Assembly (NCBI RefSeq): GCF_019669905.1 | Contig: NZ_AP019777.1 | Location: forward strand, 992,001 to 1,056,000 | Length of the DNA: 64,000 nt | Source: Methylomonas koyamae | Lineage (GTDB): Bacteria > Pseudomonadota > Gammaproteobacteria > Methylococcales > Methylomonadaceae | Direction of reading: 5' to 3' | In this document: positions 1-64,000 of the stretch, piece after piece | Layout of the letters: every line of letters starts with the position of its first letter | Position numbering within the stretch: position 1 is the first letter of the stretch | Notes under the pieces: generated by a model | Seen by the model: only the letters and a program-made list of their open reading frames with translations | Databases searched by the model: none | Told to the model about the DNA's origin: nothing | Program-made: the position numbers and the translations under genes

Positions 1-87
1 TTCGCAATGCCGGACATTGATGGCGGTTTGGTGGGCGGTGCATCTCTCGATGCCAAAGGCTTCCTGCAAATCTGCCATTCGGTTTAG
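1..87 (+). CDS. tpiA: triosephosphate isomerase, C-terminal end (partial)
   Basis: The first 28 codons plus TAG read FAMPDIDGGLVGGASLDA and then KGFLQIC. This is the C-terminal phosphate-binding GGLVGGASL segment of triosephosphate isomerase, which interconverts glyceraldehyde-3-phosphate and dihydroxyacetone phosphate in the cytoplasm. Only the last helix and strand are present; the gene begins left of the window. The identification is supported by secG following 21 nt downstream, a conserved gammaproteobacterial gene order. Confidence 0.93.
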   Translation, partial: FAMPDIDGGLVGGASLDAKGFLQICHSV

Positions 88-108
88 TTCCATCCGATTA
101 AGGTCTTT

Positions 109-516
109 ATGTTGTACCAAATTATAATAATTATTCATATCTTCCTGGGTATAGGCATCATCGGTTTGGTGCTGATGCAACAAGGAAAGGGCGCAGACGC
201 GGGAGCCACCTTCGGCGGCGGCGCATCCGGTTCGGTATTCGGCGCCCAGGGCTCCGCATCGTTCCTGTCCAGAACCACGGCAATTTTCGCAACGTTGTTT
301 TTCATGACCAGCTTGGGTTTGGCGATGATGAGCGGTTACCAAGGTAAAAAGACCGACATCGTTCTGGAATCGGCTCCGGCGGCAGAACCCGCTAAATCCG
401 AATTGCCGTTACCGCAGAGCTCAGCCGAGATTCCTGCGGCTGTGCCGGGCGTAGTCGACGCCAAAATCCCCGAAGCTCCGGCTATCAAAGAAGTCGAAAA
501 GCCGGCCGCGCAATAA
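109..516 (+). CDS. secG: preprotein translocase subunit SecG
   Basis: This 135-residue protein is SecG, the small accessory subunit of the SecYEG translocon in the inner membrane. It has a hydrophobic N-terminal helix (residues about 3-22), the family's conserved loop (LMQQGKGADAGATFGGGAS, residues 21-39) and a second membrane helix (about 54-75). A Pro/Ala/Glu-rich cytoplasmic tail follows; it is longer than the E. coli tail, as is common in many gammaproteobacteria. ATG 109 starts just before the first helix. The gene lies between tpiA and tRNA-Leu, the usual context, and is probably co-transcribed with tpiA. Confidence 0.96.
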   Translation: MLYQIIIIIHIFLGIGIIGLVLMQQGKGADAGATFGGGASGSVFGAQGSASFLSRTTAIFATLFFMTSLGLAMMSGYQGKKTDIVLESAPAAEPAKSELPLPQSSAEIPAAVPGVVDAKIPEAPAIKEVEKPAAQ

Positions 517-524
517 GTGTTAAT

Positions 525-609
525 GCCGACGTGGTGAAATTGGTAGACACGCCATCTTGAGGGGGTGGTGACGCAAGTCGTGCCGGTTCAAGTCCGGCCG
601 TCGGTACCA
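525..609 (+). tRNA. tRNA-Leu (GAG anticodon)
   Basis: This 85-nt class II tRNA has acceptor GCCGACG pairing with CGTCGGT (one G-U), then A73 and an encoded CCA. The anticodon stem CCATC/GGTGG closes loop TTGAGGG, giving anticodon GAG at 559-561. A long variable arm fits tRNA-Leu, and the T-arm contains GGTTCAAGTCC. Its 3' end is the integration site of the element that follows: the last 23 nt and the sequence beyond recur at 6306. Confidence 0.96.
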
Positions 610-716
610 AATTAGGGTTTTAAGAAACCCGATACAATCCAAAAACCCGCAAGTTACAAGGCTTCGCGGGTTTTTTTATGTCCGATGGAATCCGCCTAAA
701 TTTGCCAGAATCCGGC
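587..716 (+). repeat. attachment-site direct repeat, copy 1 (attL)
   Basis: This segment runs from the tRNA T-arm through a terminator and is repeated at 6306-6432 with about a dozen differences, including two single-base indels. It contains the tRNA 3' end, the stretch TACCAAATTAGGGTTTTAAG, and the downstream hairpin. Placement directly before an integrase gene and at a tRNA 3' end identifies it as an attachment site. The crossover core is not defined by the sequence alone; the tRNA 3' end is the usual place. Confidence 0.88.
641..677 (+). terminator. rho-independent terminator after tRNA-Leu
   Basis: The arms AAACCCGC (643-650) and GCGGGTTT (666-673) enclose a 15-nt loop and run into seven T residues. 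It sits 34 nt after the tRNA and lies within the attachment repeat, so the element carries its own copy; the second copy is at about 6359-6395. Confidence 0.85.
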
Positions 717-723
717 CCAATGT

Positions 724-791
724 GTGACACTGAGAGTGACACTGAGCTAATGACGCTTTCCAGTGTCACATTTTTTAAAAGCTGGTGTCAC
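724..791 (+). promoter_or_regulatory. integrase arm-type sites, element 1 (GTGACA)
   Basis: GTGACA occurs at 724-729 and 736-741 (12-bp period), followed by inverted copies TGTCAC at 764-769 and 786-791, the last ending 3 nt before the integrase ATG. The pattern repeats at the right end of the element (6235, 6247). In tyrosine-recombinase elements such short repeats beside the core bind the integrase N-terminal arm domain. Overlap with the int leader suggests autoregulation. Function is inferred from position and repetition. Confidence 0.65.
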
Positions 792-794
792 ATT

Positions 795-2048
795 ATGGCA
801 ATCGAAATCAACAAAGACGCGGTTTACAGGGCAGCCAAGCCAAAAGAAAAGGATTACACAATCAAGGACGGCGGCGGTTTGGAAATGGTCATAAAAGCCG
901 ATGGCGTAAAACGATGGGTTTTTAGATATAGGGCAGACGGCAAGCAGAACAAACTAGGCTTTGGTGTGTACCCCGAAACCACGTTAGAGAACGCTAGGCG
1001 GAAGGCGGAGGAAGCGCGGCAACAAATCGCCGAAGGTATCGACCCCGGCAAAATCAGGCGGCAAGAAAAGGCAGCCAAGCAACTAGCCAAACAAAATCAA
1101 GGCCGGCAAAAGGAAGGCTTACCGATTCTGGATAGTTTCGCCGATATTACCCGGCAATGGTTGGCGTCAATCGCGCACCTGACAACCGTAACCACCCACA
1201 CCAAGAAAACCAGCAGGATCGAACGTCTAGCCTTTCCCTTGCTAGGTGATAAACCCATCAAGGAAATTAAATCCGCCGATGTGCTGGCAGTCTTAAAGCC
1301 GATGATCGACAAACAGCAGCTTGAAACGGCGCACCGGCTACACGCGGAAATCAGTTCAATATTTGCCTATGCCATTGTTCACAACTTCACCGACTACGAT
1401 CCGGCGCAACCTGTAGCAAAACAGATACCCGCACAAAAGGTAAGGCACCGGGCAGCGATTATCGACCCCAAGCAGGTTGGGCAATTGTTGCGGGATATTT
1501 ACGCCTATCAAGGCACCTATGTTGTGCAGATGGCGTTAAGGCTAAGCCCATTGCTGTTTCAGCGCCCAGGCGAAATCCGCCAAATGCTTTGGGATGATGT
1601 GGATTTGGTGGCGAAGGAATGGCGGCCTTACATCAGCAAAACCGACTTTCATCATATTGTGCCGTTGAGTCGGCAGGCTTTAGAAATCCTGGAAGCGATC
1701 CAACCACTAACCGGCGGCGGGCAATATGTGTTCCCTTCCAGCCGCGGCGATGGGCGGCCAATGTCGGATAACACCATCAGGACGGCGTTGATAACTCTTG
1801 GTTATGACTCAACCATCCAAACGGCGCACGGATTCCGCACTATTGCATCAACCTTGCTGAATGAGCAGGGATGGAGTCCAGATGCAATCGAGCGCCAGCT
1901 TGCCCACGCGCCGCGCGATCAAGTACGGGCGGCCTATAACCGGGCGCAATACCTGGACGAACGGCGGCGAATGATGCAAAGCTGGGCGGATTACCTGGAT
2001 GGACTTAAAAGAGGTGCGGACGTAATCCCATTTAAGCGGACTGGATAA
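795..2048 (+). CDS. P4-type tyrosine recombinase / integrase
   Basis: This 417-residue integrase has an N-terminal arm-binding domain (DUF4102 type; residues about 1-85, with KDAVYRAAKPKEKDY and DGGGLEMVIKADG), a central SAM-like core-binding domain (about 115-210) and a C-terminal catalytic domain. Visible catalytic residues are Arg in RPGEIRQ, His-x-x-Arg in HGFRTIA, the later His in LAHAPRD and the nucleophile Tyr in AAYNRAQY. ATG 795 is chosen because it aligns with the start of the second integrase at 6490. An in-frame upstream ATG at 678 would translate the attachment repeat and is unlikely. The gene appears intact and should catalyse integration at tRNA-Leu. Confidence 0.93.
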   Translation: MAIEINKDAVYRAAKPKEKDYTIKDGGGLEMVIKADGVKRWVFRYRADGKQNKLGFGVYPETTLENARRKAEEARQQIAEGIDPGKIRRQEKAAKQLAKQNQGRQKEGLPILDSFADITRQWLASIAHLTTVTTHTKKTSRIERLAFPLLGDKPIKEIKSADVLAVLKPMIDKQQLETAHRLHAEISSIFAYAIVHNFTDYDPAQPVAKQIPAQKVRHRAAIIDPKQVGQLLRDIYAYQGTYVVQMALRLSPLLFQRPGEIRQMLWDDVDLVAKEWRPYISKTDFHHIVPLSRQALEILEAIQPLTGGGQYVFPSSRGDGRPMSDNTIRTALITLGYDSTIQTAHGFRTIASTLLNEQGWSPDAIERQLAHAPRDQVRAAYNRAQYLDERRRMMQSWADYLDGLKRGADVIPFKRTG

Positions 2049-2261
2049 AACTAACTTGGACAATCTTTTGTGGATGTTATATTATAGCAGTCACTGATCC
2101 GCTGATACCCTCGACAGGGATAAAGCGAATCTCGCTAACCCTCTCAGACGCTACACAGCCGACGCGAGGCAAGCGCAACTTGAACTTATGTTTAATTTGC
2201 TTTGCCGTGTCCGCTGTTATCGCATCACTGGCAGAGCGACCACCGCATTAGAGGTATCGCA

Positions 2262-2492
2262 ATGCTCGAATTACCACAAACTGGCTATTTACGCCTTCCG
2301 CAAATAATCGGTAACCCCAAAGCCGAACCACCAACCCCACCGCTTATTCCCGTTTCAAAATCTACGTGGTGGGATGGCGTCAAAACCGGACGTTTCCCTA
2401 AACCCGTCAAACTGTCTGCCAGAACAACGGCATGGCGTGTCGAGGACATCCGCGCCTTAATCGAGCAACTTGCAACCGAACGCGCAGCGTAA
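2262..2492 (+). CDS. AlpA-family transcriptional regulator
   Basis: This 76-residue protein is of the AlpA/MerR-like winged-HTH type found in P4-like elements. The family signature is LPQTGYLRLPQIIG, then SKSTWWDGVKTGRFPKPVKL, then TAWRVEDIRALIEQL. Here STWW-GVK-GRFPKPVKL is the recognition wing and WRVEDIR the last helix. In known elements AlpA controls excision or int expression. ATG 2262 follows GAGG at about 2251 and aligns with the start of the copy at 7806. Residues 1-70 are highly similar to that copy. Confidence 0.9.
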   Translation: MLELPQTGYLRLPQIIGNPKAEPPTPPLIPVSKSTWWDGVKTGRFPKPVKLSARTTAWRVEDIRALIEQLATERAA

Positions 2493-2501
2493 GGGGGCAG
2501 G

Positions 2502-2657
2502 ATGACAAACAAAAAAATAGCCACCGGGGCGGGCGAGCCTCAAGCAGCTACAAAATCATTCAACGGCAGCAAGTTTAACCTGATCGATTATCGAATCAAA
2601 GCCGTTATTCATCACCTAGCCCCCTGGTTTTTCCTGGTAGGGGGCTTGCATGGCTAA
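2502..2657 (+). CDS. small ORF sharing an N-terminal leader with the 8031 gene
   Basis: A 51-codon frame begins 9 nt after the alpA stop with RBS GGGGGCAGG. Its first 31 residues, including KSFNGSKFNLIDY, match the start of the protein at 8031 (RSFTGNQFNLIDY) in the same position after alpA. The rest is unrelated (RIKAVIHHLAPWFF...), as if a longer gene had been replaced after LIDY. It overlaps the next start (ATGGCTAA). It could be a translated leader that couples to the DUF927 gene, or a scar of lost cargo. No function is assigned. Confidence 0.5.
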   Translation: MTNKKIATGAGEPQAATKSFNGSKFNLIDYRIKAVIHHLAPWFFLVGGLHG

Positions 2658-4530
2658 GGCTGTACGCAATTCGAAAAAACGCGGTGTTACTGGTGTTACC
2701 GGTGTTACCACTTACAGCGGCGCGGCTTCCAGCGGTAACACCACAAAAAACCAAGGTGTTACCGGTGTTACCAAACCGGAAAACGAAACCAACTTAGAGC
2801 CAGTCGGAGCCGATAAACATCCTTTCCCACCAGCAACAGAACGAGATTGTTATCGCGTTTATGATGATTGGTGCGGGCCGAAGTCAAAATGGCCGCCGGG
2901 TGTTTACTGGCATTACATGAGCAAAGCCACGAGGGAGGAACCACCCGCGCCGGTTGATGTTCGATTGTGCGGGCCTTTACGCGTAACGGCTACAGCCAGA
3001 AACAAGCAAGGCCGCGAGTTTGGACAGGTTCTAGAGTTTGTCGATAAATTGAAACACCCTAAACGCTGGAATATGCCTAGCAAGTTATTGGCTGGCCGTG
3101 GTGATGAATTGCAACGTGAGTTGTTTGATTCGGGGTTGGAGATTAACTACAGGCAGCGCGCCAGAATTGCCGAATACATTAGCGAGCAAAGACCCAAGGC
3201 AACGGTTTGGACGGCTTCGGCGTGTGGCTGGTTTTATGGTGTTTTTGTCTTGCCCAACCAAGTGATTGGCGACAATGCCGAGTCTGTAATGTATCAGAGT
3301 GATAGTGCCAAGGCGTTAGATGCCTACACGCAGGCCGGGAGCCTTGACGATTGGCAAAACCATGTTGCGCGATATTGCCCCGGCAATCCGTTGTTAGTGT
3401 TGGCGGTATCTCAGGCTTTTAGCGGCGCATTATTGGAAAAATGCAGTGTTGACGGTATCGGCGTGCATATTTTTGGCGAATCCAGCAAAGGCAAAACCAG
3501 CGGCATGCTATTGGCGGGCAGTGTATGGGGCGAACCGAAACGGTTTAATCGATCCTGGACAGCCACCGCGAACGGTTTGGAATCAGCGGCTACAGGCGTT
3601 AATGATGGACTGTTATGCCTGGATGAAATGAGCAAGGCCGATGCCAACGAGGTAAGCAAGTCGCTGTATATGCTGGCGAATGGTATCGGTAAACAACGAG
3701 CGACCGCGAACGGTTCCGCGCGTGCAACAAATAACTGGCGCGTATCTGTCCTATCCAATGGCGAAGAATCTATCGAGGCGCATTTACTCAAAGCGGGCAT
3801 TATTGCCAAGGCTGGCGAGCTGGTGCGATTCCTACAACTGCCCATATTCGGCGATTATGGCGCGTTCAATGATTTGCAGGGTAGTGAGTCAGGGCGGGCC
3901 TTTTCCGCCTTGCTGGCGCAAAATTCAGCGCGTTATTACGGCACGGCGGGCATTGCCTATCTGGAGAAACTCACCCGCGATAAACGCGACTTTGCCGAGA
4001 CTCTTAGCCAGTTTGTCGCGGTGATTGAAAAGCAAAACGGCGCATTATCCCCGCAGGAAGGCCGGGCGGCGCGTGCGTTTGCCTTAATCGGTATGGCGGG
4101 CGAATTGGCGACGGAATACGGCATTACAGGCTGGACTGAACGCACGGCGATGGATGCCGCGCTACAGTGCTTTAAACAATGGCGAAACCATCGTGGCAAG
4201 GGTGAGCTTGAGCCTAAGCAGTTAGTGGATACTGTCCGGCATTATGTTGAACTCTATGGCGATGCCCGCTTTACCAGCACCACCGACGACACCCGCTTAT
4301 ACGGTGAGCGTTCTGGATATTGGCGCGAGGTTGAAGGCGTGCGGCAATGGCTATTCAGTACCGCAGGATTTAAAAAGGCCATAGGCAACGCTGACAGCAA
4401 ACAGGCGGCGAGATTGTTAGCTACTCAAGGCGTGTTAATACCTGGAAGATCGAAAACCGTTACACAGGTTAAGCATAGCGGCGGTACAAGCTGGTTTTAC
4501 GTGATTCAGTTCAATAGCGATGCTGAGTAG
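2650..4530 (+). CDS. DUF927-domain replication/primase-helicase-like ATPase
   Basis: This 626-residue protein has a DUF927 core (about residues 150-480), seen in phage and satellite replication proteins. A Walker A-like GESSKGKTS lies near residue 275, followed by SWTATANGLESAA and the Walker B-like LLCLDEMSKA near 322. The C-terminal part is predicted to be helical and ends in a wHTH-like segment. The N-terminus is a low-complexity GVTGVTGVTT tract encoded by 9-bp repeats. No CHC2 zinc finger or TOPRIM motif is seen, so priming activity is not shown. It is the only replication candidate in element 1. The start overlaps the preceding small ORF, suggesting coupled translation. Confidence 0.8.
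   Translation: MAKAVRNSKKRGVTGVTGVTTYSGAASSGNTTKNQGVTGVTKPENETNLEPVGADKHPFPPATERDCYRVYDDWCGPKSKWPPGVYWHYMSKATREEPPAPVDVRLCGPLRVTATARNKQGREFGQVLEFVDKLKHPKRWNMPSKLLAGRGDELQRELFDSGLEINYRQRARIAEYISEQRPKATVWTASACGWFYGVFVLPNQVIGDNAESVMYQSDSAKALDAYTQAGSLDDWQNHVARYCPGNPLLVLAVSQAFSGALLEKCSVDGIGVHIFGESSKGKTSGMLLAGSVWGEPKRFNRSWTATANGLESAATGVNDGLLCLDEMSKADANEVSKSLYMLANGIGKQRATANGSARATNNWRVSVLSNGEESIEAHLLKAGIIAKAGELVRFLQLPIFGDYGAFNDLQGSESGRAFSALLAQNSARYYGTAGIAYLEKLTRDKRDFAETLSQFVAVIEKQNGALSPQEGRAARAFALIGMAGELATEYGITGWTERTAMDAALQCFKQWRNHRGKGELEPKQLVDTVRHYVELYGDARFTSTTDDTRLYGERSGYWREVEGVRQWLFSTAGFKKAIGNADSKQAARLLATQGVLIPGRSKTVTQVKHSGGTSWFYVIQFNSDAE
2683..2772 (+). repeat. iteron-like 9-bp repeat cluster A (GGTGTTACC)
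   Basis: Six copies of GGTGTTACC or its reverse complement GGTAACACC lie at 2683, 2692, 2701, 2734 (inverted), 2755 and 2764; the first copy has one mismatch (GGTGTTACT). They fall inside the 5' coding part of the DUF927 gene and encode its GVTGVT tract. The same 9-mer recurs in cluster B just past the gene. Such repeats beside a replication gene resemble iterons of an origin. Confidence 0.6.
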
Positions 4531-4855
4531 CGTTCTGGATTATTACCTAAAGACGGTAACACCGGTAACACCTGCAAAAATCGAGGTGTTACCGCTACAG
4601 GCCGCGCCATTTCTGGCGGTAACACCAGTAACACCGGTAACACTCGAAAAAAGACACACGCAACCGCAAAACCAGCTACTCCAGAAAACTACAGTTTCCA
4701 AACCAATTACCTGCAAGGCCTGTAATCACTTCCAGAGCTACCACCAACACGGCGGCGGCGCGGGTGTTTGCAGTGTTGGCGTGCAACCCTTTGGCGCGTG
4801 TTGGTGGGCGGATACCTTGCACGAGTGCGACCAATGGAGCGCAAAACATGATTGA
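4520..4855 (+). CDS. small Cys-rich protein of element 1
   Basis: This 111-residue ORF starts 11 nt before the DUF927 stop. Residues about 13-45 contain VTPVTP tracts encoded by iteron cluster B. The C-terminal half has CKACNHFQ, then GAGVCSVG, then HECDQW: spaced Cys residues like the small zinc-binding modules of phage and element proteins. The tract may exist only because DNA repeats are read through. Function is unknown; the end overlaps the next start (ATGATTGA). Confidence 0.6.
   Translation: MLSSVLDYYLKTVTPVTPAKIEVLPLQAAPFLAVTPVTPVTLEKRHTQPQNQLLQKTTVSKPITCKACNHFQSYHQHGGGAGVCSVGVQPFGACWWADTLHECDQWSAKHD
4555..4644 (+). repeat. iteron-like 9-bp repeat cluster B
   Basis: Copies of GGTAACACC lie at 4555, 4564 and 4618, with an inverted GGTGTTACC at 4585 and one-mismatch copies at 4627 and 4636. 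Predominant orientation is opposite to cluster A, so the two clusters bracket the DUF927 gene as a large inverted arrangement 1.8 kb apart. Confidence 0.6.
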
Positions 4856-5066
4856 AGCCGAATTGAAGGCGTTAAGCGACTTGGCCGAAGAGGTTTTGAT
4901 GGCATGGCTTGCCGTTGAAAGTCCGAGCGATAGGCGACGGCAGCAAGCCTTAGCATTGCTGGCCGATGCCGGGATGTTGTTATTCAATGCTCACCGGAAT
5001 TTGACGCTTGATGACTACGGGGAGATTGCGGGGAGTCAGTTAGATTTTCAGAATAACAATCAATAA
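4848..5066 (+). CDS. small hypothetical protein of element 1
   Basis: This 72-residue acidic, helical protein begins MIEAELKALSDLAEEVLMAW and continues RRRQQALALLADAGMLLF. ATG 4848 overlaps the preceding TGA by 8 nt, indicating translational coupling. I do not recognise a family. It resembles the small helical accessory proteins that follow replication genes in phage satellites. Confidence 0.55.
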   Translation: MIEAELKALSDLAEEVLMAWLAVESPSDRRRQQALALLADAGMLLFNAHRNLTLDDYGEIAGSQLDFQNNNQ

Positions 5067-5135
5067 CTTGGCTTGTCTTAAAATAGCCTTGGGTTTTCAC
5101 AAAGCGGCTACGGTAATAACCAATTTAGCCAATCG

Positions 5136-5242
5136 GCAGATCCACGCGCACGCGGCAGAATCGAAACAAGCGGCAAATTTTCCGCTTGATCTGATAGCAG
5201 ACCCACGCGCACGCGGCAGAATGGATACTTCCGGCAAATTTG
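5136..5242 (+). repeat. direct repeat, about 45 bp, two copies 61 bp apart
   Basis: Copy 1 (5136-5181) and copy 2 (5197-5242) share the blocks CCACGCGCACGCGGCAGAAT and GGCAAATTT at the same spacing. They lie in a stretch without a convincing gene (5067-5345). A possible 61-codon frame over the repeats has no recognisable product. The repeats could be protein-binding sites of the element. Confidence 0.55.
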
Positions 5243-5345
5243 CCGAATGTTGAAGTCATGGTAAGGCAAGGTTGTAGATAGGTATCCAAAACATGGTAAC
5301 CAGGCTGGTAGCCATCAAAATCGCCGTTTTTCGGCCAGCGTACTA

Positions 5346-5660
5346 ATGACGACACCGGAACTAAGAAAGCAGCTTAAAGCCTATTGCCGGCGCCATGACG
5401 CCATCTTTGCCGAATGGCGCGAGCGCGGCTATCAGTATCCGCCGCCAGTTCGCGAACCTTTCCCCGCGGAGTTTCGCGATATGACTTGCGGCGCCAAAAC
5501 CCGAGCCGGCACACCTTGCCAGCAAAAGGCGATTTTCGCCAATGGCCGCTGCAAATGGCATGGCGGATGCAGTACCGGCCCCAAGACCGAAGCCGGCAAA
5601 CAGCGGGCGGCTTTGAATGGAAACCGACCGAAGCAAAAGCGAAGTCATACCGGTGAATAA
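5346..5660 (+). CDS. HGG-x-STGPKT motif protein
   Basis: This 104-residue protein has a compact Cys/His module: MTCGAKTRAGTPCQQKAI, then NGRCKWHGGCSTGPKTEAGK. This pattern (C-x-A-K-T...G-x-P-C...C-x-x-HGG...TGPKT) is common in small proteins of phages and integrative elements and probably binds zinc. The N-terminal half is a basic helix. No biochemical role is established. No clear Shine-Dalgarno precedes ATG 5346. It is the third small gene after the replication ATPase. Confidence 0.7.
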   Translation: MTTPELRKQLKAYCRRHDAIFAEWRERGYQYPPPVREPFPAEFRDMTCGAKTRAGTPCQQKAIFANGRCKWHGGCSTGPKTEAGKQRAALNGNRPKQKRSHTGE

Positions 5661-5695
5661 AACACCAGTTTCAACGGCACGGAGGAATAACGATT

Positions 5696-5899
5696 ATGGC
5701 CGCATCCAGTTTTAAAACATCCGCCGAATACCAACGCGAACGGCGAGAACTCAACAGGCGGCACGGCGTGCGGCGATTGGATATTGAAATCGGACCAAAG
5801 CTAATGGCAAGGCTTCAGCGGGAACTTGCCGACTATGGCGCGGCCACCCATCCGGGCGCGGCCCTGGTGGATTGGCTGGATGACGTGTTACCGGAATAA
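5696..5899 (+). CDS. small hypothetical protein, ribbon-helix-helix-like size
   Basis: This 67-residue basic protein has a strong RBS (GGAGGAA, 11 nt before ATG 5696). It reads SAEYQRERRELNRRHGVRRLDIEIGPKLMARLQRELADYG. A strand-like RRLDIEIG followed by two helices would fit a ribbon-helix-helix DNA-binding fold, but this is only a shape argument. The last 24 codons have a second degenerate copy at 6062-6136. Confidence 0.6.
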   Translation: MAASSFKTSAEYQRERRELNRRHGVRRLDIEIGPKLMARLQRELADYGAATHPGAALVDWLDDVLPE

Positions 5900-6061
5900 A
5901 GTACGCAAAAGTACGAAAACGGTACGAACGGAAATACTCAAAAACGCCACCCCGAACGCAACACCCACGCTTAAAGAATTCACGGCCTTGAAAGGCAAAT
6001 ACAACAGCAAACCGCAACATAAAATGAAGCAACGGGGCGTGAACAGGCCTAGTGAACGAAA

Positions 6062-6136
6062 ATTGGCGATTATGGCGCGGCCACCCATCCGGGCGCGGCG
6101 TTGGTTGATTGGTTAAATGATGTTCTGCTCGAGTAG
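6062..6136 (+). pseudogene. duplicated 3' end of the 5696 gene
   Basis: Read in the right frame this stretch gives GDYGAATHPGAALVDWLNDV and then LLE-stop, matching the tail of the 5696 gene (ADYGAATHPGAALVDWLDDV). There is no intact upstream part or start. It marks a partial tandem duplication near the right end of element 1. Confidence 0.75.
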
Positions 6137-6234
6137 TGTCTATTTTAGAGTGTTTAGATATACCGGAATAAACTGCGATAGAATAAAAAAGAAGTAGGGG
6201 TTTAGCGCGACAAGAGCGGGTAAAAGCTAAAAAT

Positions 6235-6252
6235 GTGACACCCAGAGTGACA
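6235..6252 (+). promoter_or_regulatory. right-end arm-type sites of element 1
   Basis: GTGACA occurs at 6235-6240 and 6247-6252 with the same 12-bp period as the left-end pair at 724/736. It lies 54 bp before attachment repeat copy 2. This is what is expected for the other arm of attP and supports 6306-6432 as the right boundary of element 1. Confidence 0.6.
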
Positions 6253-6305
6253 CTGGTGAAGCATCAAAATTGAATGTTGTTGCAAATCAAATTATTGCAA
6301 ATGAA

Positions 6306-6432
6306 TTCAAGACCGGCTGTCGTACCAAATTAGGGTTTTAAGAAACCCGATACAATCCAAAAACCCGCAAGTTACAAGGCTTCGCGGGTTTTTTATGTCC
6401 GATAGAATCCGGCTAGATTTGCCAGAATCCGG
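6306..6432 (+). repeat. attachment-site direct repeat, copy 2
   Basis: The copy begins TTCAAGACCGGCTGTCGTACC, a mutated tRNA-Leu T-arm and acceptor end with one base deleted. It then follows copy 1 almost exactly through the hairpin terminator to GCCAGAATCCGG. It is the right boundary of element 1 and the left boundary of element 2. No third copy was found further right. Confidence 0.87.
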
Positions 6433-6440
6433 GCGAATTT

Positions 6441-6486
6441 GCCATACTGAGAGCCATATCGGGGCGAGTAAGGGTTTCGGTATGGC
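6441..6486 (+). promoter_or_regulatory. integrase arm-type sites, element 2 (GCCATA)
   Basis: GCCATA occurs at 6441-6446 and 6453-6458 and the inverted TATGGC at 6481-6486. The spacings (6 and 22 nt) are identical to the GTGACA set in front of the first integrase, and the flanking CTGAGA is conserved, but the hexamer differs. Confidence 0.6.
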
Positions 6487-6489
6487 AAA

Positions 6490-7682
6490 ATGGCGCTGAA
6501 TTTCAATAAAGACGCGGTTTACAGGGCGGCCAAGCCCAAAGACAAGGACTATTCGATCAGTGACGGCGGCGGCTTGGCACTGAAGGTGAAGCCAGACGGC
6601 ACGAAACGCTGGACATTTTTCTATCGTCTACGCGATGGCACGAAAAATTACCTTGGCTTTGGTGAATACCCGGCCACCACTCTGGAAAACGCCAGGCGGA
6701 AGGCGGAGGAAGCGCGGCAGCAAATCGCCGAAGGTATCGACCCCGGCGAAATCAGGCGGCAAGAAAAAGCAGCCAAGCAACTTGCCAAACAAAACCAAGA
6801 CCGGCAAAAGGAAGGCTTACCGATCCTGGACAGTTTCGCCGATATTACCCGGCAATGGTTGGCGTCAATCGCCCACCTGACAACCGCAACCACCCACGCC
6901 AAGAAAACCAGCAGGATCGAACGCCTAGCCTTTCCCTTGCTAGGTGATAAACCCATCAAGGAAATTAAATCCGCCGATGTGCTGGCAGTCTTAAAGCCGA
7001 TGATCGACAAACAGCAGCTTGAAACGGCGCACCGGCTACACGCGGAAATCAGTTCAATATTTGCCTATGCCATTGTTCACAACTTCACCGACTACGATCC
7101 GGCGCAACCTGTAGCAAAACAGATACCCGCACAAAAGGTAAGGCACCGGGCCGCGATTATCGACCCCAAGCAGGTTGGGCAATTGTTGCGGGATATTTAC
7201 GCCTATCAAGGCACCTATGTTGTGCAGATGGCGTTAAGGCTAAGCCCATTGCTGTTTCAGCGCCCCGGCGAAATCCGCCAAATGCTTTGGGATGATGTGG
7301 ATTTGGTGGCGGAGGAATGGCGGCCTTACATCAGCAAAACCGACTTTCATCATATTGTGCCGTTGAGCCGGCATGCCTTAGAAATCCTGGAGGCCATCCA
7401 ACCATTAACCGGAGACGGGCAATATGTTTTCCCTTCCAGTCGCGGCGACGGGCGGCCAATGTCGAATAACACCATTAGGACGGCGCTAATAACGCTGGGC
7501 TATGACTCAACTATCCAAACGGCGCACGGATTCCGCACTATTGCATCAACCTTGCTGAATGAACAGGGATGGAGTCCAGACGCAATCGAGCGCCGGCTCG
7601 CCCACGCCCCGCGCGATCAAGTCTGAGCCGCCTACAACCGGCGCAATACTTAGACGAACGCCGGCGCTCAGGTGATACCGTT
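6490..7682 (+). pseudogene. P4-type integrase, truncated before catalytic Tyr
   Basis: The open frame (6490-7626, 378 codons) is nearly identical to the integrase at 795 from about residue 68 onward. Its N-terminal arm-binding domain is clearly different (MALNFNKDAVYRAAKPKDKD...ALKVKPDGTKRWTFFYRL). It stops at TGA 7624 directly after LAHAPRDQV, before the AAYNRAQY nucleophile. Beyond the stop, homologous DNA continues to about 7682 with a one-base deletion and a lost tail. Arg, His-x-x-Arg and the second His remain, so it may still bind DNA but should not recombine. Confidence 0.88.
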
Positions 7683-7805
7683 TAGGAAAAACGGCTAAAC
7701 CGTTTATTGTAAAATTTAAATGGCATAGCACGCATTTAGACAGAAAACCGTCACCTTGATCGATATAGGATTGTCCCGTCTTTAATTGGACGGAGATAAT
7801 CCACT

Positions 7806-8021
7806 ATGCACCAACTACCCCAAACCGGCTATTTACGCCTGCCGCAAATTATTGGCAATCCAAAAGCCGAGCCACCCATTCCGCCGATCATTCCCGTTTC
7901 CAAGTCAACTTGGTGGGATGGAGTCAAAAGCGGGCGCTACCCTAAACTCGTCAAGCTGAGTCTTCGAACAACGGCTTGGCGCGTCGAAGACATCCGCGCC
8001 TTGATCGAGCGAATGGCGTAA
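7806..8021 (+). CDS. AlpA-family transcriptional regulator (element 2)
   Basis: This 71-residue paralogue of the 2262 regulator has the same LPQTGYLRLPQIIGNPKAEP start, STWWDGVKSGRYPKLVKLS wing and TAWRVEDIRALIERM end. It ends five residues earlier. RBS GGAG precedes ATG 7806. It lies in the same place after the integrase and 9 nt before the next ORF. It is probably functional; its target is expected to differ little from that of element 1. Confidence 0.88.
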   Translation: MHQLPQTGYLRLPQIIGNPKAEPPIPPIIPVSKSTWWDGVKSGRYPKLVKLSLRTTAWRVEDIRALIERMA

Positions 8022-8030
8022 GGAGGCAGG

Positions 8031-8684
8031 ATGGCAGCCAACAAAAAAGCCGCGCCAGTCGGGAAACTGGTCACGGCTTCAAGATCATTTACCGGCAACC
8101 AGTTTAACCTGATCGATTACGGCCTGCTGCATTCGCCGGATTACCGCAAACGCTATGCTGACAATCTGGCCAAGGAATTGCCGCGTATCCCTTGCGTCAA
8201 AACCGCTGCCGATTTTTGGGCGTTTGCCAAGGCCGGGCGCGACTTGGCGGAACTACATTTGCATTACGAAACCGTCGAAAAGTATCCGTTGCAAATTGTC
8301 GGCAATCCGCAATTAACCGATGCCGATTACCGGGTCGAGAAGATGAAATACGGCACCCTCACCCCAACCCTCTCCCGGGGGGAGAGGGGGACTGCACGGA
8401 GTAAAGACCTGACCACGCTGCATTACAACGCCAAAATTACTCTGACCGGCATTCCGCTGGAAGCTTACGACTACGTGGTCAACGGCAAACCGGCGCTGGA
8501 TTGGGTGGTCGAGCGGCAATGCGTCAAAACCGACAAAGACAGCGGCATCGTCAACGACGCCAACGACTGGGCTATCGAAACCATGCACAACCCGCGCTAT
8601 CCGTTGGAACTGTTCCAGCGCGTGATTACGGTCAGTTTGGCAACGATGAAAATTGTTAAGGCCTTGCCTGCTTTGAATATTTAA
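8031..8684 (+). CDS. orphan C-terminal/target-recognition fragment of a type ISP restriction-modification protein
   Basis: This is a 217-residue product. Residues 1-33 are the element leader also found at 2502 (SRSFTGNQFNLIDY). From GLLHSPDYRKRYADNLAKEL onward it follows the C-terminal region of type ISP (LlaGI-like) proteins: LPRIP, AKAGRDLAELHLHYETVE, YDYVVNGKPALDWVVERQ, TDKDSGIVNDANDWAIE and NPRYPLELFQRVI. The nuclease, helicase and methylase parts are absent. A hairpin repeat adds an in-frame insert (GTLTPTLSRGERGTAR). After TAA 8682 the frame stays open for 23 codons (PDESAQITKAVTGKVDVREW, then a stop at 8754), so that stop may be a late mutation. It cannot act as a restriction enzyme alone. 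Confidence 0.72.
   Translation: MAANKKAAPVGKLVTASRSFTGNQFNLIDYGLLHSPDYRKRYADNLAKELPRIPCVKTAADFWAFAKAGRDLAELHLHYETVEKYPLQIVGNPQLTDADYRVEKMKYGTLTPTLSRGERGTARSKDLTTLHYNAKITLTGIPLEAYDYVVNGKPALDWVVERQCVKTDKDSGIVNDANDWAIETMHNPRYPLELFQRVITVSLATMKIVKALPALNI
8368..8388 (+). repeat. hairpin repeat inserted in frame in the 8031 gene
   Basis: CCCTCTCCC (8368-8376) pairs with GGGAGAGGG (8380-8388) in a GC-rich insert running from about 8353 to 8403. This CTCACCCCAACCCTCTCCC hairpin type is dispersed in many proteobacterial genomes. Here it sits inside an otherwise conserved protein and keeps the frame. Confidence 0.7.
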
Positions 8685-8745
8685 CCGGACGAATCCGCCC
8701 AAATCACCAAGGCCGTCACCGGCAAAGTCGACGTTAGAGAATGGC

Positions 8746-9141
8746 ATGAATAAACTGGCTCTCATAAACTGCTTACAAACTCAGCTCGATGGCTTGCTGG
8801 CGTTGTATGCCTTTGGCAGCCGTATCCAGGGCAACGCAACGCCGGACAGCGACCTGGATTTAGCGGTTTTGGTTGCCGGTTATGCCGACCCGGTTTTATT
8901 GTTCGATCTGGCCGGGCAACTGGCCGATATCGCCGGCTGCCCGGTGGACTTGGTCGATTTACGCGCGGCTTCGACAGTCATGCAATACCAAATCATCATG
9001 ACAGGCGAACGCTGGTGGCAAAAGGACGCCCAAGCGGCATTGTTCGAGGCGGCGGTGTTGAGCGAAAAAACGGCGCTGGATACGGCACGCGCGGCGCTGA
9101 TCGAAGACATCCAACACAGGGGCAGTGTCTATGGCCGATGA
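8746..9141 (+). CDS. mntA: MntA-type nucleotidyltransferase antitoxin
   Basis: This 131-residue minimal nucleotidyltransferase has the MNT signature FGSRIQGNATPDSDLDLAVL near residues 24-43 (GS...D-x-D), and VDLVDLRAAS supplies the third acidic position. MNT antitoxins modify or mask HEPN RNases. The gene overlaps the HEPN gene by 11 nt, the standard order for an MntA-HepT module. ATG 8746 is used; an ATG five bases upstream opens only two codons. It is cargo of element 2. Confidence 0.88.
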   Translation: MNKLALINCLQTQLDGLLALYAFGSRIQGNATPDSDLDLAVLVAGYADPVLLFDLAGQLADIAGCPVDLVDLRAASTVMQYQIIMTGERWWQKDAQAALFEAAVLSEKTALDTARAALIEDIQHRGSVYGR

Positions 9142-9553
9142 TGTTTTGCTGAATAAAGCGGCAACGATTGAGCGTTGCGTGCGGCGCGCGCGGGAAGAAT
9201 ATGCCGCCGATCCGGCCGGCTTTATTCAAAACGACACTCGGCAGGATGCCGCCATTCTGAACATTCAACGCGCTTGCGAAGCGGCGCTGGATATGGGGCA
9301 GCATTTGATTCGGCGCGAAAAATTAGGTATTCCGCAAAGCGCTCGCGATGTGTTTAACCTACTGGCACAAGGCGGCTGGGGCGAGCTGGAATTGGCCGCA
9401 GGCCTGAAACGTATGGTGGGCTTTCGTAATATTGCCGTGCATGAATATCAGGCATTACAACTGCCCATCACGGTGGCTATTATCGAAAAACAATTGGACG
9501 AATTTTTGCAGTACAGCAATGTTCTGTTGCGGCCGGACGCCAGCAGCGGCTAA
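9131..9553 (+). CDS. hepT: HepT-type HEPN ribonuclease toxin
   Basis: This 140-residue helical protein is of the DUF86/HepT family. The HEPN active-site motif R-x4-H is seen as MVGFRNIAVHEYQAL near residue 100, including the Tyr that is modified in characterised HepT/MntA pairs. ATG 9131 lies inside the mntA end; an in-frame GTG at 9125 is an alternative. Both partners look intact, so the module could still act in element maintenance or phage defence. Confidence 0.88.
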   Translation: MADDVLLNKAATIERCVRRAREEYAADPAGFIQNDTRQDAAILNIQRACEAALDMGQHLIRREKLGIPQSARDVFNLLAQGGWGELELAAGLKRMVGFRNIAVHEYQALQLPITVAIIEKQLDEFLQYSNVLLRPDASSG

Positions 9554-9727
9554 AACACCGAGGGAGAGCCTGAAGCATACGGCAATAGGCTTAGAAAACG
9601 ATTCGGTCAGCCATGCCGGTTATTGCTCGATTTGAAACGCCACAAAGCCGCCAAGAAGTTTCGGGCGTTATGGGTTCGTCGCCCAATCGCCCAATGCCGC
9701 CCCCCAAAAAACACGTATCGCCAACAA

Positions 9728-10693
9728 CTAACCCCGCATGTGCCGATAGTCGCTGGGCGAACAGCCGTAGCGGCGTTTGAAGGCGCGGCTGAAATGGGAC
9801 ATGTCGTTAAATCCCCAGCGCAGGGCGATTTCGGTCAAACTGCGGTCGGCGTGCCGTGCGGCCCGCAGTTCCTCGGCGCAACGTTGCAGACGGCGCTGCC
9901 AGACGTAACGCATCAACGAAGTGTTTTCGGCGTTGAAAAGCGCGTTGATGTAACGCGGCGACAGGCGGGCGGCGCCGGCAATTGCTGCGCTGTCCAGCTC
10001 CGGGTCGGCCAGGCGGGCTTCGATCAGGCGTTTGATGCGGCTCAAGGCCTGGGCGCGGTGATCGGCCAATTCGAACCGGCCCGGCCGTAGCGCGCTTAGC
10101 GTCAAAGCCAATAAATCCAGAGCTTGGCCGGCCAGCGGCGAAAACCGGGCGGCGTCGATGCAATCCGCCTGGCGCGCGGCGCTACGCAAAAAATCCGACG
10201 TTACCGCGCCGAGGCCGCCGCTGCCGGGGATCCGCACTGCGGAACAATGCTCGACGCCGGCCAGGCGTTGTTGCAGCAGTTGCCGCGGAACCGATACCAG
10301 CAGTTTGGCAAACGGTTCCGGGCATTCGATCCGGTGCGGCCGGGTGGCGTCGTATAGCGCTATATCTCCGGCCTGCAATTCCGCTGCGCGGCCGTCCTGC
10401 TGCAACCGGTAGCGGCCGTGTAACAGCACCACGGCGAAATAGGCATCCTGGCTGGCGGTTTCGGGCTCGCACGGCGGGCAATACAGGCCGATGCTGCTGG
10501 AGCGAATCGCCGACAGCCGTAAGTCCTGCCACGGGTAAATCGTCATCTCGTTGAACAGCTCCGCTTGCGCGGGCGGCGTGATCTCGACCCTGGCATATTC
10601 GCGGCCAATCACGTGGTGCAACCAGTCCCGCCGCTGCGTCGGCGGCAGGTCGGCGGTCGACAAGCGCAAGGCCGGATTGGCGGATGGGCTCAC
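9728..10693 (-). CDS. AraC-family transcriptional regulator
   Basis: This 321-residue protein has an N-terminal ligand/cupin-like domain (about 30-190) of the AraC_binding_2 type and two C-terminal helix-turn-helix motifs: AAIAGAARLSPRYINALF near 240 and LTEIALRWGFNDMSHFSRAF near 288. GTG at 10693 is preceded by GGAGA at a normal distance and gives the usual family length; the longer frame upstream is not coding. It is divergent from the membrane protein at 10837 with a 143-bp shared intergenic region, so that gene is a plausible target. The ligand is unknown. Confidence 0.88.
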   Translation of the reverse strand: MSPSANPALRLSTADLPPTQRRDWLHHVIGREYARVEITPPAQAELFNEMTIYPWQDLRLSAIRSSSIGLYCPPCEPETASQDAYFAVVLLHGRYRLQQDGRAAELQAGDIALYDATRPHRIECPEPFAKLLVSVPRQLLQQRLAGVEHCSAVRIPGSGGLGAVTSDFLRSAARQADCIDAARFSPLAGQALDLLALTLSALRPGRFELADHRAQALSRIKRLIEARLADPELDSAAIAGAARLSPRYINALFNAENTSLMRYVWQRRLQRCAEELRAARHADRSLTEIALRWGFNDMSHFSRAFKRRYGCSPSDYRHMRG

Positions 10694-10836
10694 GGCAAAT
10701 CTCCATAAACTCGATCCGGCCATGATAGCGGCGTTAGCACCGTTGCAGTCAAGCGATTGTGCCGCTCCGGTCAAGCCGGCCGCAGCGCCGCCGGCTAGGA
10801 TAGCCGCATCGATTGGCCGAGATGGCGGAGGAGAAG

Positions 10837-11289
10837 ATGGCGACGAGCAATACTGCAACCCAGATACTGTTATTGAAAGGCGCGGCGTTATGGCTGTTGG
10901 CGGCGTTGCTGCTGGCTTGGTGCCTGGTCGGCTTGAACCTGGAACTGGCGCCGCTGCACGCGCTGTTTCCCGGTAAGCCGTCGCGCTTGTTGCAGGCACA
11001 TTTGGACTATTTGCTGATGAGCGCGTTGCTGTTCGGCTTCGCGGCGGCCGGCATCGGCTTGCCTCGGCTCGTAGCTTGGGCGATGGTGGTCGGCGCCTGC
11101 ACCAATTCCAGCCTGTTTCTGCTGATGGCACTGTTTCCGCACCTGGACGGCCCGCAGCCGCAAGCGGACGCCTGGTTGCAGTTGTTCAAACTGTATACCT
11201 TCGCCAGCATCGTTACGACCAGTTACGGCTTCGGACGCGCCGCCTGGTTGTTGTTGACCTGGACCCGGCAGCGGCCGGGCAGGGCTTAA
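10837..11289 (+). CDS. four-helix integral membrane protein, unknown function
   Basis: This 150-residue protein has four predicted membrane helices (about 10-32, 52-73, 78-100, 120-143). ATG 10837 follows GGAGGAGAAG; upstream in-frame ATGs lack an RBS. HLDYLLMSALLFGF in helix 2 and ACTNSSLFLL in helix 3 are reminiscent of the styrene-oxide isomerase/hydroxylaminobenzene mutase membrane family, but this is a weak resemblance. The stop overlaps the convergent amidohydrolase stop. Divergence from an AraC regulator suggests induced expression. Confidence 0.7.
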   Translation: MATSNTATQILLLKGAALWLLAALLLAWCLVGLNLELAPLHALFPGKPSRLLQAHLDYLLMSALLFGFAAAGIGLPRLVAWAMVVGACTNSSLFLLMALFPHLDGPQPQADAWLQLFKLYTFASIVTTSYGFGRAAWLLLTWTRQRPGRA

Positions 11290-12533
11290 GCGGCAGTCGC
11301 TTTGCCGGCGGCGAAAAACGGCCGGGTGGCGAAGATGCGGTCGGCGAAGCGTTTGCCTTGCCAAGACAGGCTGCGTTTCAACACGAAATCGAACCGAAAC
11401 GGATGATAGTCCTGCAGGCTTTGCAGCGGCTCCACCGCCGTTTCCGGCAACAGGCCGGCTTCGGCAAAGGCCGGTACCGAAATCAGCGGCAAAATCCCGG
11501 TCAACGGGTAATCCGAACCGTACAACAACCGGTCGTGCCAGCCGGTTTCCACCAACAGGGTTTTAACGACCTCCGGGTCGCGGTTGCGCAATACGATTGC
11601 GGATATGTCGCCGAACAAACGGCCCTGCCATTGTTTGTCCGCCATCAGCTTGGCGAATAAATCGAAACTTCTGACCTCGCGGCCGTCCTCGTCGATGTCA
11701 TGGCCCAAGGTCGCGCAATGGGCGATCACCACCCGTACCCCGGCTTCCAACGCCCGCCGCAGCCGCAGCGGATTGCCGAACAAGGGTTGGTCGGCGCCGT
11801 GCAAGGCATTCTCTTCGCCGCCGTGGGTGATGATCGGTATGTTCAATGCCGCCGCTGCTCGATAAAAACGGTCGCATTGCGGCGAGGCCGGATCGATGCC
11901 CATCACCGGCGGCAGCCATTTCACGGCCCTGGCACCGTTGGCGGCTGCGTGTTGCAAGGCCTCGACGCAATCGGCGCGGTAGGGGTGGATGCTGGCGACC
12001 CACTCGAAGCGGTCCGGGTAAGCTTTGGCCAGGCGCTGGGCATATTCGTTCGGTACGAAAAACGCGGTGTTGGCGTGGTCCGGGTCGCCGTTGGCGCCGT
12101 GAGTCCGGTCGAAGGCGTACAGCATGGCCTTGGCGCCTTTCGGCATCGTATCCATCAAGGCCCGCAGCCGCTCGACGAAGGCTTGGTCTTGATTGTTATC
12201 CGGAATGCAGGCGGCATTGGCGTAGGCCCAATGCTGCAAGGTTTGAATCGGATGGCGCAGCGGTTGGTGCATTTCCGGCGTCTGGGTAATGCCGCTGCCA
12301 CCGTCGCCGGAACCGACGATATGGGTATGGCAATCCCACCAGTCGGCCGGATCGATACCTTGCCAGGCGGCTTTTTCCAATGCCAGCGCCGGGGTTTCCT
12401 GCGGATTCAGGCAGGCGTTGTTCAGGCGGAACAGGGCTTGCGCGGCCGGGCTTAACGCGGCCAGCCCGGCAGCACCGAGTTGCAAGAAACGGCGTCGGGC
12501 CGGCGCCCCGGAGCGGAAACAATTCGTAGTCAT
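11286..12533 (-). CDS. Tat-exported amidohydrolase (metal-dependent hydrolase, amidohydrolase 2 type)
   Basis: The 415-residue protein begins with a twin-arginine signal (ARRRFLQLGAAGLAALSP, residues about 12-29), indicating export folded to the periplasm. The TIM-barrel metal sites are visible: HxH in WDCHTHIVG (near 68), His in PIITHGGEEN, His in VVIAHCATLG and Asp in LLYGSDYPL. The family hydrolyses or decarboxylates varied substrates; none can be named here. It is convergent with the 10837 gene and monocistronic by appearance. Confidence 0.85.
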   Translation of the reverse strand: MTTNCFRSGAPARRRFLQLGAAGLAALSPAAQALFRLNNACLNPQETPALALEKAAWQGIDPADWWDCHTHIVGSGDGGSGITQTPEMHQPLRHPIQTLQHWAYANAACIPDNNQDQAFVERLRALMDTMPKGAKAMLYAFDRTHGANGDPDHANTAFFVPNEYAQRLAKAYPDRFEWVASIHPYRADCVEALQHAAANGARAVKWLPPVMGIDPASPQCDRFYRAAAALNIPIITHGGEENALHGADQPLFGNPLRLRRALEAGVRVVIAHCATLGHDIDEDGREVRSFDLFAKLMADKQWQGRLFGDISAIVLRNRDPEVVKTLLVETGWHDRLLYGSDYPLTGILPLISVPAFAEAGLLPETAVEPLQSLQDYHPFRFDFVLKRSLSWQGKRFADRIFATRPFFAAGKATAA

Positions 12534-12976
12534 GTTGGGATTGGCTTGTTAAAAATGAACGTAAACTGGGCCGCGGTTTCGGGTGCTACTTTGGCCCTGG
12601 TATGCCGCAGTGCCCGGCAAATGCGGCGCGTTGGTTTTTCCCGTCGCTTACGCTGGCGGCAGTGACGGATGCCAGGCGCTACCGGCTTGACAGTATAGAC
12701 CGCGGCAGCGGCCGTCGAATCGAAACGGCTCAAAACAAGCCGGTAAGCGGCTTCCGAATTATTTACGGCGTTTTGATCTACCCCATTGCCAATGCAAATG
12801 GCAAGCTACAGAAGGTTTAACATTTCGGCAACGCTGCCAAGATGGTATTGAATAAATACTGGCCTGTGTCAACTCGATAACGTGAGCAGATAGGATGTGC
12901 CGACGGCAGGAGGCGCATCCAATTTTCGACCGGCCGCAGGGCGGATAAGCGAAGCGCCATCCGCCATTCAAGCATA
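12534..12976 (+). other. intergenic stretch with REP-like hairpin
   Basis: No credible gene is seen. At 12935-12964 there is a hairpin repeat GCAGGGCGGATAAGCGAAGC, then GCCATCCGCC (arms GGCGGAT/ATCCGCC). A near-identical copy is at 29189-29218. It lies just before the 3' end of the reverse-strand nuclease gene. Confidence 0.7.
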
Positions 12977-14363
12977 TTACGACTCGCCAACCATTTCCGC
13001 CGTTCGCGGCAGCACCACAACCTCAGCCTTTTTCAACGACTTACTCAGCAACATATAAGTATCCCGATCAAACGCCGGCCGCCCACTTTGCAACAGCTCC
13101 GCGATGTCCGCTTCGTTTTTGGCTGTGCCCAGATAACACCAGCGATCAATCACATGCAGCTCCTCGCCTTCGCGCACGCCGATTGCGCTCGGATAAGGCC
13201 AGACGGCGAGTTTGAGTTTTTGCATCGCGATCAACAGCCGCGCCGCGTGCGCCAACGGCGCTTCCAAACCGACGCAGGCGCCGCGGCATTTTTTGATCTG
13301 GTAGCCAAAACACGGCCGGCCGGCGGCGGTTTTTTCCAGGCCCAACACGCTCAGGCACAGGCCGTGCTGTTCGGCGACGCCGCGCAAGGCTTTTTGGGCG
13401 TCGCGCTGGCTGTGGTACAGGCCGTACAAATTATCCTGGGCACCGAAATCCAGCTCGCCGGCCCAGCTCAACACCGGCTTGAGCTGTTCGCCCTGTTGTT
13501 GCAATTGCCAAGCGCACAAGGCGTTTTTGCGGCGCAGGCGCTGATTGTGGACCGGCGTTTTTTCCTTGATTAGCCGCGCCTCCAGCAACAGTGCGCCCAA
13601 TTCGCCAGCGGTTTCTATCCAGTCGATACGCCGCAATTGTTGGGCCAGACTCATCTCTTTATTGCTCTTATGATCGGCGCCGAAATGCGCTAATACCCGG
13701 TTGCGGATATTGACGCTTTTGCCGATGTACAGCGGCAGGTCGTTCTCGCCGTAGAACAGGTAAACGCCGGGCGCTTCCGGCAAATCGTGGATCAAGTTTG
13801 GGTCGATGTTGGACGGCAGGCTGGAGCGGCCAACCAGGCGCTGGGCGGCTTGATCGACCACGATTTCGGAAAACTGTTCGCAAGCCTGAGTCCAGAACTG
13901 ATGAATCAACTGGGCGTCGGCCAGCGCCCGGTGCCGGTCCTTGGCTTTTAAGCCGTGGCGGTCGATCAGGCTGTCCAGATTATGGCGGTGGAACTGCGGA
14001 TATAAAGCCCGCGACAGTTTGACGGTACACAACACTTGCGGCCGAAAGGTCATGCCGACCCGACTGAATTCGTTCTTCAAAAAGCCGTAATCGAAGCGGG
14101 CGTTGTGGGCGATAAATAGCCGGCCTTCCAGTAATTCTGACACTTCGCCGGCCACCTGGGCAAAGCTGGGCATCTCGGCGACCATCTGGTTGCTGATGCC
14201 GGTCATTTGTTCGATGAACAACGGAATCCGGATTTGCGGGTTGACCAATTGGTTCCATTCCCGCACCCCGTCGGTATCGACCAGCACGATGCCGATTTCG
14301 GTGATGCGGTCCTTGGTGGCGGTGGCGCCGGTGGTTTCCAGGTCGACGAAGGCCAGCGGTTGG

Positions 14364-14380
<17 letters not shown>
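12977..14380 (-). CDS. DnaQ-like 3'-5' exonuclease fused to GIY-YIG (UvrC/Cho-type) nuclease
   Basis: This 467-residue protein has an N-terminal DEDDh exonuclease domain (about 8-170): [18 protein letters not shown] and HRALADAQ carry the acidic and His residues. A GIY-YIG domain follows (about 200-290: [18 protein letters not shown]...[11 protein letters not shown]), and then a UvrC-like C-terminal part with Cys residues. Such fusions are probably DNA-repair nucleases. ATG 14380 overlaps the gcvP end by 17 nt with GGAG just upstream; the longer frame lies inside gcvP. It is last in the gcvT-gcvP transcript. Confidence 0.85.
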
Positions 14381-17282
<2,902 letters not shown>

Positions 17283-17284
17283 GG

Positions 17285-18382
17285 TTATCTCGCGAGTTTG
17301 TGGTAACGGTGCGGTACGAAAGGTAGCGGACAGACTGTCAATTCGATGGCCGAGTTCCGCACCACTGCATTGAGGCGGGTGCCGGCTGCGGTTAAGGCCC
17401 GGTCGATCAAAGCCATCGCAATCGGCCGGTTCAACGTCGGCGAGAAGCTGCCGCTGGTAACGATGCCTACCTCGCGGCCGGCGCTATCCAGCAAAATAGC
17501 TCCATCCCGGACCGGGATTTTGCCCTCGACCAGCAAACCGACTCGACGCCGCCCGGCGGCGTTTTGCCGCTGCGCCAGAATGGTTTCGGCACCGGGGAAA
17601 TCGGTATGGCCTTTCTTAAAAATCCAGTTCAAGCCGGCCTCTATCGGCGTGATGGTTTCGTTCAATTCATGTCCATAGAGACACAGCCCGGCTTCCAACC
17701 GCAAGGTATCGCGGGCGCCCAAACCGATGGGTTCGACGCCGTCTTCGGCCAGCAATAATTTGGCGATTCGTTCGGCATCTGCAGCCGGCAATGAAATTTC
17801 GAAGCCATCCTCGCCGGTGTAGCCGCTACGGCTGACGGTGCAAGTTACGTCGGCGACGCTGGTCTGGCAGACTTGCAGAAAATTCAGCGTCGCCGCCTCG
17901 CCCGAAAATTTTGCCATCACGGCAGCCGCACCGGGGCCTTGCAACGCCAATAAAGCCTGATCTCTTAACGCTTCGAATCGACAATCGGCCGGTAACCGCT
18001 CCCGCAAATAAGCAAAATCCTTGTCCTTGCAACCGGCATTAACGATGATGCCGACCCCATCCGTAACACGGGTGACGATGATGTCGTCGATCACGCCGCC
18101 GGCGGCGTTGGTCAGCACCGTGTATTTTTGTTGGCCGACCGCCAATTCGGCGATGCCGCCTGGCGTCAATTTATCCAACGCCGCGGCGGCACGGTCGCCA
18201 AAAATGCGGCATTGGCCCATGTGGGAAATATCGAAAAAACCGGCCTGGCTACGGCAATGCAGATGCTCGTGGATGATGCCGTTTTTGTATTGCACCGGCA
18301 TTTGGTAACCGGCGAAGGCGGTCATTTTGGCGCCCAACTCGCGGTGGAGGGCGGCAAGCGGGGTGAGTTTCAAGTCTGTCAT
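17285..18382 (-). CDS. gcvT: aminomethyltransferase, glycine cleavage T-protein
   Basis: This 365-residue T-protein transfers the C1 unit from aminomethyl-lipoate to tetrahydrofolate and releases ammonia. Motifs seen are [52 protein letters not shown] and [15 protein letters not shown] 18382 matches the standard length; the upstream frame extension overlaps the preceding gene and is not coding. It follows the zinc-ribbon membrane protein by 11 nt and precedes gcvP by 2 nt. No glycine riboswitch was recognised. Confidence 0.96.
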
Positions 18383-18393
18383 GGCGGCCGGAC

Positions 18394-19092
18394 CTATGTA
18401 GCCGATTCGTCGTGCCCGGCAGCGGCCGACGGTGTGGGCGGCGCGCTCTGCTGCAGATCGACGCCGCAATCGGGACAATAGCGTTGATCGGCCGCGACCT
18501 GGGAACCGCAGGCCTGGCATTGCGCCGTTTGCGGTATTGGGCCGCCGCAATGGCCGCAAAAATGGGCGTTAGCGGATACGGCCGCGTGACATTGCCGGCA
18601 GCGTCGCTTGTCGGTGCCGGCCAGCCACGGCCTTAGCTTGGCCAAATCGCTCAAGGCCAGAACCAGTTGGTCGGCTTGGCGGTAAGCCCGCAACACCAGC
18701 CACACGCTGACGCCGACGATCAACGCCAGTACGCTGCCGTAATAAATCGTTTGGCCGGTGGTATTGACGAAGGGCTCCAGGATCTCCCAAAACAGGCTTT
18801 GCGCCATGGCCAAGATCACTAACGCGCATAGCGGCTCGGCCACGCTCATCGCAAAGGACAGCGCGCCGCCGCGGTCCGGAACCGTTTGCAGCGCCAGGCT
18901 GGCGCAGAAATAAAACAACACCAAGGCCGCCAGTTTCGCCGCGAACCAAACGATTTGCCCGGCCTTGAAATGCCAGAACAATTCCAACTGGTCCATCATC
19001 GGCACCAGCGAGACCGCCTTGCCGATAGCCAATACCGTCAACAGCGTTACCAGCAGTTGGGCGGCGCGTAAAGCGTTACTGTTTGCGGACAT
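18394..19092 (-). CDS. membrane protein with C-terminal double zinc ribbon
   Basis: This 232-residue protein has about four membrane helices (10-30, 42-65, 78-100, 110-135) and a cytosolic tail with two zinc ribbons: CRQCHAAVSANAHFCGHCGG and CQACGSQVAADQRYCPDCG. ATG 19092 is preceded by GGAGG. It is the first gene of the transcript leading into gcvT and gcvP (11-nt gap), an unusual partner. Function is unknown; double zinc ribbons of this kind usually mediate protein contacts. Confidence 0.75.
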   Translation of the reverse strand: MSANSNALRAAQLLVTLLTVLAIGKAVSLVPMMDQLELFWHFKAGQIVWFAAKLAALVLFYFCASLALQTVPDRGGALSFAMSVAEPLCALVILAMAQSLFWEILEPFVNTTGQTIYYGSVLALIVGVSVWLVLRAYRQADQLVLALSDLAKLRPWLAGTDKRRCRQCHAAVSANAHFCGHCGGPIPQTAQCQACGSQVAADQRYCPDCGVDLQQSAPPTPSAAAGHDESAT

Positions 19093-19263
19093 GTTGCCTC
19101 CTGTGACAGGGTGTTCGAACTGACGGGGAAGTGTTCGGCGGGCTTGGACAGCGCCCGCACTCAAGGTCCGGGCTAGCGTAGCATAGAACCGGTTCGGACG
19201 GGATTGGCGGCAACGCCCGCCTTGCTGGAACGCATCGCCGCCCGGATGCTAGCCAGAGGCAAA

Positions 19264-20007
19264 TCAGGGTTTGCCGAGATAAGCGAAAAATTCCTGCATC
19301 CACTCCGGTCCGCGCTTTTTCGGGAACTGGTTGGGGTGGGTCTTGACCCACTGTAGGGCGTAGATCATCGGCACCGAATCCGGTTGCGTGATATGGCCGG
19401 TATGCCAGAGTTTACGCACCAATCGCGATACCTGAAATTTCAACTCGATGTGTTCGACCGTGTCCGGCGCCGGCTCCCGGCAATGCTCGGCCGGCGAGGT
19501 CACCAGATATTCGCGGCAGGCCAACGGCCGCTCGGGGTGAATCGAGCAGCTCTCGTCCTCCAAAAACGGGCAGGCGATATTCTGGCGGAAATAATCCAGA
19601 GCATGGCTCTGCACGGCGTCGTGGGTCGTGCCTTGCTGTAGTTGTTGTTGCAATTGCGCCAACCAGCCGATCCGATCCAACTGGGCGCAGCCGTCGGCAA
19701 AACGTTGTTTGACGGCGCTGCGCCGGGGTTCCGGCAAGCGTTCGACCACGGCGGCGATGTGGTAAGCCTCGAATTCGGCCAGGGGCACCACCTGCCGGCA
19801 ACAGGCACCGCAGCCGGCCCGGCAGGAGATCGGCCGGTCCCGGTCGACAAAGGCTTCTACCGCGGTATCGACGAATTGGTTATCGATCTGCTGCAACGCC
19901 GGCAGCACGCCGAGCGGCGTGACCTTGTCCGCGGGGACGGCGAACTTCAATTCCAGCGGTTTGCCGTAAAGCGTCAAATTGACTTGGGCGGGTACTTTTT
20001 GGGCCAT
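19264..20007 (-). CDS. YkgJ-family cysteine cluster protein
   Basis: This 247-residue protein has the CxxxCxxCC cluster (ISCRAGCGACCRQVVPL, near residue 60) and a second set CPFLEDESCSIHPERPLACREY. This is the pattern of YkgJ/UPF0153 proteins, thought to bind zinc or an Fe-S cluster. The N-terminal 45 residues are an extra segment (VNLTLYGKPLELKFAVPADKV). The gene stands alone. No function is established for the family. Confidence 0.85.
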   Translation of the reverse strand: MAQKVPAQVNLTLYGKPLELKFAVPADKVTPLGVLPALQQIDNQFVDTAVEAFVDRDRPISCRAGCGACCRQVVPLAEFEAYHIAAVVERLPEPRRSAVKQRFADGCAQLDRIGWLAQLQQQLQQGTTHDAVQSHALDYFRQNIACPFLEDESCSIHPERPLACREYLVTSPAEHCREPAPDTVEHIELKFQVSRLVRKLWHTGHITQPDSVPMIYALQWVKTHPNQFPKKRGPEWMQEFFAYLGKP

Positions 20008-20350
20008 ATTCTAAAACTCGTTTGCTGAATTAAACGGCCGGGCAGCCGCCGGCCAATTTTAGCGCCTTCCGCCGACCTCAATGTCGTTGAGTTAAGGATG
20101 GTAGGAGCGGGGCATGCCCGCGATCAAACGCTTTCGGTCGCAGGCATAGCCTGCTCCTATAGGATGTGAACCAGCCGTTCTGTTTCTTAACTTAACGGCA
20201 TGACCGTCGGGTTTGGAGAGTCCGGAAGAAAGCAAGCTCGCCGGGCGCTTACGGCCTTGCGAAATAACGGCTGCAGCAGCCGTCGGAAAAATCCCTTTCC
20301 CATTGCGGAAAATTAATGTTAAAAGTTTCCCCTCAACCACCCACGAGGAA
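20008..20350 (+). repeat. intergenic stretch with inverted repeat
   Basis: At 20101-20161 TAGGAGCGGGGCATGCCCGC is answered by GCAGGCATAGCCTGCTCCTA, forming an imperfect stem of about 23 bp. This is a dispersed hairpin type in related genomes. No gene is supported in the rest, which precedes the operon starting at 20351. Confidence 0.6.
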
Positions 20351-20431
20351 ATGCCTGTGATCTCAGCCGCTATTTATATCCTGACCGTCAGTTTCGCCGC
20401 CTACGCCATTTACAAAGTCCAGGCCAAATAA
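20351..20431 (+). CDS. 26-residue single-span membrane peptide (putative)
   Basis: The frame encodes MPVISAAIYILTVSFAAYAI then YKVQAK, a single hydrophobic helix with a basic C-terminus. GAGGAA lies directly before ATG 20351, a short but usable spacing. It ends 15 nt before the methyltransferase ATG. The composition is that of a real small membrane protein, but a chance frame cannot be excluded. Confidence 0.4.
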   Translation: MPVISAAIYILTVSFAAYAIYKVQAK

Positions 20432-20446
20432 GTCTTAACCCGGCCG

Positions 20447-21169
20447 ATGTCCAGCGTCGACAGAATTCCAGCGCGGACCGGAACGCCGCGCAGTTACTGG
20501 GTCAAGGAAAGCGCTTTCGGCATCTGGTTTCTGAATACCTACACCTGGCGGCAACGGGTACTGCGCATCGCATTAAACGATCTGGCGCGGTTGTTGCCGT
20601 CCCGCCCGGTCCGGCCGGCGATACTGGATATCGGCTGCGGCCGCGGCAATTCGTTTGCGTTACTGGAAACCCAGTTCCAGCCGCAGCATATCGCCGGCAT
20701 CGAGATCGATCCGGCCCTGCTGGCGGACGCGGTCCGCGCCGGCTCCCAGTGTTCCTGCCGGGTCGACGTCACGCTGGGCAACGCCGAACAATTGCCCTAT
20801 CCGGACGCCAGCTTCGACGTGTTGTTCTGCCACCAAAGTTTTCACCACATCGTCAAACACCGCGAGGCCATGCAGGAATTTTACCGGGTCTTAAAACCGG
20901 GCGGGCTGCTGCTGTTCGCCGAATCCTGCAAGCGCTTTATCCATTCGTTGCCGATCCGGCTGCTGTTCCGCCACCCGATGCAGGTGCAAAAAACCGCCGA
21001 CGAATACATCGCATTGATCCGCGACAGCGGCTTCAAACTGGACGATAGCGCCATCTCCAAGCCCTATTTATGGTGGAGCCGGCCGGATGCCGGTGCGTTG
21101 GAATGGTTCGGTTTTTCCCTGCCAAAGCAGCCGGAACCGACCTTGGTCAATTTAGTCGCCGTCAAATAA
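20447..21169 (+). CDS. class I SAM-dependent methyltransferase (APE-cluster type)
   Basis: This 240-residue methyltransferase has motif I ILDIGCGRGNSFALLE (near 63), GIEIDP, LGNAEQLPYPDASFDVLFC and FYRVLKPGG. A methyltransferase of this kind sits just before the DUF3261 and ketosynthase genes in aryl-polyene clusters, where it would modify the aryl head group; that role is inferred from gene order. It is followed after 1 nt by the DUF3261 gene. Confidence 0.82.
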   Translation: MSSVDRIPARTGTPRSYWVKESAFGIWFLNTYTWRQRVLRIALNDLARLLPSRPVRPAILDIGCGRGNSFALLETQFQPQHIAGIEIDPALLADAVRAGSQCSCRVDVTLGNAEQLPYPDASFDVLFCHQSFHHIVKHREAMQEFYRVLKPGGLLLFAESCKRFIHSLPIRLLFRHPMQVQKTADEYIALIRDSGFKLDDSAISKPYLWWSRPDAGALEWFGFSLPKQPEPTLVNLVAVK

Positions 21170-21170
21170 C

Positions 21171-21740
21171 GTGGCGGGTTTGCACGTTGCCCGCCGCGGC
21201 CTGCCGGCCGCTTTGGCTTCTATCCTTATCGCCGCCTGCACACCGCCACCGCCGACCGCCGCGCTGCCGGAGCTGGCAGCGCCGCAGGGTCCTACCCGAC
21301 ACGTCCTGCAACTGGTCGCCGCCAGTTGGCCGGGCGGCAACGCCAGTTTGCTCTGCGTGCTGGAATTGAACGCCCAGCGCATCGCGCTGGCCGGGACCAG
21401 CAAAGACGGCCTGAGTTTGTTCAATCTGAGCTACGACGGCGAGAATCTGGTACTGGATAAAAATCCGTTGCTGCCGGATACGGTCGACCCGCGCGCTATC
21501 GTCGCCGATATGCAGTTGATTTATTGGCCGGTCGCGGCTCTGCAATACCGTTTACCGCCCGGCTGGCATCTGCAAACCGGCGCTACCCGCCGCGAACTGT
21601 TCCAAGGCGAAGAAAAAATCGCCGAAATCGTCTATTTATCCAGCGAAACCGATTGGCCGCGGCACGCCGAGTTGGCGAATCTGCGTTACGGCTACCGGCT
21701 GAGCATCGATACCCTGAGCTATGAACTGGTATCTGAATGA
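21171..21740 (+). CDS. DUF3261 lipoprotein (APE-cluster type)
   Basis: The 189-residue protein starts at GTG 21171. A hydrophobic signal ends in a lipobox (SILIAAC, Cys near residue 23), so an outer- or inner-membrane lipoprotein is expected. The body has the DUF3261 pattern GLSLFNLSYDGENLVLDKN and WPVAALQYRLPPGW. DUF3261 proteins are typical of aryl-polyene gene clusters, probably aiding transport to the outer membrane. It overlaps the next gene by 20 nt. Confidence 0.8.
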   Translation: MAGLHVARRGLPAALASILIAACTPPPPTAALPELAAPQGPTRHVLQLVAASWPGGNASLLCVLELNAQRIALAGTSKDGLSLFNLSYDGENLVLDKNPLLPDTVDPRAIVADMQLIYWPVAALQYRLPPGWHLQTGATRRELFQGEEKIAEIVYLSSETDWPRHAELANLRYGYRLSIDTLSYELVSE

Positions 21741-22902
21741 CTTAGGCATCCTCTGCGCGCTGGGGTGCGGCCAAGCGGAAGTGCTGGCCGGCTTGTTGCA
21801 CGGCGACCGCAGCGGCCTGCGGCCGAGCGACGAGTTCAGTCCGGGCCGACCGCAATGGCTGGGCGCGGTCACGGCGCCGTTGCCGCCAATTCCCGCCGAG
21901 TTGTCAGTCTACGCCTGCCGCAACAACCGATTGCTGTTGGCGGCTGTCGAGCAAATCCGCCCCACTGTCGAAGGGTTGCGCGAGCGTTTCGGTCCGCACC
22001 GAATCGGTATCGCCCTCGGCACCAGCACCTCCGGCGTGCGCAACACCGAATCGGCGCTGGCCTACCAATCCAAGCACGGCCGGCTGCCGCCGGACTATCA
22101 TTACAAACAACAGCAGATGGGCGCCGGCGCCGATTTTCTGGCCGACTATCTGCAAATCCACGGCCCGGCCTACACGCTGTCCAGCGCCTGCGCGTCCAGC
22201 GGTAAGGCCTTTGCTTCGGCGCAGCGGCTGTTGGCGATGGACTTGTGCGACGCGGTCGTCGTCGGCGGCGCCGACAGCCTGTGCGGCTTGACCGTCAACG
22301 GCTTCGCCGCGTTGGAATCGGTCAGCGCCGGCCCGTGCAAACCCTTCGGCCGCCGACGCGACGGCATCAACATCGGCGAAGCCGCCGCCTTGTTCGTCCT
22401 CAGCAAACAACCCGGACCGGTGCGCTTGCGCGGCGTTGCCGCCAGCAGCGACGCCTACCATTTCTCGGCCCCCGACCCGGACGGCACGGCGGTCAAGGCT
22501 GCGCTGCGGACCGCATTGGCGCAAGCCGGCCTGAAGCCGGAACAAGTCGATTACCTGAATTTGCACGGCACCGCCACGCCGTTGAACGACGCGATGGAAA
22601 GCCGCGCGGTGCATGCCGTGTTCGGCAGCCGCACGCCGGCCAGTTCCAGCAAAGGCATGAGCGGCCATACTTTGGGCGCCGCAGCGGCATTGGAATTGGG
22701 ATTTTGCTGGCTGCTGCTGCAAAGCCAGGACCCGGACGGCCGCTTGATCGCCAACGTCAACGGCGACGACATCGACCCTGAGTTACCGCCGTTGCACTGG
22801 GTGACTCCCGGCCAGACTTTGGGCCGGCCGATTCGAGTCTGCCAAAGCAATTCCTTCGCCTTCGGCGGCAGCAACGTATCCATCGTTGCGGAGCGGGCAT
22901 GA
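21721..22902 (+). CDS. beta-ketoacyl-ACP synthase (APE-type, ApeO-like)
   Basis: This 393-residue ketosynthase has the active-site Cys in LSSACASSGKA (residue 157) and two His in NLHGTATPLND and SGHTLGAAAALE. It catalyses decarboxylative condensation of malonyl-ACP with an acyl chain. It is the first of two KS genes flanking dehydratase and reductase in the order KS-DH-KR-KS seen in aryl-polyene clusters. It overlaps both neighbours, indicating a tightly coupled operon. Confidence 0.88.
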   Translation: MNWYLNDLGILCALGCGQAEVLAGLLHGDRSGLRPSDEFSPGRPQWLGAVTAPLPPIPAELSVYACRNNRLLLAAVEQIRPTVEGLRERFGPHRIGIALGTSTSGVRNTESALAYQSKHGRLPPDYHYKQQQMGAGADFLADYLQIHGPAYTLSSACASSGKAFASAQRLLAMDLCDAVVVGGADSLCGLTVNGFAALESVSAGPCKPFGRRRDGINIGEAAALFVLSKQPGPVRLRGVAASSDAYHFSAPDPDGTAVKAALRTALAQAGLKPEQVDYLNLHGTATPLNDAMESRAVHAVFGSRTPASSSKGMSGHTLGAAAALELGFCWLLLQSQDPDGRLIANVNGDDIDPELPPLHWVTPGQTLGRPIRVCQSNSFAFGGSNVSIVAERA

Positions 22903-23363
22903 ATCCGGCAACCGACTTTGCCTTAGACGATTACCGCATGACCGACCTGCTGCCGCACACCGGCGCCATGGTGCTGTTGGAGCGGGTGGTAAGCTTTGAC
23001 GCCGACCGCCTCAGCGCGGCATTGACCGTGCGCGGCGACGGCCTGCTGTTCGGCGACGAGCGGGAGGTTCCGGCCTGGGTGGCGATAGAATACATGGCGC
23101 AAGCCATCGGCGCCTTCGTCGGTCTGCAAGCCAAGCTGGCCGGCCAGCCGATTCGGCTCGGCTTCCTGCTCGGCAGCCGCCTGTTCGAAAGCAATGTTGC
23201 CACCTTGCCGGTCGGCTGCAGCCTGACCGTCGCCATCGAAAAAATCGTGCACGACGAACAATTAGGCGTTTTCGATTGCCGGGTCAGCGGCGACAATATC
23301 GAAATCGGCGCCAAGCTGAATGTTTACCAACCCCGTTTCGACCAACCGTTAACCGATGAATAA
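22899..23363 (+). CDS. hotdog-fold 3-hydroxyacyl-ACP dehydratase (ApeP-like)
   Basis: This 154-residue protein contains LLPHTGAMVLLERVVSFD with the catalytic His near residue 20, and AIEYMAQAIGAFVGLQA with the acidic residue of the hotdog helix. It should dehydrate 3-hydroxyacyl-ACP to the enoyl form; without an enoyl reductase in the operon, double bonds would be kept, as in a polyene. It overlaps the KS before (4 nt) and the reductase after (8 nt). Confidence 0.85.
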   Translation: MNPATDFALDDYRMTDLLPHTGAMVLLERVVSFDADRLSAALTVRGDGLLFGDEREVPAWVAIEYMAQAIGAFVGLQAKLAGQPIRLGFLLGSRLFESNVATLPVGCSLTVAIEKIVHDEQLGVFDCRVSGDNIEIGAKLNVYQPRFDQPLTDE

Positions 23364-24081
23364 AACCGTTCTCGTCACCGGCTCCAGCCGCGGTATCGGC
23401 AAAGCCATCGCAATTTACCTGGCCCGCCGTGGCTACGACCTGGTGTTGCATTGCCGCAGCCGACTTAGCGAAGCCGAAGCCGCCGCCGCCGAAATTACCG
23501 CGCTGGGCCGGCAAACGCGCATCCTGCAATTCGATATCGGCAACCGCAGCGAGTGCGCCGAGATACTAACTGCCGACGTCGAAGCCCACGGCGCCTACTA
23601 CGGCGTGGTCTGCAATGCCGGCATCAGCGCCGACAACGCTTTTCCAGCCTTGACCGGCGAGGACTGGGACAGTGTGATCCGCACCAATCTGGACGGCTTT
23701 TACAACGTGTTGCAGCCGCTGGTGATGCCGATGGTCAGGCGGCGAAAACCGGGGCGCATCGTGACCTTGTCGTCGGTCTCCGGCTTGATCGGCAACCGCG
23801 GCCAGGTCAATTACAGCGCGGCGAAGGCCGGTATCATCGGCGCCAGCAAAGCTCTGGCGCTGGAACTGGCCAAGCGCGAAATCACGGTGAATTGCGTGGC
23901 GCCGGGCTTGATCGACACCGACATGACCGAAGCCTTGCCGCTGGACGACATCAAACAAATGATCCCGGCCCGCCGGGTAGGCCGCCCGGAAGAAGTAGCG
24001 GCGGCGGTGGCGTTTTTGCTGTCGGAAGACGCCGGCTACATCACCCGCCAGGTGATTTCGGTGAACGGAGGCCTGTGTTGA
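23356..24081 (+). CDS. 3-oxoacyl-ACP reductase (FabG/ApeQ-like)
   Basis: This 241-residue SDR enzyme has the NADP-binding VTGSSRGIGKAIAIYLARRG, VCNAGISADN, catalytic Ser in TLSSVSG and YSAAKAGI with the Tyr-x3-Lys pair. It reduces 3-ketoacyl-ACP to 3-hydroxyacyl-ACP. It lies between dehydratase and second KS with overlaps on both sides. It could be a general FabG, but context points to the same specialised pathway. Confidence 0.9.
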   Translation: MNKTVLVTGSSRGIGKAIAIYLARRGYDLVLHCRSRLSEAEAAAAEITALGRQTRILQFDIGNRSECAEILTADVEAHGAYYGVVCNAGISADNAFPALTGEDWDSVIRTNLDGFYNVLQPLVMPMVRRRKPGRIVTLSSVSGLIGNRGQVNYSAAKAGIIGASKALALELAKREITVNCVAPGLIDTDMTEALPLDDIKQMIPARRVGRPEEVAAAVAFLLSEDAGYITRQVISVNGGLC

Positions 24082-25298
24082 AACGGGTGGTCGTTACCGG
24101 CATGGCCGGCTTATCGCCGATCGGCAGCGACTGGCCGACCATAGCCGAACATCTGCAAAGCGGTCGCACCGGCATCCGCGCGCTCCAGGAATGGGACCAA
24201 TACCGCGGTTTGAACACCCGGCTGGCGGCGCCGGTGGCTTTCGAGCGGCCGGCCCACTACAGCCGCAAACAAACCCGCAGCATGGGCCGGGTGGCGCTGC
24301 TGGCGACGTACGCCAGCGAACTGGCGCTGATCGATGCCGGCCTGCTGCACGATCCTTGCCTGAGCAGCGGCCGTACCGGCATCGCTTACGGCAGTTGCGC
24401 CGGCAGCTTCGAGGCCATCGCCGATTTCGGCAATATGCTGCTGAACCACGCCACCGACGGCCTCAACGCCACCTCTTACATCCGGATGATGGCGCATACC
24501 GCACCGGTCAATATCGGCCTGTTTTTCGGCATCAACGGCCGGGTCTATACCACGTCCAGCGCCTGCACCTCCGGCAGCCAGGGCATCGGTTACGCCTACG
24601 AAGCCATCAAATACGGCCAACAACAGGTCATGCTCGCGGGCGGCGCCGACGAGTTGTCGGCCTCGGAAGCGGCGGTGTTCGACACGCTGTTCGCGACCAG
24701 CTTGCGCAACGACGAACCGGACAAATCGCCGCGGCCGTTCGACCGCGACCGCGACGGTCTGGTGATCGGCGAAGGCGCCGGTACGCTGGTATTGGAAGAG
24801 CTGGAACACGCGCGGGCCCGGGGCGCCCGCATCTACGCCGAAGTCGCCGGTTTCGGCACTAACTCCGACGGCCTGCACGTGACCCAACCCGACGCCGCCG
24901 GCATGCAAACCACAATGCGTCTGGCCTTGCACGACGCCGGCCTACCGGCCTCGGCCATCGGTTATATCAGTGCCCACGGCACCGCCACCGAGCACGGCGA
25001 TATCGCCGAAAGCCGCGCCACCTTCGACGTGTTCGGCGGCAACACGCCGATCAGCGCGTTGAAAAGCTTTACCGGCCACACGCTGGGCGCTTGCGGCGCT
25101 TTGGAAGCCTGGGCCGCGATCATGATGATGAACCAAGGCTGGTTTCACCCGACCGCGAATTTGGACCAAATCGACCCGGCCTGCGCCGATCTGGACTATA
25201 TTCGTCAGCAAAGCCGACGCTTGGACACCGAATACGTCGTCAGTAATAACTTCGCCTTCGGCGGTATCAATACTTCGCTGATTTTCAAACGTTTTTAA
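24078..25298 (+). CDS. beta-ketoacyl-ACP synthase (FabF-like, ApeR-like)
   Basis: This 406-residue KAS II-type enzyme has Cys in TTSSACTSGSQGIGYAYEA and His in SAHGTATEHGD and FTGHTLGACGALE. The start is TTG 24078, overlapping the fabG stop and preceded by ACGGAGG; this gives the canonical LKRVVVTGMAGLSPIG N-terminus. A later GTG at 24087 is possible. It is the last enzyme of the operon before two lipoproteins. Confidence 0.9.
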   Translation: MKRVVVTGMAGLSPIGSDWPTIAEHLQSGRTGIRALQEWDQYRGLNTRLAAPVAFERPAHYSRKQTRSMGRVALLATYASELALIDAGLLHDPCLSSGRTGIAYGSCAGSFEAIADFGNMLLNHATDGLNATSYIRMMAHTAPVNIGLFFGINGRVYTTSSACTSGSQGIGYAYEAIKYGQQQVMLAGGADELSASEAAVFDTLFATSLRNDEPDKSPRPFDRDRDGLVIGEGAGTLVLEELEHARARGARIYAEVAGFGTNSDGLHVTQPDAAGMQTTMRLALHDAGLPASAIGYISAHGTATEHGDIAESRATFDVFGGNTPISALKSFTGHTLGACGALEAWAAIMMMNQGWFHPTANLDQIDPACADLDYIRQQSRRLDTEYVVSNNFAFGGINTSLIFKRF

Positions 25299-25316
25299 CC
25301 TGACGAGGAATAGCAC

Positions 25317-25736
25317 ATGAAAAAGTTGATCGCGCTGTTATCGGCTTTGATCGTGCAAGGATGCGCGTCGCCGGTGACGAGAATCGAACCGGTACCGGCC
25401 ACGGAGACCATCGCCCGTTTGTGTATCGAGGAAAACCCGAAAACCTATATGGAGGATTTTCTGCCGGAAGTGCGCGCGCAATTGGCTGAACACGCCATCG
25501 CAACCGAACTGCTGGGCCAGGGCGGCGACTGTCCGTACACGATGAGCTACGAGGCGCAATGGTCCTGGGATTGGTTCTGGACTTTTAGCGTATATTTGTC
25601 GATGGCGGAATTTTCGGTCACCAAAGACGGCCGCCAAATCGGCATGGCGTCTTACACCGCCGCGTTGGGCCCGTCCGCCGTCGGCCGCACCAAAAACAAA
25701 ATCCGCCCGTTACTGATAGAACTATTCAGAAAATAA
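25317..25736 (+). CDS. Sbal_3080-type lipoprotein
   Basis: This 139-residue protein has signal MKKLIALLSALIVQGC with lipobox Cys 16. The body contains RLCIEENPKTYMEDFLPEV, CPYTMSYEAQWSWDW and GRTKNKIRPLL, the pattern of Sbal_3080 family lipoproteins of unknown function. It starts 18 nt after the second ketosynthase with RBS GAGGAA, so it may be co-transcribed with the operon. Confidence 0.72.
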   Translation: MKKLIALLSALIVQGCASPVTRIEPVPATETIARLCIEENPKTYMEDFLPEVRAQLAEHAIATELLGQGGDCPYTMSYEAQWSWDWFWTFSVYLSMAEFSVTKDGRQIGMASYTAALGPSAVGRTKNKIRPLLIELFRK

Positions 25737-25770
25737 AGCGTAACGTTTTACTACAACCTAGGAGACAACC

Positions 25771-26130
25771 ATGCTGCACAAGATCGTACTCGCGCTGTTT
25801 TTGAGCCTGTTGGTGGGCTGCACCACCACCGGCCATTTCAAAGTGCCGGAAGGTTCGCAACTTTATCTGTACAAGCGGCCGCAACCGGTGGACATTAAAG
25901 CCAACGGCGAAGTCACGACCCGGCCGTTCTTCTGGACCGCAGCCGGCATGCCGCCGGGCGGCGGTATTCCTTACCGGCTGGAGAAAGACGGCAAGATGTT
26001 GAAAGAAGGCAAGCTGCGCGCCAAATTCCGGGTGGTTTCCATATTCTGGCCGCCGTTCTCGTTGATTTACTGGCCGATGGGTCTGAATCCGAACATCACC
26101 TACGATCTGATCAACGACAAGCAGGAATAA
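25771..26130 (+). CDS. small lipoprotein, unknown function
   Basis: This 119-residue protein has signal MLHKIVLALFLSLLVGC (Cys 17) and RBS AGGAGA. The mature part includes GSQLYLYKRPQPVDIKANG and a hydrophobic patch FWPPFSLIYWPMG. I do not recognise a named family. It follows the previous lipoprotein by 34 nt and is probably in the same transcript. Confidence 0.7.
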   Translation: MLHKIVLALFLSLLVGCTTTGHFKVPEGSQLYLYKRPQPVDIKANGEVTTRPFFWTAAGMPPGGGIPYRLEKDGKMLKEGKLRAKFRVVSIFWPPFSLIYWPMGLNPNITYDLINDKQE

Positions 26131-26414
26131 TCCTGACCGCTTCGGTTCCGGCCCAAGCCCGGCCGCGAACCGAAGCCCCGGGTTACGCCCCGCCGCTCGA
26201 CATGCTGCCGAACCGGCCGCCGATCCTCCGTTAGAACTTGGTGCCCTGTGCAGCATCGCCCCGCTTCCGTTGCCGTACTCGCCAAAGCCCTCGGCAATCA
26301 AGAAAAGCCACAATGGGTTTTCCCGTTAGCCCGAATGCTGTTAAATTACCCGCCAATAGCGGCCGACCTTGCTACGGCCTGACGCCACTGCTTCCGCAAA
26401 CTATAGAGCTACGC

Positions 26415-26789
26415 ATGATCACCCAAGCACAAGCCGACCAACTGGCCGAAGCCTGGCTCCAGGCCTGGAATAGCCGCGATCTGGCGCGGATCATGGCACA
26501 CTACGCCGACACCATCGACTTCTGCAGTCCGTTTATCGTCAACCTGCTGCAGCGTCCCGACGGCCGATTGCTCGGCAAACCCGCGGTCCAAGCCTATTTT
26601 GCCCAGGGTTTGGCCAAATTCCCCGATTTACATTTCACGCTGTTGCAGGCCTTACCCGGCGTCGGCAGCGTAACCTTGCTGTACCGCAGCGTTAACGATC
26701 TGCTGGCGGCGGAAACGATGGAAATCGACGCCGCCGGTAAAATTTGCCGGGTCATGGCGCATTACAGCGCCACGGCGGAGCGCATTTAG
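26415..26789 (+). CDS. NTF2/SnoaL-like domain protein
   Basis: This 124-residue protein of NTF2-like fold reads QADQLAEAWLQAWNSRDLARIMAHYADTIDFCSP, then GRLLGKPAVQAYFAQGL and FTLLQALPGVGSVTLLYRSVND. It is a small cone-shaped alpha/beta protein whose family includes polyketide cyclases and many uncharacterised members. ATG 26415 gives the standard family length; the longer frame upstream is not typical. No substrate can be inferred. Confidence 0.75.
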   Translation: MITQAQADQLAEAWLQAWNSRDLARIMAHYADTIDFCSPFIVNLLQRPDGRLLGKPAVQAYFAQGLAKFPDLHFTLLQALPGVGSVTLLYRSVNDLLAAETMEIDAAGKICRVMAHYSATAERI

Positions 26790-26876
26790 CACCGGCGACC
26801 GGCGCGTCGCCTTTAAATTCGGAACGCGCTGCCGCAGCGTATTATTTGGAATCTTGATACACAGGAGCTTATCGCT

Positions 26877-27524
26877 ATGAGTTTGAGTCTGGTCATCGGC
26901 AACAAGAACTACTCGTCCTGGTCGTTTCGGCCCTGGTTTTACCTGAAACACCACGGCATCGAATTCGACGAAATCCGAATTCCGCTGTACCAGGAAGAAT
27001 CCAAAGCCAAAATCCTGCAATACTCGCCGTCCGGCAAAGTGCCGGTGCTGATCGACGGCGAACTGCGGATTTGGGATTCGCTGGCCATCCTGGAATATCT
27101 GGCCGAACGCTTCCCGCAAACCCAGGGCTGGCCGGACGATTTCGCCGAACGCGCCTTGGCCCGCTCGCTGGCGGCCGAGATGCATGCCGGCTTCACGGCA
27201 TTGCGCACCTACTGCGGCATGAACTGCCGGCGGACGCCGGCCGCCAAGCATTTGCCGGAAGGCGTGCAACCCGATATCGACCGTATCGGCGAGATCTGGC
27301 AACAATGCCGGCGCCGGCACGGCAAAGACGGCCCCTGGCTGTTCGGCCGTTTCGGCATTATCGATGCGATGTTTGCGCCGGTCGCGTTCCGTTTCCACAG
27401 CTACCAGTTAGTCACCAACCCGGAAGCGCAAGCCTACGTGCAAACCCTGCTGAACGATCCCGACGCCCAAGCCTGGATCGAAGCCGGCAAGCACGAAAGC
27501 GAGGTTATTAGTGCGTTTGAGTAG
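26877..27524 (+). CDS. glutathione S-transferase family protein
   Basis: This 215-residue protein has an N-terminal thioredoxin-like GST domain: LSLVIGNKNYSSWSFRPW with the Ser-containing active loop, then SPSGKVPVLIDGELRIWDSLAILEYLAERFP. An alpha-helical C-terminal domain follows. It conjugates glutathione to electrophiles or acts as a related thiol transferase. RBS AGGAG precedes ATG 26877. It appears monocistronic and is followed by the MITE. Confidence 0.9.
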   Translation: MSLSLVIGNKNYSSWSFRPWFYLKHHGIEFDEIRIPLYQEESKAKILQYSPSGKVPVLIDGELRIWDSLAILEYLAERFPQTQGWPDDFAERALARSLAAEMHAGFTALRTYCGMNCRRTPAAKHLPEGVQPDIDRIGEIWQQCRRRHGKDGPWLFGRFGIIDAMFAPVAFRFHSYQLVTNPEAQAYVQTLLNDPDAQAWIEAGKHESEVISAFE

Positions 27525-27586
27525 GGGCGCGAGCAGGTTGGCGCGTTTTCTGAAACTAAGTCGTTTTGTAGACATTCCTTAGTTTA

Positions 27587-27717
27587 GGGAACCTCTAAAA
27601 ATTCACTCTCGATCCAAGAGATGGATAGAGTGAAGGATGTAAGCAATTGATTTTAAACTCCTCATCCCAACCTTCTCCCCCTGGAAAAAGGAGTTTGTTT
27701 TATTTTTAGAGGTTCCC
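27587..27717 (+). mobile_element. 131-bp MITE related to the IS at 58749
   Basis: Perfect 16-bp terminal inverted repeats GGGAACCTCTAAAAAT (27587-27602) and its complement (27702-27717) are flanked by a 4-bp direct repeat TTTA on both sides (27583-27586, 27718-27721). The same termini bound the complete IS at 58749-59961, also with a 4-bp duplication. There is no coding potential, so it is a non-autonomous derivative. The interior contains the dispersed CCCAACCTTCTCCCCCTGG type. Confidence 0.85.
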
Positions 27718-27767
27718 TTTACTCTATCGCTAATCGGGGCGGATTTAGCCCAGTAAACTTAGGAGCT

Positions 27768-28109
27768 TTGCTTTTATCGGGCCGATTCATGATGGCGAAA
27801 TTGTGGCAAAGCGTAAATGGTCTGTGGTTCTTTGGCTTTCTGATGGCTTTGATCGAACGCGTCAGCAATCCCTTGGTAGTGATTTTGGATAATGCATCCA
27901 TTCATACTGCCAAGAAACTGAAACCTTATTGGGATTTGTTGGAAGAGAAAGGTATGCGATTTTATTTCCTGCCACCCTACAGTCCCGAGCTGAACCGCAT
28001 TGAATTGCTGTGGCATAAAATGAAATATGAATGGCTGCCATTCAAAACATTTACGCCGGACGAACTTGACCAAGCCATTGACGAAATTGGTCGCGGGTTT
28101 GGCTTATAA
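27768..28109 (+). pseudogene. IS630-family transposase, 5'-truncated
   Basis: The frame holds the C-terminal part of an IS630/DDE_3 transposase: PLVVILDNASIHTAKKLKPY with the second catalytic Asp and YFLPPYSPELNRIELLWHKM with the final Glu. The N-terminal HTH and first Asp are missing; the first 25 or so codons do not look like the family. It is a remnant and should be inactive. Confidence 0.85.
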
Positions 28110-28233
28110 TACACGTTAACTTTTTGCTAGGCGCTTAATTAACCTATTCAAGGTTCTTAATTCGGAGGATATTGGTCAAAAAGACAGGTTTTTAGAATTA
28201 TTTTTTGAAAACTATTGGTATGCTTAAAGGGTT

Positions 28234-28938
28234 ATGATTATAAAAATATTGCTCCTGCTATTTTTTACTGGCTGTTCTAATATTGGTGGAGATCGACTTC
28301 CGCCTGCGAAGCAATTCGATACAAAAGCTATTGAGCAAGAACTAGTTCTTCGGAAGAAAGATTTAGACAAGGCTAGGAGTACAGAAGTTTTTGATCCAAA
28401 TGCTGTCAAGCCATCCGGGATTAATACAGTTTTCGGGCTTGCTCTCGGTAAGGTGTTTAATTTGCCAGAATGTTATAAATCTCGTTATAAACCAGGATAT
28501 TACGAGGATTTTTCAAAATTTGTTTGCTTTGAAAAAACTCTTGCCAATAGAGATGCTTCAAAAATGGTTTTGATCCAGTTGCCTTACGAGGATTTTCCCT
28601 TAATAGTTTATTGGGGAAGTAAGCTGTATGCGACAATTATTGATGACAATCTTGAGCTAATAAGGCTTAAGACAACAAGTGGAAAAGATATTGTTTTAAC
28701 AAAGTTGAAAGAGAAATATGGGGATCCGCTAAAGCTGGAGTCATTTGATGTCAAAACAAAAATTGGAGCTTCATTTGATGCGATAAGGGCCGAATGGAGG
28801 GTGTTCAATATTAAGGTGGTATATAATAGCATCGATCAAAATCTCGATTTCGGTTCGCTAACAATTGGGACGGAAAAGGGTTTTGAAGATTTAGATAAAT
28901 CAATTCAGTTCGATATGCAAAAAGGTCGGCAGCTATAA
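28234..28938 (+). CDS. AT-rich lipoprotein gene, unknown function
   Basis: This 234-residue product has signal MIIKILLLLFFTGC (lipobox Cys 14). The mature protein includes SGINTVFGLALGKVFNLPEC, YEDFSKFVCFEKTL and TTSGKDIVLTKLKEKYGDPL, the last a pattern often seen in periplasmic proteins of unknown function. Codon use is visibly AT-rich compared with the GC-rich neighbours, and an IS630 remnant and MITE lie directly upstream. This suggests horizontal acquisition. No family assigned. Confidence 0.65.
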   Translation: MIIKILLLLFFTGCSNIGGDRLPPAKQFDTKAIEQELVLRKKDLDKARSTEVFDPNAVKPSGINTVFGLALGKVFNLPECYKSRYKPGYYEDFSKFVCFEKTLANRDASKMVLIQLPYEDFPLIVYWGSKLYATIIDDNLELIRLKTTSGKDIVLTKLKEKYGDPLKLESFDVKTKIGASFDAIRAEWRVFNIKVVYNSIDQNLDFGSLTIGTEKGFEDLDKSIQFDMQKGRQL

Positions 28939-29459
28939 TATTTGATTTTTAGTGATTGCCGGGATTAATTGTTAATCGGCAATTTTGTTTTAATTAGAAA
29001 GTAGCCTCGATGTAATCGAGAATTCGAAGGCCAACTCCCTATCTTTTGCCGACATTGCCCTGATGATTTGATGGCCAATTGTACTCAATTACCGACATTG
29101 GTCTGATGACCGAGCTCGGTACGCACCGCGTACCTTTTGGCTTTGTCCCTCCACGATAGCTCTATTGGTACGCTGGATTTTGCGGGCCGTAGGGCGGATA
29201 AGCGAAGCGTCATCCGCCAAATTGGCTAATCTTTACCAATCGGTAACGGATTTACCCGCAGGGTATAAAGGCCAGTTCGAGTTTCCATCGTTTGGTCGAT
29301 GCCGGCGTTTATGCTTTGGATTGGGCGGGCGGTGTGTCCGAAGCGGTTACCGCCGGGGAAATGGAAGACGAGTCGTAATGCTCGAACGGCGCTTCGTTTA
29401 TTCGCCATTCGCCCCTCAACTCCAATACCGGATTTATTTAAATCGAATCGGGAGGTTTT
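28939..29459 (+). repeat. intergenic stretch with dispersed repeats
   Basis: No convincing gene. At 29003-29030 there is AGCCTCGATGTAATCGAG then AATTCGAAGG, matched at 60003-60030 with three differences. At 29189-29218 lies the REP-like hairpin GTAGGGCGGATAAGCGAAGC, a near copy of 12935-12964. Confidence 0.6.
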
Positions 29460-29993
29460 ATGGCCGTATATCCGCTGCTGGCGTCTATGATGGCCGGTGC
29501 CAACATCCATTCATCGCATGTTTTTGAAACGCGCGTCATACCGTATCTGCTGGAGACTTGGCTAGACGACTATAGGCGTTTCATTAAAGCCAGCGAAATT
29601 TTGGAGACTAGCGTCGACGGCTTTTCGTATTTGTTCGATGCGACGGTTGAGCGATTGATCGCCGCTTGGGGTGTTAGCAGCGGTCGGCATGCCGGTGCCC
29701 GCGACCGTTCTCGAATGGCCGGCCACCCCCTCAGCGATGGTCCAGATTATCACCGGGGCCATTCCATCCCGCATACCCTGGGTGGAACGACCGATATTAA
29801 CCTGGTTCCGCAGCTCGGCGCCGTCAATATCGGTCCGTTCCGGGAGCTGGAGAAACGCGCGGTAGCCACACCCGGTTCGTTGTATTTTACCTATTGGATA
29901 TACGGCGCGTCAGGCAGTCAAAGGCCGTTGTATGTCCAACAGGGACTGTTAATTCCGGGGAGATTTCCTGACATTAGAACTCATCCGAATTAG
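29460..29993 (+). CDS. DNA/RNA non-specific endonuclease-like protein (toxin-tip type)
   Basis: This 177-residue protein has a C-terminal nuclease-like motif DYHRGHSIPHTLGGTTDINL followed by VPQLGAVNIGPFRELEKRAV and PGSLYF. Similar D-x-GH...GG..D-x-N-x-x-PQ...N motifs occur in DNA/RNA non-specific endonucleases and effector nuclease domains. The N-terminal 90 residues are not recognised. There is no signal peptide and no obvious immunity gene beside it. RBS GGGAGG lies before ATG 29460. It may be a detached toxin domain. Confidence 0.6.
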   Translation: MAVYPLLASMMAGANIHSSHVFETRVIPYLLETWLDDYRRFIKASEILETSVDGFSYLFDATVERLIAAWGVSSGRHAGARDRSRMAGHPLSDGPDYHRGHSIPHTLGGTTDINLVPQLGAVNIGPFRELEKRAVATPGSLYFTYWIYGASGSQRPLYVQQGLLIPGRFPDIRTHPN

Positions 29994-30238
29994 ATTTTTC
30001 GTGGGCTTTATTGGCGCGGGTTGTTCGGGGTTCGGGTTCTCGGCGCGGGCGGCCTGCCACAGGCTGATTCGGCAATGATCAGCGGGTGAATCAACACCGA
30101 ATCGGACAGGAGTAACCGAACCAAGTCTTCGTTCTATGACTCTGTACGCCTGCGAGCATGACGGCCCTTGTCTATAACGTCGAGCCGAGGAGAGCGGGCA
30201 TGGCAAGCTCAGCAGCGCTGCCATCGGAGCGAAGCGCG

Positions 30239-31030
30239 TTACAGCGGCCTTACCGTCCTGCATCCGGGAAAGCCGCTACATCCCCAAAACTGGTTGCCGG
30301 CATTGTCGCCTTTGCTCGCGGTTCTCAGGATCATCGGTTTGCCGCATTTGGGGCAGGCATTTTGATTGGCTTGCTGTTTTTGCTCGACGATGGTTTTGAC
30401 ATGTCTAACGTGCTCGATATGCGTTTTGATGGACGGCCTTAAACGACCGGCTTGCAATTTGCGGCAAACCTCCTGCACTTCACTATCGGCCAACAGGCGT
30501 TGCTGCTTGCTCTTGATAAAGCGGATGTAACCGCCGGCATAGACCACGTTCTCCGGCATCGGCGTTTTGAATTCGCTGTCGCCGACAAACACGACCAGCG
30601 AGAATAATTTGCTTGGGTCGAGTTCCAATGCCGATTGCAACGTCTGCGTGTGTTTATAGTTTTGATGCAACGGATTCTGGAATTGGTTTTTGTGTTTGTA
30701 GATTTGCTGGGTCCATAGCTTTTGCTGTGGGCTACCGAATATCCAACCTTTCAAGTTCTTGGTCTCGATGACGAAAACCCCGTACGGCGACACGATGACA
30801 TGGTCCAGCTGGGTGGTGCCGTCTTCGGTGGGTAACGTGACGTTTTTGAACAGGCGGTAGACGTTCTTATCCAAAAATAGCTTGGCGGCTAAATTGACTA
30901 TCGCTTCGCCGATGATGCCCTTCATCAACGGCGACTTTAACAAGCTGATGAAGATCAGCAACACCAACAGCCACCAATAGGCGGCGAAGGCTTGGCTAAA
31001 AGCTTGTACGACCATTTGAGTTAAATTCAT
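30239..31030 (-). CDS. NERD-domain protein with topoisomerase-type zinc finger
   Basis: This 263-residue protein has an N-terminal membrane helix (about 14-32), a NERD domain (GIIGEAIVNLAAKLFL, TTQLDHVIVSPYGVFVIETKNLKGWIFG; about 38-150) and a C-terminal zinc finger CPKCGKPMILRTA...FWGCSGFPGCRTVRPL of topoisomerase I type. The Asp/Glu-x-Lys in DHVIV...IETKN matches the nuclease-related active site. It probably acts on nucleic acid near the membrane; the role is unknown. Confidence 0.85.
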   Translation of the reverse strand: MNLTQMVVQAFSQAFAAYWWLLVLLIFISLLKSPLMKGIIGEAIVNLAAKLFLDKNVYRLFKNVTLPTEDGTTQLDHVIVSPYGVFVIETKNLKGWIFGSPQQKLWTQQIYKHKNQFQNPLHQNYKHTQTLQSALELDPSKLFSLVVFVGDSEFKTPMPENVVYAGGYIRFIKSKQQRLLADSEVQEVCRKLQAGRLRPSIKTHIEHVRHVKTIVEQKQQANQNACPKCGKPMILRTASKGDNAGNQFWGCSGFPGCRTVRPL

Positions 31031-31553
31031 GACGGGATTCCTGTCGGGGGGTTAGACGTTGACCGGGCCGGTAGCATCGGCCAAACAAAAATAGGTCAAG
31101 TTTCCAGTTTCGCCACGGTTTCCTCGTTCCCATTCATGCCCTGCGGGTACGCCACGGCGCTCATCGTCATACACCAGTGCCGTCATGCCCGCAGGACGCG
31201 GGCATCCAGCGCCATGGACGCTAGCCTCAAGCTCTCCTTGCCGCCAGGAGTTCTGTGGAGGACTGTGGGAACCGGAAAGGCTGATTTTTTATGTTAGTCA
31301 ATTTGCCAAAATTCCCCCACCTTTCTATGCGACTAAACCGCCAGGCGACTCGGATATTTCGTTAAGTCCGGGTTAAGCGCGTTCGCCGACATTGGCAACG
31401 CCAACGGCTTCGCACCTGCTTCAAATAACACCCATACCTCGCGAAAAGGTCGCAATTTCGGCAATCCCTGCGTTTGCCTTACGGGCTTAGTTGGCCAAGC
31501 CATTGGCGAGCACAACATGACGTTTAACTAGACCGAGAAACGGAGATTTGACT
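31031..31553 (+). other. intergenic stretch, repeats only
   Basis: No supported gene. It contains the dispersed element CCGTCATGCCCGCAGGACGC followed by GGGCATCCAGCGCCATGGAC at about 31180-31220 and a second GC-rich block near 31380-31510 with no clear structure. Confidence 0.5.
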
Positions 31554-32243
31554 ATGCATCGTAGAATTCTTAATTATTCAGCCCTGGTATGCAGCATATT
31601 CTTGACGGCTTGCAGCGCCAAAGGCTATCGAGGCCCCGAATTACCGGACAATCAAGTCGCAACGATCGAGCTGAAAGCGCCCGCCTTGTCCAAGGTTCCT
31701 TTATTCTGGGTTTTTCCGTTGAACATGCTGCTCTGGTTTTCCGAAGACTGGAACGAAACCTCTTGGGGCCCCAATATTTTTGTCGGCTATATCGAATTGG
31801 ATGATCCGGATGCAGGTACTTGGGATGTGGATGCATCGAGCAAGGTCAAGCTGGACCGATTCAGCAAAGTCTATGTACGCTCCGGCACCCGGAGCGTAAG
31901 AACGATGGAGACTGCCTTTGTCAAAAAAACGGTTGCCGGCGATACCACTTACCAAACCGGTTCCTGCGAATGTACGGAACGGGAAGCGAATAACCAAAAA
32001 CAAAAAGTCTGCGAAAAAAAGACAACCAGTTCAACGCCTTATTTCGTTACCGAGCGCGACACAACCTGCACCCTGGTATTCCATGCCTTCGCCGGGCAGA
32101 CGTATCGGGCCTTTAACCGAAACGGTCGGCTGATGTTGCAATATTCGGATGGCAAAATCGATAACGATGCAATGTGTCAAAGCAAAGATCGTAGCCGGCA
32201 AACTTACGAGTCCGGATATTCTACAAGCCAATGCACACCTTGA
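31554..32243 (+). CDS. lipoprotein, unknown function
   Basis: This 229-residue product has a signal ending in lipobox FLTAC (Cys near 20). The mature part contains SKVPLFWVFPLNMLLWF, a beta-rich segment, and a Cys-rich region CECTEREANNQKQKVCEKKT that could form disulfides. ATG 31554 is 10 nt after GGAG; a TTG six bases earlier is possible. I recognise no family. It stands alone upstream of the PhoX-like gene. Confidence 0.65.
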   Translation: MHRRILNYSALVCSIFLTACSAKGYRGPELPDNQVATIELKAPALSKVPLFWVFPLNMLLWFSEDWNETSWGPNIFVGYIELDDPDAGTWDVDASSKVKLDRFSKVYVRSGTRSVRTMETAFVKKTVAGDTTYQTGSCECTEREANNQKQKVCEKKTTSSTPYFVTERDTTCTLVFHAFAGQTYRAFNRNGRLMLQYSDGKIDNDAMCQSKDRSRQTYESGYSTSQCTP

Positions 32244-32738
32244 CCGCTAACCGTTACGGAGTGGCGGTAGGGCGGATTCCTGGCGGCTGCTGCGTATCCA
32301 GGGGGGGCATAAAGCGGTACGGCGCGGTTTTCATTCCAGTATGGGTTCCCCTGCCGTTGCAAAATTCTGCCGACAGCCAACTCGGTTTTGGCATGGGCCA
32401 GAATCGGGCGTTGCAGGTCCGGTCCGACGCCGGCTTGCCGTTACAATTCGAAGGCCTGATCTCCTCGCTCGGGCAGATTTCGGGCTATGACCTGGCTATG
32501 TTGTCTCGACGGGGGCGAGTGATGGAACCCGAGTATCGGGGAGGCGGGCGTCGGCGTCTAAACTGGTTTAGCGGCATTGGCCGCCGGACCGAGCCGTTAT
32601 CGTGTATTACATGTCATCAAAATTTCATCGAATTGAAACTTAATTTTCTTGTGGGCTGGTTACCATTTTTTTCGCAAGTTCTGTGACAGGGCTTTGCTAA
32701 CCACAATAAACGACTTCGTTCTCAAGGATATAAAGATC
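32244..32738 (+). other. long leader region of the PhoX-like gene
   Basis: A 151-codon frame here (32231-32686) has no recognisable protein features and is judged non-coding. The region holds the Pho-box candidate at 32611-32628 and the promoter and 5' UTR of the gene at 32739. Confidence 0.55.
32611..32628 (+). promoter_or_regulatory. Pho box (PhoB site) candidate
   Basis: Two 7-bp direct repeats ATGTCAT (32611-32617) and ATTTCAT (32622-32628) are separated by CAAA. This is the architecture of a PhoB site (CTGTCAT, 4 bp, CTGTCAT). A possible -10 TTAATTTT follows about 11 bp downstream. The next gene encodes a PhoX-like phosphatase, so phosphate-starvation control fits. Confidence 0.7.
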
Positions 32739-34184
32739 ATGAAAGTTTTTAAAATGACATTAGTAGCCGCTGCTGTTGCGGTTGTCGTTGCACCTATGGC
32801 TCACGCGGCTGCCACCGAGTTCGACAATTTTACGCCGATGATCGGCAACACAACGCCACTCAATCCAGGCTCGGCCACACCTTACAAATTGTCGTCGCCG
32901 AATTTCATCCAGGAAACCATCGCGGATCGTAAGACCCAAAATACCTTGGTTCCAGGCTCCAACTCAGGCAGTTGGGACATGATCGCCGCCAACGAAACCG
33001 GACCTAACGCCGGCCGCTATTTGTTCATGCCATTCGAAACCGGTGCCGCCGGTGTGCAACGTATCGATTTGTGGGACAACAACTACAACACCCGCACCAC
33101 TACCATCGTCGCTCCAGGTACCCAAGGTTTCGTATCCGGTGATGCATCGTTGTGGACGCCATGGGGCGGTTATCTGACTGCTGAAGAGTCCTGGGGCGCA
33201 GGCAGTTCTAAAGGCCGTTTGTTCGAGGTCAGCAACCCCACCAGCGCCGCCGCGAACGGCGGTACCTTCATCCAACGTTCGATCCTGCCCCGCGTTTCTC
33301 ACGAGGGCTTAGCATTCGACAAAAACAATAACCTGTATTTCGTCGACGAATTGAACGGCGGTTCTGTCTATAAGTACGTTTCGGCCAATCCATTCGCCAC
33401 CAATGGCAACGACTTTTTCGCTGCCGGCCAAACTTTTGCGTTGAGAGTGGGAGCCGGTGGCCAGTTCGAAGGTAACAATGCTCCCGCCATTACCGGCGCC
33501 TCTACTTGGGAAGCGATCACCGACGTTAACGGTGGCGTTCTGGCCGGTATTTCCGCTCTGCTGGGAGATGGTACGATCGATGGCCGGGTCAGCGCCGATA
33601 ACGCCGCCGTGAAAGGCACCGGCTTCAACCGTCCGGAAGACATGGAAATTCAAAACTTGGCTAACGGTAACCAATTCTTGTATTTCACCACCACCGACTC
33701 CGATGACGACGGTAACACCGCTAACGGTCGTAGCCGGGTTTATTCGATCGACTTGGGTACCAGTGAAGTCAAACTGTTTGCCGACAGCAACACCATCGAT
33801 ATGGCGACAGGCTTGGCGGCTGGCGGCGAATTTAGAAATGCCGACAACTTGGCCATCGACGGCGAAGGCAACATCTACATCATCGAAGATCAAGACGGCG
33901 GTGTGGAAGACGTTTGGTTCGCCAAAGACGAAAACCGCGACGGTGTGGCGGAGTCGATTGGCAAATGGATCAGCTTGACTACGGCGGGTGCCGAAAGTAC
34001 CGGTTTGTATTTCGATAAATTCAACCCGAACAAAGCCTACATCAACGTTCAACACCCTGCCGACGGCATCGACCGTACCATCATGTTGACTGCGGCCCCG
34101 GCTGCGGTACCCGTTCCTGGGGCTGCTTGGCTGTTCGGTACTGCTTTGGCTGGTTTCCTCGGCTTGCGCCGCAACAAAGCCTAA
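32739..34184 (+). CDS. PhoX-like (DUF839) secreted protein with PEP-CTERM-like tail
   Basis: This 481-residue protein has a signal peptide (cleavage after AHA, residue about 23) and a long domain of the DUF839/PhoX type: VSHEGLAFDKNNNLYFVDEL, TGFNRPEDMEIQ, GEFRNADNLAIDGEGNIYII. Such phosphatases use iron and calcium. The C-terminus VPVPGAAWLFGTALAGFLGL then RRNKA is a PEP-CTERM-like sorting signal. ATG 32739 follows AAGGA; the longer frame upstream is the leader. Expression is probably PhoB-dependent. Substrate specificity is not shown. Confidence 0.82.
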   Translation: MKVFKMTLVAAAVAVVVAPMAHAAATEFDNFTPMIGNTTPLNPGSATPYKLSSPNFIQETIADRKTQNTLVPGSNSGSWDMIAANETGPNAGRYLFMPFETGAAGVQRIDLWDNNYNTRTTTIVAPGTQGFVSGDASLWTPWGGYLTAEESWGAGSSKGRLFEVSNPTSAAANGGTFIQRSILPRVSHEGLAFDKNNNLYFVDELNGGSVYKYVSANPFATNGNDFFAAGQTFALRVGAGGQFEGNNAPAITGASTWEAITDVNGGVLAGISALLGDGTIDGRVSADNAAVKGTGFNRPEDMEIQNLANGNQFLYFTTTDSDDDGNTANGRSRVYSIDLGTSEVKLFADSNTIDMATGLAAGGEFRNADNLAIDGEGNIYIIEDQDGGVEDVWFAKDENRDGVAESIGKWISLTTAGAESTGLYFDKFNPNKAYINVQHPADGIDRTIMLTAAPAAVPVPGAAWLFGTALAGFLGLRRNKA

Positions 34185-34499
34185 AGCATCAAGGAAACAA
34201 GGATGTTTCCTTCAAATCCCTATCCGGGTTCCCGTGGAGCACAAATAAGACCGGTGGCCAAACCCGACCCGCAAGCGGTAGGGCTTGTTTTGCTTAGCTT
34301 TACTTGGTTCTCACGCTCCCGCTTGGGAACGCCTGCCCGTTAATCCATAATTTGGACTAACGCACAGTATCCTCGCCAGTGCCCAATGGCATTTTCCATC
34401 GTTCCCGCACTTTGGCGTGGGAACGCATACCGACTAACCCGGTACAGCCCGAATTTTCGGCGAGTACCGTTAGCAACTGTGCCGCAACGACTTCGATTA
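34185..34499 (+). repeat. hairpin and dispersed repeat stretch
   Basis: AAGGAAAC (34191-34198) and GTTTCCTT (34205-34212) form a small hairpin just after the PhoX-like stop. It may serve as a terminator although no T-run follows. Further on are CGTTCCCGC...GCGTGGGAACGCAT type repeats (34317-34335, 34400-34427) that recur near 35412-35445. Confidence 0.5.
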
Positions 34500-35352
34500 G
34501 GGGCTGTTGCCGTTTTACATGGGTAACCAAATAAAAGCGCAGGCCAAAGCGACAACGCTTTCAAAATTGCGTTTCAATTTGTCATATCGCGTCGCGATGG
34601 CTCTGAAATGTTTCAATCGCGCAAAGACATTTTCAACGAGGTGGCGATATTGGTAGAGACACCAATCCATTCCGTCATTCCCGACGATTGAATTCTGTTT
34701 TCTAGGAATGATGGGCACACTCCCTTTCTCTCGAATTTGAATCCTTAGAGGTTCACTGTCATAGCCTTTGTCAGCGACCGTGTAGTCAGCCAAAGGCAGT
34801 TTAGCCACTAATTTCGGCGCTTCTTTACAGTCATGGACTTCACCACCGGTGACCGAGAAATGAATAGGCAGCCCGCAGGCATCAACGGCCATATGGATTT
34901 TCGTGGTGTTACCCGCGACGGATTTCCCAATCGCGGCATCCTGTTCACGAGCCGCGCCACTACTATGCTGATGCGCTTTTACGATACTGCCGTCAATAAA
35001 GGTCCATTCCAAATCGGGTGCCACAACTAGACCTCGAAAAATGCCCATCAGTTTTTCTTGCAGTGACCACGCATTGAACCGTTTGTACACGGCATTCCAC
35101 TTACCAAACGTGGCAGGCAGGTCTCGCCAGGGGCAGCCGACTCGCATGCGATAAAAAATCCCTTCTACCGTTTGCCGGAGCGAAGGCTTGTCGTAAATCC
35201 CCAGGCTTAACATGATGGCTTTGAATTTATTCCAGTATTCGTCCGTAAACAATTGTCGTGGCATCGGTTGCTTGTCTTTTGATTGAAAAATCAATCTACT
35301 GAGGCAGAGCCGCTCAATTTCAAGGCTATTGTTTGAAAATGGCAACAGCCCC
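34500..35352 (-). mobile_element. complete IS5-family insertion sequence (853 bp)
   Basis: Terminal inverted repeats GGGGCTGTTGCCGTTTT (left) and its near complement ending GGCAACAGCCCC (right, 35341-35352) bound one transposase gene. TA flanks both ends (34498-34499, 35353-35354), consistent with a 2-bp target duplication of the IS427 type. Confidence 0.85.
34515..35264 (-). CDS. IS5-family transposase
   Basis: This 249-residue DDE transposase starts at MPRQLFTDEYWNKFK. The N-terminal DUF4096-type region (RVGCPWRDLPATFGKWNAVY) is followed by WTFIDGSIVKAHQHSSGAA with the first Asp, YTVADKGYDSEPLR with the second and HLVENVFARLKHFRAIATRYDK with the Glu (DDE). The frame is uninterrupted, so the element may be active. 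An in-frame TTG at 35345 would add 27 residues reading into the terminal repeat and is unlikely. Confidence 0.9.
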   Translation of the reverse strand: MPRQLFTDEYWNKFKAIMLSLGIYDKPSLRQTVEGIFYRMRVGCPWRDLPATFGKWNAVYKRFNAWSLQEKLMGIFRGLVVAPDLEWTFIDGSIVKAHQHSSGAAREQDAAIGKSVAGNTTKIHMAVDACGLPIHFSVTGGEVHDCKEAPKLVAKLPLADYTVADKGYDSEPLRIQIREKGSVPIIPRKQNSIVGNDGMDWCLYQYRHLVENVFARLKHFRAIATRYDKLKRNFESVVALACAFIWLPM

Positions 35353-35494
35353 TAGTGTAATTCCAACCAGCAAGCGATAACCTATTCCGTCGCGATTCAA
35401 TTAGACGAATTCCCACCCCAGCGCGGGAACCCGGGAACGCATTCCCCGCTCTTAGGCTCGGATTTGGCTTACTGCGCGAGGAGGGGACCATAAG

Positions 35495-36082
35495 ATGGAT
35501 AGCATTATCTCCCTGGTGGAAAACCATATCGAATATGCGCCTTGGATCATATTCGGCCTGTTGTTGCTTGCCGGTTTTAACGTTCCGGTACCGGAAGACG
35601 GCATGTTGTTTGTTGCCGCGACGTTTGCCGCGCGCAATCCGGAGCAATTGCCGCAACTTTTCGCCGCCGTTTATCTGGGGGCATACCTTTCCGATCTGAT
35701 TTGTTACGGCCTGGGCCGGTATTTGGGGCCCAAACTGAGCCATTGGCGGCTATTCGCCAAAATCATGAACCAAGACAAGATCGACCGGGTCGCCGGATAT
35801 TATCGAGACTATGGGATGTTGACGCTGTTGTTCGGCCGATTCGTACCGTTCGGCGTGCGTAATATCTTGTTTTTGACGGCCGGGCTGGGCCATATGAACG
35901 CGGGTAAATTTGCCGCGGCCGATTTGGTGGCGTGCACATTGTCGTCGGTGGTGTTTTTTAGCGTTTATTACCGCTACGGCCAGAAAATCGTCTTGATCGT
36001 CCAGGAAGTGAACGTTGCGCTGTTCGTCCTCGCAGTCTCGGTCGGCGCCTATTTTTATTTCAAACGCAAAAACGCAGCTTAG
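35495..36082 (+). CDS. DedA-family membrane protein
   Basis: This 195-residue DedA/VTT-domain protein has about five membrane segments. FNVPVPEDGMLFVAATFAA, then YLGAYLSDLICYGLGRYLG and FGRFVPFGVRNILFLTAGLG show the family motifs, including the conserved Arg in FGRFVP and the re-entrant loops. DedA proteins flip phospholipids or undecaprenyl phosphate and support membrane homeostasis. RBS GAGGAGGGG is 9-15 nt before ATG 35495. Confidence 0.9.
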   Translation: MDSIISLVENHIEYAPWIIFGLLLLAGFNVPVPEDGMLFVAATFAARNPEQLPQLFAAVYLGAYLSDLICYGLGRYLGPKLSHWRLFAKIMNQDKIDRVAGYYRDYGMLTLLFGRFVPFGVRNILFLTAGLGHMNAGKFAAADLVACTLSSVVFFSVYYRYGQKIVLIVQEVNVALFVLAVSVGAYFYFKRKNAA

Positions 36083-36197
36083 CGTAATACGCCGCCGGGC
36101 TATGCTTGCCCCGCTTCGGCGCGGGAATGCCTATGGCCTGACTATTTTTACGCCTCGGCTTGTCCGTAAAGCCGTAAGGGTTCCCTTTGCCAGCTTA

Positions 36198-36420
36198 TCA
36201 GGCTACATCCGGGGCGGCCAAGGCTCAAAAGCCCAGCAAGGCCGAACCGAACAATCAGACCGCGCCCGGCACCGGTACCGCCGAGACTTGGTACAACGAG
36301 GTGGTTTCGCTGCCTGCGTTGGCGACGGCCAGATAGCTGCCTTGCGCGTTGCTGTGGAAATTTAAGGTCGGCCGGTCGAAACCGGTCGGTATGGATTGCC
36401 GGGCAAGGCGTTCCAAAATC
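36198..36420 (-). pseudogene. decayed C-terminus of a PEP-CTERM-like surface protein
   Basis: Read on the reverse strand one frame gives RPTLNFHSNAQGSYLAVANA, then ETTSLYQVSAVPVPGAV-stop-LFGSALLGF-stop-ALAAPD. This is the VPVPGAAWLFGSALLGF sorting signal of the neighbouring genes, with Trp and a later position changed to TGA. Upstream the frame is lost near 36410. No intact gene remains. The rest of 36083-36640 holds nothing else I can support. Confidence 0.7.
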
Positions 36421-36640
36421 TAAGCTGGCGAACGCGGCGGCAGGCGGGGGCTTTGAAAGCCTGCACGGCGACGGCAAGTGGGGGAGCATTTGCCGTCGGC
36501 TGCAGGCTGACAATCTTGGTATTGCCGGCGCTAACGTGCCCTTGATGACCGAGTGGGGGATAGGTAGCGGTAGCAATGCCGGTCAGTCGTCGAGAACATT
36601 CCTCGCTAAGTCGCTAGACGCCCTCGCAAAATAGCGAATC

Positions 36641-36841
36641 TCAGCAAGGAAACAGGTTTTGCAGATGGCGCTTGTAAAACCGGTTTTTCGAGCGCGCTTT
36701 CAGAAAGTCGCTGAACAGTTGTTCCGGAACGTGGCAAAATTCCTGGACCGGACGGTCTTTGAAGGCAACTCGCATTTTGCGGCTGTCTTTGTCGTAACCG
36801 ACCACCTCTATCGTGCTGGATTTAAAGGCTTGCATTTGCAT
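36641..36841 (-). CDS. KTSC-domain protein
   Basis: This 66-residue protein is essentially one KTSC domain: FKSSTIEVVGYDKDSRKMRVAF then FCHVPEQLFSDFLKARSKNRFYKRH. Such domains bind nucleic acid or modify lysyl-tRNA synthetase-like partners in fusions; the stand-alone form has no established role. ATG 36841 is the first of two close Met codons. The gene is divergent from the SDR gene at 37009. Confidence 0.8.
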   Translation of the reverse strand: MQMQAFKSSTIEVVGYDKDSRKMRVAFKDRPVQEFCHVPEQLFSDFLKARSKNRFYKRHLQNLFPC

Positions 36842-37008
36842 AACGGCCTCCGTTGGATTCAGGGTTTGGATGTGGCGGTCAGGCATGCGAAACCTCGAAT
36901 AGTTCCGGATAAATCCCGATTTTGCCGCTGGGTATTCCGGCAATTTTGCAGAGCGGCCAAGCGGGCCGCGGTAACGTTCATTTCAATCGATTTTTGGAGG
37001 CATTCACG

Positions 37009-37704
37009 ATGAAAACACTATTGGTCACCGGCGCCAACCGCGGCTTGGGCCTGGAGTTTTGCCGGCAATACGCGGCGGCCGGCTGCAATGTCATAGCGGC
37101 CTGCCGCCGGCCGGAGCAGGCCGAACAATTGCAGGCTTTAGCCGGCCAATATGCCAGTATCGAGCTGCAAGCGTTGGACGTGGCCGATTTCAGCCAAATC
37201 GAAGCCTTGGCGGCCAAGCTGGCCGAGCGCCGAATCGACGTGTTGCTGAACAACGCCGGCGTCTACGGCGACCAGTCCGGCCGCGGCTTCGGCAAGCTGG
37301 ATTACCAGGCTTGGGCCGATACCTTGGCGATCAACGTCATGGCGCCGGTAAAACTGGCGGAATGCTTTTTGCCGCATCTGCAACGCAGCGATAAACCTTT
37401 GATCGCGTCGTTGAGCAGTTTGATGGGCAGCATGACCGACAACAGCAGCGGCGGCAGCATTTTGTACCGTTCCAGCAAGGCCGGCCTGAATGCGGCGATG
37501 AAAAGTCTGGCCATCGACCTGCGGCCGCGCAATATCGGCGTGTTGATTCTGCATCCGGGTTGGGTCAGGACCGACATGGGCGGTCCGAACGGCTTGATAG
37601 ACGTCGAGGAAAGCGTCAGCGGCATGCGCCGCTTGATCGACCGTTTCGACCTGGCCGATAGCGGCAGCTTCGTCAAATACGACGGTTCGCCGCTGCCGTG
37701 GTAA
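37009..37704 (+). CDS. short-chain dehydrogenase/reductase
   Basis: This 231-residue classical SDR has cofactor loop LLVTGANRGLGLEFCRQYA, VLLNNAGVYG, the Ser in SLSSLMGSM and YRSSKAGLNAAMKSLA with the catalytic Tyr and Lys. The closing PGWVRTDMGGPNG resembles the C-factor (CsgA)-like SDR group. RBS TTGGAGG lies 7 nt before ATG 37009. It is monocistronic; the substrate is unknown. Confidence 0.88.
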   Translation: MKTLLVTGANRGLGLEFCRQYAAAGCNVIAACRRPEQAEQLQALAGQYASIELQALDVADFSQIEALAAKLAERRIDVLLNNAGVYGDQSGRGFGKLDYQAWADTLAINVMAPVKLAECFLPHLQRSDKPLIASLSSLMGSMTDNSSGGSILYRSSKAGLNAAMKSLAIDLRPRNIGVLILHPGWVRTDMGGPNGLIDVEESVSGMRRLIDRFDLADSGSFVKYDGSPLPW

Positions 37705-37882
37705 GCGCGAGAGTCCGCCGGTCGGGGAAAAACGTTACCGAAATAATGGCTTTCGCAAAAACGGCTATGCTTGAACTTCGATGGCGCGTCGCGGCCGGAC
37801 ACCCGCTTGCCTTGGCTAGCGGCCGCAGAACCCGAAATAGCCGGCATTGGAATTGTTGACAGAACGACTGCATAAATCTTCG

Positions 37883-39925
37883 ATGAATCGCAAAGCCTGC
37901 TTGGCCGTTGTTTTTACCGGTTTCAGCGCGTTGGTCCTGGCCGACGCCGATAAAGCCGTGACCGAGATGGATACGGCCGATCTGCTGAATATGCAGGTCA
38001 TTTCCACCCGCAAGAAATCGCAAGTGACATCGGCTTCGAAAAAAGCCGAATACGTGTCGAATGCGCCGTCGGCGGTGTTCGTGATCGGCAACGACGACAT
38101 TAAACGTGCCGGCGTCACCAGCGTGCCGGAAGCTTTGCGCTTGGCGCCCGGCGTGGATGTGGCGCGGGTCAGTTCCAGTAAGTGGGCGGTCAGTATCCGC
38201 GGTTTTAACGGCATTTTCGCCAACAAGCTGCTGGTCATGATCGATGGCCGCAGCGTCTACAACCCCGGATTTTCCGGCGTATATTGGGACGCTCAGGACG
38301 TGATGCTGGAAGACGTCGAGCGCATCGAAGTGATCCGCGGTCCGGCTGCGACGCTGTGGGGCGCCAATGCCGTCAACGGCGTGATCAACATCATTTCCAA
38401 GCGGGCCGAGGATACGTCCGGCGGTTTGCTTGCCGGCGGCGGCGGTACCTTGGAAACCGGTTTCGGCGCCTTGCGTTACGGCAAACAATTGGGCGAGGAC
38501 AGCTACGGCCGGGTTTACGTCAAGGGCTTTCAACGCGAGGGCCTGGGGCAGGTCGAGGGCTTTGCCGCCAGCGCCGACAATTGGGACAAGCAGCAAGGCG
38601 GTTTTCGCATCGATTCGCGCCTGTCCAGCCGCGACGAATGGACGCTGCAAGGCGACCTTTACCGTAGCCAGTTAAGCCAAAACGCGCTGTTGCCGGTATT
38701 GAGTTCGCCTTACCAGCAAAGCCTGATCGAGAATTTCTCCGCCGCGGGCGCGAATATTCTGTCGCGTTTGCGGCATACCTTCTCCACCAGCGCCGAGTAC
38801 AGCCTGCAGTTCTATTACGACCACTCCGAACGCGGCAACAATGCGTTTGCCAAGCAGTCGCTGGACACGCTGGACGTCGATTTTCAAAACAGTTTTGCCA
38901 TCGGCGAGCGGCAGAACGCGATCTGGGGCGTCGGCTATCGGGCCAATCTGGACGAGTTTTCGGATAGCCCGCTGATTCAGCCCACGCGCTTGAAACGCGA
39001 TACCCATTTGTTCACCGCATTCGTGCAGGACGAGATCATGCTGGTGGACGACAAGCTGTGGCTTACGCTGGGGTCGAAGTTCGAACACAATTCCTATTCC
39101 GGTTTCGAAGGCCAGCCGACGGCGCGGCTGATGTGGGCGCCGACTTTGGAACAACGGGTTTGGGCGGCATTCTCCCGCGCGGTGCGGACGCCGTCGCGGG
39201 CCGATCACGATATTCGTTTTCTTAACGGCGTGATTCCGACGGAGGTTCCGGGGTTGGGTACGCTGCCGGTCGAAGTCGTGCTGAACGGCAACCGGAATTT
39301 TCGGGCCGAAGATGTGCTGTCCTACGAGCTGGGCTACCGCTTCGCCTGGGCCAGCCAGGCTTCGCTGGACCTGACCGCGTTTTACAACGATTACGATAAC
39401 TTGACAGCCTACCGGGCTGGAGCGTTGTTACCGATCGCTACGCCGGTAGCCCATCTTCTACAACCGATTACTGCCACCAATCTGGGCAAGGCCCATACTT
39501 ACGGTTTCGAAGCGGCAGCGGTCTGGCAGATGGCCGATTGGTGGCGCTGGGATGCTAATTACAGTTTGCTGAAAACCGAGTTCGGTGCTTTCGTCGGCCT
39601 GGCGCAACAGACCAGTCCACAACATAACCTGTCGCTACGCGCCGCCATCAATCCGACGGAACGGGTTTCGCTGGACTTCTGGTTGCGTTACACCGGGCCG
39701 CGCAGCGTGGTCGGCAATGGTGCCGGCAACCAGTTGCGGCAACTCAACGGCCGCGCCACTTTCGATACCCGTCTGGCCTGGAAAGTCCTGCCCAGTCTGG
39801 AGCTGTCCGTGATCGGCCAAAACCTGCTGGACGAGGGGCGGCTGGAATACATCGACGAGTCCGGCATCATCCAACCGGGCGGGGTCTCGCGCGGCGTCTA
39901 CGGCAAACTAGAACTGCGGTTTTAA
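37883..39925 (+). CDS. TonB-dependent outer-membrane receptor
   Basis: This 680-residue receptor has a signal peptide (about 1-20), a plug domain (PSAVFVIGNDDIKRAGVTSV, LAPGVDVARVSSSKWAVSIR, IEVIRGPAATLWGANAVNGV; about 55-165) and a 22-strand barrel ending in aromatic LELRF-stop. It is of the BtuB/colicin I receptor type; the ligand cannot be read from sequence. ATG 37883 starts a proper signal peptide; a TTG at 37847 would add 12 non-signal residues. No cobalamin riboswitch was seen upstream. Confidence 0.9.
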   Translation: MNRKACLAVVFTGFSALVLADADKAVTEMDTADLLNMQVISTRKKSQVTSASKKAEYVSNAPSAVFVIGNDDIKRAGVTSVPEALRLAPGVDVARVSSSKWAVSIRGFNGIFANKLLVMIDGRSVYNPGFSGVYWDAQDVMLEDVERIEVIRGPAATLWGANAVNGVINIISKRAEDTSGGLLAGGGGTLETGFGALRYGKQLGEDSYGRVYVKGFQREGLGQVEGFAASADNWDKQQGGFRIDSRLSSRDEWTLQGDLYRSQLSQNALLPVLSSPYQQSLIENFSAAGANILSRLRHTFSTSAEYSLQFYYDHSERGNNAFAKQSLDTLDVDFQNSFAIGERQNAIWGVGYRANLDEFSDSPLIQPTRLKRDTHLFTAFVQDEIMLVDDKLWLTLGSKFEHNSYSGFEGQPTARLMWAPTLEQRVWAAFSRAVRTPSRADHDIRFLNGVIPTEVPGLGTLPVEVVLNGNRNFRAEDVLSYELGYRFAWASQASLDLTAFYNDYDNLTAYRAGALLPIATPVAHLLQPITATNLGKAHTYGFEAAAVWQMADWWRWDANYSLLKTEFGAFVGLAQQTSPQHNLSLRAAINPTERVSLDFWLRYTGPRSVVGNGAGNQLRQLNGRATFDTRLAWKVLPSLELSVIGQNLLDEGRLEYIDESGIIQPGGVSRGVYGKLELRF

Positions 39926-40224
39926 CTTTAAAAACGCTGCCGATGGCAGCGATACCTTCCAGCCGGCTTGGCGGTTTCATCGCCGGTTTTCGCCGGTTTC
40001 GCTTATCTCCCACCGCACCTAACGCAGGCTTCAAACACTTGTGCTTGCTGCAGCTTGCCTGGTGCCGGCAAAAAAAAATTCCGCCGATGCATTTTATTGC
40101 TTGCATATTAATTTCGATTCGATATTATTTCCTCGGCCGCTAACCGACTCCGCCTGACCGGTGCCGCGCCGCGGTACGCGAGGTTCGCGTCGATTACAAT
40201 TATTACAAGCGAGAGGACGGTTTC

Positions 40225-40857
40225 ATGCAGACACCCGCCAAATTATTACTGGAAAACAAAGCCTGGTCGGAAGCCATAGTCAAGCAACGGCCCGATTATT
40301 TCAAGACTTTGGCCAAGGAGCAGCGACCGGAATTCTTATGGATCGGTTGCGCCGATAGCCGGGTGCCGGCCGATACCATCGTCAAGGCCGAGCCCGGCGA
40401 AATTTTCGTGCACCGTAACATTGCCAACCAGGTCATCACCACCGATTTCAATGGCTTAAGCGTATTGCAATACGCAGTCAACGTGCTGAAAGTCAAACAC
40501 GTCATCGTCTGCGGCCATTACGGCTGCGGCGGCGTCGAAGCGGCGTTGCATTCGCAACGCGGCGACTTGGCGATCGCCAACAAGTGGCTGTCGCATATCA
40601 AGGAAATTTACCGGCTGTATCAGGACGAGCTGGATAACCTGCCGCCGCGCAAGCGGGTCGACCGCCTGGTGGAATGGAACGTGATCGAGCAAGTGCATCG
40701 GCTGGCGCATACCTCCATCGTTCAGGCGGCCTGGGATGCCGGGCAATCTTTGAGTTTGCGCGGTTGGGTTTACGGTTTGAGCGACGGCCTGCTCAACGAA
40801 TTGGTGCATATGGACCAGAAGTCGTCGATCCACGAAATTTACCAATATGCCGGTTGA
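40225..40857 (+). CDS. can: beta-class carbonic anhydrase
   Basis: This 210-residue enzyme aligns residue for residue with E. coli Can at the zinc site: Cys42, Asp44 and Arg46 in IGCADSRVP, and His98 and Cys101 in GHYGCGG. It interconverts CO2 and bicarbonate in the cytoplasm. RBS GAGAGGA precedes ATG 40225. The SulP transporter follows after 29 nt, so the pair forms a bicarbonate uptake/CO2 conversion operon. Confidence 0.95.
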   Translation: MQTPAKLLLENKAWSEAIVKQRPDYFKTLAKEQRPEFLWIGCADSRVPADTIVKAEPGEIFVHRNIANQVITTDFNGLSVLQYAVNVLKVKHVIVCGHYGCGGVEAALHSQRGDLAIANKWLSHIKEIYRLYQDELDNLPPRKRVDRLVEWNVIEQVHRLAHTSIVQAAWDAGQSLSLRGWVYGLSDGLLNELVHMDQKSSIHEIYQYAG

Positions 40858-40886
40858 ATATTCCCCGGCCCGAGAGGAGGTCCGTT

Positions 40887-42485
40887 ATGAAAACTAATGT
40901 ATCGTACTATCTGAAGTATTTGCGCAACGATGTGCCGGCCAGCGTCGTGGTGTTTCTGGTGGCCTTGCCGCTGTGTCTGGGCGTCGCGCTGGCGTCGGGC
41001 GCACCGCTATTTTCCGGCGTTATCGCCGGCATGGTCGGCGGCATCGTCGTCGCTTGGTTTAGCGGTTCCCATCTCAGCGTGTCCGGCCCCGCCGCCGGTC
41101 TGACCGTAATTGTCTATAACGCCATCGAGACCCTGGGCGATTTCAAGGCCTTTTTATTGAGCCTGGCCATCGCCGGCGTAATCCAAATGAGCCTGGGATT
41201 TTTGCGCGCCGGCCTGATCGGCGCGTTCTTTCCGGGGGCAGTGATCAAGGGCATGCTGGCGGCGATCGGCATGATTTTGATCATTAAACAGACGCCGCAC
41301 GCGACCGGCTACGACGCCGGTTACGCCGCCGACGAGAGTTACATGCCCGATACTGCCGGAGCGAGTTTTCTGGAGTTCACCCAGTCGCTGAACGGCATTT
41401 CGCCGGGAGCGACCTTGGTCGCCGCGGTGGCATTACTGATTTTGATCGGGTGGGATAGCGGCTTCATCAAGCGCTTCAGCATCTTGAAAATGGTACCCGG
41501 TCCGCTGTTGGCGGTAGTTTGGGGCGTGCTGTTCAATAACTGGGCCTTGGCTTACGCCCCGGAATGGTCGATTGCCGAGAAATACCTGGTTTCGCTGCCG
41601 GAATTGGGTTCCACCAGCAATTTTGTCGCCCAGTTGCGTATGCCGGATTTCAGTTATATCGAGAACCCCAAAATTTACAGCGTCGCGCTGACCTTGGCGA
41701 TTATTGCCAGCCTGGAAACGCTGTTGAGCATTGAGGCGGTCGATAAACTCGATCCGCACAAACGCATATCGCCGACCAACCGCGAGTTGAAGGCGCAAGG
41801 TTTGGGCAACCTGATCAGCGGCTTGATTGGCGGTTTGCCGATCACCGCGGTCATCGTGCGCAGCTCGGCCAATATCAACGCCGGCGGCCAGACCCGGATA
41901 TCCGGCTTCCTGCACGGCGTGTTGCTGATGGTCAGCGTGCTGTTTTTCGCCCGTTACCTGAACATGATTCCGCTGTCCTGCCTGGCGGCGATTTTGCTGC
42001 AGACCGGTTATAAACTGGCCAAACCGGCGATGTTTTTCGAATTTTACAAAAAAGGCCCGAACCAGTTCATCCCGTTCGCGATTACTGTGTTCGCCATTTT
42101 GTTCACCGACTTGTTGGAAGGCATCGCCATCGGCATGGCCTGCGGCATCTTCTTCGTGCTGCGCGCCAATTTCCATGTCGCGATGTCGTTGACCCAACAT
42201 GGTTCGCATTACCTGCTGAGGCTGCACAAGGATGTGTCTTTTTTGAACAAGGCCCTGCTGCGCAACCATTTGAGCAATATCCCGGACGATAGCGAACTGA
42301 TTATCGACGGCGGCAAAACCCTGTTCATCGACCACGACATCCTGGAAACCATTGCCGATTTCCTGCTGGCCGCGCCGGACCGGAATATTTCGGTAGAACT
42401 GCAAGGCTTCGATCTGGCATTTCCGGCGCTGGGCTACGAGGCCGGCTTCTCGCCGCGGTTGGCGGCGTCAGCGTCCCACGCCTGA
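40887..42485 (+). CDS. SulP-family anion transporter (probable bicarbonate transporter)
   Basis: This 532-residue membrane protein has the SulP start DVPASVVVFLVALPLCLGVA, SGPAAGLTVIV, LETLLSIEAVDKLDPHKR, GLIGGLPITAVIVRSSANIN and about 12-14 membrane spans (20-430). A short STAS-like tail follows (SELIIDGGKTLFIDHDILE). The GG-x-P-x-T/A-x-V-I-x-RSSAN motif is that of the BicA/carbonic-anhydrase-linked subgroup. Coupling to can supports bicarbonate as substrate; sulfate cannot be excluded. RBS GAGAGGAGG. Confidence 0.88.
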   Translation: MKTNVSYYLKYLRNDVPASVVVFLVALPLCLGVALASGAPLFSGVIAGMVGGIVVAWFSGSHLSVSGPAAGLTVIVYNAIETLGDFKAFLLSLAIAGVIQMSLGFLRAGLIGAFFPGAVIKGMLAAIGMILIIKQTPHATGYDAGYAADESYMPDTAGASFLEFTQSLNGISPGATLVAAVALLILIGWDSGFIKRFSILKMVPGPLLAVVWGVLFNNWALAYAPEWSIAEKYLVSLPELGSTSNFVAQLRMPDFSYIENPKIYSVALTLAIIASLETLLSIEAVDKLDPHKRISPTNRELKAQGLGNLISGLIGGLPITAVIVRSSANINAGGQTRISGFLHGVLLMVSVLFFARYLNMIPLSCLAAILLQTGYKLAKPAMFFEFYKKGPNQFIPFAITVFAILFTDLLEGIAIGMACGIFFVLRANFHVAMSLTQHGSHYLLRLHKDVSFLNKALLRNHLSNIPDDSELIIDGGKTLFIDHDILETIADFLLAAPDRNISVELQGFDLAFPALGYEAGFSPRLAASASHA

Positions 42486-42528
42486 CGGCCGCACAGGTAT
42501 CCGCAAAAAGCGGCGGTTCACGCCGGCG

Positions 42529-43428
42529 TTACACTACCGGGCCCAGGCCGGCTTGGACAAAGTCGATAAAGGCCCGGGTCTTGCCGGGCATCAGCCGCCG
42601 GCCGGGAAACACCAGCCAAGCCGTGGTTTGCGGCAAACACCAGTCCGGCAGGACTCGCTGCAACTCTCCGCTTTGCAGGTAGGCCGCCGCATAGGCATCC
42701 GGGGCGGCGACGATGCCCCGGCCGCGGCAGGCCAGCTTGACCAGCAACTCCGGCGAATTCGCCAGAATCCGGGCCGGCGGCAACCCCTGCCAGCGGCGCT
42801 CGCCGCATTCGAGTTGCCATTGCGGCGGCTCGCGGTAACGGCCGGGCAGGCTTAGCGCGTGATAGCGGCCTAAGTCTTCCGGCCGCTCCGGCTGGCCGTG
42901 CCGCGCCAGGTAAGCCGGCGCCGCGTACAACCCCCAGCTTTGGCGGTTCAGGCGGGTGGCGGTTAAGTTGGCGTCGTCCGGCAGATCGCCCATCCGAATC
43001 GCCAGATCGAAATGCTCGCCGACCAAATCCACCCGCCGGGCGGACAAATCGATTTCCAGTGCAATCGCCGGATAGCGGGCGCTGAACTCGGCCAACACCG
43101 GTACCAGAAACAAGGTGGCAAAGTCGTTCGGCAGCGAAATGCGCAGCGTGCCGCTGGGTTGGGTTTGCCGGTGTTCGGCCCAGGCCCGGGCGGCGTCGAT
43201 TTCCTCGCCGATCTGGCGGCCATGCTGCAGCAGACGCAAACCGAATTCGGTCAATTGCAATTGCCGAGTGGTGCGCTGCAACAGGCGTTCGCCCAATTGC
43301 TTTTCCAGATGGCTGATGCGGCGCGACAGGGTCGACTTGGGCAAGCCCAGCAATTCTGCGGCCTTGGAAAAACTGCCGGCGTCGGCGACTTTGGCGAACA
43401 GCCACAAATCGTTGGCTTCGATAGTCAT
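42529..43428 (-). CDS. LysR-family transcriptional regulator
   Basis: This 299-residue LysR protein has an N-terminal winged HTH: LWLFAKVADAGSFSKAAELL then LPKSTLSRRISHLEKQLGERL, and a C-terminal effector-binding domain (about 90-295). It is divergent from azoR with a perfect inverted repeat in its leader. Related regulators control quinone/electrophile-responsive azoreductase and pirin genes, so azoR-pirin is the probable regulon. The effector is unknown. Confidence 0.92.
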   Translation of the reverse strand: MTIEANDLWLFAKVADAGSFSKAAELLGLPKSTLSRRISHLEKQLGERLLQRTTRQLQLTEFGLRLLQHGRQIGEEIDAARAWAEHRQTQPSGTLRISLPNDFATLFLVPVLAEFSARYPAIALEIDLSARRVDLVGEHFDLAIRMGDLPDDANLTATRLNRQSWGLYAAPAYLARHGQPERPEDLGRYHALSLPGRYREPPQWQLECGERRWQGLPPARILANSPELLVKLACRGRGIVAAPDAYAAAYLQSGELQRVLPDWCLPQTTAWLVFPGRRLMPGKTRAFIDFVQAGLGPVV

Positions 43429-43430
43429 TG

Positions 43431-43452
43431 ATTGTTCCTCCTATGGAACAAT
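43431..43452 (+). promoter_or_regulatory. inverted repeat operator candidate for LysR/azoR
   Basis: ATTGTTCC (43431-43438) and GGAACAAT (43445-43452) are perfect 8-bp arms around a 6-bp spacer, 3 nt upstream of the LysR start codon and 78 bp before azoR. It is a good site for autoregulation and control of the divergent operon. Confidence 0.6.
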
Positions 43453-43530
43453 GTTATCCGTTTTCCGGTCTTCTGCCCATTATCGCCCTGGCGTATAGTC
43501 TGTCCGACTTCAACATTTCGGGAGACCGCT

Positions 43531-44130
43531 ATGAACATTCTGCAAATCAATTCCAGCATTCGGGCCGAAACCGCCCACTCCAGCCGCCTGGCCGATAGCT
43601 TGGTCGGCAAATTGCGCCGCCGCTTTCCGCAGGCGCGGCTGACCGTGCGCGATTTGGCGAAAATGCCGCATCCGGTGTTGGACGCGGCGGCATTGGCAGC
43701 GCTTAGTACGCCGGCCGAGCAGCGCACTGCGGAACAGGCGCAACGGGTGGCGTTGGACGATGCCTTGATCGCCGAGATCCAGCAAGCCGACCGGATCGTG
43801 ATCGGCGCGCCGATGTATAACTTCGGCATTCCGGCACAACTGAAAGCCTGGATCGATGCGATTGCCAGGGCTAGAGTCACGTTCCGCTATACCGAACACG
43901 GTGTGGAAGGTTTGTTAAAGGGTAAAAAAGTCTATGTGATTCAAACCGCCGGCGGCGTACACAGCGGTTCGGCAGCAGACAGCCAGACGGTTTACTTGCG
44001 CACCGTGTTGGGATTTTTGGGAATGGAAGACATCGAATTCGTTTATGCGGAAGGCTTGGCGTTGGGGGAGGACGCGGTGCAAAGTGCCTTGCAATCCGCC
44101 GAAGCCAAAATCTCGGCCTTGGCCGCTTAA
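43531..44130 (+). CDS. azoR: FMN-dependent NADH-azoreductase
   Basis: This 199-residue flavodoxin-like enzyme has INSSIRAETAHSSRLADSLV (FMN phosphate loop), IVIGAPMYNFGIPAQLKAWID and QTAGGVHSG. It reduces azo compounds and, physiologically, quinones by two electrons with NADH. RBS GGGAG precedes ATG 43531. The pirin gene follows after 23 nt, and a LysR regulator is divergent. Confidence 0.92.
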   Translation: MNILQINSSIRAETAHSSRLADSLVGKLRRRFPQARLTVRDLAKMPHPVLDAAALAALSTPAEQRTAEQAQRVALDDALIAEIQQADRIVIGAPMYNFGIPAQLKAWIDAIARARVTFRYTEHGVEGLLKGKKVYVIQTAGGVHSGSAADSQTVYLRTVLGFLGMEDIEFVYAEGLALGEDAVQSALQSAEAKISALAA

Positions 44131-44153
44131 TTTTTCCAGCGGGGAGTATCGTC

Positions 44154-45038
44154 ATGAACGCACAAATCGAACCAGCCGAAACCGTGCAACAGTCGCGGCA
44201 GATCGAACAACTGGTGGAGGGTAGGGCAACCTCGGACGGCGCCGGCGTCAAATTGACCCGGCTATTGGGTCAAGACTTGCAGCGGCGGCTGGATCCGTTT
44301 CTGATGCTGGACGCGTTTGCCAGCGAGTCGGCCGACGATTACATCGCCGGCTTTCCGAACCATCCGCACCGTGGCTTCGAGACCTTGACCTATCTGCTGG
44401 CGGGCCGGATGCGCCACCGCGACAATGCCGGCCACGAAGGCTTGCTGGAAACCGGCGGCATGCAATGGATGACGGCCGGCCGCGGCATCGTCCACTCGGA
44501 AATGCCGGAACAAAAGGACGGCTTGCTGGCCGGATTTCAATTGTGGATCAACTTGCCGGCTGCCGACAAGATGGTGCCGGCCTGGTATCGCGACGTGCAA
44601 AGCCCGGACATTCCGCAATTCGGCCGCGCCGGCGCCCGGGTAAGGGTGTTGGCCGGTGCCAGCCACGGCGTAACCGGCCCGATTCAACGGCCGAAGACCG
44701 AACCGCTGGTGTTGGATCTGGAGTTGCCGGCCGGTACTCGCTTCGAGCAGCCGTTGCCGGCTGGGCATAACGCGTTTTTTTACGTCTACGGCGGCGAGGT
44801 CGAGGTGGCCGGGCGTATTGCCGACCGCGGGCGGATGGCGGTGTTGAGCACGAATCCGCGAGCCGATGGCGTCGCTTTGCACGCGCTGGCAGACAGCCGG
44901 GTACTGCTGGTTGCCGGCGCGCCGCTCGGCGAAGCCATCGTCCAACACGGGCCGTTTGTCATGAACAGCCGCGAGCAGATCGAACAAGCGGTATACGACT
45001 ACCAGCACGGCCGTTTCGGATTTAACAATTCGGATTGA
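44154..45038 (+). CDS. pirin-family protein
   Basis: This 294-residue bicupin has the pirin metal site HPHRGFETLTYLLAGRMRHRD (His and Glu ligands) and GGMQWMTAGRGIVHSEMPE. The C-terminal cupin ends EIPQAV-like EQIEQAVYDYQHGRFG. Pirins of this type include quercetinases and redox sensors. It is co-transcribed with azoR, so a role in quinone or flavonoid-like electrophile handling is plausible but not shown. Confidence 0.92.
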   Translation: MNAQIEPAETVQQSRQIEQLVEGRATSDGAGVKLTRLLGQDLQRRLDPFLMLDAFASESADDYIAGFPNHPHRGFETLTYLLAGRMRHRDNAGHEGLLETGGMQWMTAGRGIVHSEMPEQKDGLLAGFQLWINLPAADKMVPAWYRDVQSPDIPQFGRAGARVRVLAGASHGVTGPIQRPKTEPLVLDLELPAGTRFEQPLPAGHNAFFYVYGGEVEVAGRIADRGRMAVLSTNPRADGVALHALADSRVLLVAGAPLGEAIVQHGPFVMNSREQIEQAVYDYQHGRFGFNNSD

Positions 45039-45677
45039 AGTCGCGGCAGCCTTTGCATTACCGCACCGAACGAGCCGGTGTCGCGCCGGCTCCGCAGCCC
45101 GTGTAGTCGATTAATATCCCGCCGCCGATGATGGCCGGTACGCCGTTCGGGCCACGCTCGGCGCAGGCTGTCTAAGCTTGATCTGGATTGCCCCAATGCG
45201 GCTAAGTCGAGCGATTCGATTGTCACGCCCCTCTTTGAAAAAGAGGGGGGCGGGGGAGATTTTTCAAAACATACCGAACTCAAGTCTCGCCCACGGTTTT
45301 GGGTCCTAAGCCCACCCGAACCAGCCGCGCTCCGCTACCGGCGCTTATCGCTTCCTGTCGCCGATAGATCGCCGTTCATTTCCTCCGCGAAGCCGGTCCG
45401 GCCCGCCGCCAGCCGGATTTTTGCTTTGCCCGTTGTGAGCAACCGCCCACACGATTTAGCGAACACGTTGATAAAATCGGTGTAAATTAACCGACCTCAT
45501 TTGCCGGCGGTTGCTGTTTAGTCGGACCATGAGGCGGCATTCGGGAATGGATTGCCGGAGGCGGGGAGTGTGTGGCAAAACGCAGAAATGATTAATTGGT
45601 TTGGCATTCGTTCTCATTTGGCTAAGCTTATGCCGCTCTAGTGCTTTGTAACTAATTTGAACCGAACCCGAATCACT
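45039..45677 (+). other. intergenic stretch with dispersed hairpin
   Basis: No gene is supported. A hairpin CCCCTCTTT (45228-45236)/AAAGAGGGG followed by GGGGGAGATTTTT lies at 45228-45265; the same unit in opposite orientation is at 63745-63789. The last 120 bp are AT-richer and should hold the promoter of the TonB receptor operon; no Fur box could be recognised with confidence. Confidence 0.55.
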
Positions 45678-47666
45678 ATGCCTTGTTTGACCGGAAACCG
45701 CCGCCCCGCGTTGCTGGCCGCTTGCCTGTTGCTGAATGCCGCTGTGGCGCGCACCGACGACGGCCGCGCCGCGCCGCCGGCCGGCGAAGACGAACAGGCC
45801 GTCCTGTTCGGCGAATTGCCGTCGGTGTTCAGCGCTTCCCGCCACGAACAGCCGATTACCAAAGCGCCGGCCGCGGTCGACGTCATTACTTCGGAACAAA
45901 TCAAACATTACGGCTGGCGTACCGTGGCGGCCATGCTGGGTAGCTTGCCCGGCTTTTTGGCAACCTACGACCGGGCTTACCAACGCGTCGGCGTCCGCGG
46001 CTTCGCCCCGCCGGGCGATTACAACACCCGTATCCTGGTGCTGATCGACGGCCACCGGATCAACGAAAGTTTGCAGGACTATGCCGGCCTGGGCCGGGAT
46101 TTTCCGGTCGACGTGGAAAACATCGAGCGGGTCGAAGTCGTACGCGGCCCGGCGTCGTCCTTGTACGGCAGCAGCGCGGTGTTTGCCGTGGTCAACGTCA
46201 TCACCCTGCGCGGCCGCGATTTGCAGGGCGTGCGGCTGGGCGGAGAAGTGGCCAGTTACGGCAGCGAGCAGGGCCAGGTCAGTTACGGCCAGAAATTCGC
46301 CAACGGCCTGGAAGGTTTGCTCTCGGCCAGTTACTACCATAGCGACGGCCATAATTCGCTGAACTACGGCAATCTGGGTTCGGCCGATTGGCTGGACCAG
46401 GAACAAGTCGAGCGCCTGTTCGGCAAACTGGCTTGGGGCGACTTTACCCTGAGCGGCGGCTACATGCAGCGCAAAAAATACCTGCCGGCCGGCAGCGTCG
46501 GCGCCGACTTCGGCGTGCCCGGCAGCAATTACCACGACCGCCGGGCTTATGCCGATTTGAACTACCGGCATACCTTCAGCGGCGATTGGGAAGCCACCGG
46601 CCGCCTGTTTTGGGACGGCTACGAGTTCGACGACGATCTGAACAGCCGGCCGGCGCCGCAGCAATTGTTGACCAACCAGGATTATTGGCAGGGCAATTGG
46701 CTGGGCGGAGAAGTGTTGTTGAGCCACACTTTTTTCGACAGCCACCGCTTGACGCTGGGTAGCGAGTACCGCCGCAACTATAGCCAGCACATGGCCAATT
46801 ACGACCTGCAGACCGGTTTCCAGTGGGCGGACAACCGCTTGAACAGCAGCATCGCCGGCGTATTCCTGCAAGACGAATGGGCCATTCTCGACAATCTGAG
46901 TCTGCACGCCGGCGCCCGCTACGACCACTACGACAACTTCGGCGGTACTGCCAATCCCCGGCTGGGCCTGATCTACCAGCCTTTCGCCGACACCACGCTG
47001 AAGTTGCTGTACGGCACCGCATTTCGGGCGCCGAATGCCTTCGAAACCTATTACACCTGCTGCTCCGGTACCTGGATCGGCAATCCGGCCTTGAAACCGG
47101 AGCGGATCGAATCCTACGAAATCGTGCTGGAACAGAAAATCGGCGAGCATTTCAACGTCCGCTTCAGCCCGTACTACAACAAACTGAGCAATTTGATCAA
47201 CCAGGTCGATGCCGACGTCAGGCAATTCCGCAACCAGGGCAACGCCGAGGCACACGGCCTGGAGACCCAGTTGCAAGGCCATTACCGCAACTTCGAAGGC
47301 CGCGTCAGTTACACCTACCAGCAGACCCGGATCGCCGGGCTGGAACAAGCGCCCAATTCGCCGTCGCACATGATCAAATTCAATCTGAGCGCACCCTTGT
47401 GGCAGGACAAATTGTTCGCCAGTTGGGAATTGCAGTACGTCAGCCAACGCGCCAATCCGGGCTATGCCGCGACCGGCGCATACACCGTCAGCAATCTGGT
47501 GCTGTTCTCCCGCAAATGGCTGCCGGGCGTCGAACTGACCGGCGGCATTTACAATCTGTTCGACGAGGATTATGCCGATCCGCGGATTCCGCCCAATGCC
47601 AATCTGCCCGACCATATTCCGCAAGACGGCCGCAACCTTCGGCTGAGGTTGGGCCTTGAATTTTAA
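45678..47666 (+). CDS. TonB-dependent outer-membrane receptor (operon with sensor genes)
   Basis: This 662-residue receptor has a signal peptide (about 1-22) and a plug domain: SVFSASRHEQPITKAPAAVD, GSLPGFLATYDRAYQRVGVR, IERVEVVRGPASSLYGSSAV. The barrel ends in LRLGLEF. In the barrel, two adjacent Cys in YYTCCSGTWIGNPALKPERI are notable. ATG 45678 is chosen; an in-frame TTG at 45657 adds seven residues. The next gene starts inside its last codons, so the receptor, solute-binding protein and GGDEF-EAL protein are translationally coupled. Confidence 0.9.
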   Translation: MPCLTGNRRPALLAACLLLNAAVARTDDGRAAPPAGEDEQAVLFGELPSVFSASRHEQPITKAPAAVDVITSEQIKHYGWRTVAAMLGSLPGFLATYDRAYQRVGVRGFAPPGDYNTRILVLIDGHRINESLQDYAGLGRDFPVDVENIERVEVVRGPASSLYGSSAVFAVVNVITLRGRDLQGVRLGGEVASYGSEQGQVSYGQKFANGLEGLLSASYYHSDGHNSLNYGNLGSADWLDQEQVERLFGKLAWGDFTLSGGYMQRKKYLPAGSVGADFGVPGSNYHDRRAYADLNYRHTFSGDWEATGRLFWDGYEFDDDLNSRPAPQQLLTNQDYWQGNWLGGEVLLSHTFFDSHRLTLGSEYRRNYSQHMANYDLQTGFQWADNRLNSSIAGVFLQDEWAILDNLSLHAGARYDHYDNFGGTANPRLGLIYQPFADTTLKLLYGTAFRAPNAFETYYTCCSGTWIGNPALKPERIESYEIVLEQKIGEHFNVRFSPYYNKLSNLINQVDADVRQFRNQGNAEAHGLETQLQGHYRNFEGRVSYTYQQTRIAGLEQAPNSPSHMIKFNLSAPLWQDKLFASWELQYVSQRANPGYAATGAYTVSNLVLFSRKWLPGVELTGGIYNLFDEDYADPRIPPNANLPDHIPQDGRNLRLRLGLEF

Positions 47667-48681
47667 ACCCGCGGCCGCGGTTCGGCTGCGGACCGGCAGC
47701 AGCTGGTTCGGCTGGCAGTGGTTGCCGGCGGTTTGGCTGTGGCTGCGGGCCAAGTCCGGCCTGGGCAGGGGGTGCGTCCGGATTTGCTTGGGGTTTGCCG
47801 CACTTTGCCCCGGCGTCAGAATCTCGGCAGCCGACATCCTGGTGCTGCAAAGCCACGATTCCGCGCCGTACCGGCAAACCGTGCAAGGCTTCAGCGCCGC
47901 GCTGGCGCAACGCGGTTTGCACGCCAGCATCGAAACCCGCACGGTCGGCGACGAGGCCGTCGCGGCGATCAACGAGCATTTACGCGCGGAGGCGCCGCAA
48001 TTGCTGTTGGCCTTGGGTACGCCGGCCGCGCGCGCGACAATGGCCGCCGGCCAAACTACCCCGGTCGTGGCCGGCCTGTTGCTGGACAGCGACGAGTTGC
48101 GCGGCAAACCGCGCCTGACCGGCGTCGGCCTGGATTTTCCGCCGGCATTGCAATGGCGTTGGTTGCGCCGGCTGTTGCCGGAAGTCCGCCACATCGCCGT
48201 GATCTACGATCCTCACCGCGGGCTGCCGACGTTCGAGGCCTTGCAACAATTGGCCAGGGCCGACGGCATCGAACTGGTACCGGCGCCGGCCGCCGCGCCG
48301 GAGGACCTGCCCAGGTTGCTGAAGGAGTTGCCGGCCCAACTCGACGCCTTGTGGGCGGTCGACGGCGTGGCGGCATTCAATGCCGTCGCGGTGCGGGAGC
48401 TGCTGTTGTATTCGTTCCGCAATCGGACGCCGCTGATCGGCTTATCGGAGCAATGGGTCAAGGCCGGAGCGATTTATGCGTTGGATTGGGATTATGCCGA
48501 TCTCGGCGCCCAGGCCGCGGAGTTGGCCTGGAACATCCTGGCCAACGGCGCGGCGCCGTCCAGCCTGCCGCCGCAGACGCCGCGCAAAGTCCGGGTGGTT
48601 TACAACGGCCGCACGCTGGAGCACATGAAACTGAGCCTGCCGGAGCGCTGGTTGCCGGAAATCAGCGAGGTGGCGCCGTGA
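47656..48681 (+). CDS. ABC-type periplasmic substrate-binding protein (orphan)
   Basis: This 341-residue protein is of the ABC_sub_bind type: ADILVLQSHDSAPYRQTVQG, LLLALGTPAARATMAAGQTT, PVVAGLL, HIAVIYDPHRGLPTFEALQQ and LIGLSEQWVKAGAIYALDWD. TTG 47656 overlaps the receptor end by 11 nt; the long N-terminus includes a hydrophobic stretch ending near residue 58 (ISAA). No permease or ATPase is adjacent, so it probably serves as a sensor input to the following membrane GGDEF-EAL protein rather than transport. Confidence 0.82.
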   Translation: MNFKPAAAVRLRTGSSWFGWQWLPAVWLWLRAKSGLGRGCVRICLGFAALCPGVRISAADILVLQSHDSAPYRQTVQGFSAALAQRGLHASIETRTVGDEAVAAINEHLRAEAPQLLLALGTPAARATMAAGQTTPVVAGLLLDSDELRGKPRLTGVGLDFPPALQWRWLRRLLPEVRHIAVIYDPHRGLPTFEALQQLARADGIELVPAPAAAPEDLPRLLKELPAQLDALWAVDGVAAFNAVAVRELLLYSFRNRTPLIGLSEQWVKAGAIYALDWDYADLGAQAAELAWNILANGAAPSSLPPQTPRKVRVVYNGRTLEHMKLSLPERWLPEISEVAP

Positions 48682-50837
48682 GCAGAAGCTCGATGAACAT
48701 GGCGACGCGCTTCAATCTGCTGAACGCCGCGCTGGTGCTGGTGACTGCACTCGGCGTCGGCTTTATCGCCACCTATACCCAATTGACCCGGCAGTTCGAG
48801 GCGCGGCAGCAGCACAGTCTGGCGCTGGCGACGATGTTGGCCGAGACCAGCGAATACGCGGTGTTCACCGGCCAGGGCAAATTGCTCGAACACCAGTTGG
48901 AGCGCTTGCGCAAGGTGCCGGGTCTGGCGTATGCCGTGATCGTCGACGCCCAGGGCCGAGAATTGGCGCGGATGTCGGTCGACGTCCGCTACGACGCCCG
49001 GCCGGCGCCCCAGTCCGGCAAAGCGCCGGAGAGTTTCTGGAATTGGTGGCAGGCGTCGAACCGCCACGGTTTGCTGGAGATCGTGCAGCCGATCACCAGC
49101 GGCGGCTTTCAGAACGAGGATGCGCTGTTTTTGCAAGCGTCGACCAGTAGTGCCGTGATCGGCGAGGTGCGGCTGGCGATGAATCTGGACGATTTCGTCG
49201 CGGTGGTGCGCCACGCCGTGCGCTGGGGCTTGCTGGTGGTCGCGGTGATTTTGCTGATCGGCTTGGCCGTGTCGTTGGCGATGACGGCCCGGATCGCGTC
49301 GCCGCTGAAACGTCTGGCCGACGCCGCCCACCAATTGATAGACGGCCGCATGCAACCGGTGGAACTGGACAGCGGCGGCCCGGAAGTGCGCGAATTGGGG
49401 CAGGCGTTCAATTTGATGGTGTCGTGGCTGACCGATTACCGGGCCGAAGTGCAAAGTTACCAGAGCATGCTGGAACGCCAGGCGTTCTACGACGAACTGA
49501 CCGGGTTGGCCAACCGTAATTTGTTGAAAGACCACCTGCAATTGGCACTGAACCAGACCCACCGCCGGCGCAGTTCGATGGCTTTGCTGTTCCTCGATCT
49601 GGACCGTTTCAAATACGTCAACGACACCTTGGGCCATTCGTTCGGCGACCAATTGTTGCAGGAAGTCTCTGAACGTCTGCGCAATGCGGTCAGGGCCACC
49701 GATACGGTCGGACGCATGGGCGGCGACGAGTTCGTTATCATTCTGGTCGACTTGGATCGCGACGTGGCCGTGGCCCGCCGGGAAGCGGCACGGGCGGCCG
49801 AACAAATCGGCCAGGTGTTGCACCAGCCGTTTTCGATTCGCGGCCACGACATCAGCACCAGCTTCAGTATCGGCATCGCCTTGTGCCCGCACGACGGCGA
49901 CGACAGCGAAGCCCTGATCCGCTACGCCGACTGTGCGATGTACGATGCCAAGACCCAAGGCCGCAACACCTACCGCTTCTACGAACCGGCGCTGCAGCAG
50001 CGTGGCGCCCGGCGCCTGAATCTGGAAAACGGCCTGAAACGCGCGCTGGAACTGGGCGAATTAATGCTGTACTTCCAACCCAAGTACGATTGCGCCCGCC
50101 GCCGCCTGATCGGCGCCGAGGCCTTGCTGCGCTGGCAATACAAGCATGAATGGATCTCGCCGACCGAATTCATCCCGTTGGCCGAGGAAACCGGCCTGAT
50201 TCTGCCGCTCGGCGAATGGGTGCTGGAGGCCGCATTGAATACCCTAGCCGAATGGCGGCATCAGCAGTTGGTCGACGACGAATTCCATATCGGCGTCAAC
50301 GTGTCGCCGGCTCAATTCTGGCATCCGCAATTTGCCCAACGCACCTTGGAGATTTTGCAGCGTTGCCTGCCCGGCGGCCAGGGCCTGCTGGAGTTGGAAT
50401 TGACCGAAAGCTGCCTGCTCAGGCCGTCCGAGGAAAGCCAACGTACCTTCAATGCCTTGCGCCAGGCCGGCGTGCGTTTCGCCGTCGACGACTTCGGCAC
50501 TGGCTACTCCAATCTCGGCTATCTGAAACAGTTTCCGCTCGACGTGTTGAAGATCGACCAATCCTTTGTTCGCGATTGTATCGACGACCTCAGCGACGCC
50601 ACCATCATCCGCGCCATCATCGCGATGGCGCACGGCTTGGGCCTGGCCGTGATCGCCGAGGGCGTCGAAACCCTGGAGCATGCCGAGTTTCTGAAACGCG
50701 AAGGCTGCGAATTGTTGCAAGGTTACCTGCTGGCCAAACCGATGCCGGCCGACCAGTTCGCCGAATTTTGCCGGCAACTGGCTTTCCATCCCTACCTGGG
50801 CAGCGTCGCGGCAAGCCATGCCGCCGGCGCCGAATAG
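48678..50837 (+). CDS. membrane GGDEF-EAL protein (c-di-GMP turnover)
   Basis: This 719-residue protein starts at GTG 48678, overlapping the previous stop by 4 nt. Order: membrane helix (about 12-32), periplasmic sensor (about 33-180), second helix (about 183-205), HAMP (about 206-260), GGDEF (about 275-440; GRMGGDEFVIIL near 347, with I-site RATD five residues before) and EAL (about 455-710; GAEALLRW, VDDFGTGYSNLGYLKQFPLD, VIAEGVET). Both active sites look intact. It likely receives its signal from the solute-binding protein. Confidence 0.93.
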   Translation: MSRSSMNMATRFNLLNAALVLVTALGVGFIATYTQLTRQFEARQQHSLALATMLAETSEYAVFTGQGKLLEHQLERLRKVPGLAYAVIVDAQGRELARMSVDVRYDARPAPQSGKAPESFWNWWQASNRHGLLEIVQPITSGGFQNEDALFLQASTSSAVIGEVRLAMNLDDFVAVVRHAVRWGLLVVAVILLIGLAVSLAMTARIASPLKRLADAAHQLIDGRMQPVELDSGGPEVRELGQAFNLMVSWLTDYRAEVQSYQSMLERQAFYDELTGLANRNLLKDHLQLALNQTHRRRSSMALLFLDLDRFKYVNDTLGHSFGDQLLQEVSERLRNAVRATDTVGRMGGDEFVIILVDLDRDVAVARREAARAAEQIGQVLHQPFSIRGHDISTSFSIGIALCPHDGDDSEALIRYADCAMYDAKTQGRNTYRFYEPALQQRGARRLNLENGLKRALELGELMLYFQPKYDCARRRLIGAEALLRWQYKHEWISPTEFIPLAEETGLILPLGEWVLEAALNTLAEWRHQQLVDDEFHIGVNVSPAQFWHPQFAQRTLEILQRCLPGGQGLLELELTESCLLRPSEESQRTFNALRQAGVRFAVDDFGTGYSNLGYLKQFPLDVLKIDQSFVRDCIDDLSDATIIRAIIAMAHGLGLAVIAEGVETLEHAEFLKREGCELLQGYLLAKPMPADQFAEFCRQLAFHPYLGSVAASHAAGAE

Positions 50838-50939
50838 CCGAGTTAGCCGGCTCGATACTATCGGCTTGAAATTAATTTGAGCGCGCTCCGGAACCATGTT
50901 AGATAGGCGGTAACACTGACCCTATCGCTGGAGGCCGCC

Positions 50940-51896
50940 ATGTCCGATTGTCACTTTGCCAAAACTGTACGCCGCGCCGCGATCGGCTGCAGCTTGTTGT
51001 TTGCGGCTGCGGCCGGCCATGCCGTCGAATGCGGCATGGCGCAAGCCTTCAAACAGCCGGACGGCAATGCCAAAACCGGCTTTACCCCGGTCTGGTCCGA
51101 CCATGACGCCAAGGCGCTGTTTTTCATCGAAGCGCTCAACGTCAATACCGACGGTACTCGCCGCTCGTACAGCGTCGACGATTTTTGGGGAGAGGAAAAA
51201 GCGCTGAACAACTTGTGCAACGCCATGAGCGACGCCTGCGCCGGACTGGATAAGGAGGGCTTGCGCCAGCGGCGTCTGCTGACCCAAAAAGCCTTTGCGG
51301 CGGGATGGCCGGCCGATCTGACGGCACAAACCAAAATCTCGCCGGCGATTATCCCGTTCGTAGCCGGGAAACCCTGTCCGCCGGTGGATGGCTTTCTGGT
51401 GTCCGCCACCGCCTTGCATAAACCGAACGTGGCCGACGCCTGCGACATCGGCAATTACGCCGACGCCTTGGTCACACCGGCGCTGGTCCTGCCGAAAAAC
51501 CCCGGCAAAAACACCCTGTCGGAATTTGCCAAACGCAATGCCAAGGTCGGCGATTTGGCCGTAGCGCTGGTGCCGGGCGGTTCCGCACCGGTATTTGCCG
51601 TGGTCGGCGATACCGGACCGGCCAAGGAATTGGGCGAAGGTTCGGTGGCCTTGAACGGCAAATTGCTCGGCAAAAACGCGCCGCCGGCCAACTATCAGGA
51701 GGTGCGCGGCAAGGGTAAATACAAAGGCAAGGCCTGGACGGTACCGCAAGCGATGGTGCTGATCTTCCCGGCCAGCCGCGACAGCGCCGATCCGTACATG
51801 ACCCCGGAACGCATCGACGCCGCAGCGAAACAACGGTTCGACGATTGGGGCGGCCTGGAACGGCTCACTGCCTGTGCTGACGCATACGGCCGTTGA
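50940..51896 (+). CDS. secreted protein with GH75-chitosanase-like fold
   Basis: This 318-residue protein has a signal peptide (about 1-28, ending AAAGHAVEC). Its C-terminal half contains KVGDLAVALVPGGSAPVFAV and VGDTGPAKELGEGSVALNGK, the central pattern of family GH75 fungal-type chitosanases and their bacterial relatives. The conserved Asp and Glu in DTGP...GEGS are candidates for catalysis. I infer a polysaccharide-active or related fold, not a proven chitosanase. It is monocistronic with RBS GGAGG. Confidence 0.62.
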   Translation: MSDCHFAKTVRRAAIGCSLLFAAAAGHAVECGMAQAFKQPDGNAKTGFTPVWSDHDAKALFFIEALNVNTDGTRRSYSVDDFWGEEKALNNLCNAMSDACAGLDKEGLRQRRLLTQKAFAAGWPADLTAQTKISPAIIPFVAGKPCPPVDGFLVSATALHKPNVADACDIGNYADALVTPALVLPKNPGKNTLSEFAKRNAKVGDLAVALVPGGSAPVFAVVGDTGPAKELGEGSVALNGKLLGKNAPPANYQEVRGKGKYKGKAWTVPQAMVLIFPASRDSADPYMTPERIDAAAKQRFDDWGGLERLTACADAYGR

Positions 51897-52338
51897 CGGC
51901 ATTGCGGGTAGGCCAAGTGCGGCCGGTCGTGTGCGCGGCGCCGGAATATTTAAGGCGCCGTGAAGGACCCAACCACCCGAGGGAACCGGCCTGCCACGCC
52001 CTAATCGCCGCCGGCGGCCTCGGCGCCGGCCCGGACTGGCGCTTCGGCAGCGGCGCGGATGCGCTCAGCGTGCGCGTCCAGCCCCGGCTGGTCACGACCA
52101 CGATAGACGCCGCCATCGAAGCCCCGTGCTAGGCCTGGGCCTGGCCCCGCCTGCTGTCTCCTACCAAGTCGCCCCTTACCTGGCCAGCGGCCAATTACAA
52201 ACCGTGCTGACCCACTCCGAACCGCCGCCTATCCCGATCCACGTGCTGCACCGCGAAGGCCGTTACGCCTCGGCCAAGGTCAGAAGCTTCGTGGATTTGA
52301 TTTCCGAAAAGTTGCGGAGGGAAGCGCGGTGGTTGTGA
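51893..52338 (+). pseudogene. LysR-family effector domain fragment, frameshifted
   Basis: The first frame reads QVRPVVCAAPEYLRRREGPN through TTTIDAAIEAPC-stop. A second frame continues GLGLAPPAVSYQVAPYLASG then QLQTVLTHSEPPPIPIHVLH and SAKVRSFVDLI. Together this is the last 140 or so residues of a LysR effector-binding domain with a frameshift and stop near 52130. The HTH half is missing. It directly abuts the stop of the GH75-like gene. Confidence 0.8.
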
Positions 52339-52537
52339 GACGGCTAAAAGCGGCTTTGTTGGTGTTGCTATGATGCGACCGCTCTACCCATCCGATTCAG
52401 GAAGAAGGCTTCTGATGCCTCTGAACACCGTTCACAGTACCACCCACGAATGTGCGACGTGAAGTTGTGCAACGGCGGTTTTCAAGATAACTTGCAGGTC
52501 GATTCAAGATAATTTTTTAGCGATGTATTCGTAACTT

Positions 52538-52571
52538 TTTGATATTGTTTGTCAATGCAAACGATATCAAA
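52538..52571 (+). promoter_or_regulatory. 34-bp inverted repeat upstream of fic
   Basis: TTTGATATTGTTTG (52538-52551) and CAAACGATATCAAA (52558-52571) are 14-bp arms with one mismatch around a 6-bp spacer, 35 bp before the fic start. It is an operator candidate in an AT-rich promoter region. Confidence 0.6.
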
Positions 52572-52606
52572 GATATAAGAAACGCCATTTCAAGAAAACC
52601 CACACC

Positions 52607-53770
52607 ATGCCCGTATTTAAACACTACGATTTGACTCTACTCAACCCGGCATTCGATTCGCCGCTGGTGGACGTGTTGACAGAGCTCGAATACTTGCGGC
52701 GCTTGCAATTGGGCGGCACTACGCCGCCGCGGGTGTTTTTTCAATTGAAACGAATTTTCCATATGCTGGAAAGTTTGGGCTCGGCACGGATCGAGGGCAA
52801 TCATACAACCCTGGCCGATTACGTGGAGAGCAAGCTGGACGGCGGCCCGCAACCGCCGAACGATCAGTTGCGCGAAATGGTCAACCTTGAAACTGCGATG
52901 GACTTCATCGAAGAACACTTCGATCCCGGCGCGGAGCTGACCGAACACTTTATCCGCGAACTGCACGCCATGACGGTCGATAGTCTGGAACGCGAAGGCG
53001 ACGCCACGCCGGGCGCCTACCGGCAACGGCCGGTGCAAATCGCGCAAGCGGAGCATTTGCCGCCCGAGGCGCTGTTGGTGCCCGGTTATATGTCCGAGCT
53101 AGTGGCATTCGTCAACGCGGGCGATCCCAAAAAATACGACTTGATCAAAGTCGCCCTGGCGCATCATCGCTTTGGCTGGATACACCCGTTCGGCAACGGC
53201 AACGGCCGCGTTGTTCGGTTGCTGACCTATGCGCTGTTGATCAAATACGGGTTTAACGTCAACGCCGGCGGCCGGGTGTTAAACCCGACCGCCGTATTTT
53301 GCAACGACCGCGACCGGTATTACGCCATGCTCGCCCAAGCCGATAAAGGCACCGGCGCGGGTTTGGAAAATTGGTGCGTGTATGTACTGCAAGGCATTTT
53401 GGACGAATTGCGCAAACTGGACCAATTAGCCGACTTCGGCTATTTGGGCGCCAAAATCCTGGCTCCGGCCTTGGCCTATGCTCGCGAGCGGGAATTGATC
53501 ACGGCGCAGGAAGAAAAGATTCTGCACATCGCGGCAAAAGCCGGCACCGCCAAAGCCGCCGATTTCGAAAGCGCCATGCCCAACATGAGCGGCATGCAAC
53601 GCACCTATCAAATTAAAAAGCTGGTCGAACGCCAAATGCTGCAACCCATCAAGCCCGGCGCAAGACAATACACGATAGGCTTCAGCAGCAGTTTTTTGAT
53701 ACGCGGCGTGATCCTGGCGTTATCGAACGAAGGGTTTATTCCTCCGTCTTTGAACAGTGCGGCGGGTTAG
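52607..53770 (+). CDS. Fic-domain protein (AMPylase, self-inhibited class)
   Basis: This 387-residue protein has an N-terminal Fic_N region with inhibitory motif [10 protein letters not shown] (near residue 59, S/T-x3-E-G/N) and the core Fic motif [12 protein letters not shown] near 193. A C-terminal winged-helix segment follows (about 300-370). It transfers AMP or a similar group to target hydroxyls; the inhibitory helix blocks ATP gamma-phosphate positioning until released. The gene stands alone between a LysR fragment and the Gabija locus, with a palindrome upstream. Confidence 0.92.
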
Positions 53771-54047
53771 TTAGAGAGATTTTACGGTCTGGATTTGTTG
53801 GTCGATTTGCAGAAAAAGGCGTCTTTCGCAAGGATCAACTAACTTTGAAATAGCGGACACCCTTGGCTGACCAAAATGATTGGTAACGTATGATAAAGAT
53901 TGGTTAATTCTTCGTCGTTAATGCTGAATAAGTTGCTCGAATGCAAGACCTGACCCCGGTCTTGGGATCGGTTTGAAGATATACAGATTATTTTTTAACG
54001 GGGCAAAATTCATATCAATTTTTTAGCATTATCGTAAGGATGTGTGA
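53771..54047 (+). other. intergenic stretch before gajA
   Basis: It is increasingly AT-rich toward gajA. A small hairpin AAGACC...GGTCTT lies at about 53944-53964 (GACCTGACCCC type). RBS AAGGATG lies about 6-12 nt before the gajA ATG. No other feature is supported. Confidence 0.5.
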
Positions 54048-55754
54048 ATGAATATTGAAAAAATATCAATTGTTGGCTTCAGAAATTTTTCAAATGCAAC
54101 AGTAAAATTTAATGAAAGCACTCTAATAATAGGGGCAAATGATGTTGGAAAAACCAACATGATTTACGCTCTTAGATTATTGCTAGATAAGTCACTTTCT
54201 GAAAGAGATATTGAGCCACAGATAACTGACTTTCATATAGCTAAAAATGGAAGCCAAGTAAGCCAGTTTACAATTACTATCTTCTTTAAAGATATAATTG
54301 AAGATGCCGTTTTGTCAATACTAAAAGGCAATGTTAGTGATGACGGTTGTTCTGTATTAAAACTAATGGCGGATAGAGGTGCTTTGGATTATAAACTTCT
54401 CATAGGATCCAATGAAATCGAACTTGAGGAAGTAACAAGTCGCTTTTATCTAAAATACATCAATATGAGGTATGTAAAGTCCCGGCGTGATCTTAAAAAG
54501 TTTATTGAAAGCGAAAAGAAGCAGTTATTAAAAATATCTCAAGATAACCGCGACACACAAAAAGCAGAAAGTGACGAAAGACAACTTGGTAAAATTTCAC
54601 GCGGTCTTAATGTAATTAATGAAAGGGTTAGTAAGCTGAATTATGTAAAAGATTCCACCTTATTAGTTAATAATGAATTAAAAAAGCTATCATATGGCTA
54701 TAACGATTATGCTGTCCATCTGGATTCTGGAGCTATCAAGGTACATCAATTTATCGATAATTTAGAACTTGGAGCTTCAATTTCGGGTTCAAAGATGATG
54801 CTCGGTGGAGAGGGTAGAGACAATCAAATTCTACTTGCGCTTTGGAAAGCCAAAAGTGAAAGAGAATTTGATCCTGATCATGAAGTGACATTCTATTGTG
54901 TTGAGGAACCAGAAGCTCACTTACATCCTCATCAGCAAAGAAAATTGGCCGACTATCTTAATAAAGAGTTACCGGGACAATCTATTATCACTAGTCATTC
55001 TCCCCAGATAACCGCAAGATACAAGCCTGATTCAATTGTCCGCATCATTAACAAAGACGGAGCTAGCTACGCAGCGAGTGAAGGTTGTTCAAATTGTATT
55101 AGCACAGCTTGGGATGAACTTGGTTACAGAATAAGTATTTTGCCTGCGGAAGCATTCTTTTCTAGCTGTGTATTCCTTGTTGAAGGGCCATCAGAACAAC
55201 TTTTTTATCAACAGCTTGCCATTGCGGCGAATATAGATTTGGATTATTACAATATATCTATTCTTAGTGTCGATGGAATCGCATTTAATGTGTATACGAA
55301 TATATTAAATGCTCTTGAAATTCCTTGGGTACTGCGAACCGACAACGATGTGTCAAAGGTTCCTAATAACGATTTAAAGAATTTAGCTGGCATCAATAGA
55401 TGTATGGATATTGCTGGCTTGTCAAAGCTGCCTCATCGTGACCTAGCAACCGACGCAAATACATTAGTCCAAGATGGAACTTGGTTAATGGTTTCTAACC
55501 AAATAAACCCTTTGAAAATTTATCTATCAAAAATTGATCTTGAATCCGATTTGTCATTAGAATTATCTGGAGAATTATTAGCGTATTCTGGCAAAACAGA
55601 TATGGATGAGGCAATTAAATATCTTCAAGATCAAAAGGCCATTAGGATGCGTGAGTTTTTGGCTGGCAATAAAGATAATTTAGCAAATATTCAAAGTGGA
55701 GAGCTAATTAAGCCACTACTTCACGCTCAGAAAATCGTAGAGATGAGTCTTTAA
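54048..55754 (+). CDS. gajA: Gabija anti-phage protein GajA (OLD-family ATPase/TOPRIM nuclease)
   Basis: This 568-residue protein has an SMC-like ATPase (Walker A IIGANDVGKTN near 29, signature-like MLGGEGRDNQ, Walker B FYCVEEPEAHLHP near 283, SHSPQITARY) and a C-terminal TOPRIM domain (FLVEGPSEQLFYQQLAI near 377, LRTDNDVS). This is the OLD nuclease layout of GajA, which nicks phage DNA when nucleotides are depleted. The gene is intact and visibly AT-rich relative to its surroundings. Its partner helicase gene follows after 2 nt but is broken, so the system is probably inactive. Confidence 0.88.
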   Translation: MNIEKISIVGFRNFSNATVKFNESTLIIGANDVGKTNMIYALRLLLDKSLSERDIEPQITDFHIAKNGSQVSQFTITIFFKDIIEDAVLSILKGNVSDDGCSVLKLMADRGALDYKLLIGSNEIELEEVTSRFYLKYINMRYVKSRRDLKKFIESEKKQLLKISQDNRDTQKAESDERQLGKISRGLNVINERVSKLNYVKDSTLLVNNELKKLSYGYNDYAVHLDSGAIKVHQFIDNLELGASISGSKMMLGGEGRDNQILLALWKAKSEREFDPDHEVTFYCVEEPEAHLHPHQQRKLADYLNKELPGQSIITSHSPQITARYKPDSIVRIINKDGASYAASEGCSNCISTAWDELGYRISILPAEAFFSSCVFLVEGPSEQLFYQQLAIAANIDLDYYNISILSVDGIAFNVYTNILNALEIPWVLRTDNDVSKVPNNDLKNLAGINRCMDIAGLSKLPHRDLATDANTLVQDGTWLMVSNQINPLKIYLSKIDLESDLSLELSGELLAYSGKTDMDEAIKYLQDQKAIRMREFLAGNKDNLANIQSGELIKPLLHAQKIVEMSL

Positions 55755-57034
55755 ATATGGCCGGTTTTGATTTTACTCCAGATCAAAAAGCAGCAATAGA
55801 GTCTCAGGCAAATATGGTAATAACTGCTTGCCCAGGTAGCGGCAAAACATCGGTTGTTGTTGAAAAATAAGGCGTGAAGTCACAATTTTAAAGTCGTATC
55901 AAGGCGTTATTGGTATTACTTTTACTGTAAAAGCGAGCAGAGAATTAAAGCAGCGTTGTAAAAGAGATGGATTAGATACTAAAGCTAGTTTTTTTGGCAC
56001 AATAGATCATTTTTGTTTAACTGAGATTGTTTCTCCATTTATATCAAGACTGTATGGTTTAACTATTAAGCCAATAGAATGCAAGGCTTATAAAGAATTA
56101 AATGATGAGTTTAGGAATTTATTGCCTAATCTTGAAGAAGTAGGGAATGAGTTAAAAACCGAAGATTATGAGATGTATGAAAGTGTATTTCGGGCATTGC
56201 ATCAATCTGGTATTATTTTGCTAGAATCGTTAGGGGTTGTTGCTGTACATATACTTGGTAATTCAGAAGGGTGTAGAAAATACATTAAATCAAAATATAA
56301 ATCTTTATATGTTGATGAATATCAAGATTCTTCACAAACCCAACACCAGCTATTTCTTGCTTTATTAGGACTTGGGCTTTCTGCGGTAGCTGTCGGCGAT
56401 GTTAAACAATCAATTTACGCATTTAGAGGAAGTGATCCGCGTTACATTAAAGACCTGATTGATAAACCTGACGTTTTTGAACATCATATTGTTAACATTA
56501 ATCATCGATGCCATCCATCAATAACAAATTACTCAAACAGACTATTTGACAGTAGCTGCCAACTGCTACCAACACAAGAAATAAGGGTGTATCAACGCGT
56601 ATTTAATGGCACTCAATTGGATGTGGCAAAAACATTGAGCAAGTCTATTAATAAATTATTAATCGATGGGGTGATTTCTTCATTTTCAGACGTGGCAATT
56701 TTAGTTCGTAATAACAAGAGTCTTGACTTTCTGAAAGATGGGTTGGAAGTGCCATTTAGGATTTTCAATGATGACCCCTTAAGTCTTATTAATTCAGATG
56801 CATCCAAGGTTATGGGCAGCTTATTAGTCTATCGTTATGATCAAAAATCATTAATAAGTGATACAGTTGAGTTGGTGAGTCAATATCGATCCATAGCGCT
56901 GTCTGAAATAACATCAGTAAGAAATATAATTAAAACAATGCGAAATTGTAGTTATTTAAATAAAGAGCTAGTTGTTGATATAGCGCATCAGCTGTTGAGC
57001 CGCGAAATAACGAATGCCGAAATTTCTGCCTTAG

Positions 57035-58389
57035 CAGGCTGGTGAAAAACTCCCAAAGCTGCAGTCATCAAGGCGCATAGCCTCAGCAAACAAGTAAAAT
57101 AGCGCATCTAAATTGGAGAAGCCCCCCATGCGCGGACACGATGCCATTCAAAATAGCTGGTTCAGCTACGTTAGCCTGGAAGACCGTATTCCCAAACAGC
57201 ATCCGTTGCGTCGTTTACGGCTACTCGTCGATGGCGTATTGGCCTCTATGGATGCGGTCTTTGCCGAATGCTACTCCCATACTGGCCGCCCGTCGATTGC
57301 GCCCGAAAAACTGCTGCGCGCCTTGCTATTGCAAGTGCTGTACACCGTTCGTAGCGAACGCCAGTTGATGGAACAGCTGGACTACAACCTGCTGTTTCGC
57401 TGGTTTGTCGGTTTGGGTATCGACGATGCTGTCTGGGAACGCAGCGTGTTCAGCGCCAACCGCGAGCGCCTGCTGTCCGAAGCACTGAGTCGCGAGTTTT
57501 TTGAGCGGGTCTTGGCCATTGCCGAATGGCAAAACCTGGTGTCCGACGAACACTTCAGTGTCGACGGCAGCCTGATCGAAGCCTGGGCCTCGCACAAAAG
57601 CTTCGTGAAGAAAGACGGCAGCGGTCCTGATAAACCCGCCGGCCGCAATCCCGAGGTCGACTTCAGCGGCGAAAAGCGCAGCAATGCCACGCATCAGAGC
57701 ACGACAGACCCCGAAGCGCGGCTTTACAAGAAAGGCGAATACACCGAGGCCAAACTGCGTTACATCACCCATGCCCTATCCGAGAATCGTAACGGCCTGA
57801 TTGTCGATGTCGAAACCACCCAAGCCACCGGCACCGCTGAAATCGAAGCCGCGCAAACAATGATCAAACGCCGTGTTCCCAAAGGCGGCAGCGTCGGTGC
57901 CGACAAAGGCTATGACCAACCGGCGTTCGTCAACAAACTCAAGACGCAAGACATCAAAGCCCATGTTGCTCGCAAAAAGACCGGCAGTGCCGTCGATGGC
58001 CGCACCGCGCGCGGCAAAGCGTACGCTCAAAGCCTCAAGCGCCGCAAAATCGTCGAAGAAGCCTTCGGCTGGATCAAGACCGTCGGGGGCCTGCGTAAAA
58101 CCCGCCACATCGGCTTAGCCAAAGTCGCAGGTCAGGCCTTGTTTTGCTTTGCCGCCTACAACCTGACGCGCTTGCTCAACCTATTGGTGTTCACGCCGAA
58201 ACCGGCGTGGAGTGCGCCCACCTAGGGCGAAGTGCGCCTGAAAACCGTCCACAGACGGCTTCAGGCGAATAAAAAGCCCTTGAAACAGGGGCAAAACGGT
58301 TGAAACTCGATGTCATGACCGATTTCAACACGAAAAAATCACGGAAACCGTGGGTAAGGGGAAATATCAGTGGGTTTTTCACCAGCCTG
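57035..58389 (+). mobile_element. insertion sequence inside gajB (1355 bp)
   Basis: Terminal inverted repeats CAGGCTGGTGAAAAAC (57035-57050) and its complement (58374-58389) enclose one transposase. Flanks are TTAG (57031-57034) and CTAG (58390-58393), a 4-bp target duplication with one difference. Removing the IS and one flank rejoins the gajB frame as SALDRVLID. Confidence 0.88.
57128..58225 (+). CDS. IS5/IS1182-type transposase (DUF772 N-terminus)
   Basis: This 365-residue DDE transposase has a DUF772-type N-terminal region (HPLRRLRLLVDGVLASMD, RPSIAPEKLLRALLLQVLYT, SERQLMEQLDYNLLFRWFVG) and a catalytic domain with HFSVDGSLIEAWASHKSF (first Asp), GADKGYDQPAFV (second) and KRRKIVEEAFGWIKTVGGL (Glu). 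ATG 57128 follows GGAGAAG; an upstream TTG 57113 is less likely. The frame is intact, so the copy may be recent. Confidence 0.9.
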   Translation: MRGHDAIQNSWFSYVSLEDRIPKQHPLRRLRLLVDGVLASMDAVFAECYSHTGRPSIAPEKLLRALLLQVLYTVRSERQLMEQLDYNLLFRWFVGLGIDDAVWERSVFSANRERLLSEALSREFFERVLAIAEWQNLVSDEHFSVDGSLIEAWASHKSFVKKDGSGPDKPAGRNPEVDFSGEKRSNATHQSTTDPEARLYKKGEYTEAKLRYITHALSENRNGLIVDVETTQATGTAEIEAAQTMIKRRVPKGGSVGADKGYDQPAFVNKLKTQDIKAHVARKKTGSAVDGRTARGKAYAQSLKRRKIVEEAFGWIKTVGGLRKTRHIGLAKVAGQALFCFAAYNLTRLLNLLVFTPKPAWSAPT

Positions 58390-58748
58390 CTAGACCGAGT
58401 TTTAATCGACCCGAATCTCTTAAAGCAATATCAGCCGATAAACGAAGGGGAAGTGCAAATAATGACACTGCACAAATCAAAAGGTTTGGAGTTTGATGTT
58501 GTGTTTCACTTAGACCTTTATGACTGGATTTTTCCAAAGCGGGATTATGTTCAAGGTTGCTATGAGGAGGTTTTTTCTAGCTGGGAACAAGATTTGAATT
58601 TACATTTTGTTGGCATAACGAGAGCAAAAGAGTATTGTATTCTTGTCAGCAGCACTGAAAGATTTAATTATAACAATCAAATCAAAGCTGCAAAAAAGTC
58701 TCAATTTATGACCTTGACTGGATTGATTGGTCTATTCAATTCCCTGTA

Positions 58749-59961
58749 GGGAGCCTCTAAAAATCCACGATTAATCAGATTCGGGGCGTAAAACGCGCTC
58801 GAAAGCGGACATTTCCAAGCGGACTACCTTCAACTCGAAGCCTTTTCAGCTCCGCTGGGCGGCATCAAGACGCAGCTACCCTGCGAATAGCGCAAAAACG
58901 TCGCATGTTGTACACCAGATTCATGAAGCCGATACGCACTTCGGCGCGGGCTAGGCCAATGCAACGGATCACCTTACCGCCCCATTGCGCCATCCAGGCA
59001 AACACGTGCTCGACCCGGCAACGGGTTTGGGAGCGGGTGCTGTTGCCTTGTTTTTCCCGGTCGGTCAGCGGCTTGCCGCGAACTCCTTTGCGGTGAATCC
59101 GGCTGTGGTAGCCTTGGACTTTTAACTGTTCTTCCACCGCTTCGGAACGATAGGCACTGTCGGCCCACAAATCCCGGCTGGTATTGCCGCTATCGAGCAA
59201 GCCGTTCAGGGCTTGCGAGTCGTGGACGCTGGCATCGGTGACCGTGTATTTGCGCACCAACTTGTGGGCATTATCAACGTTGACGTGGTTCTTGTACCCG
59301 TAATAGCTCTTGTCGCCTTTCTTGGTCCAGCGCGCATCGGTATCCTTCTGACTGCGTTTGGAGGCTGACCAGTCCTCGACGGTTTCGCCGGCTTTAATCC
59401 GAGCGTTTTCGTCCGGCGTATTACGCTGCACCGGCGCCTTGACGAAGCTGGCGTCAATCAGCTGACCCTTGCGGGCAATCAGGCCGGCGCGATCCAATTG
59501 CCGGTTGAATTCATTGAACAAGGTTTCGGTCAATTTCAACGCCTTGAGCGACTCGCGAAACAGCCAGAAACTGTTGCGATCCGGTGCGTGCTTGGCATCC
59601 GACAAACCAATAAAACGCTGGAAACTACGCCGGTCTTCGATTTGAAACTCCAGTTGCTCGTCGCTCAGATTGTAGAGGCTGGCGATGACCAACGCTTTGA
59701 ACATCAACACCCCATCCCAAGGCTTACGCCCGGCAGACGATTTGCGGACTTTGTGACGCACTTGATCCAGCAACGGACGGAACGCTTCCCAATCCACTTG
59801 CGCGTCCAATTCCAACAACGGATTACCCAGCCGATCGATCCGACGATCACGATGTTCAAACAGGGAACCGAAAAGGTCGTCTTGTGCCACCGTCATCTCT
59901 GCTCTCCAGGTCTTTAGCTCCGACTCATTTTACTCGCCGGGCGCAATTTTTAGAGGTTCCC
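58749..59961 (-). mobile_element. IS5-family insertion sequence at the gajB stop codon (1213 bp)
   Basis: Terminal repeats GGGAGCCTCTAAAAAT (58749-58764) and the complement of GGGAACCTCTAAAAAT (59946-59961) differ at one base. TGTA flanks both sides (58745-58748, 59962-59965). The first base of the IS supplies the G of the gajB TAG stop. Its ends match the MITE at 27587. Confidence 0.9.
58865..59896 (-). CDS. IS5-family transposase
   Basis: This 343-residue IS5-group transposase has the N-terminal region LFGSLFEHRDRRIDRLGNPL, GRKPWDGVLMFKALVIASLY, and LSDEQLEFQIEDRRSFQRFI. The catalytic parts are QLIDASFVKAPVQRN (Asp), DLWADSAYRSEAVEEQ (Asp) and QTRCRVEHVFAWMAQWGGKV (Glu), with the YREK-like block. 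The frame is intact. It could also mobilise the 131-bp MITE. Confidence 0.92.
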   Translation of the reverse strand: MTVAQDDLFGSLFEHRDRRIDRLGNPLLELDAQVDWEAFRPLLDQVRHKVRKSSAGRKPWDGVLMFKALVIASLYNLSDEQLEFQIEDRRSFQRFIGLSDAKHAPDRNSFWLFRESLKALKLTETLFNEFNRQLDRAGLIARKGQLIDASFVKAPVQRNTPDENARIKAGETVEDWSASKRSQKDTDARWTKKGDKSYYGYKNHVNVDNAHKLVRKYTVTDASVHDSQALNGLLDSGNTSRDLWADSAYRSEAVEEQLKVQGYHSRIHRKGVRGKPLTDREKQGNSTRSQTRCRVEHVFAWMAQWGGKVIRCIGLARAEVRIGFMNLVYNMRRFCAIRRVAAS

Positions 59962-60263
59962 TGTAGGTTAGCGTTCCCTGGCAATTTAACTCCAATTTGT
60001 CAAGCCTCAATGAAATCGAGGATTCGAAGGGCAGTATATGTGGTGATGAACGAACCGCATCAATCGTTACCGTATCCTAAGAGCTAAAGCTCTGGACGAA
60101 TGGCATGGGGTTGGGGATTGTGATGCAATCGTTGCATGCTTTCAAGCCACATATGCCTTGCATACCATTTTCCAATTCAATTTGAACCACCGCACCTAGC
60201 TATGCCGACCCCATTTTTCAGCGCGCGGCGGCAAAATGCTGGTGCTTCTTATTTGCTTGTAGT
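59962..60263 (+). other. intergenic stretch after the IS
   Basis: It contains AGCCTCAATGAAATCGAG then GATTCGAAGG (60003-60030), matching 29003-29030. No gene is supported; the remainder shows no recognisable structure. Confidence 0.5.
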
Positions 60264-60277
60264 AATGTTTATACATT
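60264..60277 (+). promoter_or_regulatory. small palindrome before the phd/vapC operon
   Basis: AATGT (60264-60268) and ACATT (60273-60277) flank TTAT, 19 bp before the antitoxin ATG. Toxin-antitoxin operons are usually autoregulated through such sites. Confidence 0.45.
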
Positions 60278-60296
60278 GCAAATTGAGGGCGTCGCC

Positions 60297-60548
60297 ATGG
60301 CTATTACGACCATCTCCAGCCGAGAGCTGAATCAGGATGTTACCCGCGCGAAGAAGGCGGCCAAGAATGGCCCGGTATTCATCACGGATCGGGGCAAGCC
60401 GGCTCACGTGTTATTGAGCATCGAGGAATACCAGCGGCTGACAAAGCAGCGCCGCAACATTGCCGATTCGCTGGCCATGCCAGACGCTGCGGACATCGAG
60501 TTCGAGCCGCAGCCTTTGACGATAGGGGCTCGGCCGGCTGATTTCTGA
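60297..60548 (+). CDS. Phd/YefM-family antitoxin
   Basis: This 83-residue antitoxin has the Phd DNA-binding domain: ITTISSRELNQDVTRAKKAA, GPVFITDRGKPAHVLLSIEE and YQRL. The acidic C-terminus (DAADIEFEPQPL) would wrap the toxin. ATG 60297 gives the canonical start. Its stop overlaps the PIN-toxin ATG by 1 nt. Confidence 0.92.
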   Translation: MAITTISSRELNQDVTRAKKAAKNGPVFITDRGKPAHVLLSIEEYQRLTKQRRNIADSLAMPDAADIEFEPQPLTIGARPADF

Positions 60549-60976
60549 TGATGTATGTTCTCGACACCAACGTAGTTTCCGAGCTGCGAAAAATCCGGAT
60601 TGGCAAGGCGGACGCGAATGTGGCGGCATGGGCCGACAGCGTCGATGCCGCCGACTTGTTCTTGTCCGCCATCACTCTGATGGAATTGGAACTTGGCGTT
60701 TTGTCGATCGAGCGCAAGGACGCCAGCCAAGGTACGGTGTTGCGGGCATGGCTGGAACAGCAGGTCTTGCCGGAGTTCTCCGAGCGGACTCTGCCGGTCG
60801 ATACGGCGGTTGCACTGCGTTGCGCCAGGCTCCACGTACCCGACAAACGCGGCGAGCGGGATGCGCTGATCGCGGCGACGGCGCTGGTGCATGGCATGGT
60901 GCTGGTCACCCGCAATGTGGCCGACTTCCAGGCTACGGGCGTGGCTATCCTCAATCCGTGGGAGGCCATGCAGTGA
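60548..60976 (+). CDS. vapC: VapC-type PIN-domain ribonuclease toxin
   Basis: This 142-residue PIN domain has the acidic active site YVLDTNVVSELRK (Asp), ITLMELELGV (Glu), KRGERDALIAATAL (Asp) and MVLVTRNVADFQATGV (Asp). VapC toxins cut tRNA or rRNA. All four acidic positions are present, so the toxin looks active. It pairs with the upstream Phd-type antitoxin. ATG 60548 or the next in-frame ATG 60551 may be used. Confidence 0.93.
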   Translation: MMYVLDTNVVSELRKIRIGKADANVAAWADSVDAADLFLSAITLMELELGVLSIERKDASQGTVLRAWLEQQVLPEFSERTLPVDTAVALRCARLHVPDKRGERDALIAATALVHGMVLVTRNVADFQATGVAILNPWEAMQ

Positions 60977-61123
60977 CTGCCCCGGTGGGCACGGTGTTTG
61001 TACCACGCAGCATGGAACGATGGACAAATTTGCCCACCCTACGTTTTTTTGAGATTTCTTTTAAGTATTGGGATGGTTTTGGTCCCGTTATTTCGCCCCG
61101 AACATCTTAGGTTCTGGCGAGAT

Positions 61124-61257
61124 CAACTCGATAGCATGCGCTCCCATCATAGGTTATGCCGAACAACGAGAGGCGCAACGGTCGCGAATGACGCGCCTCC
61201 TTGCGTCGGCACCATCCTATACCCACATTGGAATATCAAAGCCTATTCGAATTGATA
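61124..61257 (+). repeat. direct repeat R1, about 134 bp (copy 1)
   Basis: It runs from AACTCGATAGCATGCG to CAAAGCCTATTCGAATTGAT and is repeated at 62543-62673. Shared blocks include CGCAACGGTCGCGAATGA and CCCACATT. The two copies flank the HTH and rnk genes. The unit looks like a member of a dispersed family. Confidence 0.7.
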
Positions 61258-61286
61258 CGATCAACCCGCTAATTCTTTGTAGACAA

Positions 61287-61724
61287 TCAAGCATGCAACG
61301 CCGCGTATTCCTTGGCCGAAGGAATATGTTGCGGCAAAGTTTGCCCCGTTGGGCGCACGGCTTTCCAGCCCAGGCAGACCAGCCAGATCGTGCGGGGAAT
61401 CGGTTTTTCGCCGTCGCGGTAATAAATCAGCATGCGGCGGGAAATACCCAAGGCCTCGGCGGCTTGCTCCAGCCTGAGTCCGGTGTTGTGCGGCCACTGC
61501 CGGATGCGTTCCCGGCCGATGTCGCGGGCCTGCTCGACCGCCAGATTGCGCAGGTTGTCGGCGGCCAAATCGAGTTCGTCTTCGATCCAATCCATCGTCC
61601 GTCCCGCGAAACCTATTTTGGCTTGCGCAAATAAGTCCCGATCTTTCAGCGGACTTAGCGCTTCGGTTTCGGTTATCCAGGCGTTCAAATCGACTTCGAA
61701 GCTTTGGCCGTCGGCGTAACGCAA
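61287..61724 (-). CDS. DUF2442-like/helix-turn-helix regulatory protein
   Basis: This product of about 145 residues starts RYADGQSFEVDLNAWITETE, like the DUF2442 strand pattern, and has a C-terminal HTH: GLRLEQAAEALGISRRMLIY then YRDGEKPIPRTIWLVCLG. The initiation codon is uncertain: TTG 61724 is used, but the frame stays open upstream with a family-like LTTYKLRLRYADG, so a non-ATG start nearby is possible. It resembles small DNA-binding proteins next to toxin-antitoxin genes. Target unknown. Confidence 0.62.
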   Translation of the reverse strand: MRYADGQSFEVDLNAWITETEALSPLKDRDLFAQAKIGFAGRTMDWIEDELDLAADNLRNLAVEQARDIGRERIRQWPHNTGLRLEQAAEALGISRRMLIYYRDGEKPIPRTIWLVCLGWKAVRPTGQTLPQHIPSAKEYAALHA

Positions 61725-61885
61725 GCGCAGTTTGTATGTGGTTAACGGCTCGACCCCGGTCAGTTACTCATCGTTGCAGTTCCTCGAATAGTTTGGCCAG
61801 CTATTCAAGATTGGCTTTTGCCTACACCGGCGCTTCGGACATTTCACGCAGGGCGCATGCAGCCGATGATTTCCACAGTGGCGCG

Positions 61886-62314
61886 CTACATCTCGTATTG
61901 TTTTGTGGCCTCTGGTTGAAAATAGATCATGTCGATCCGGATGGATCTGAGCCCTTCCGGGAAATGCCATTCAACGGTGCTGCCGACAGAAAAACCGATA
62001 ATTGCAACCCCCATATCCGACAGAATGGATAGTTTACCCTGCTGGAGATCTTCATCGTTCGGGAACACCAGCGTATATGTCATCGTCTTTCCCGTGCTTA
62101 TGTCGATTAAGCGAACGCAGGTGTTCATTGTGACTACATAAGGCGGGATTTCTTCCGGCGGCAGAATGGTGGCTCGGTTAAGTTCGCCTTCCAGCGTATC
62201 CAACAGAACCGACGGCGTGGAACTGAATTGTCTTGCCGTTATGATCAAGTCCCGTAAACGGGCGCAGTCGAGCGCGGAAAGAATGATGTTTCTGGCTTTC
62301 ATGAAGTCTTTCAT
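61886..62314 (-). CDS. rnk: Rnk-like regulator of nucleoside diphosphate kinase (GreA C-terminal fold)
   Basis: This 142-residue protein has an N-terminal helix pair (NIILSALDCARLRDLIITAR, LLDTLEGELNRATILP) and a GreA/Rnk-type C-terminal domain (PPYVVTMNTCVRLIDISTGK, TYTLVFPNDED, GKLSILSDMGVAIIGFSVGS, VEWHFPEGLRSIRID). Rnk binds RNA polymerase in the secondary channel without cleavage activity. ATG 62314 gives family length. An alternative name is GreA/GreB family elongation factor. Confidence 0.85.
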   Translation of the reverse strand: MKDFMKARNIILSALDCARLRDLIITARQFSSTPSVLLDTLEGELNRATILPPEEIPPYVVTMNTCVRLIDISTGKTMTYTLVFPNDEDLQQGKLSILSDMGVAIIGFSVGSTVEWHFPEGLRSIRIDMIYFQPEATKQYEM

Positions 62315-62816
62315 GGTCGTCGCTTCGCCGAGTGAGTGGTGATAGAGAGCTTTTAGTCGGACTGTTCTCTCCAACTAGAATCGTCTGATTGGGCTTCCGA
62401 CTTAAGCCGGGATAAAAAAAGCGTTCCTGCGCAGTCCTTTATTGCGTTAACGATCAAAAACAAAACGACACAAGGAATCCGCAACTAACCGCTCGATTAT
62501 CAATGAGCCGGTTGGTCGTGGCAACAAAAGTCTTCGGCAACCAACTCGATGACATGCCCTTCCTACGCAGGTAGGCCGAACAACGTGGGCCGCAACGGTC
62601 GCGAATGATGTGCCGCCTCGGATCGGCGCCATCCTACACCCACATTCGAATAGCAAAGCCTATTCGAACTGATGCATTCCAAGCTTACCTTCTGGCATTT
62701 TGACCGGATTGACCACCCCACATCTCACGCCCATTTGACCATCCCGTGAGGATTTCGTGACTTTTCTGATTGCACAATGGCCGCGCCATTTGGCATTCAT
62801 ATTAAGGAGAATCACG
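62315..62816 (+). repeat. intergenic stretch with direct repeat R1 copy 2 (62543-62673)
   Basis: Copy 2 runs from AACTCGATGACATGCCC to AAAGCCTATTCGAACTGAT. The rest holds the promoter region of the spondin-domain gene, with RBS AAGGAG at 62804. No further gene is supported. Confidence 0.65.
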
Positions 62817-63644
62817 ATGCAGAAAAACCATGCTTTTGCGCTGTCGGCGCTGTTGTTGGCGGCCGGCGCGGCGCCGTTGAGTTCGGCTGAGGCAGCGCAG
62901 GTCACGCTGAGTTTCAGCAACCTGTCTGCTGCCAACGGGCCGGCCTTGAGTCCGTTTTTCGTCGCCTTGCACGACGGCTCGTTCGACGCGTTCGATGTCG
63001 GCACCACGGCTTCGGCGGCGATTGAGGCGATTGCCGAGATGGGCAACGGCGCCGGCTTGTCGTCGGCATTCGCGGCCAGCAGCGCGGCGGCGGCCGGCGG
63101 CACCAGCGCGACGGTGACTGCGGCGGTTAACGCCTTCGGCCCCGGTATCTTCCTGCCCGGTGCTAAGGGCAGCGTCACCCTGGATCTGGACCCGGTGAAA
63201 AACCGTTACCTGAGCTATTTCGCGATGGTGGTGCCGTCCAACGACCGCTTCGTCGGTAACGACTCGGCGACCGAAATCGAATTATTCGACGCCCAAGGCC
63301 ATTTCACCGGCGGCACCTTCGTCGAGAACGGCAGCAACATCTGGGACGCCGGCACCGAACTGGACGGCACCACCGGTGCGGCGTTCCTGGTCGGGTCTAA
63401 TGCGGCGGACAGCCCGGCGCAAAACGGTACCATCCAAGCCAACCATGACTTCGCGGTCTACGCCGGATTAGGAACGCCGGCCGGTTACAACTTTACCGAT
63501 CTGCCCGGCGCCAATACGCCGTTGCTGCAAATCAGCGCAGTGTCGCAAGTACCGGTTCCGGCGGCGGCCTGGTTGTTCGGCAGCGTGTTGCCTTTGTTCG
63601 GTTGGTTACGGAAGCGCGCGGCGGTGTCGGCTTTGCCGGCTTGA
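62817..63644 (+). CDS. spondin-domain secreted protein with PEP-CTERM-like tail
   Basis: This 275-residue protein has a signal peptide (about 1-26, cleavage after AEA) and a spondin_N-type domain: QVTLSFSNLSAANGPALSPF, FVALHDGSFDAFDVG, GNGAGLSSAFAAS, FLPGAKGSVTLDLDP, YLSYFAMVVPSNDRFVGND. The C-terminus VPVPAAAWLFGSVLPLFGWL then RKRA is a PEP-CTERM-like sorting signal. It is predicted to be exported and surface-sorted; the role is unknown. ATG 62817 follows AAGGAG. Confidence 0.85.
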   Translation: MQKNHAFALSALLLAAGAAPLSSAEAAQVTLSFSNLSAANGPALSPFFVALHDGSFDAFDVGTTASAAIEAIAEMGNGAGLSSAFAASSAAAAGGTSATVTAAVNAFGPGIFLPGAKGSVTLDLDPVKNRYLSYFAMVVPSNDRFVGNDSATEIELFDAQGHFTGGTFVENGSNIWDAGTELDGTTGAAFLVGSNAADSPAQNGTIQANHDFAVYAGLGTPAGYNFTDLPGANTPLLQISAVSQVPVPAAAWLFGSVLPLFGWLRKRAAVSALPA

Positions 63645-63658
63645 GGCGGGCGGTTCAA

Positions 63659-63696
63659 CTCAATAGAGTACAAATCTTGATTTGTACTCTATTGAG
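63659..63696 (+). terminator. perfect 38-bp palindrome after the spondin-domain gene
   Basis: CTCAATAGAGTACAAATC (63659-63676) is followed by TT and then its exact complement (63679-63696). It lies 15 nt past the stop. The stem is 18 bp with a 2-nt loop. There is no T-run on the + strand, so an intrinsic terminator is uncertain; a bidirectional terminator or protein site is possible. Confidence 0.55.
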
Positions 63697-63716
63697 GATT
63701 TCGTTACCCAGAACTT

Positions 63717-63789
63717 CCCCCTTTGCAAAAGGGGGATCGAGGGGGATTTATTTAAAAATCTCCCCCAGCCCCTCTTTGTTAAAGAGGGG
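63717..63789 (+). repeat. dispersed compound hairpin repeat
   Basis: Three nested hairpins follow one another: CCCCCTTT/AAAGGGGG, GGGGGATTT/AAAATCTCCCCC and CCCCTCTTT/AAAGAGGGG. The right part occurs in reverse orientation at 45228-45265. Confidence 0.65.
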
Positions 63790-64000
63790 AGTTATCCCGG
63801 CGCGATTCGGAGCAATCCGGGTTCAGGGATTTTAGCTATGACCAGGTCCTTCGGTCATGGGTATCGCTTTGTAACGCTAGTTCGACATGATGGAATTGGC
63901 AGCGGGGCGCGTTTTCGCTTCGGCTTTTCGTCCCGGCTGGGCCTGACTCGCAGCACAAATCGCGTTTGCACTCCGGCTTGGCAAAGCACCGCATCAAAAC

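Follow-up and report, generated by a model that had tools for sequence, protein, structure and literature searches.

The annotation of phage P4 (X51522) places two direct repeats at a 12-bp period before int and one inverted repeat at the int start, with two direct repeats at a 12-bp period on the far side of the attP core. For IntS of KplE1 (CPS-53) in E. coli, the accessible part of the published account reports that attL overlaps the int promoter and that Int represses int about 5-fold (PMC2951348). Related integrases with unlike arm sites have also been described, in the portions of the papers available to us, for mycobacteriophage cluster K1, where close relatives differ in arm-site consensus and residues 17 and 19 are candidate recognisers (PMC3203893), and for the Oenococcus oeni IntF/IntB-F prophages, where the integrases are 92% identical, 21 of 46 changes lie in the N-terminal 66 aa, the direct repeats differ, and the authors propose coevolution (PMC8074189). 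As far as their accessible text goes, prior papers treat arm sites for a single integrase or a small group.

We analysed a 64,000-nucleotide stretch of DNA (the window) together with its relatives. In the explanation that we hold to be very likely, the arm-binding domain and its arm sites (P pair, inverted site and P' pair) would be inherited together as one specificity unit, which recombination would have exchanged while leader, core and catalytic domain stayed conserved. The same joint judgement takes in the locus itself, read as two P4-type integrative elements stacked at a single tRNA-Leu gene, with the repeated words listed below as their putative arm sites.

Two stacked elements and their putative arm sites

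The features of the locus are as follows.

525..609, + strand: tRNA-Leu (GAG), its 3' end being the att core
724..729, + strand: P-arm site 1 of element 1, GTGACA
736..741, + strand: P-arm site 2 of element 1, GTGACA
764..769, - strand: inverted arm site of element 1 (TGTCAC)
786..791, - strand: further inverted arm site of element 1, lying 3 nt upstream of the int1 ATG, aligned with 6481
795..2048, + strand: int1, P4-type integrase of 417 aa with arm-binding, central and catalytic domains and Tyr381
2262..2492, + strand: AlpA-like gene of element 1 (frame as scanned)
2650..4530, + strand: DUF927-domain gene of element 1
6235..6240, + strand: right-end (P') arm site of element 1, GTGACA
6247..6252, + strand: right-end (P') arm site of element 1, GTGACA
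6309..6327, + strand: copy of the tRNA 3' end that closes element 1 on the right and opens element 2 on the left
6441..6446, + strand: P-arm site 1 of element 2, GCCATA
6453..6458, + strand: P-arm site 2 of element 2, GCCATA
6481..6486, - strand: inverted arm site of element 2 (TATGGC), 3 nt before the int2 ATG
6490..7626, + strand: int2, 378 aa, stopping before the catalytic Tyr
7806..8021, + strand: element 2 paralogue of the AlpA-like gene, 80% identical in DNA over 212 nt and without a Pfam match
8031..8684, + strand: match to a type ISP restriction-modification C-terminal domain, in the remnant element 2
8746..9553 (8746-9141, 9125-9553), + strand: nucleotidyltransferase and HepT-like pair

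Element 1 spanned about 5.7 kb between the tRNA 3' end and its copy at 6309-6327 and contained int1, the AlpA-like gene, the DUF927 gene and small frames. The att core was duplicated around it at the tRNA 3' end (590-609 and 6309-6327), and a perfect repeat (604-676 and 6322-6394) also flanked the element. The search for a right end of element 2 with the tRNA 3' end (up to 3 mismatches) gave one match in the window and one in the whole genome, with no further match in either. Pairs of GCCATA elsewhere in the window were at chance level, with 11 matches (up to 2 mismatches) against 5.3 expected, two of the 11 being the leader itself. Element 2 is taken as a remnant, since int2 stops short of the catalytic tyrosine and neither the window nor the genome yielded a right end.

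Element 1 showed the full P4 attP layout and element 2 its left side only. The distance from the core end to the first P word was 115 bp both in P4 (4078 to 3963) and in the window (609 to 724). The word itself differed (GGGGGCA in P4, GTGACA and GCCATA in the window), and P4 has an extra repeat inside int, while the window has two elements stacked. By analogy, the anatomy of these sites is best read as that of a P4 attP that integration has divided into attL and attR.

The original prediction had located GTGACA at 724 and 736 with TGTCAC at 764, GCCATA at 6441 and 6453 with TATGGC at 6481, and GTGACA again at 6235 and 6247, and all of these coordinates were exact. It was likewise right that both leaders share one spacing (a 6-nt gap, then a 22-nt gap) and that the right end of element 1 repeats GTGACA at the 12-bp period of the left pair. 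The inverted site at 786-791 had been missed; this site, not the one at 764, aligns with 6481.

The arm-site pattern is not chance. We found two instances of GTGACA-N6-GTGACA (up to 1 mismatch) in 64 kb against 0.13 expected, and the direct-direct-inverted layout in each of the two leaders scored above all 100 of its own dinucleotide shuffles. Among 89 leaders of related integrases, 77 reached p 0.05 by such shuffles and 52 the smallest possible p. Beyond the family, the same arm layout was observed at 80 of 128 loci against 13 of 384 shuffles, in a set that takes the best Pfam scorer per genome and so leans towards the domain consensus, while 48 of the 128 leaders had no such motif. This wider set held 132 loci, 128 of them with a usable start and almost all outside the family of the window (L149 is inside).

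Arm words switch at both element ends together. The right-end pair was the element's own left word at 15 of 18 scored junctions (0-3 of 14 mismatches), compared with a median of 5-7 mismatches of 14 for the words of other elements, although in some rows another element's word fits equally, since several elements share words. In stacked and single elements the pair lay about 149 bp ahead of the next leader-terminator copy; the terminators of L112/L113 were 36.5 kb apart. Three junctions did not match: in L103 the string was terminator-like and inside the element, L118 is a remnant without its own right pair, and the L119 terminator is not a right end, the word pair of that locus being at 7480.

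Integrase domains and covariation with the arm word

Int1 and Int2 both scored above the cut-off for PF13356, PF22022 and PF00589 (Arm-DNA-bind_3, central and catalytic domains, in this order). The catalytic tyrosine of Int1 is Tyr381 (codon 1935-1937), which we take from the family motif to be the nucleophile. The int2 stop (7624-7626) lies ahead of the position equivalent to Int1 Y381. Int2 is a truncated relative of the P4-type (DUF4102, IntSXT-group) integrases that lacks the catalytic tyrosine present in Int1, and its sequence indicates that it is very probably inactive as a recombinase.

The two integrases had been described as alike except at the N-terminus. This was supported by the protein identities (77% over residues 1-91 and 97% over residues 115-381), but the part supposed to have been kept was uneven, with a DNA identity of 99% over codons 115-250 and 93% over codons 251-370; the lowest value, 65%, was observed over codons 22-62. 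Synonymous changes, counted in codons for the same residue, numbered 15 of 42 (codons 1-62), 10 of 50 (63-114), 3 of 134 (115-250) and 19 of 115 (251-370). The N-terminal part was more diverged than both the gene middle (codons 1-62 versus 115-250, Fisher p = 2e-8) and the C-terminal part (versus 251-370, Fisher p = 0.015). Because the synonymous changes crowd the N-terminal segment relative to the gene middle, the silent positions point to recombination over point mutation and to a mosaic gene pair. Either the N-terminal segment arrived with its sites or the gene middle was homogenised, and the domain and sites would be one unit both ways.

The second of these histories amounts to gene conversion between old relatives, in which the int middle and the leader were homogenised between the tandem copies and the N-terminal segments and sites are the unconverted ancestral difference. 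It agrees with codons 251-370 being silent-rich as well and with the most alike part being the middle only, but not readily with an N-terminal part that is still more diverged than the C-terminal one. We regard it as possible, if on balance doubtful; it is compatible with co-inheritance of domain and sites as a unit, since the two stay together there too.

To follow this relationship through the family, the catalytic part of the integrase was searched through 237 family genomes, at least 182 of which had a match, and the leader and N-terminal domain were read at 100 loci plus the window, with the arm word called from the leader DNA alone. The row filter kept 96 of 102 sequences (the 100 loci and 2 window slices). 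Removal of 3 window duplicates, 4 distant starts and 6 rows without any period-12 pair left 83, dropping 4 weak motifs left 79, and thinning reduced these to 72 non-redundant loci. Across the 72 loci, word similarity correlated with N-terminal identity (Spearman 0.57) more than with catalytic identity (0.19), and the partial correlation was 0.54 for the N-terminal domain (permutation p 0.001) and -0.04 for the catalytic part (p 0.88). In 42 cases with discordant nearest relatives, the word sided with the N-terminal domain 31 times and with the catalytic part never, with 11 ties. The covariation of hexamer with N-terminal type, proposed earlier as a check, is thus present across 72 loci and independent of the catalytic domain. 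Examples include L053 (GTGACA) and L058 (GCAGTAA), whose identity is 96% over the catalytic part and 53% over the N-terminal domain, and L012 (GTTACC) and L015 (GTTGTAC), with 94% and 60%, respectively. The proposal that N-terminal domain and arm site were exchanged as one cassette is backed by this covariation and by the silent-site mosaic, in which either the N-terminal piece or the gene middle may be what moved.

GCCATA stands alone: the matches listed from the 237 family genomes included no sister of the Int2 N-terminal domain with this word. The nearest N-terminal domain among these listed matches reached 74%, and three of the four nearest carry or precede GTTGTAC words.

The same pattern could in principle have arisen by classical coevolution, with sites and N-terminal domain diverging in place, stepwise and without exchange. 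Single leaders do contain mixed GTGACA/GTGATA copies, the near-neighbour words ATGTCC and GTGTCC look stepwise, and intermediate arm-site forms are reported for mycobacteriophages in the accessible text of one paper (PMC3203893). Such a history is strained, however, by silent positions in the window pair that are as uneven as the coding ones (the 15 of 42 against 3 of 134 above), and a pair such as L053/L058 is hard to reach in this way; we consider it quite unlikely.

Most likely Int contacts the core through its central and catalytic domains and uses the N-terminal domain for the arm words, forming the recombination complex. Although P', core, P and the N-terminal codons are far apart in the chromosome, they would adjoin in the circular form, and because of this adjacency they could all be carried by one short exchange of much less than 1 kb.

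Across the family, the arm sites also appear to overlap the int promoter region. A -10-like hexamer (at least 4 of 6 matches) was observed at offset 23 in 60% of 73 family leaders, 17 nt past the hexamer of the first word, compared with at most 15% at 29 other offsets. The int1 leader had 4 of 6 -10 matches one base off the family offset, and the int2 -10, read by eye, was weak. With the first site apparently in the place of the -35 and the second inside the promoter, between -35 and -10, binding of Int should repress int. KplE1 IntS is similar in having direct and inverted words before the ATG; it differs in its word and, according to the accessible part of that report, in that repression was measured there (PMC2951348), whereas for the window it is predicted from position. 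The overlap would also suit operators of another regulator, e.g. an AlpA-like protein, in place of integrase arm sites. Yet the words reappear at a set distance at the far end, follow the N-terminal domain of the integrase itself, and have P4 counterparts annotated as attP arm repeats, and we find such operators highly improbable.

Residues of the arm-binding domain and bases of the word

For words of the form GNNGGNA, residue 51 (E, R or Q) corresponded to base 3 (G, C or T) in 63 of 65 rows, a count that includes close relatives, and 2 of the 65 broke the rule. A test on the catalytic-domain tree, which took 58 rows with near full-length proteins, gave 9 independent pairs and 0 opposite for R51/C3 (p 0.004), 8 and 0 opposite for E51/G3 (p 0.008), and 6 pairs for R53 and base 6 (p 0.03), while Q51/T3 had 3 supported independent pairs (p 0.25). 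Further loci followed the rule at base 3 (17 of 17), base 6 (17 of 17) and base 2 (13 of 13). These 17 remained from 79 loci taken, 44 being already present or unusable, 8 without a motif and 10 outside the word class; each is new in that its first 90 residues are not identical to an earlier row, and L319 and L327 are near relatives. Phage P4 also fits, with K44, E51 and R53 in its integrase and GGGGGCA in all 6 annotated arm repeats.

A structure model predicts strands at 39-47 and 50-58, and the residue-base rules together with P4 suggest that this beta hairpin of the arm-binding domain would read the word. Residue 51 would pair with base 3 (E-G, R-C and Q-T; on the opposite strand C, G and A), and residues 44 and 53 would go with bases 2 and 6, respectively. 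We think it probable that the P4-type arm-binding domain is a decodable DNA reader, in which residues 44, 51 and 53 determine bases 2, 3 and 6 of a word of seven bases through ordinary side-chain/base chemistry, and that this domain moves between integrases as a unit with all arm sites, making arm sites, island ends and self-repression predictable from the protein sequence.

The words of the window are outside the GNNGGNA class. Int1 has Q51 and K53, and Int2 has K and Y at the equivalent places, with a hairpin one residue longer. Read as TGTGACA and TGCCATA, in a register chosen afterwards, the words change from T to C at base 3 and from C to T at base 6, in the direction of the rule, and the pair is consistent with it. 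When the rule was extended to GTGACA/GTTGTA words, base 6 followed it just in part: in the window's word class R53 was observed with C in 33 site copies and with T in 20. Two broken distal integrases, L106 and L111, also have R53 with T. For GTTACC/GTGTCC words no consistent register was found by eye, though in the particular loci compared ATGTCC went with Q51 and GTGTCC with R51.

Tandem arrays and comparison with described systems

Twelve tandem arrays with like-stranded integrases within reach were picked by eye among the matches listed, eleven from the genus of the window and one (L114) from another genus of the family. L110, whose second integrase had no word by script, and L108 and L109, with a second match that was too weak, were excluded. 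Neighbouring words differed in 11 of the 12 arrays, and random pairs from the genus differed in 88% (P = 0.55); L104 apparently has one word twice, and adding the remnant boundary of L118, with like words, gave 11 of 13 neighbours that differ. The integrase proximal to the tRNA was a single long frame in all 12 arrays. The distal integrase was plainly broken in nine (window, L101, L103-L107, L111, L114), shortened in L102 and long in L113, and its state in L118 was not called. Insertion age would be a simple reason for broken distal integrases.

The original prediction held that the switch lets two elements share one att site without cross-regulating. In this form, the switch would have been selected so that neither element regulates or excises the other, and the 11 of 12 pairs with unlike words would be its mark. 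That part was not supported: the count is at chance level, like words occur in one array or more, the distal integrases are mostly broken, and Int2 lacks the catalytic tyrosine. We observed no sign of selection for unlike neighbour words and regard such a cause as unlikely. Exclusion between tandem neighbours was rejected on this array count, unlike words being no more frequent than chance.

If the residue-base rule holds, the arm sites and self-repression operators of P4-type islands could be read from the protein, and the reverse, and a search for an element's own word could locate island ends. Natural integrases with a common core site and different arm sites would then be orthogonal recombination tools. 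The arm-binding domain would evolve as an exchangeable module, separate from target choice.

In the open-access literature we did not find quantitative covariation or a residue code for P4-type integrases. The IntA integrase of E. coli K-12 shows the 12-bp pair plus one inverted copy, yet its hairpin is different, and for IntF such a leader was not seen by eye. VIA-align's list held no lambda-type arm domain, which is no evidence of a difference. The arm-binding domain structures 3JU0, 3JTZ and 3RMP each concern single specificities; 3RMP, which is titled for the recognition of attP substrates by P4-like integrases, may already reveal one protein's contacts. The Oenococcus oeni case, in the accessible portion of its report, is one comparison without statistics or a recognition rule (PMC8074189), and the corresponding text on cluster K1 covers four phages with few substitutions and no exchange or cross-lineage test (PMC3203893). 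Co-change of N-terminal residues and arm sites was nevertheless previously noted, within these same portions, for both mycobacteriophages (PMC3203893) and Oenococcus prophages (PMC8074189).

Shared backbone and differing cargo

Elements 1 and 2 have the same backbone but carry a different load. The gene that follows the integrase is common to both (2262-2473 and 7806-8017, 80% DNA identity), as is a 44-nt stretch past this gene (2547-2590 and 8076-8119, 86%), while beyond that stretch the cargo of the two elements is unlike. At 8031-9553 in the remnant element 2, a match to a type ISP restriction-modification C-terminal domain precedes an MNT-HEPN pair (nucleotidyltransferase and HepT-like). 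Element 1 contains two partial duplications in its right half (5823-5886/6060-6123 and 5136-5184/5197-5245, with 84% and 86% identity, respectively).

Integrase order in tandem arrays

We compared 12 arrays of tandem integrases (window 795-7626 and loci L101-L107, L111, L112/L113, L114 and L118). The integrase nearest the tRNA was a single long frame in all 12, and the distal integrase was plainly broken in nine. The position adjoining the tRNA is probably that of the newest insertion.

Target choice and arm-site recognition

Core choice seems to vary independently of arm choice, since the same leader terminator and arm-site register was observed behind several different tRNA genes: tRNA-Leu CAA (L101, L102, L103, L107, L120), tRNA-Pro (L105), tRNA-Leu TAA (L112), and a tRNA-Gly and a tRNA-Cys gene that lie ahead of L110. 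Within an arm-site word class without R46, Gln51 was observed with ATGTCC (L033, L035, L037, L038, L043) and Arg51 with GTGTCC (L029, L093). This pairing may represent a second form of the residue-base rule, in which the contact would lie on the opposite strand.
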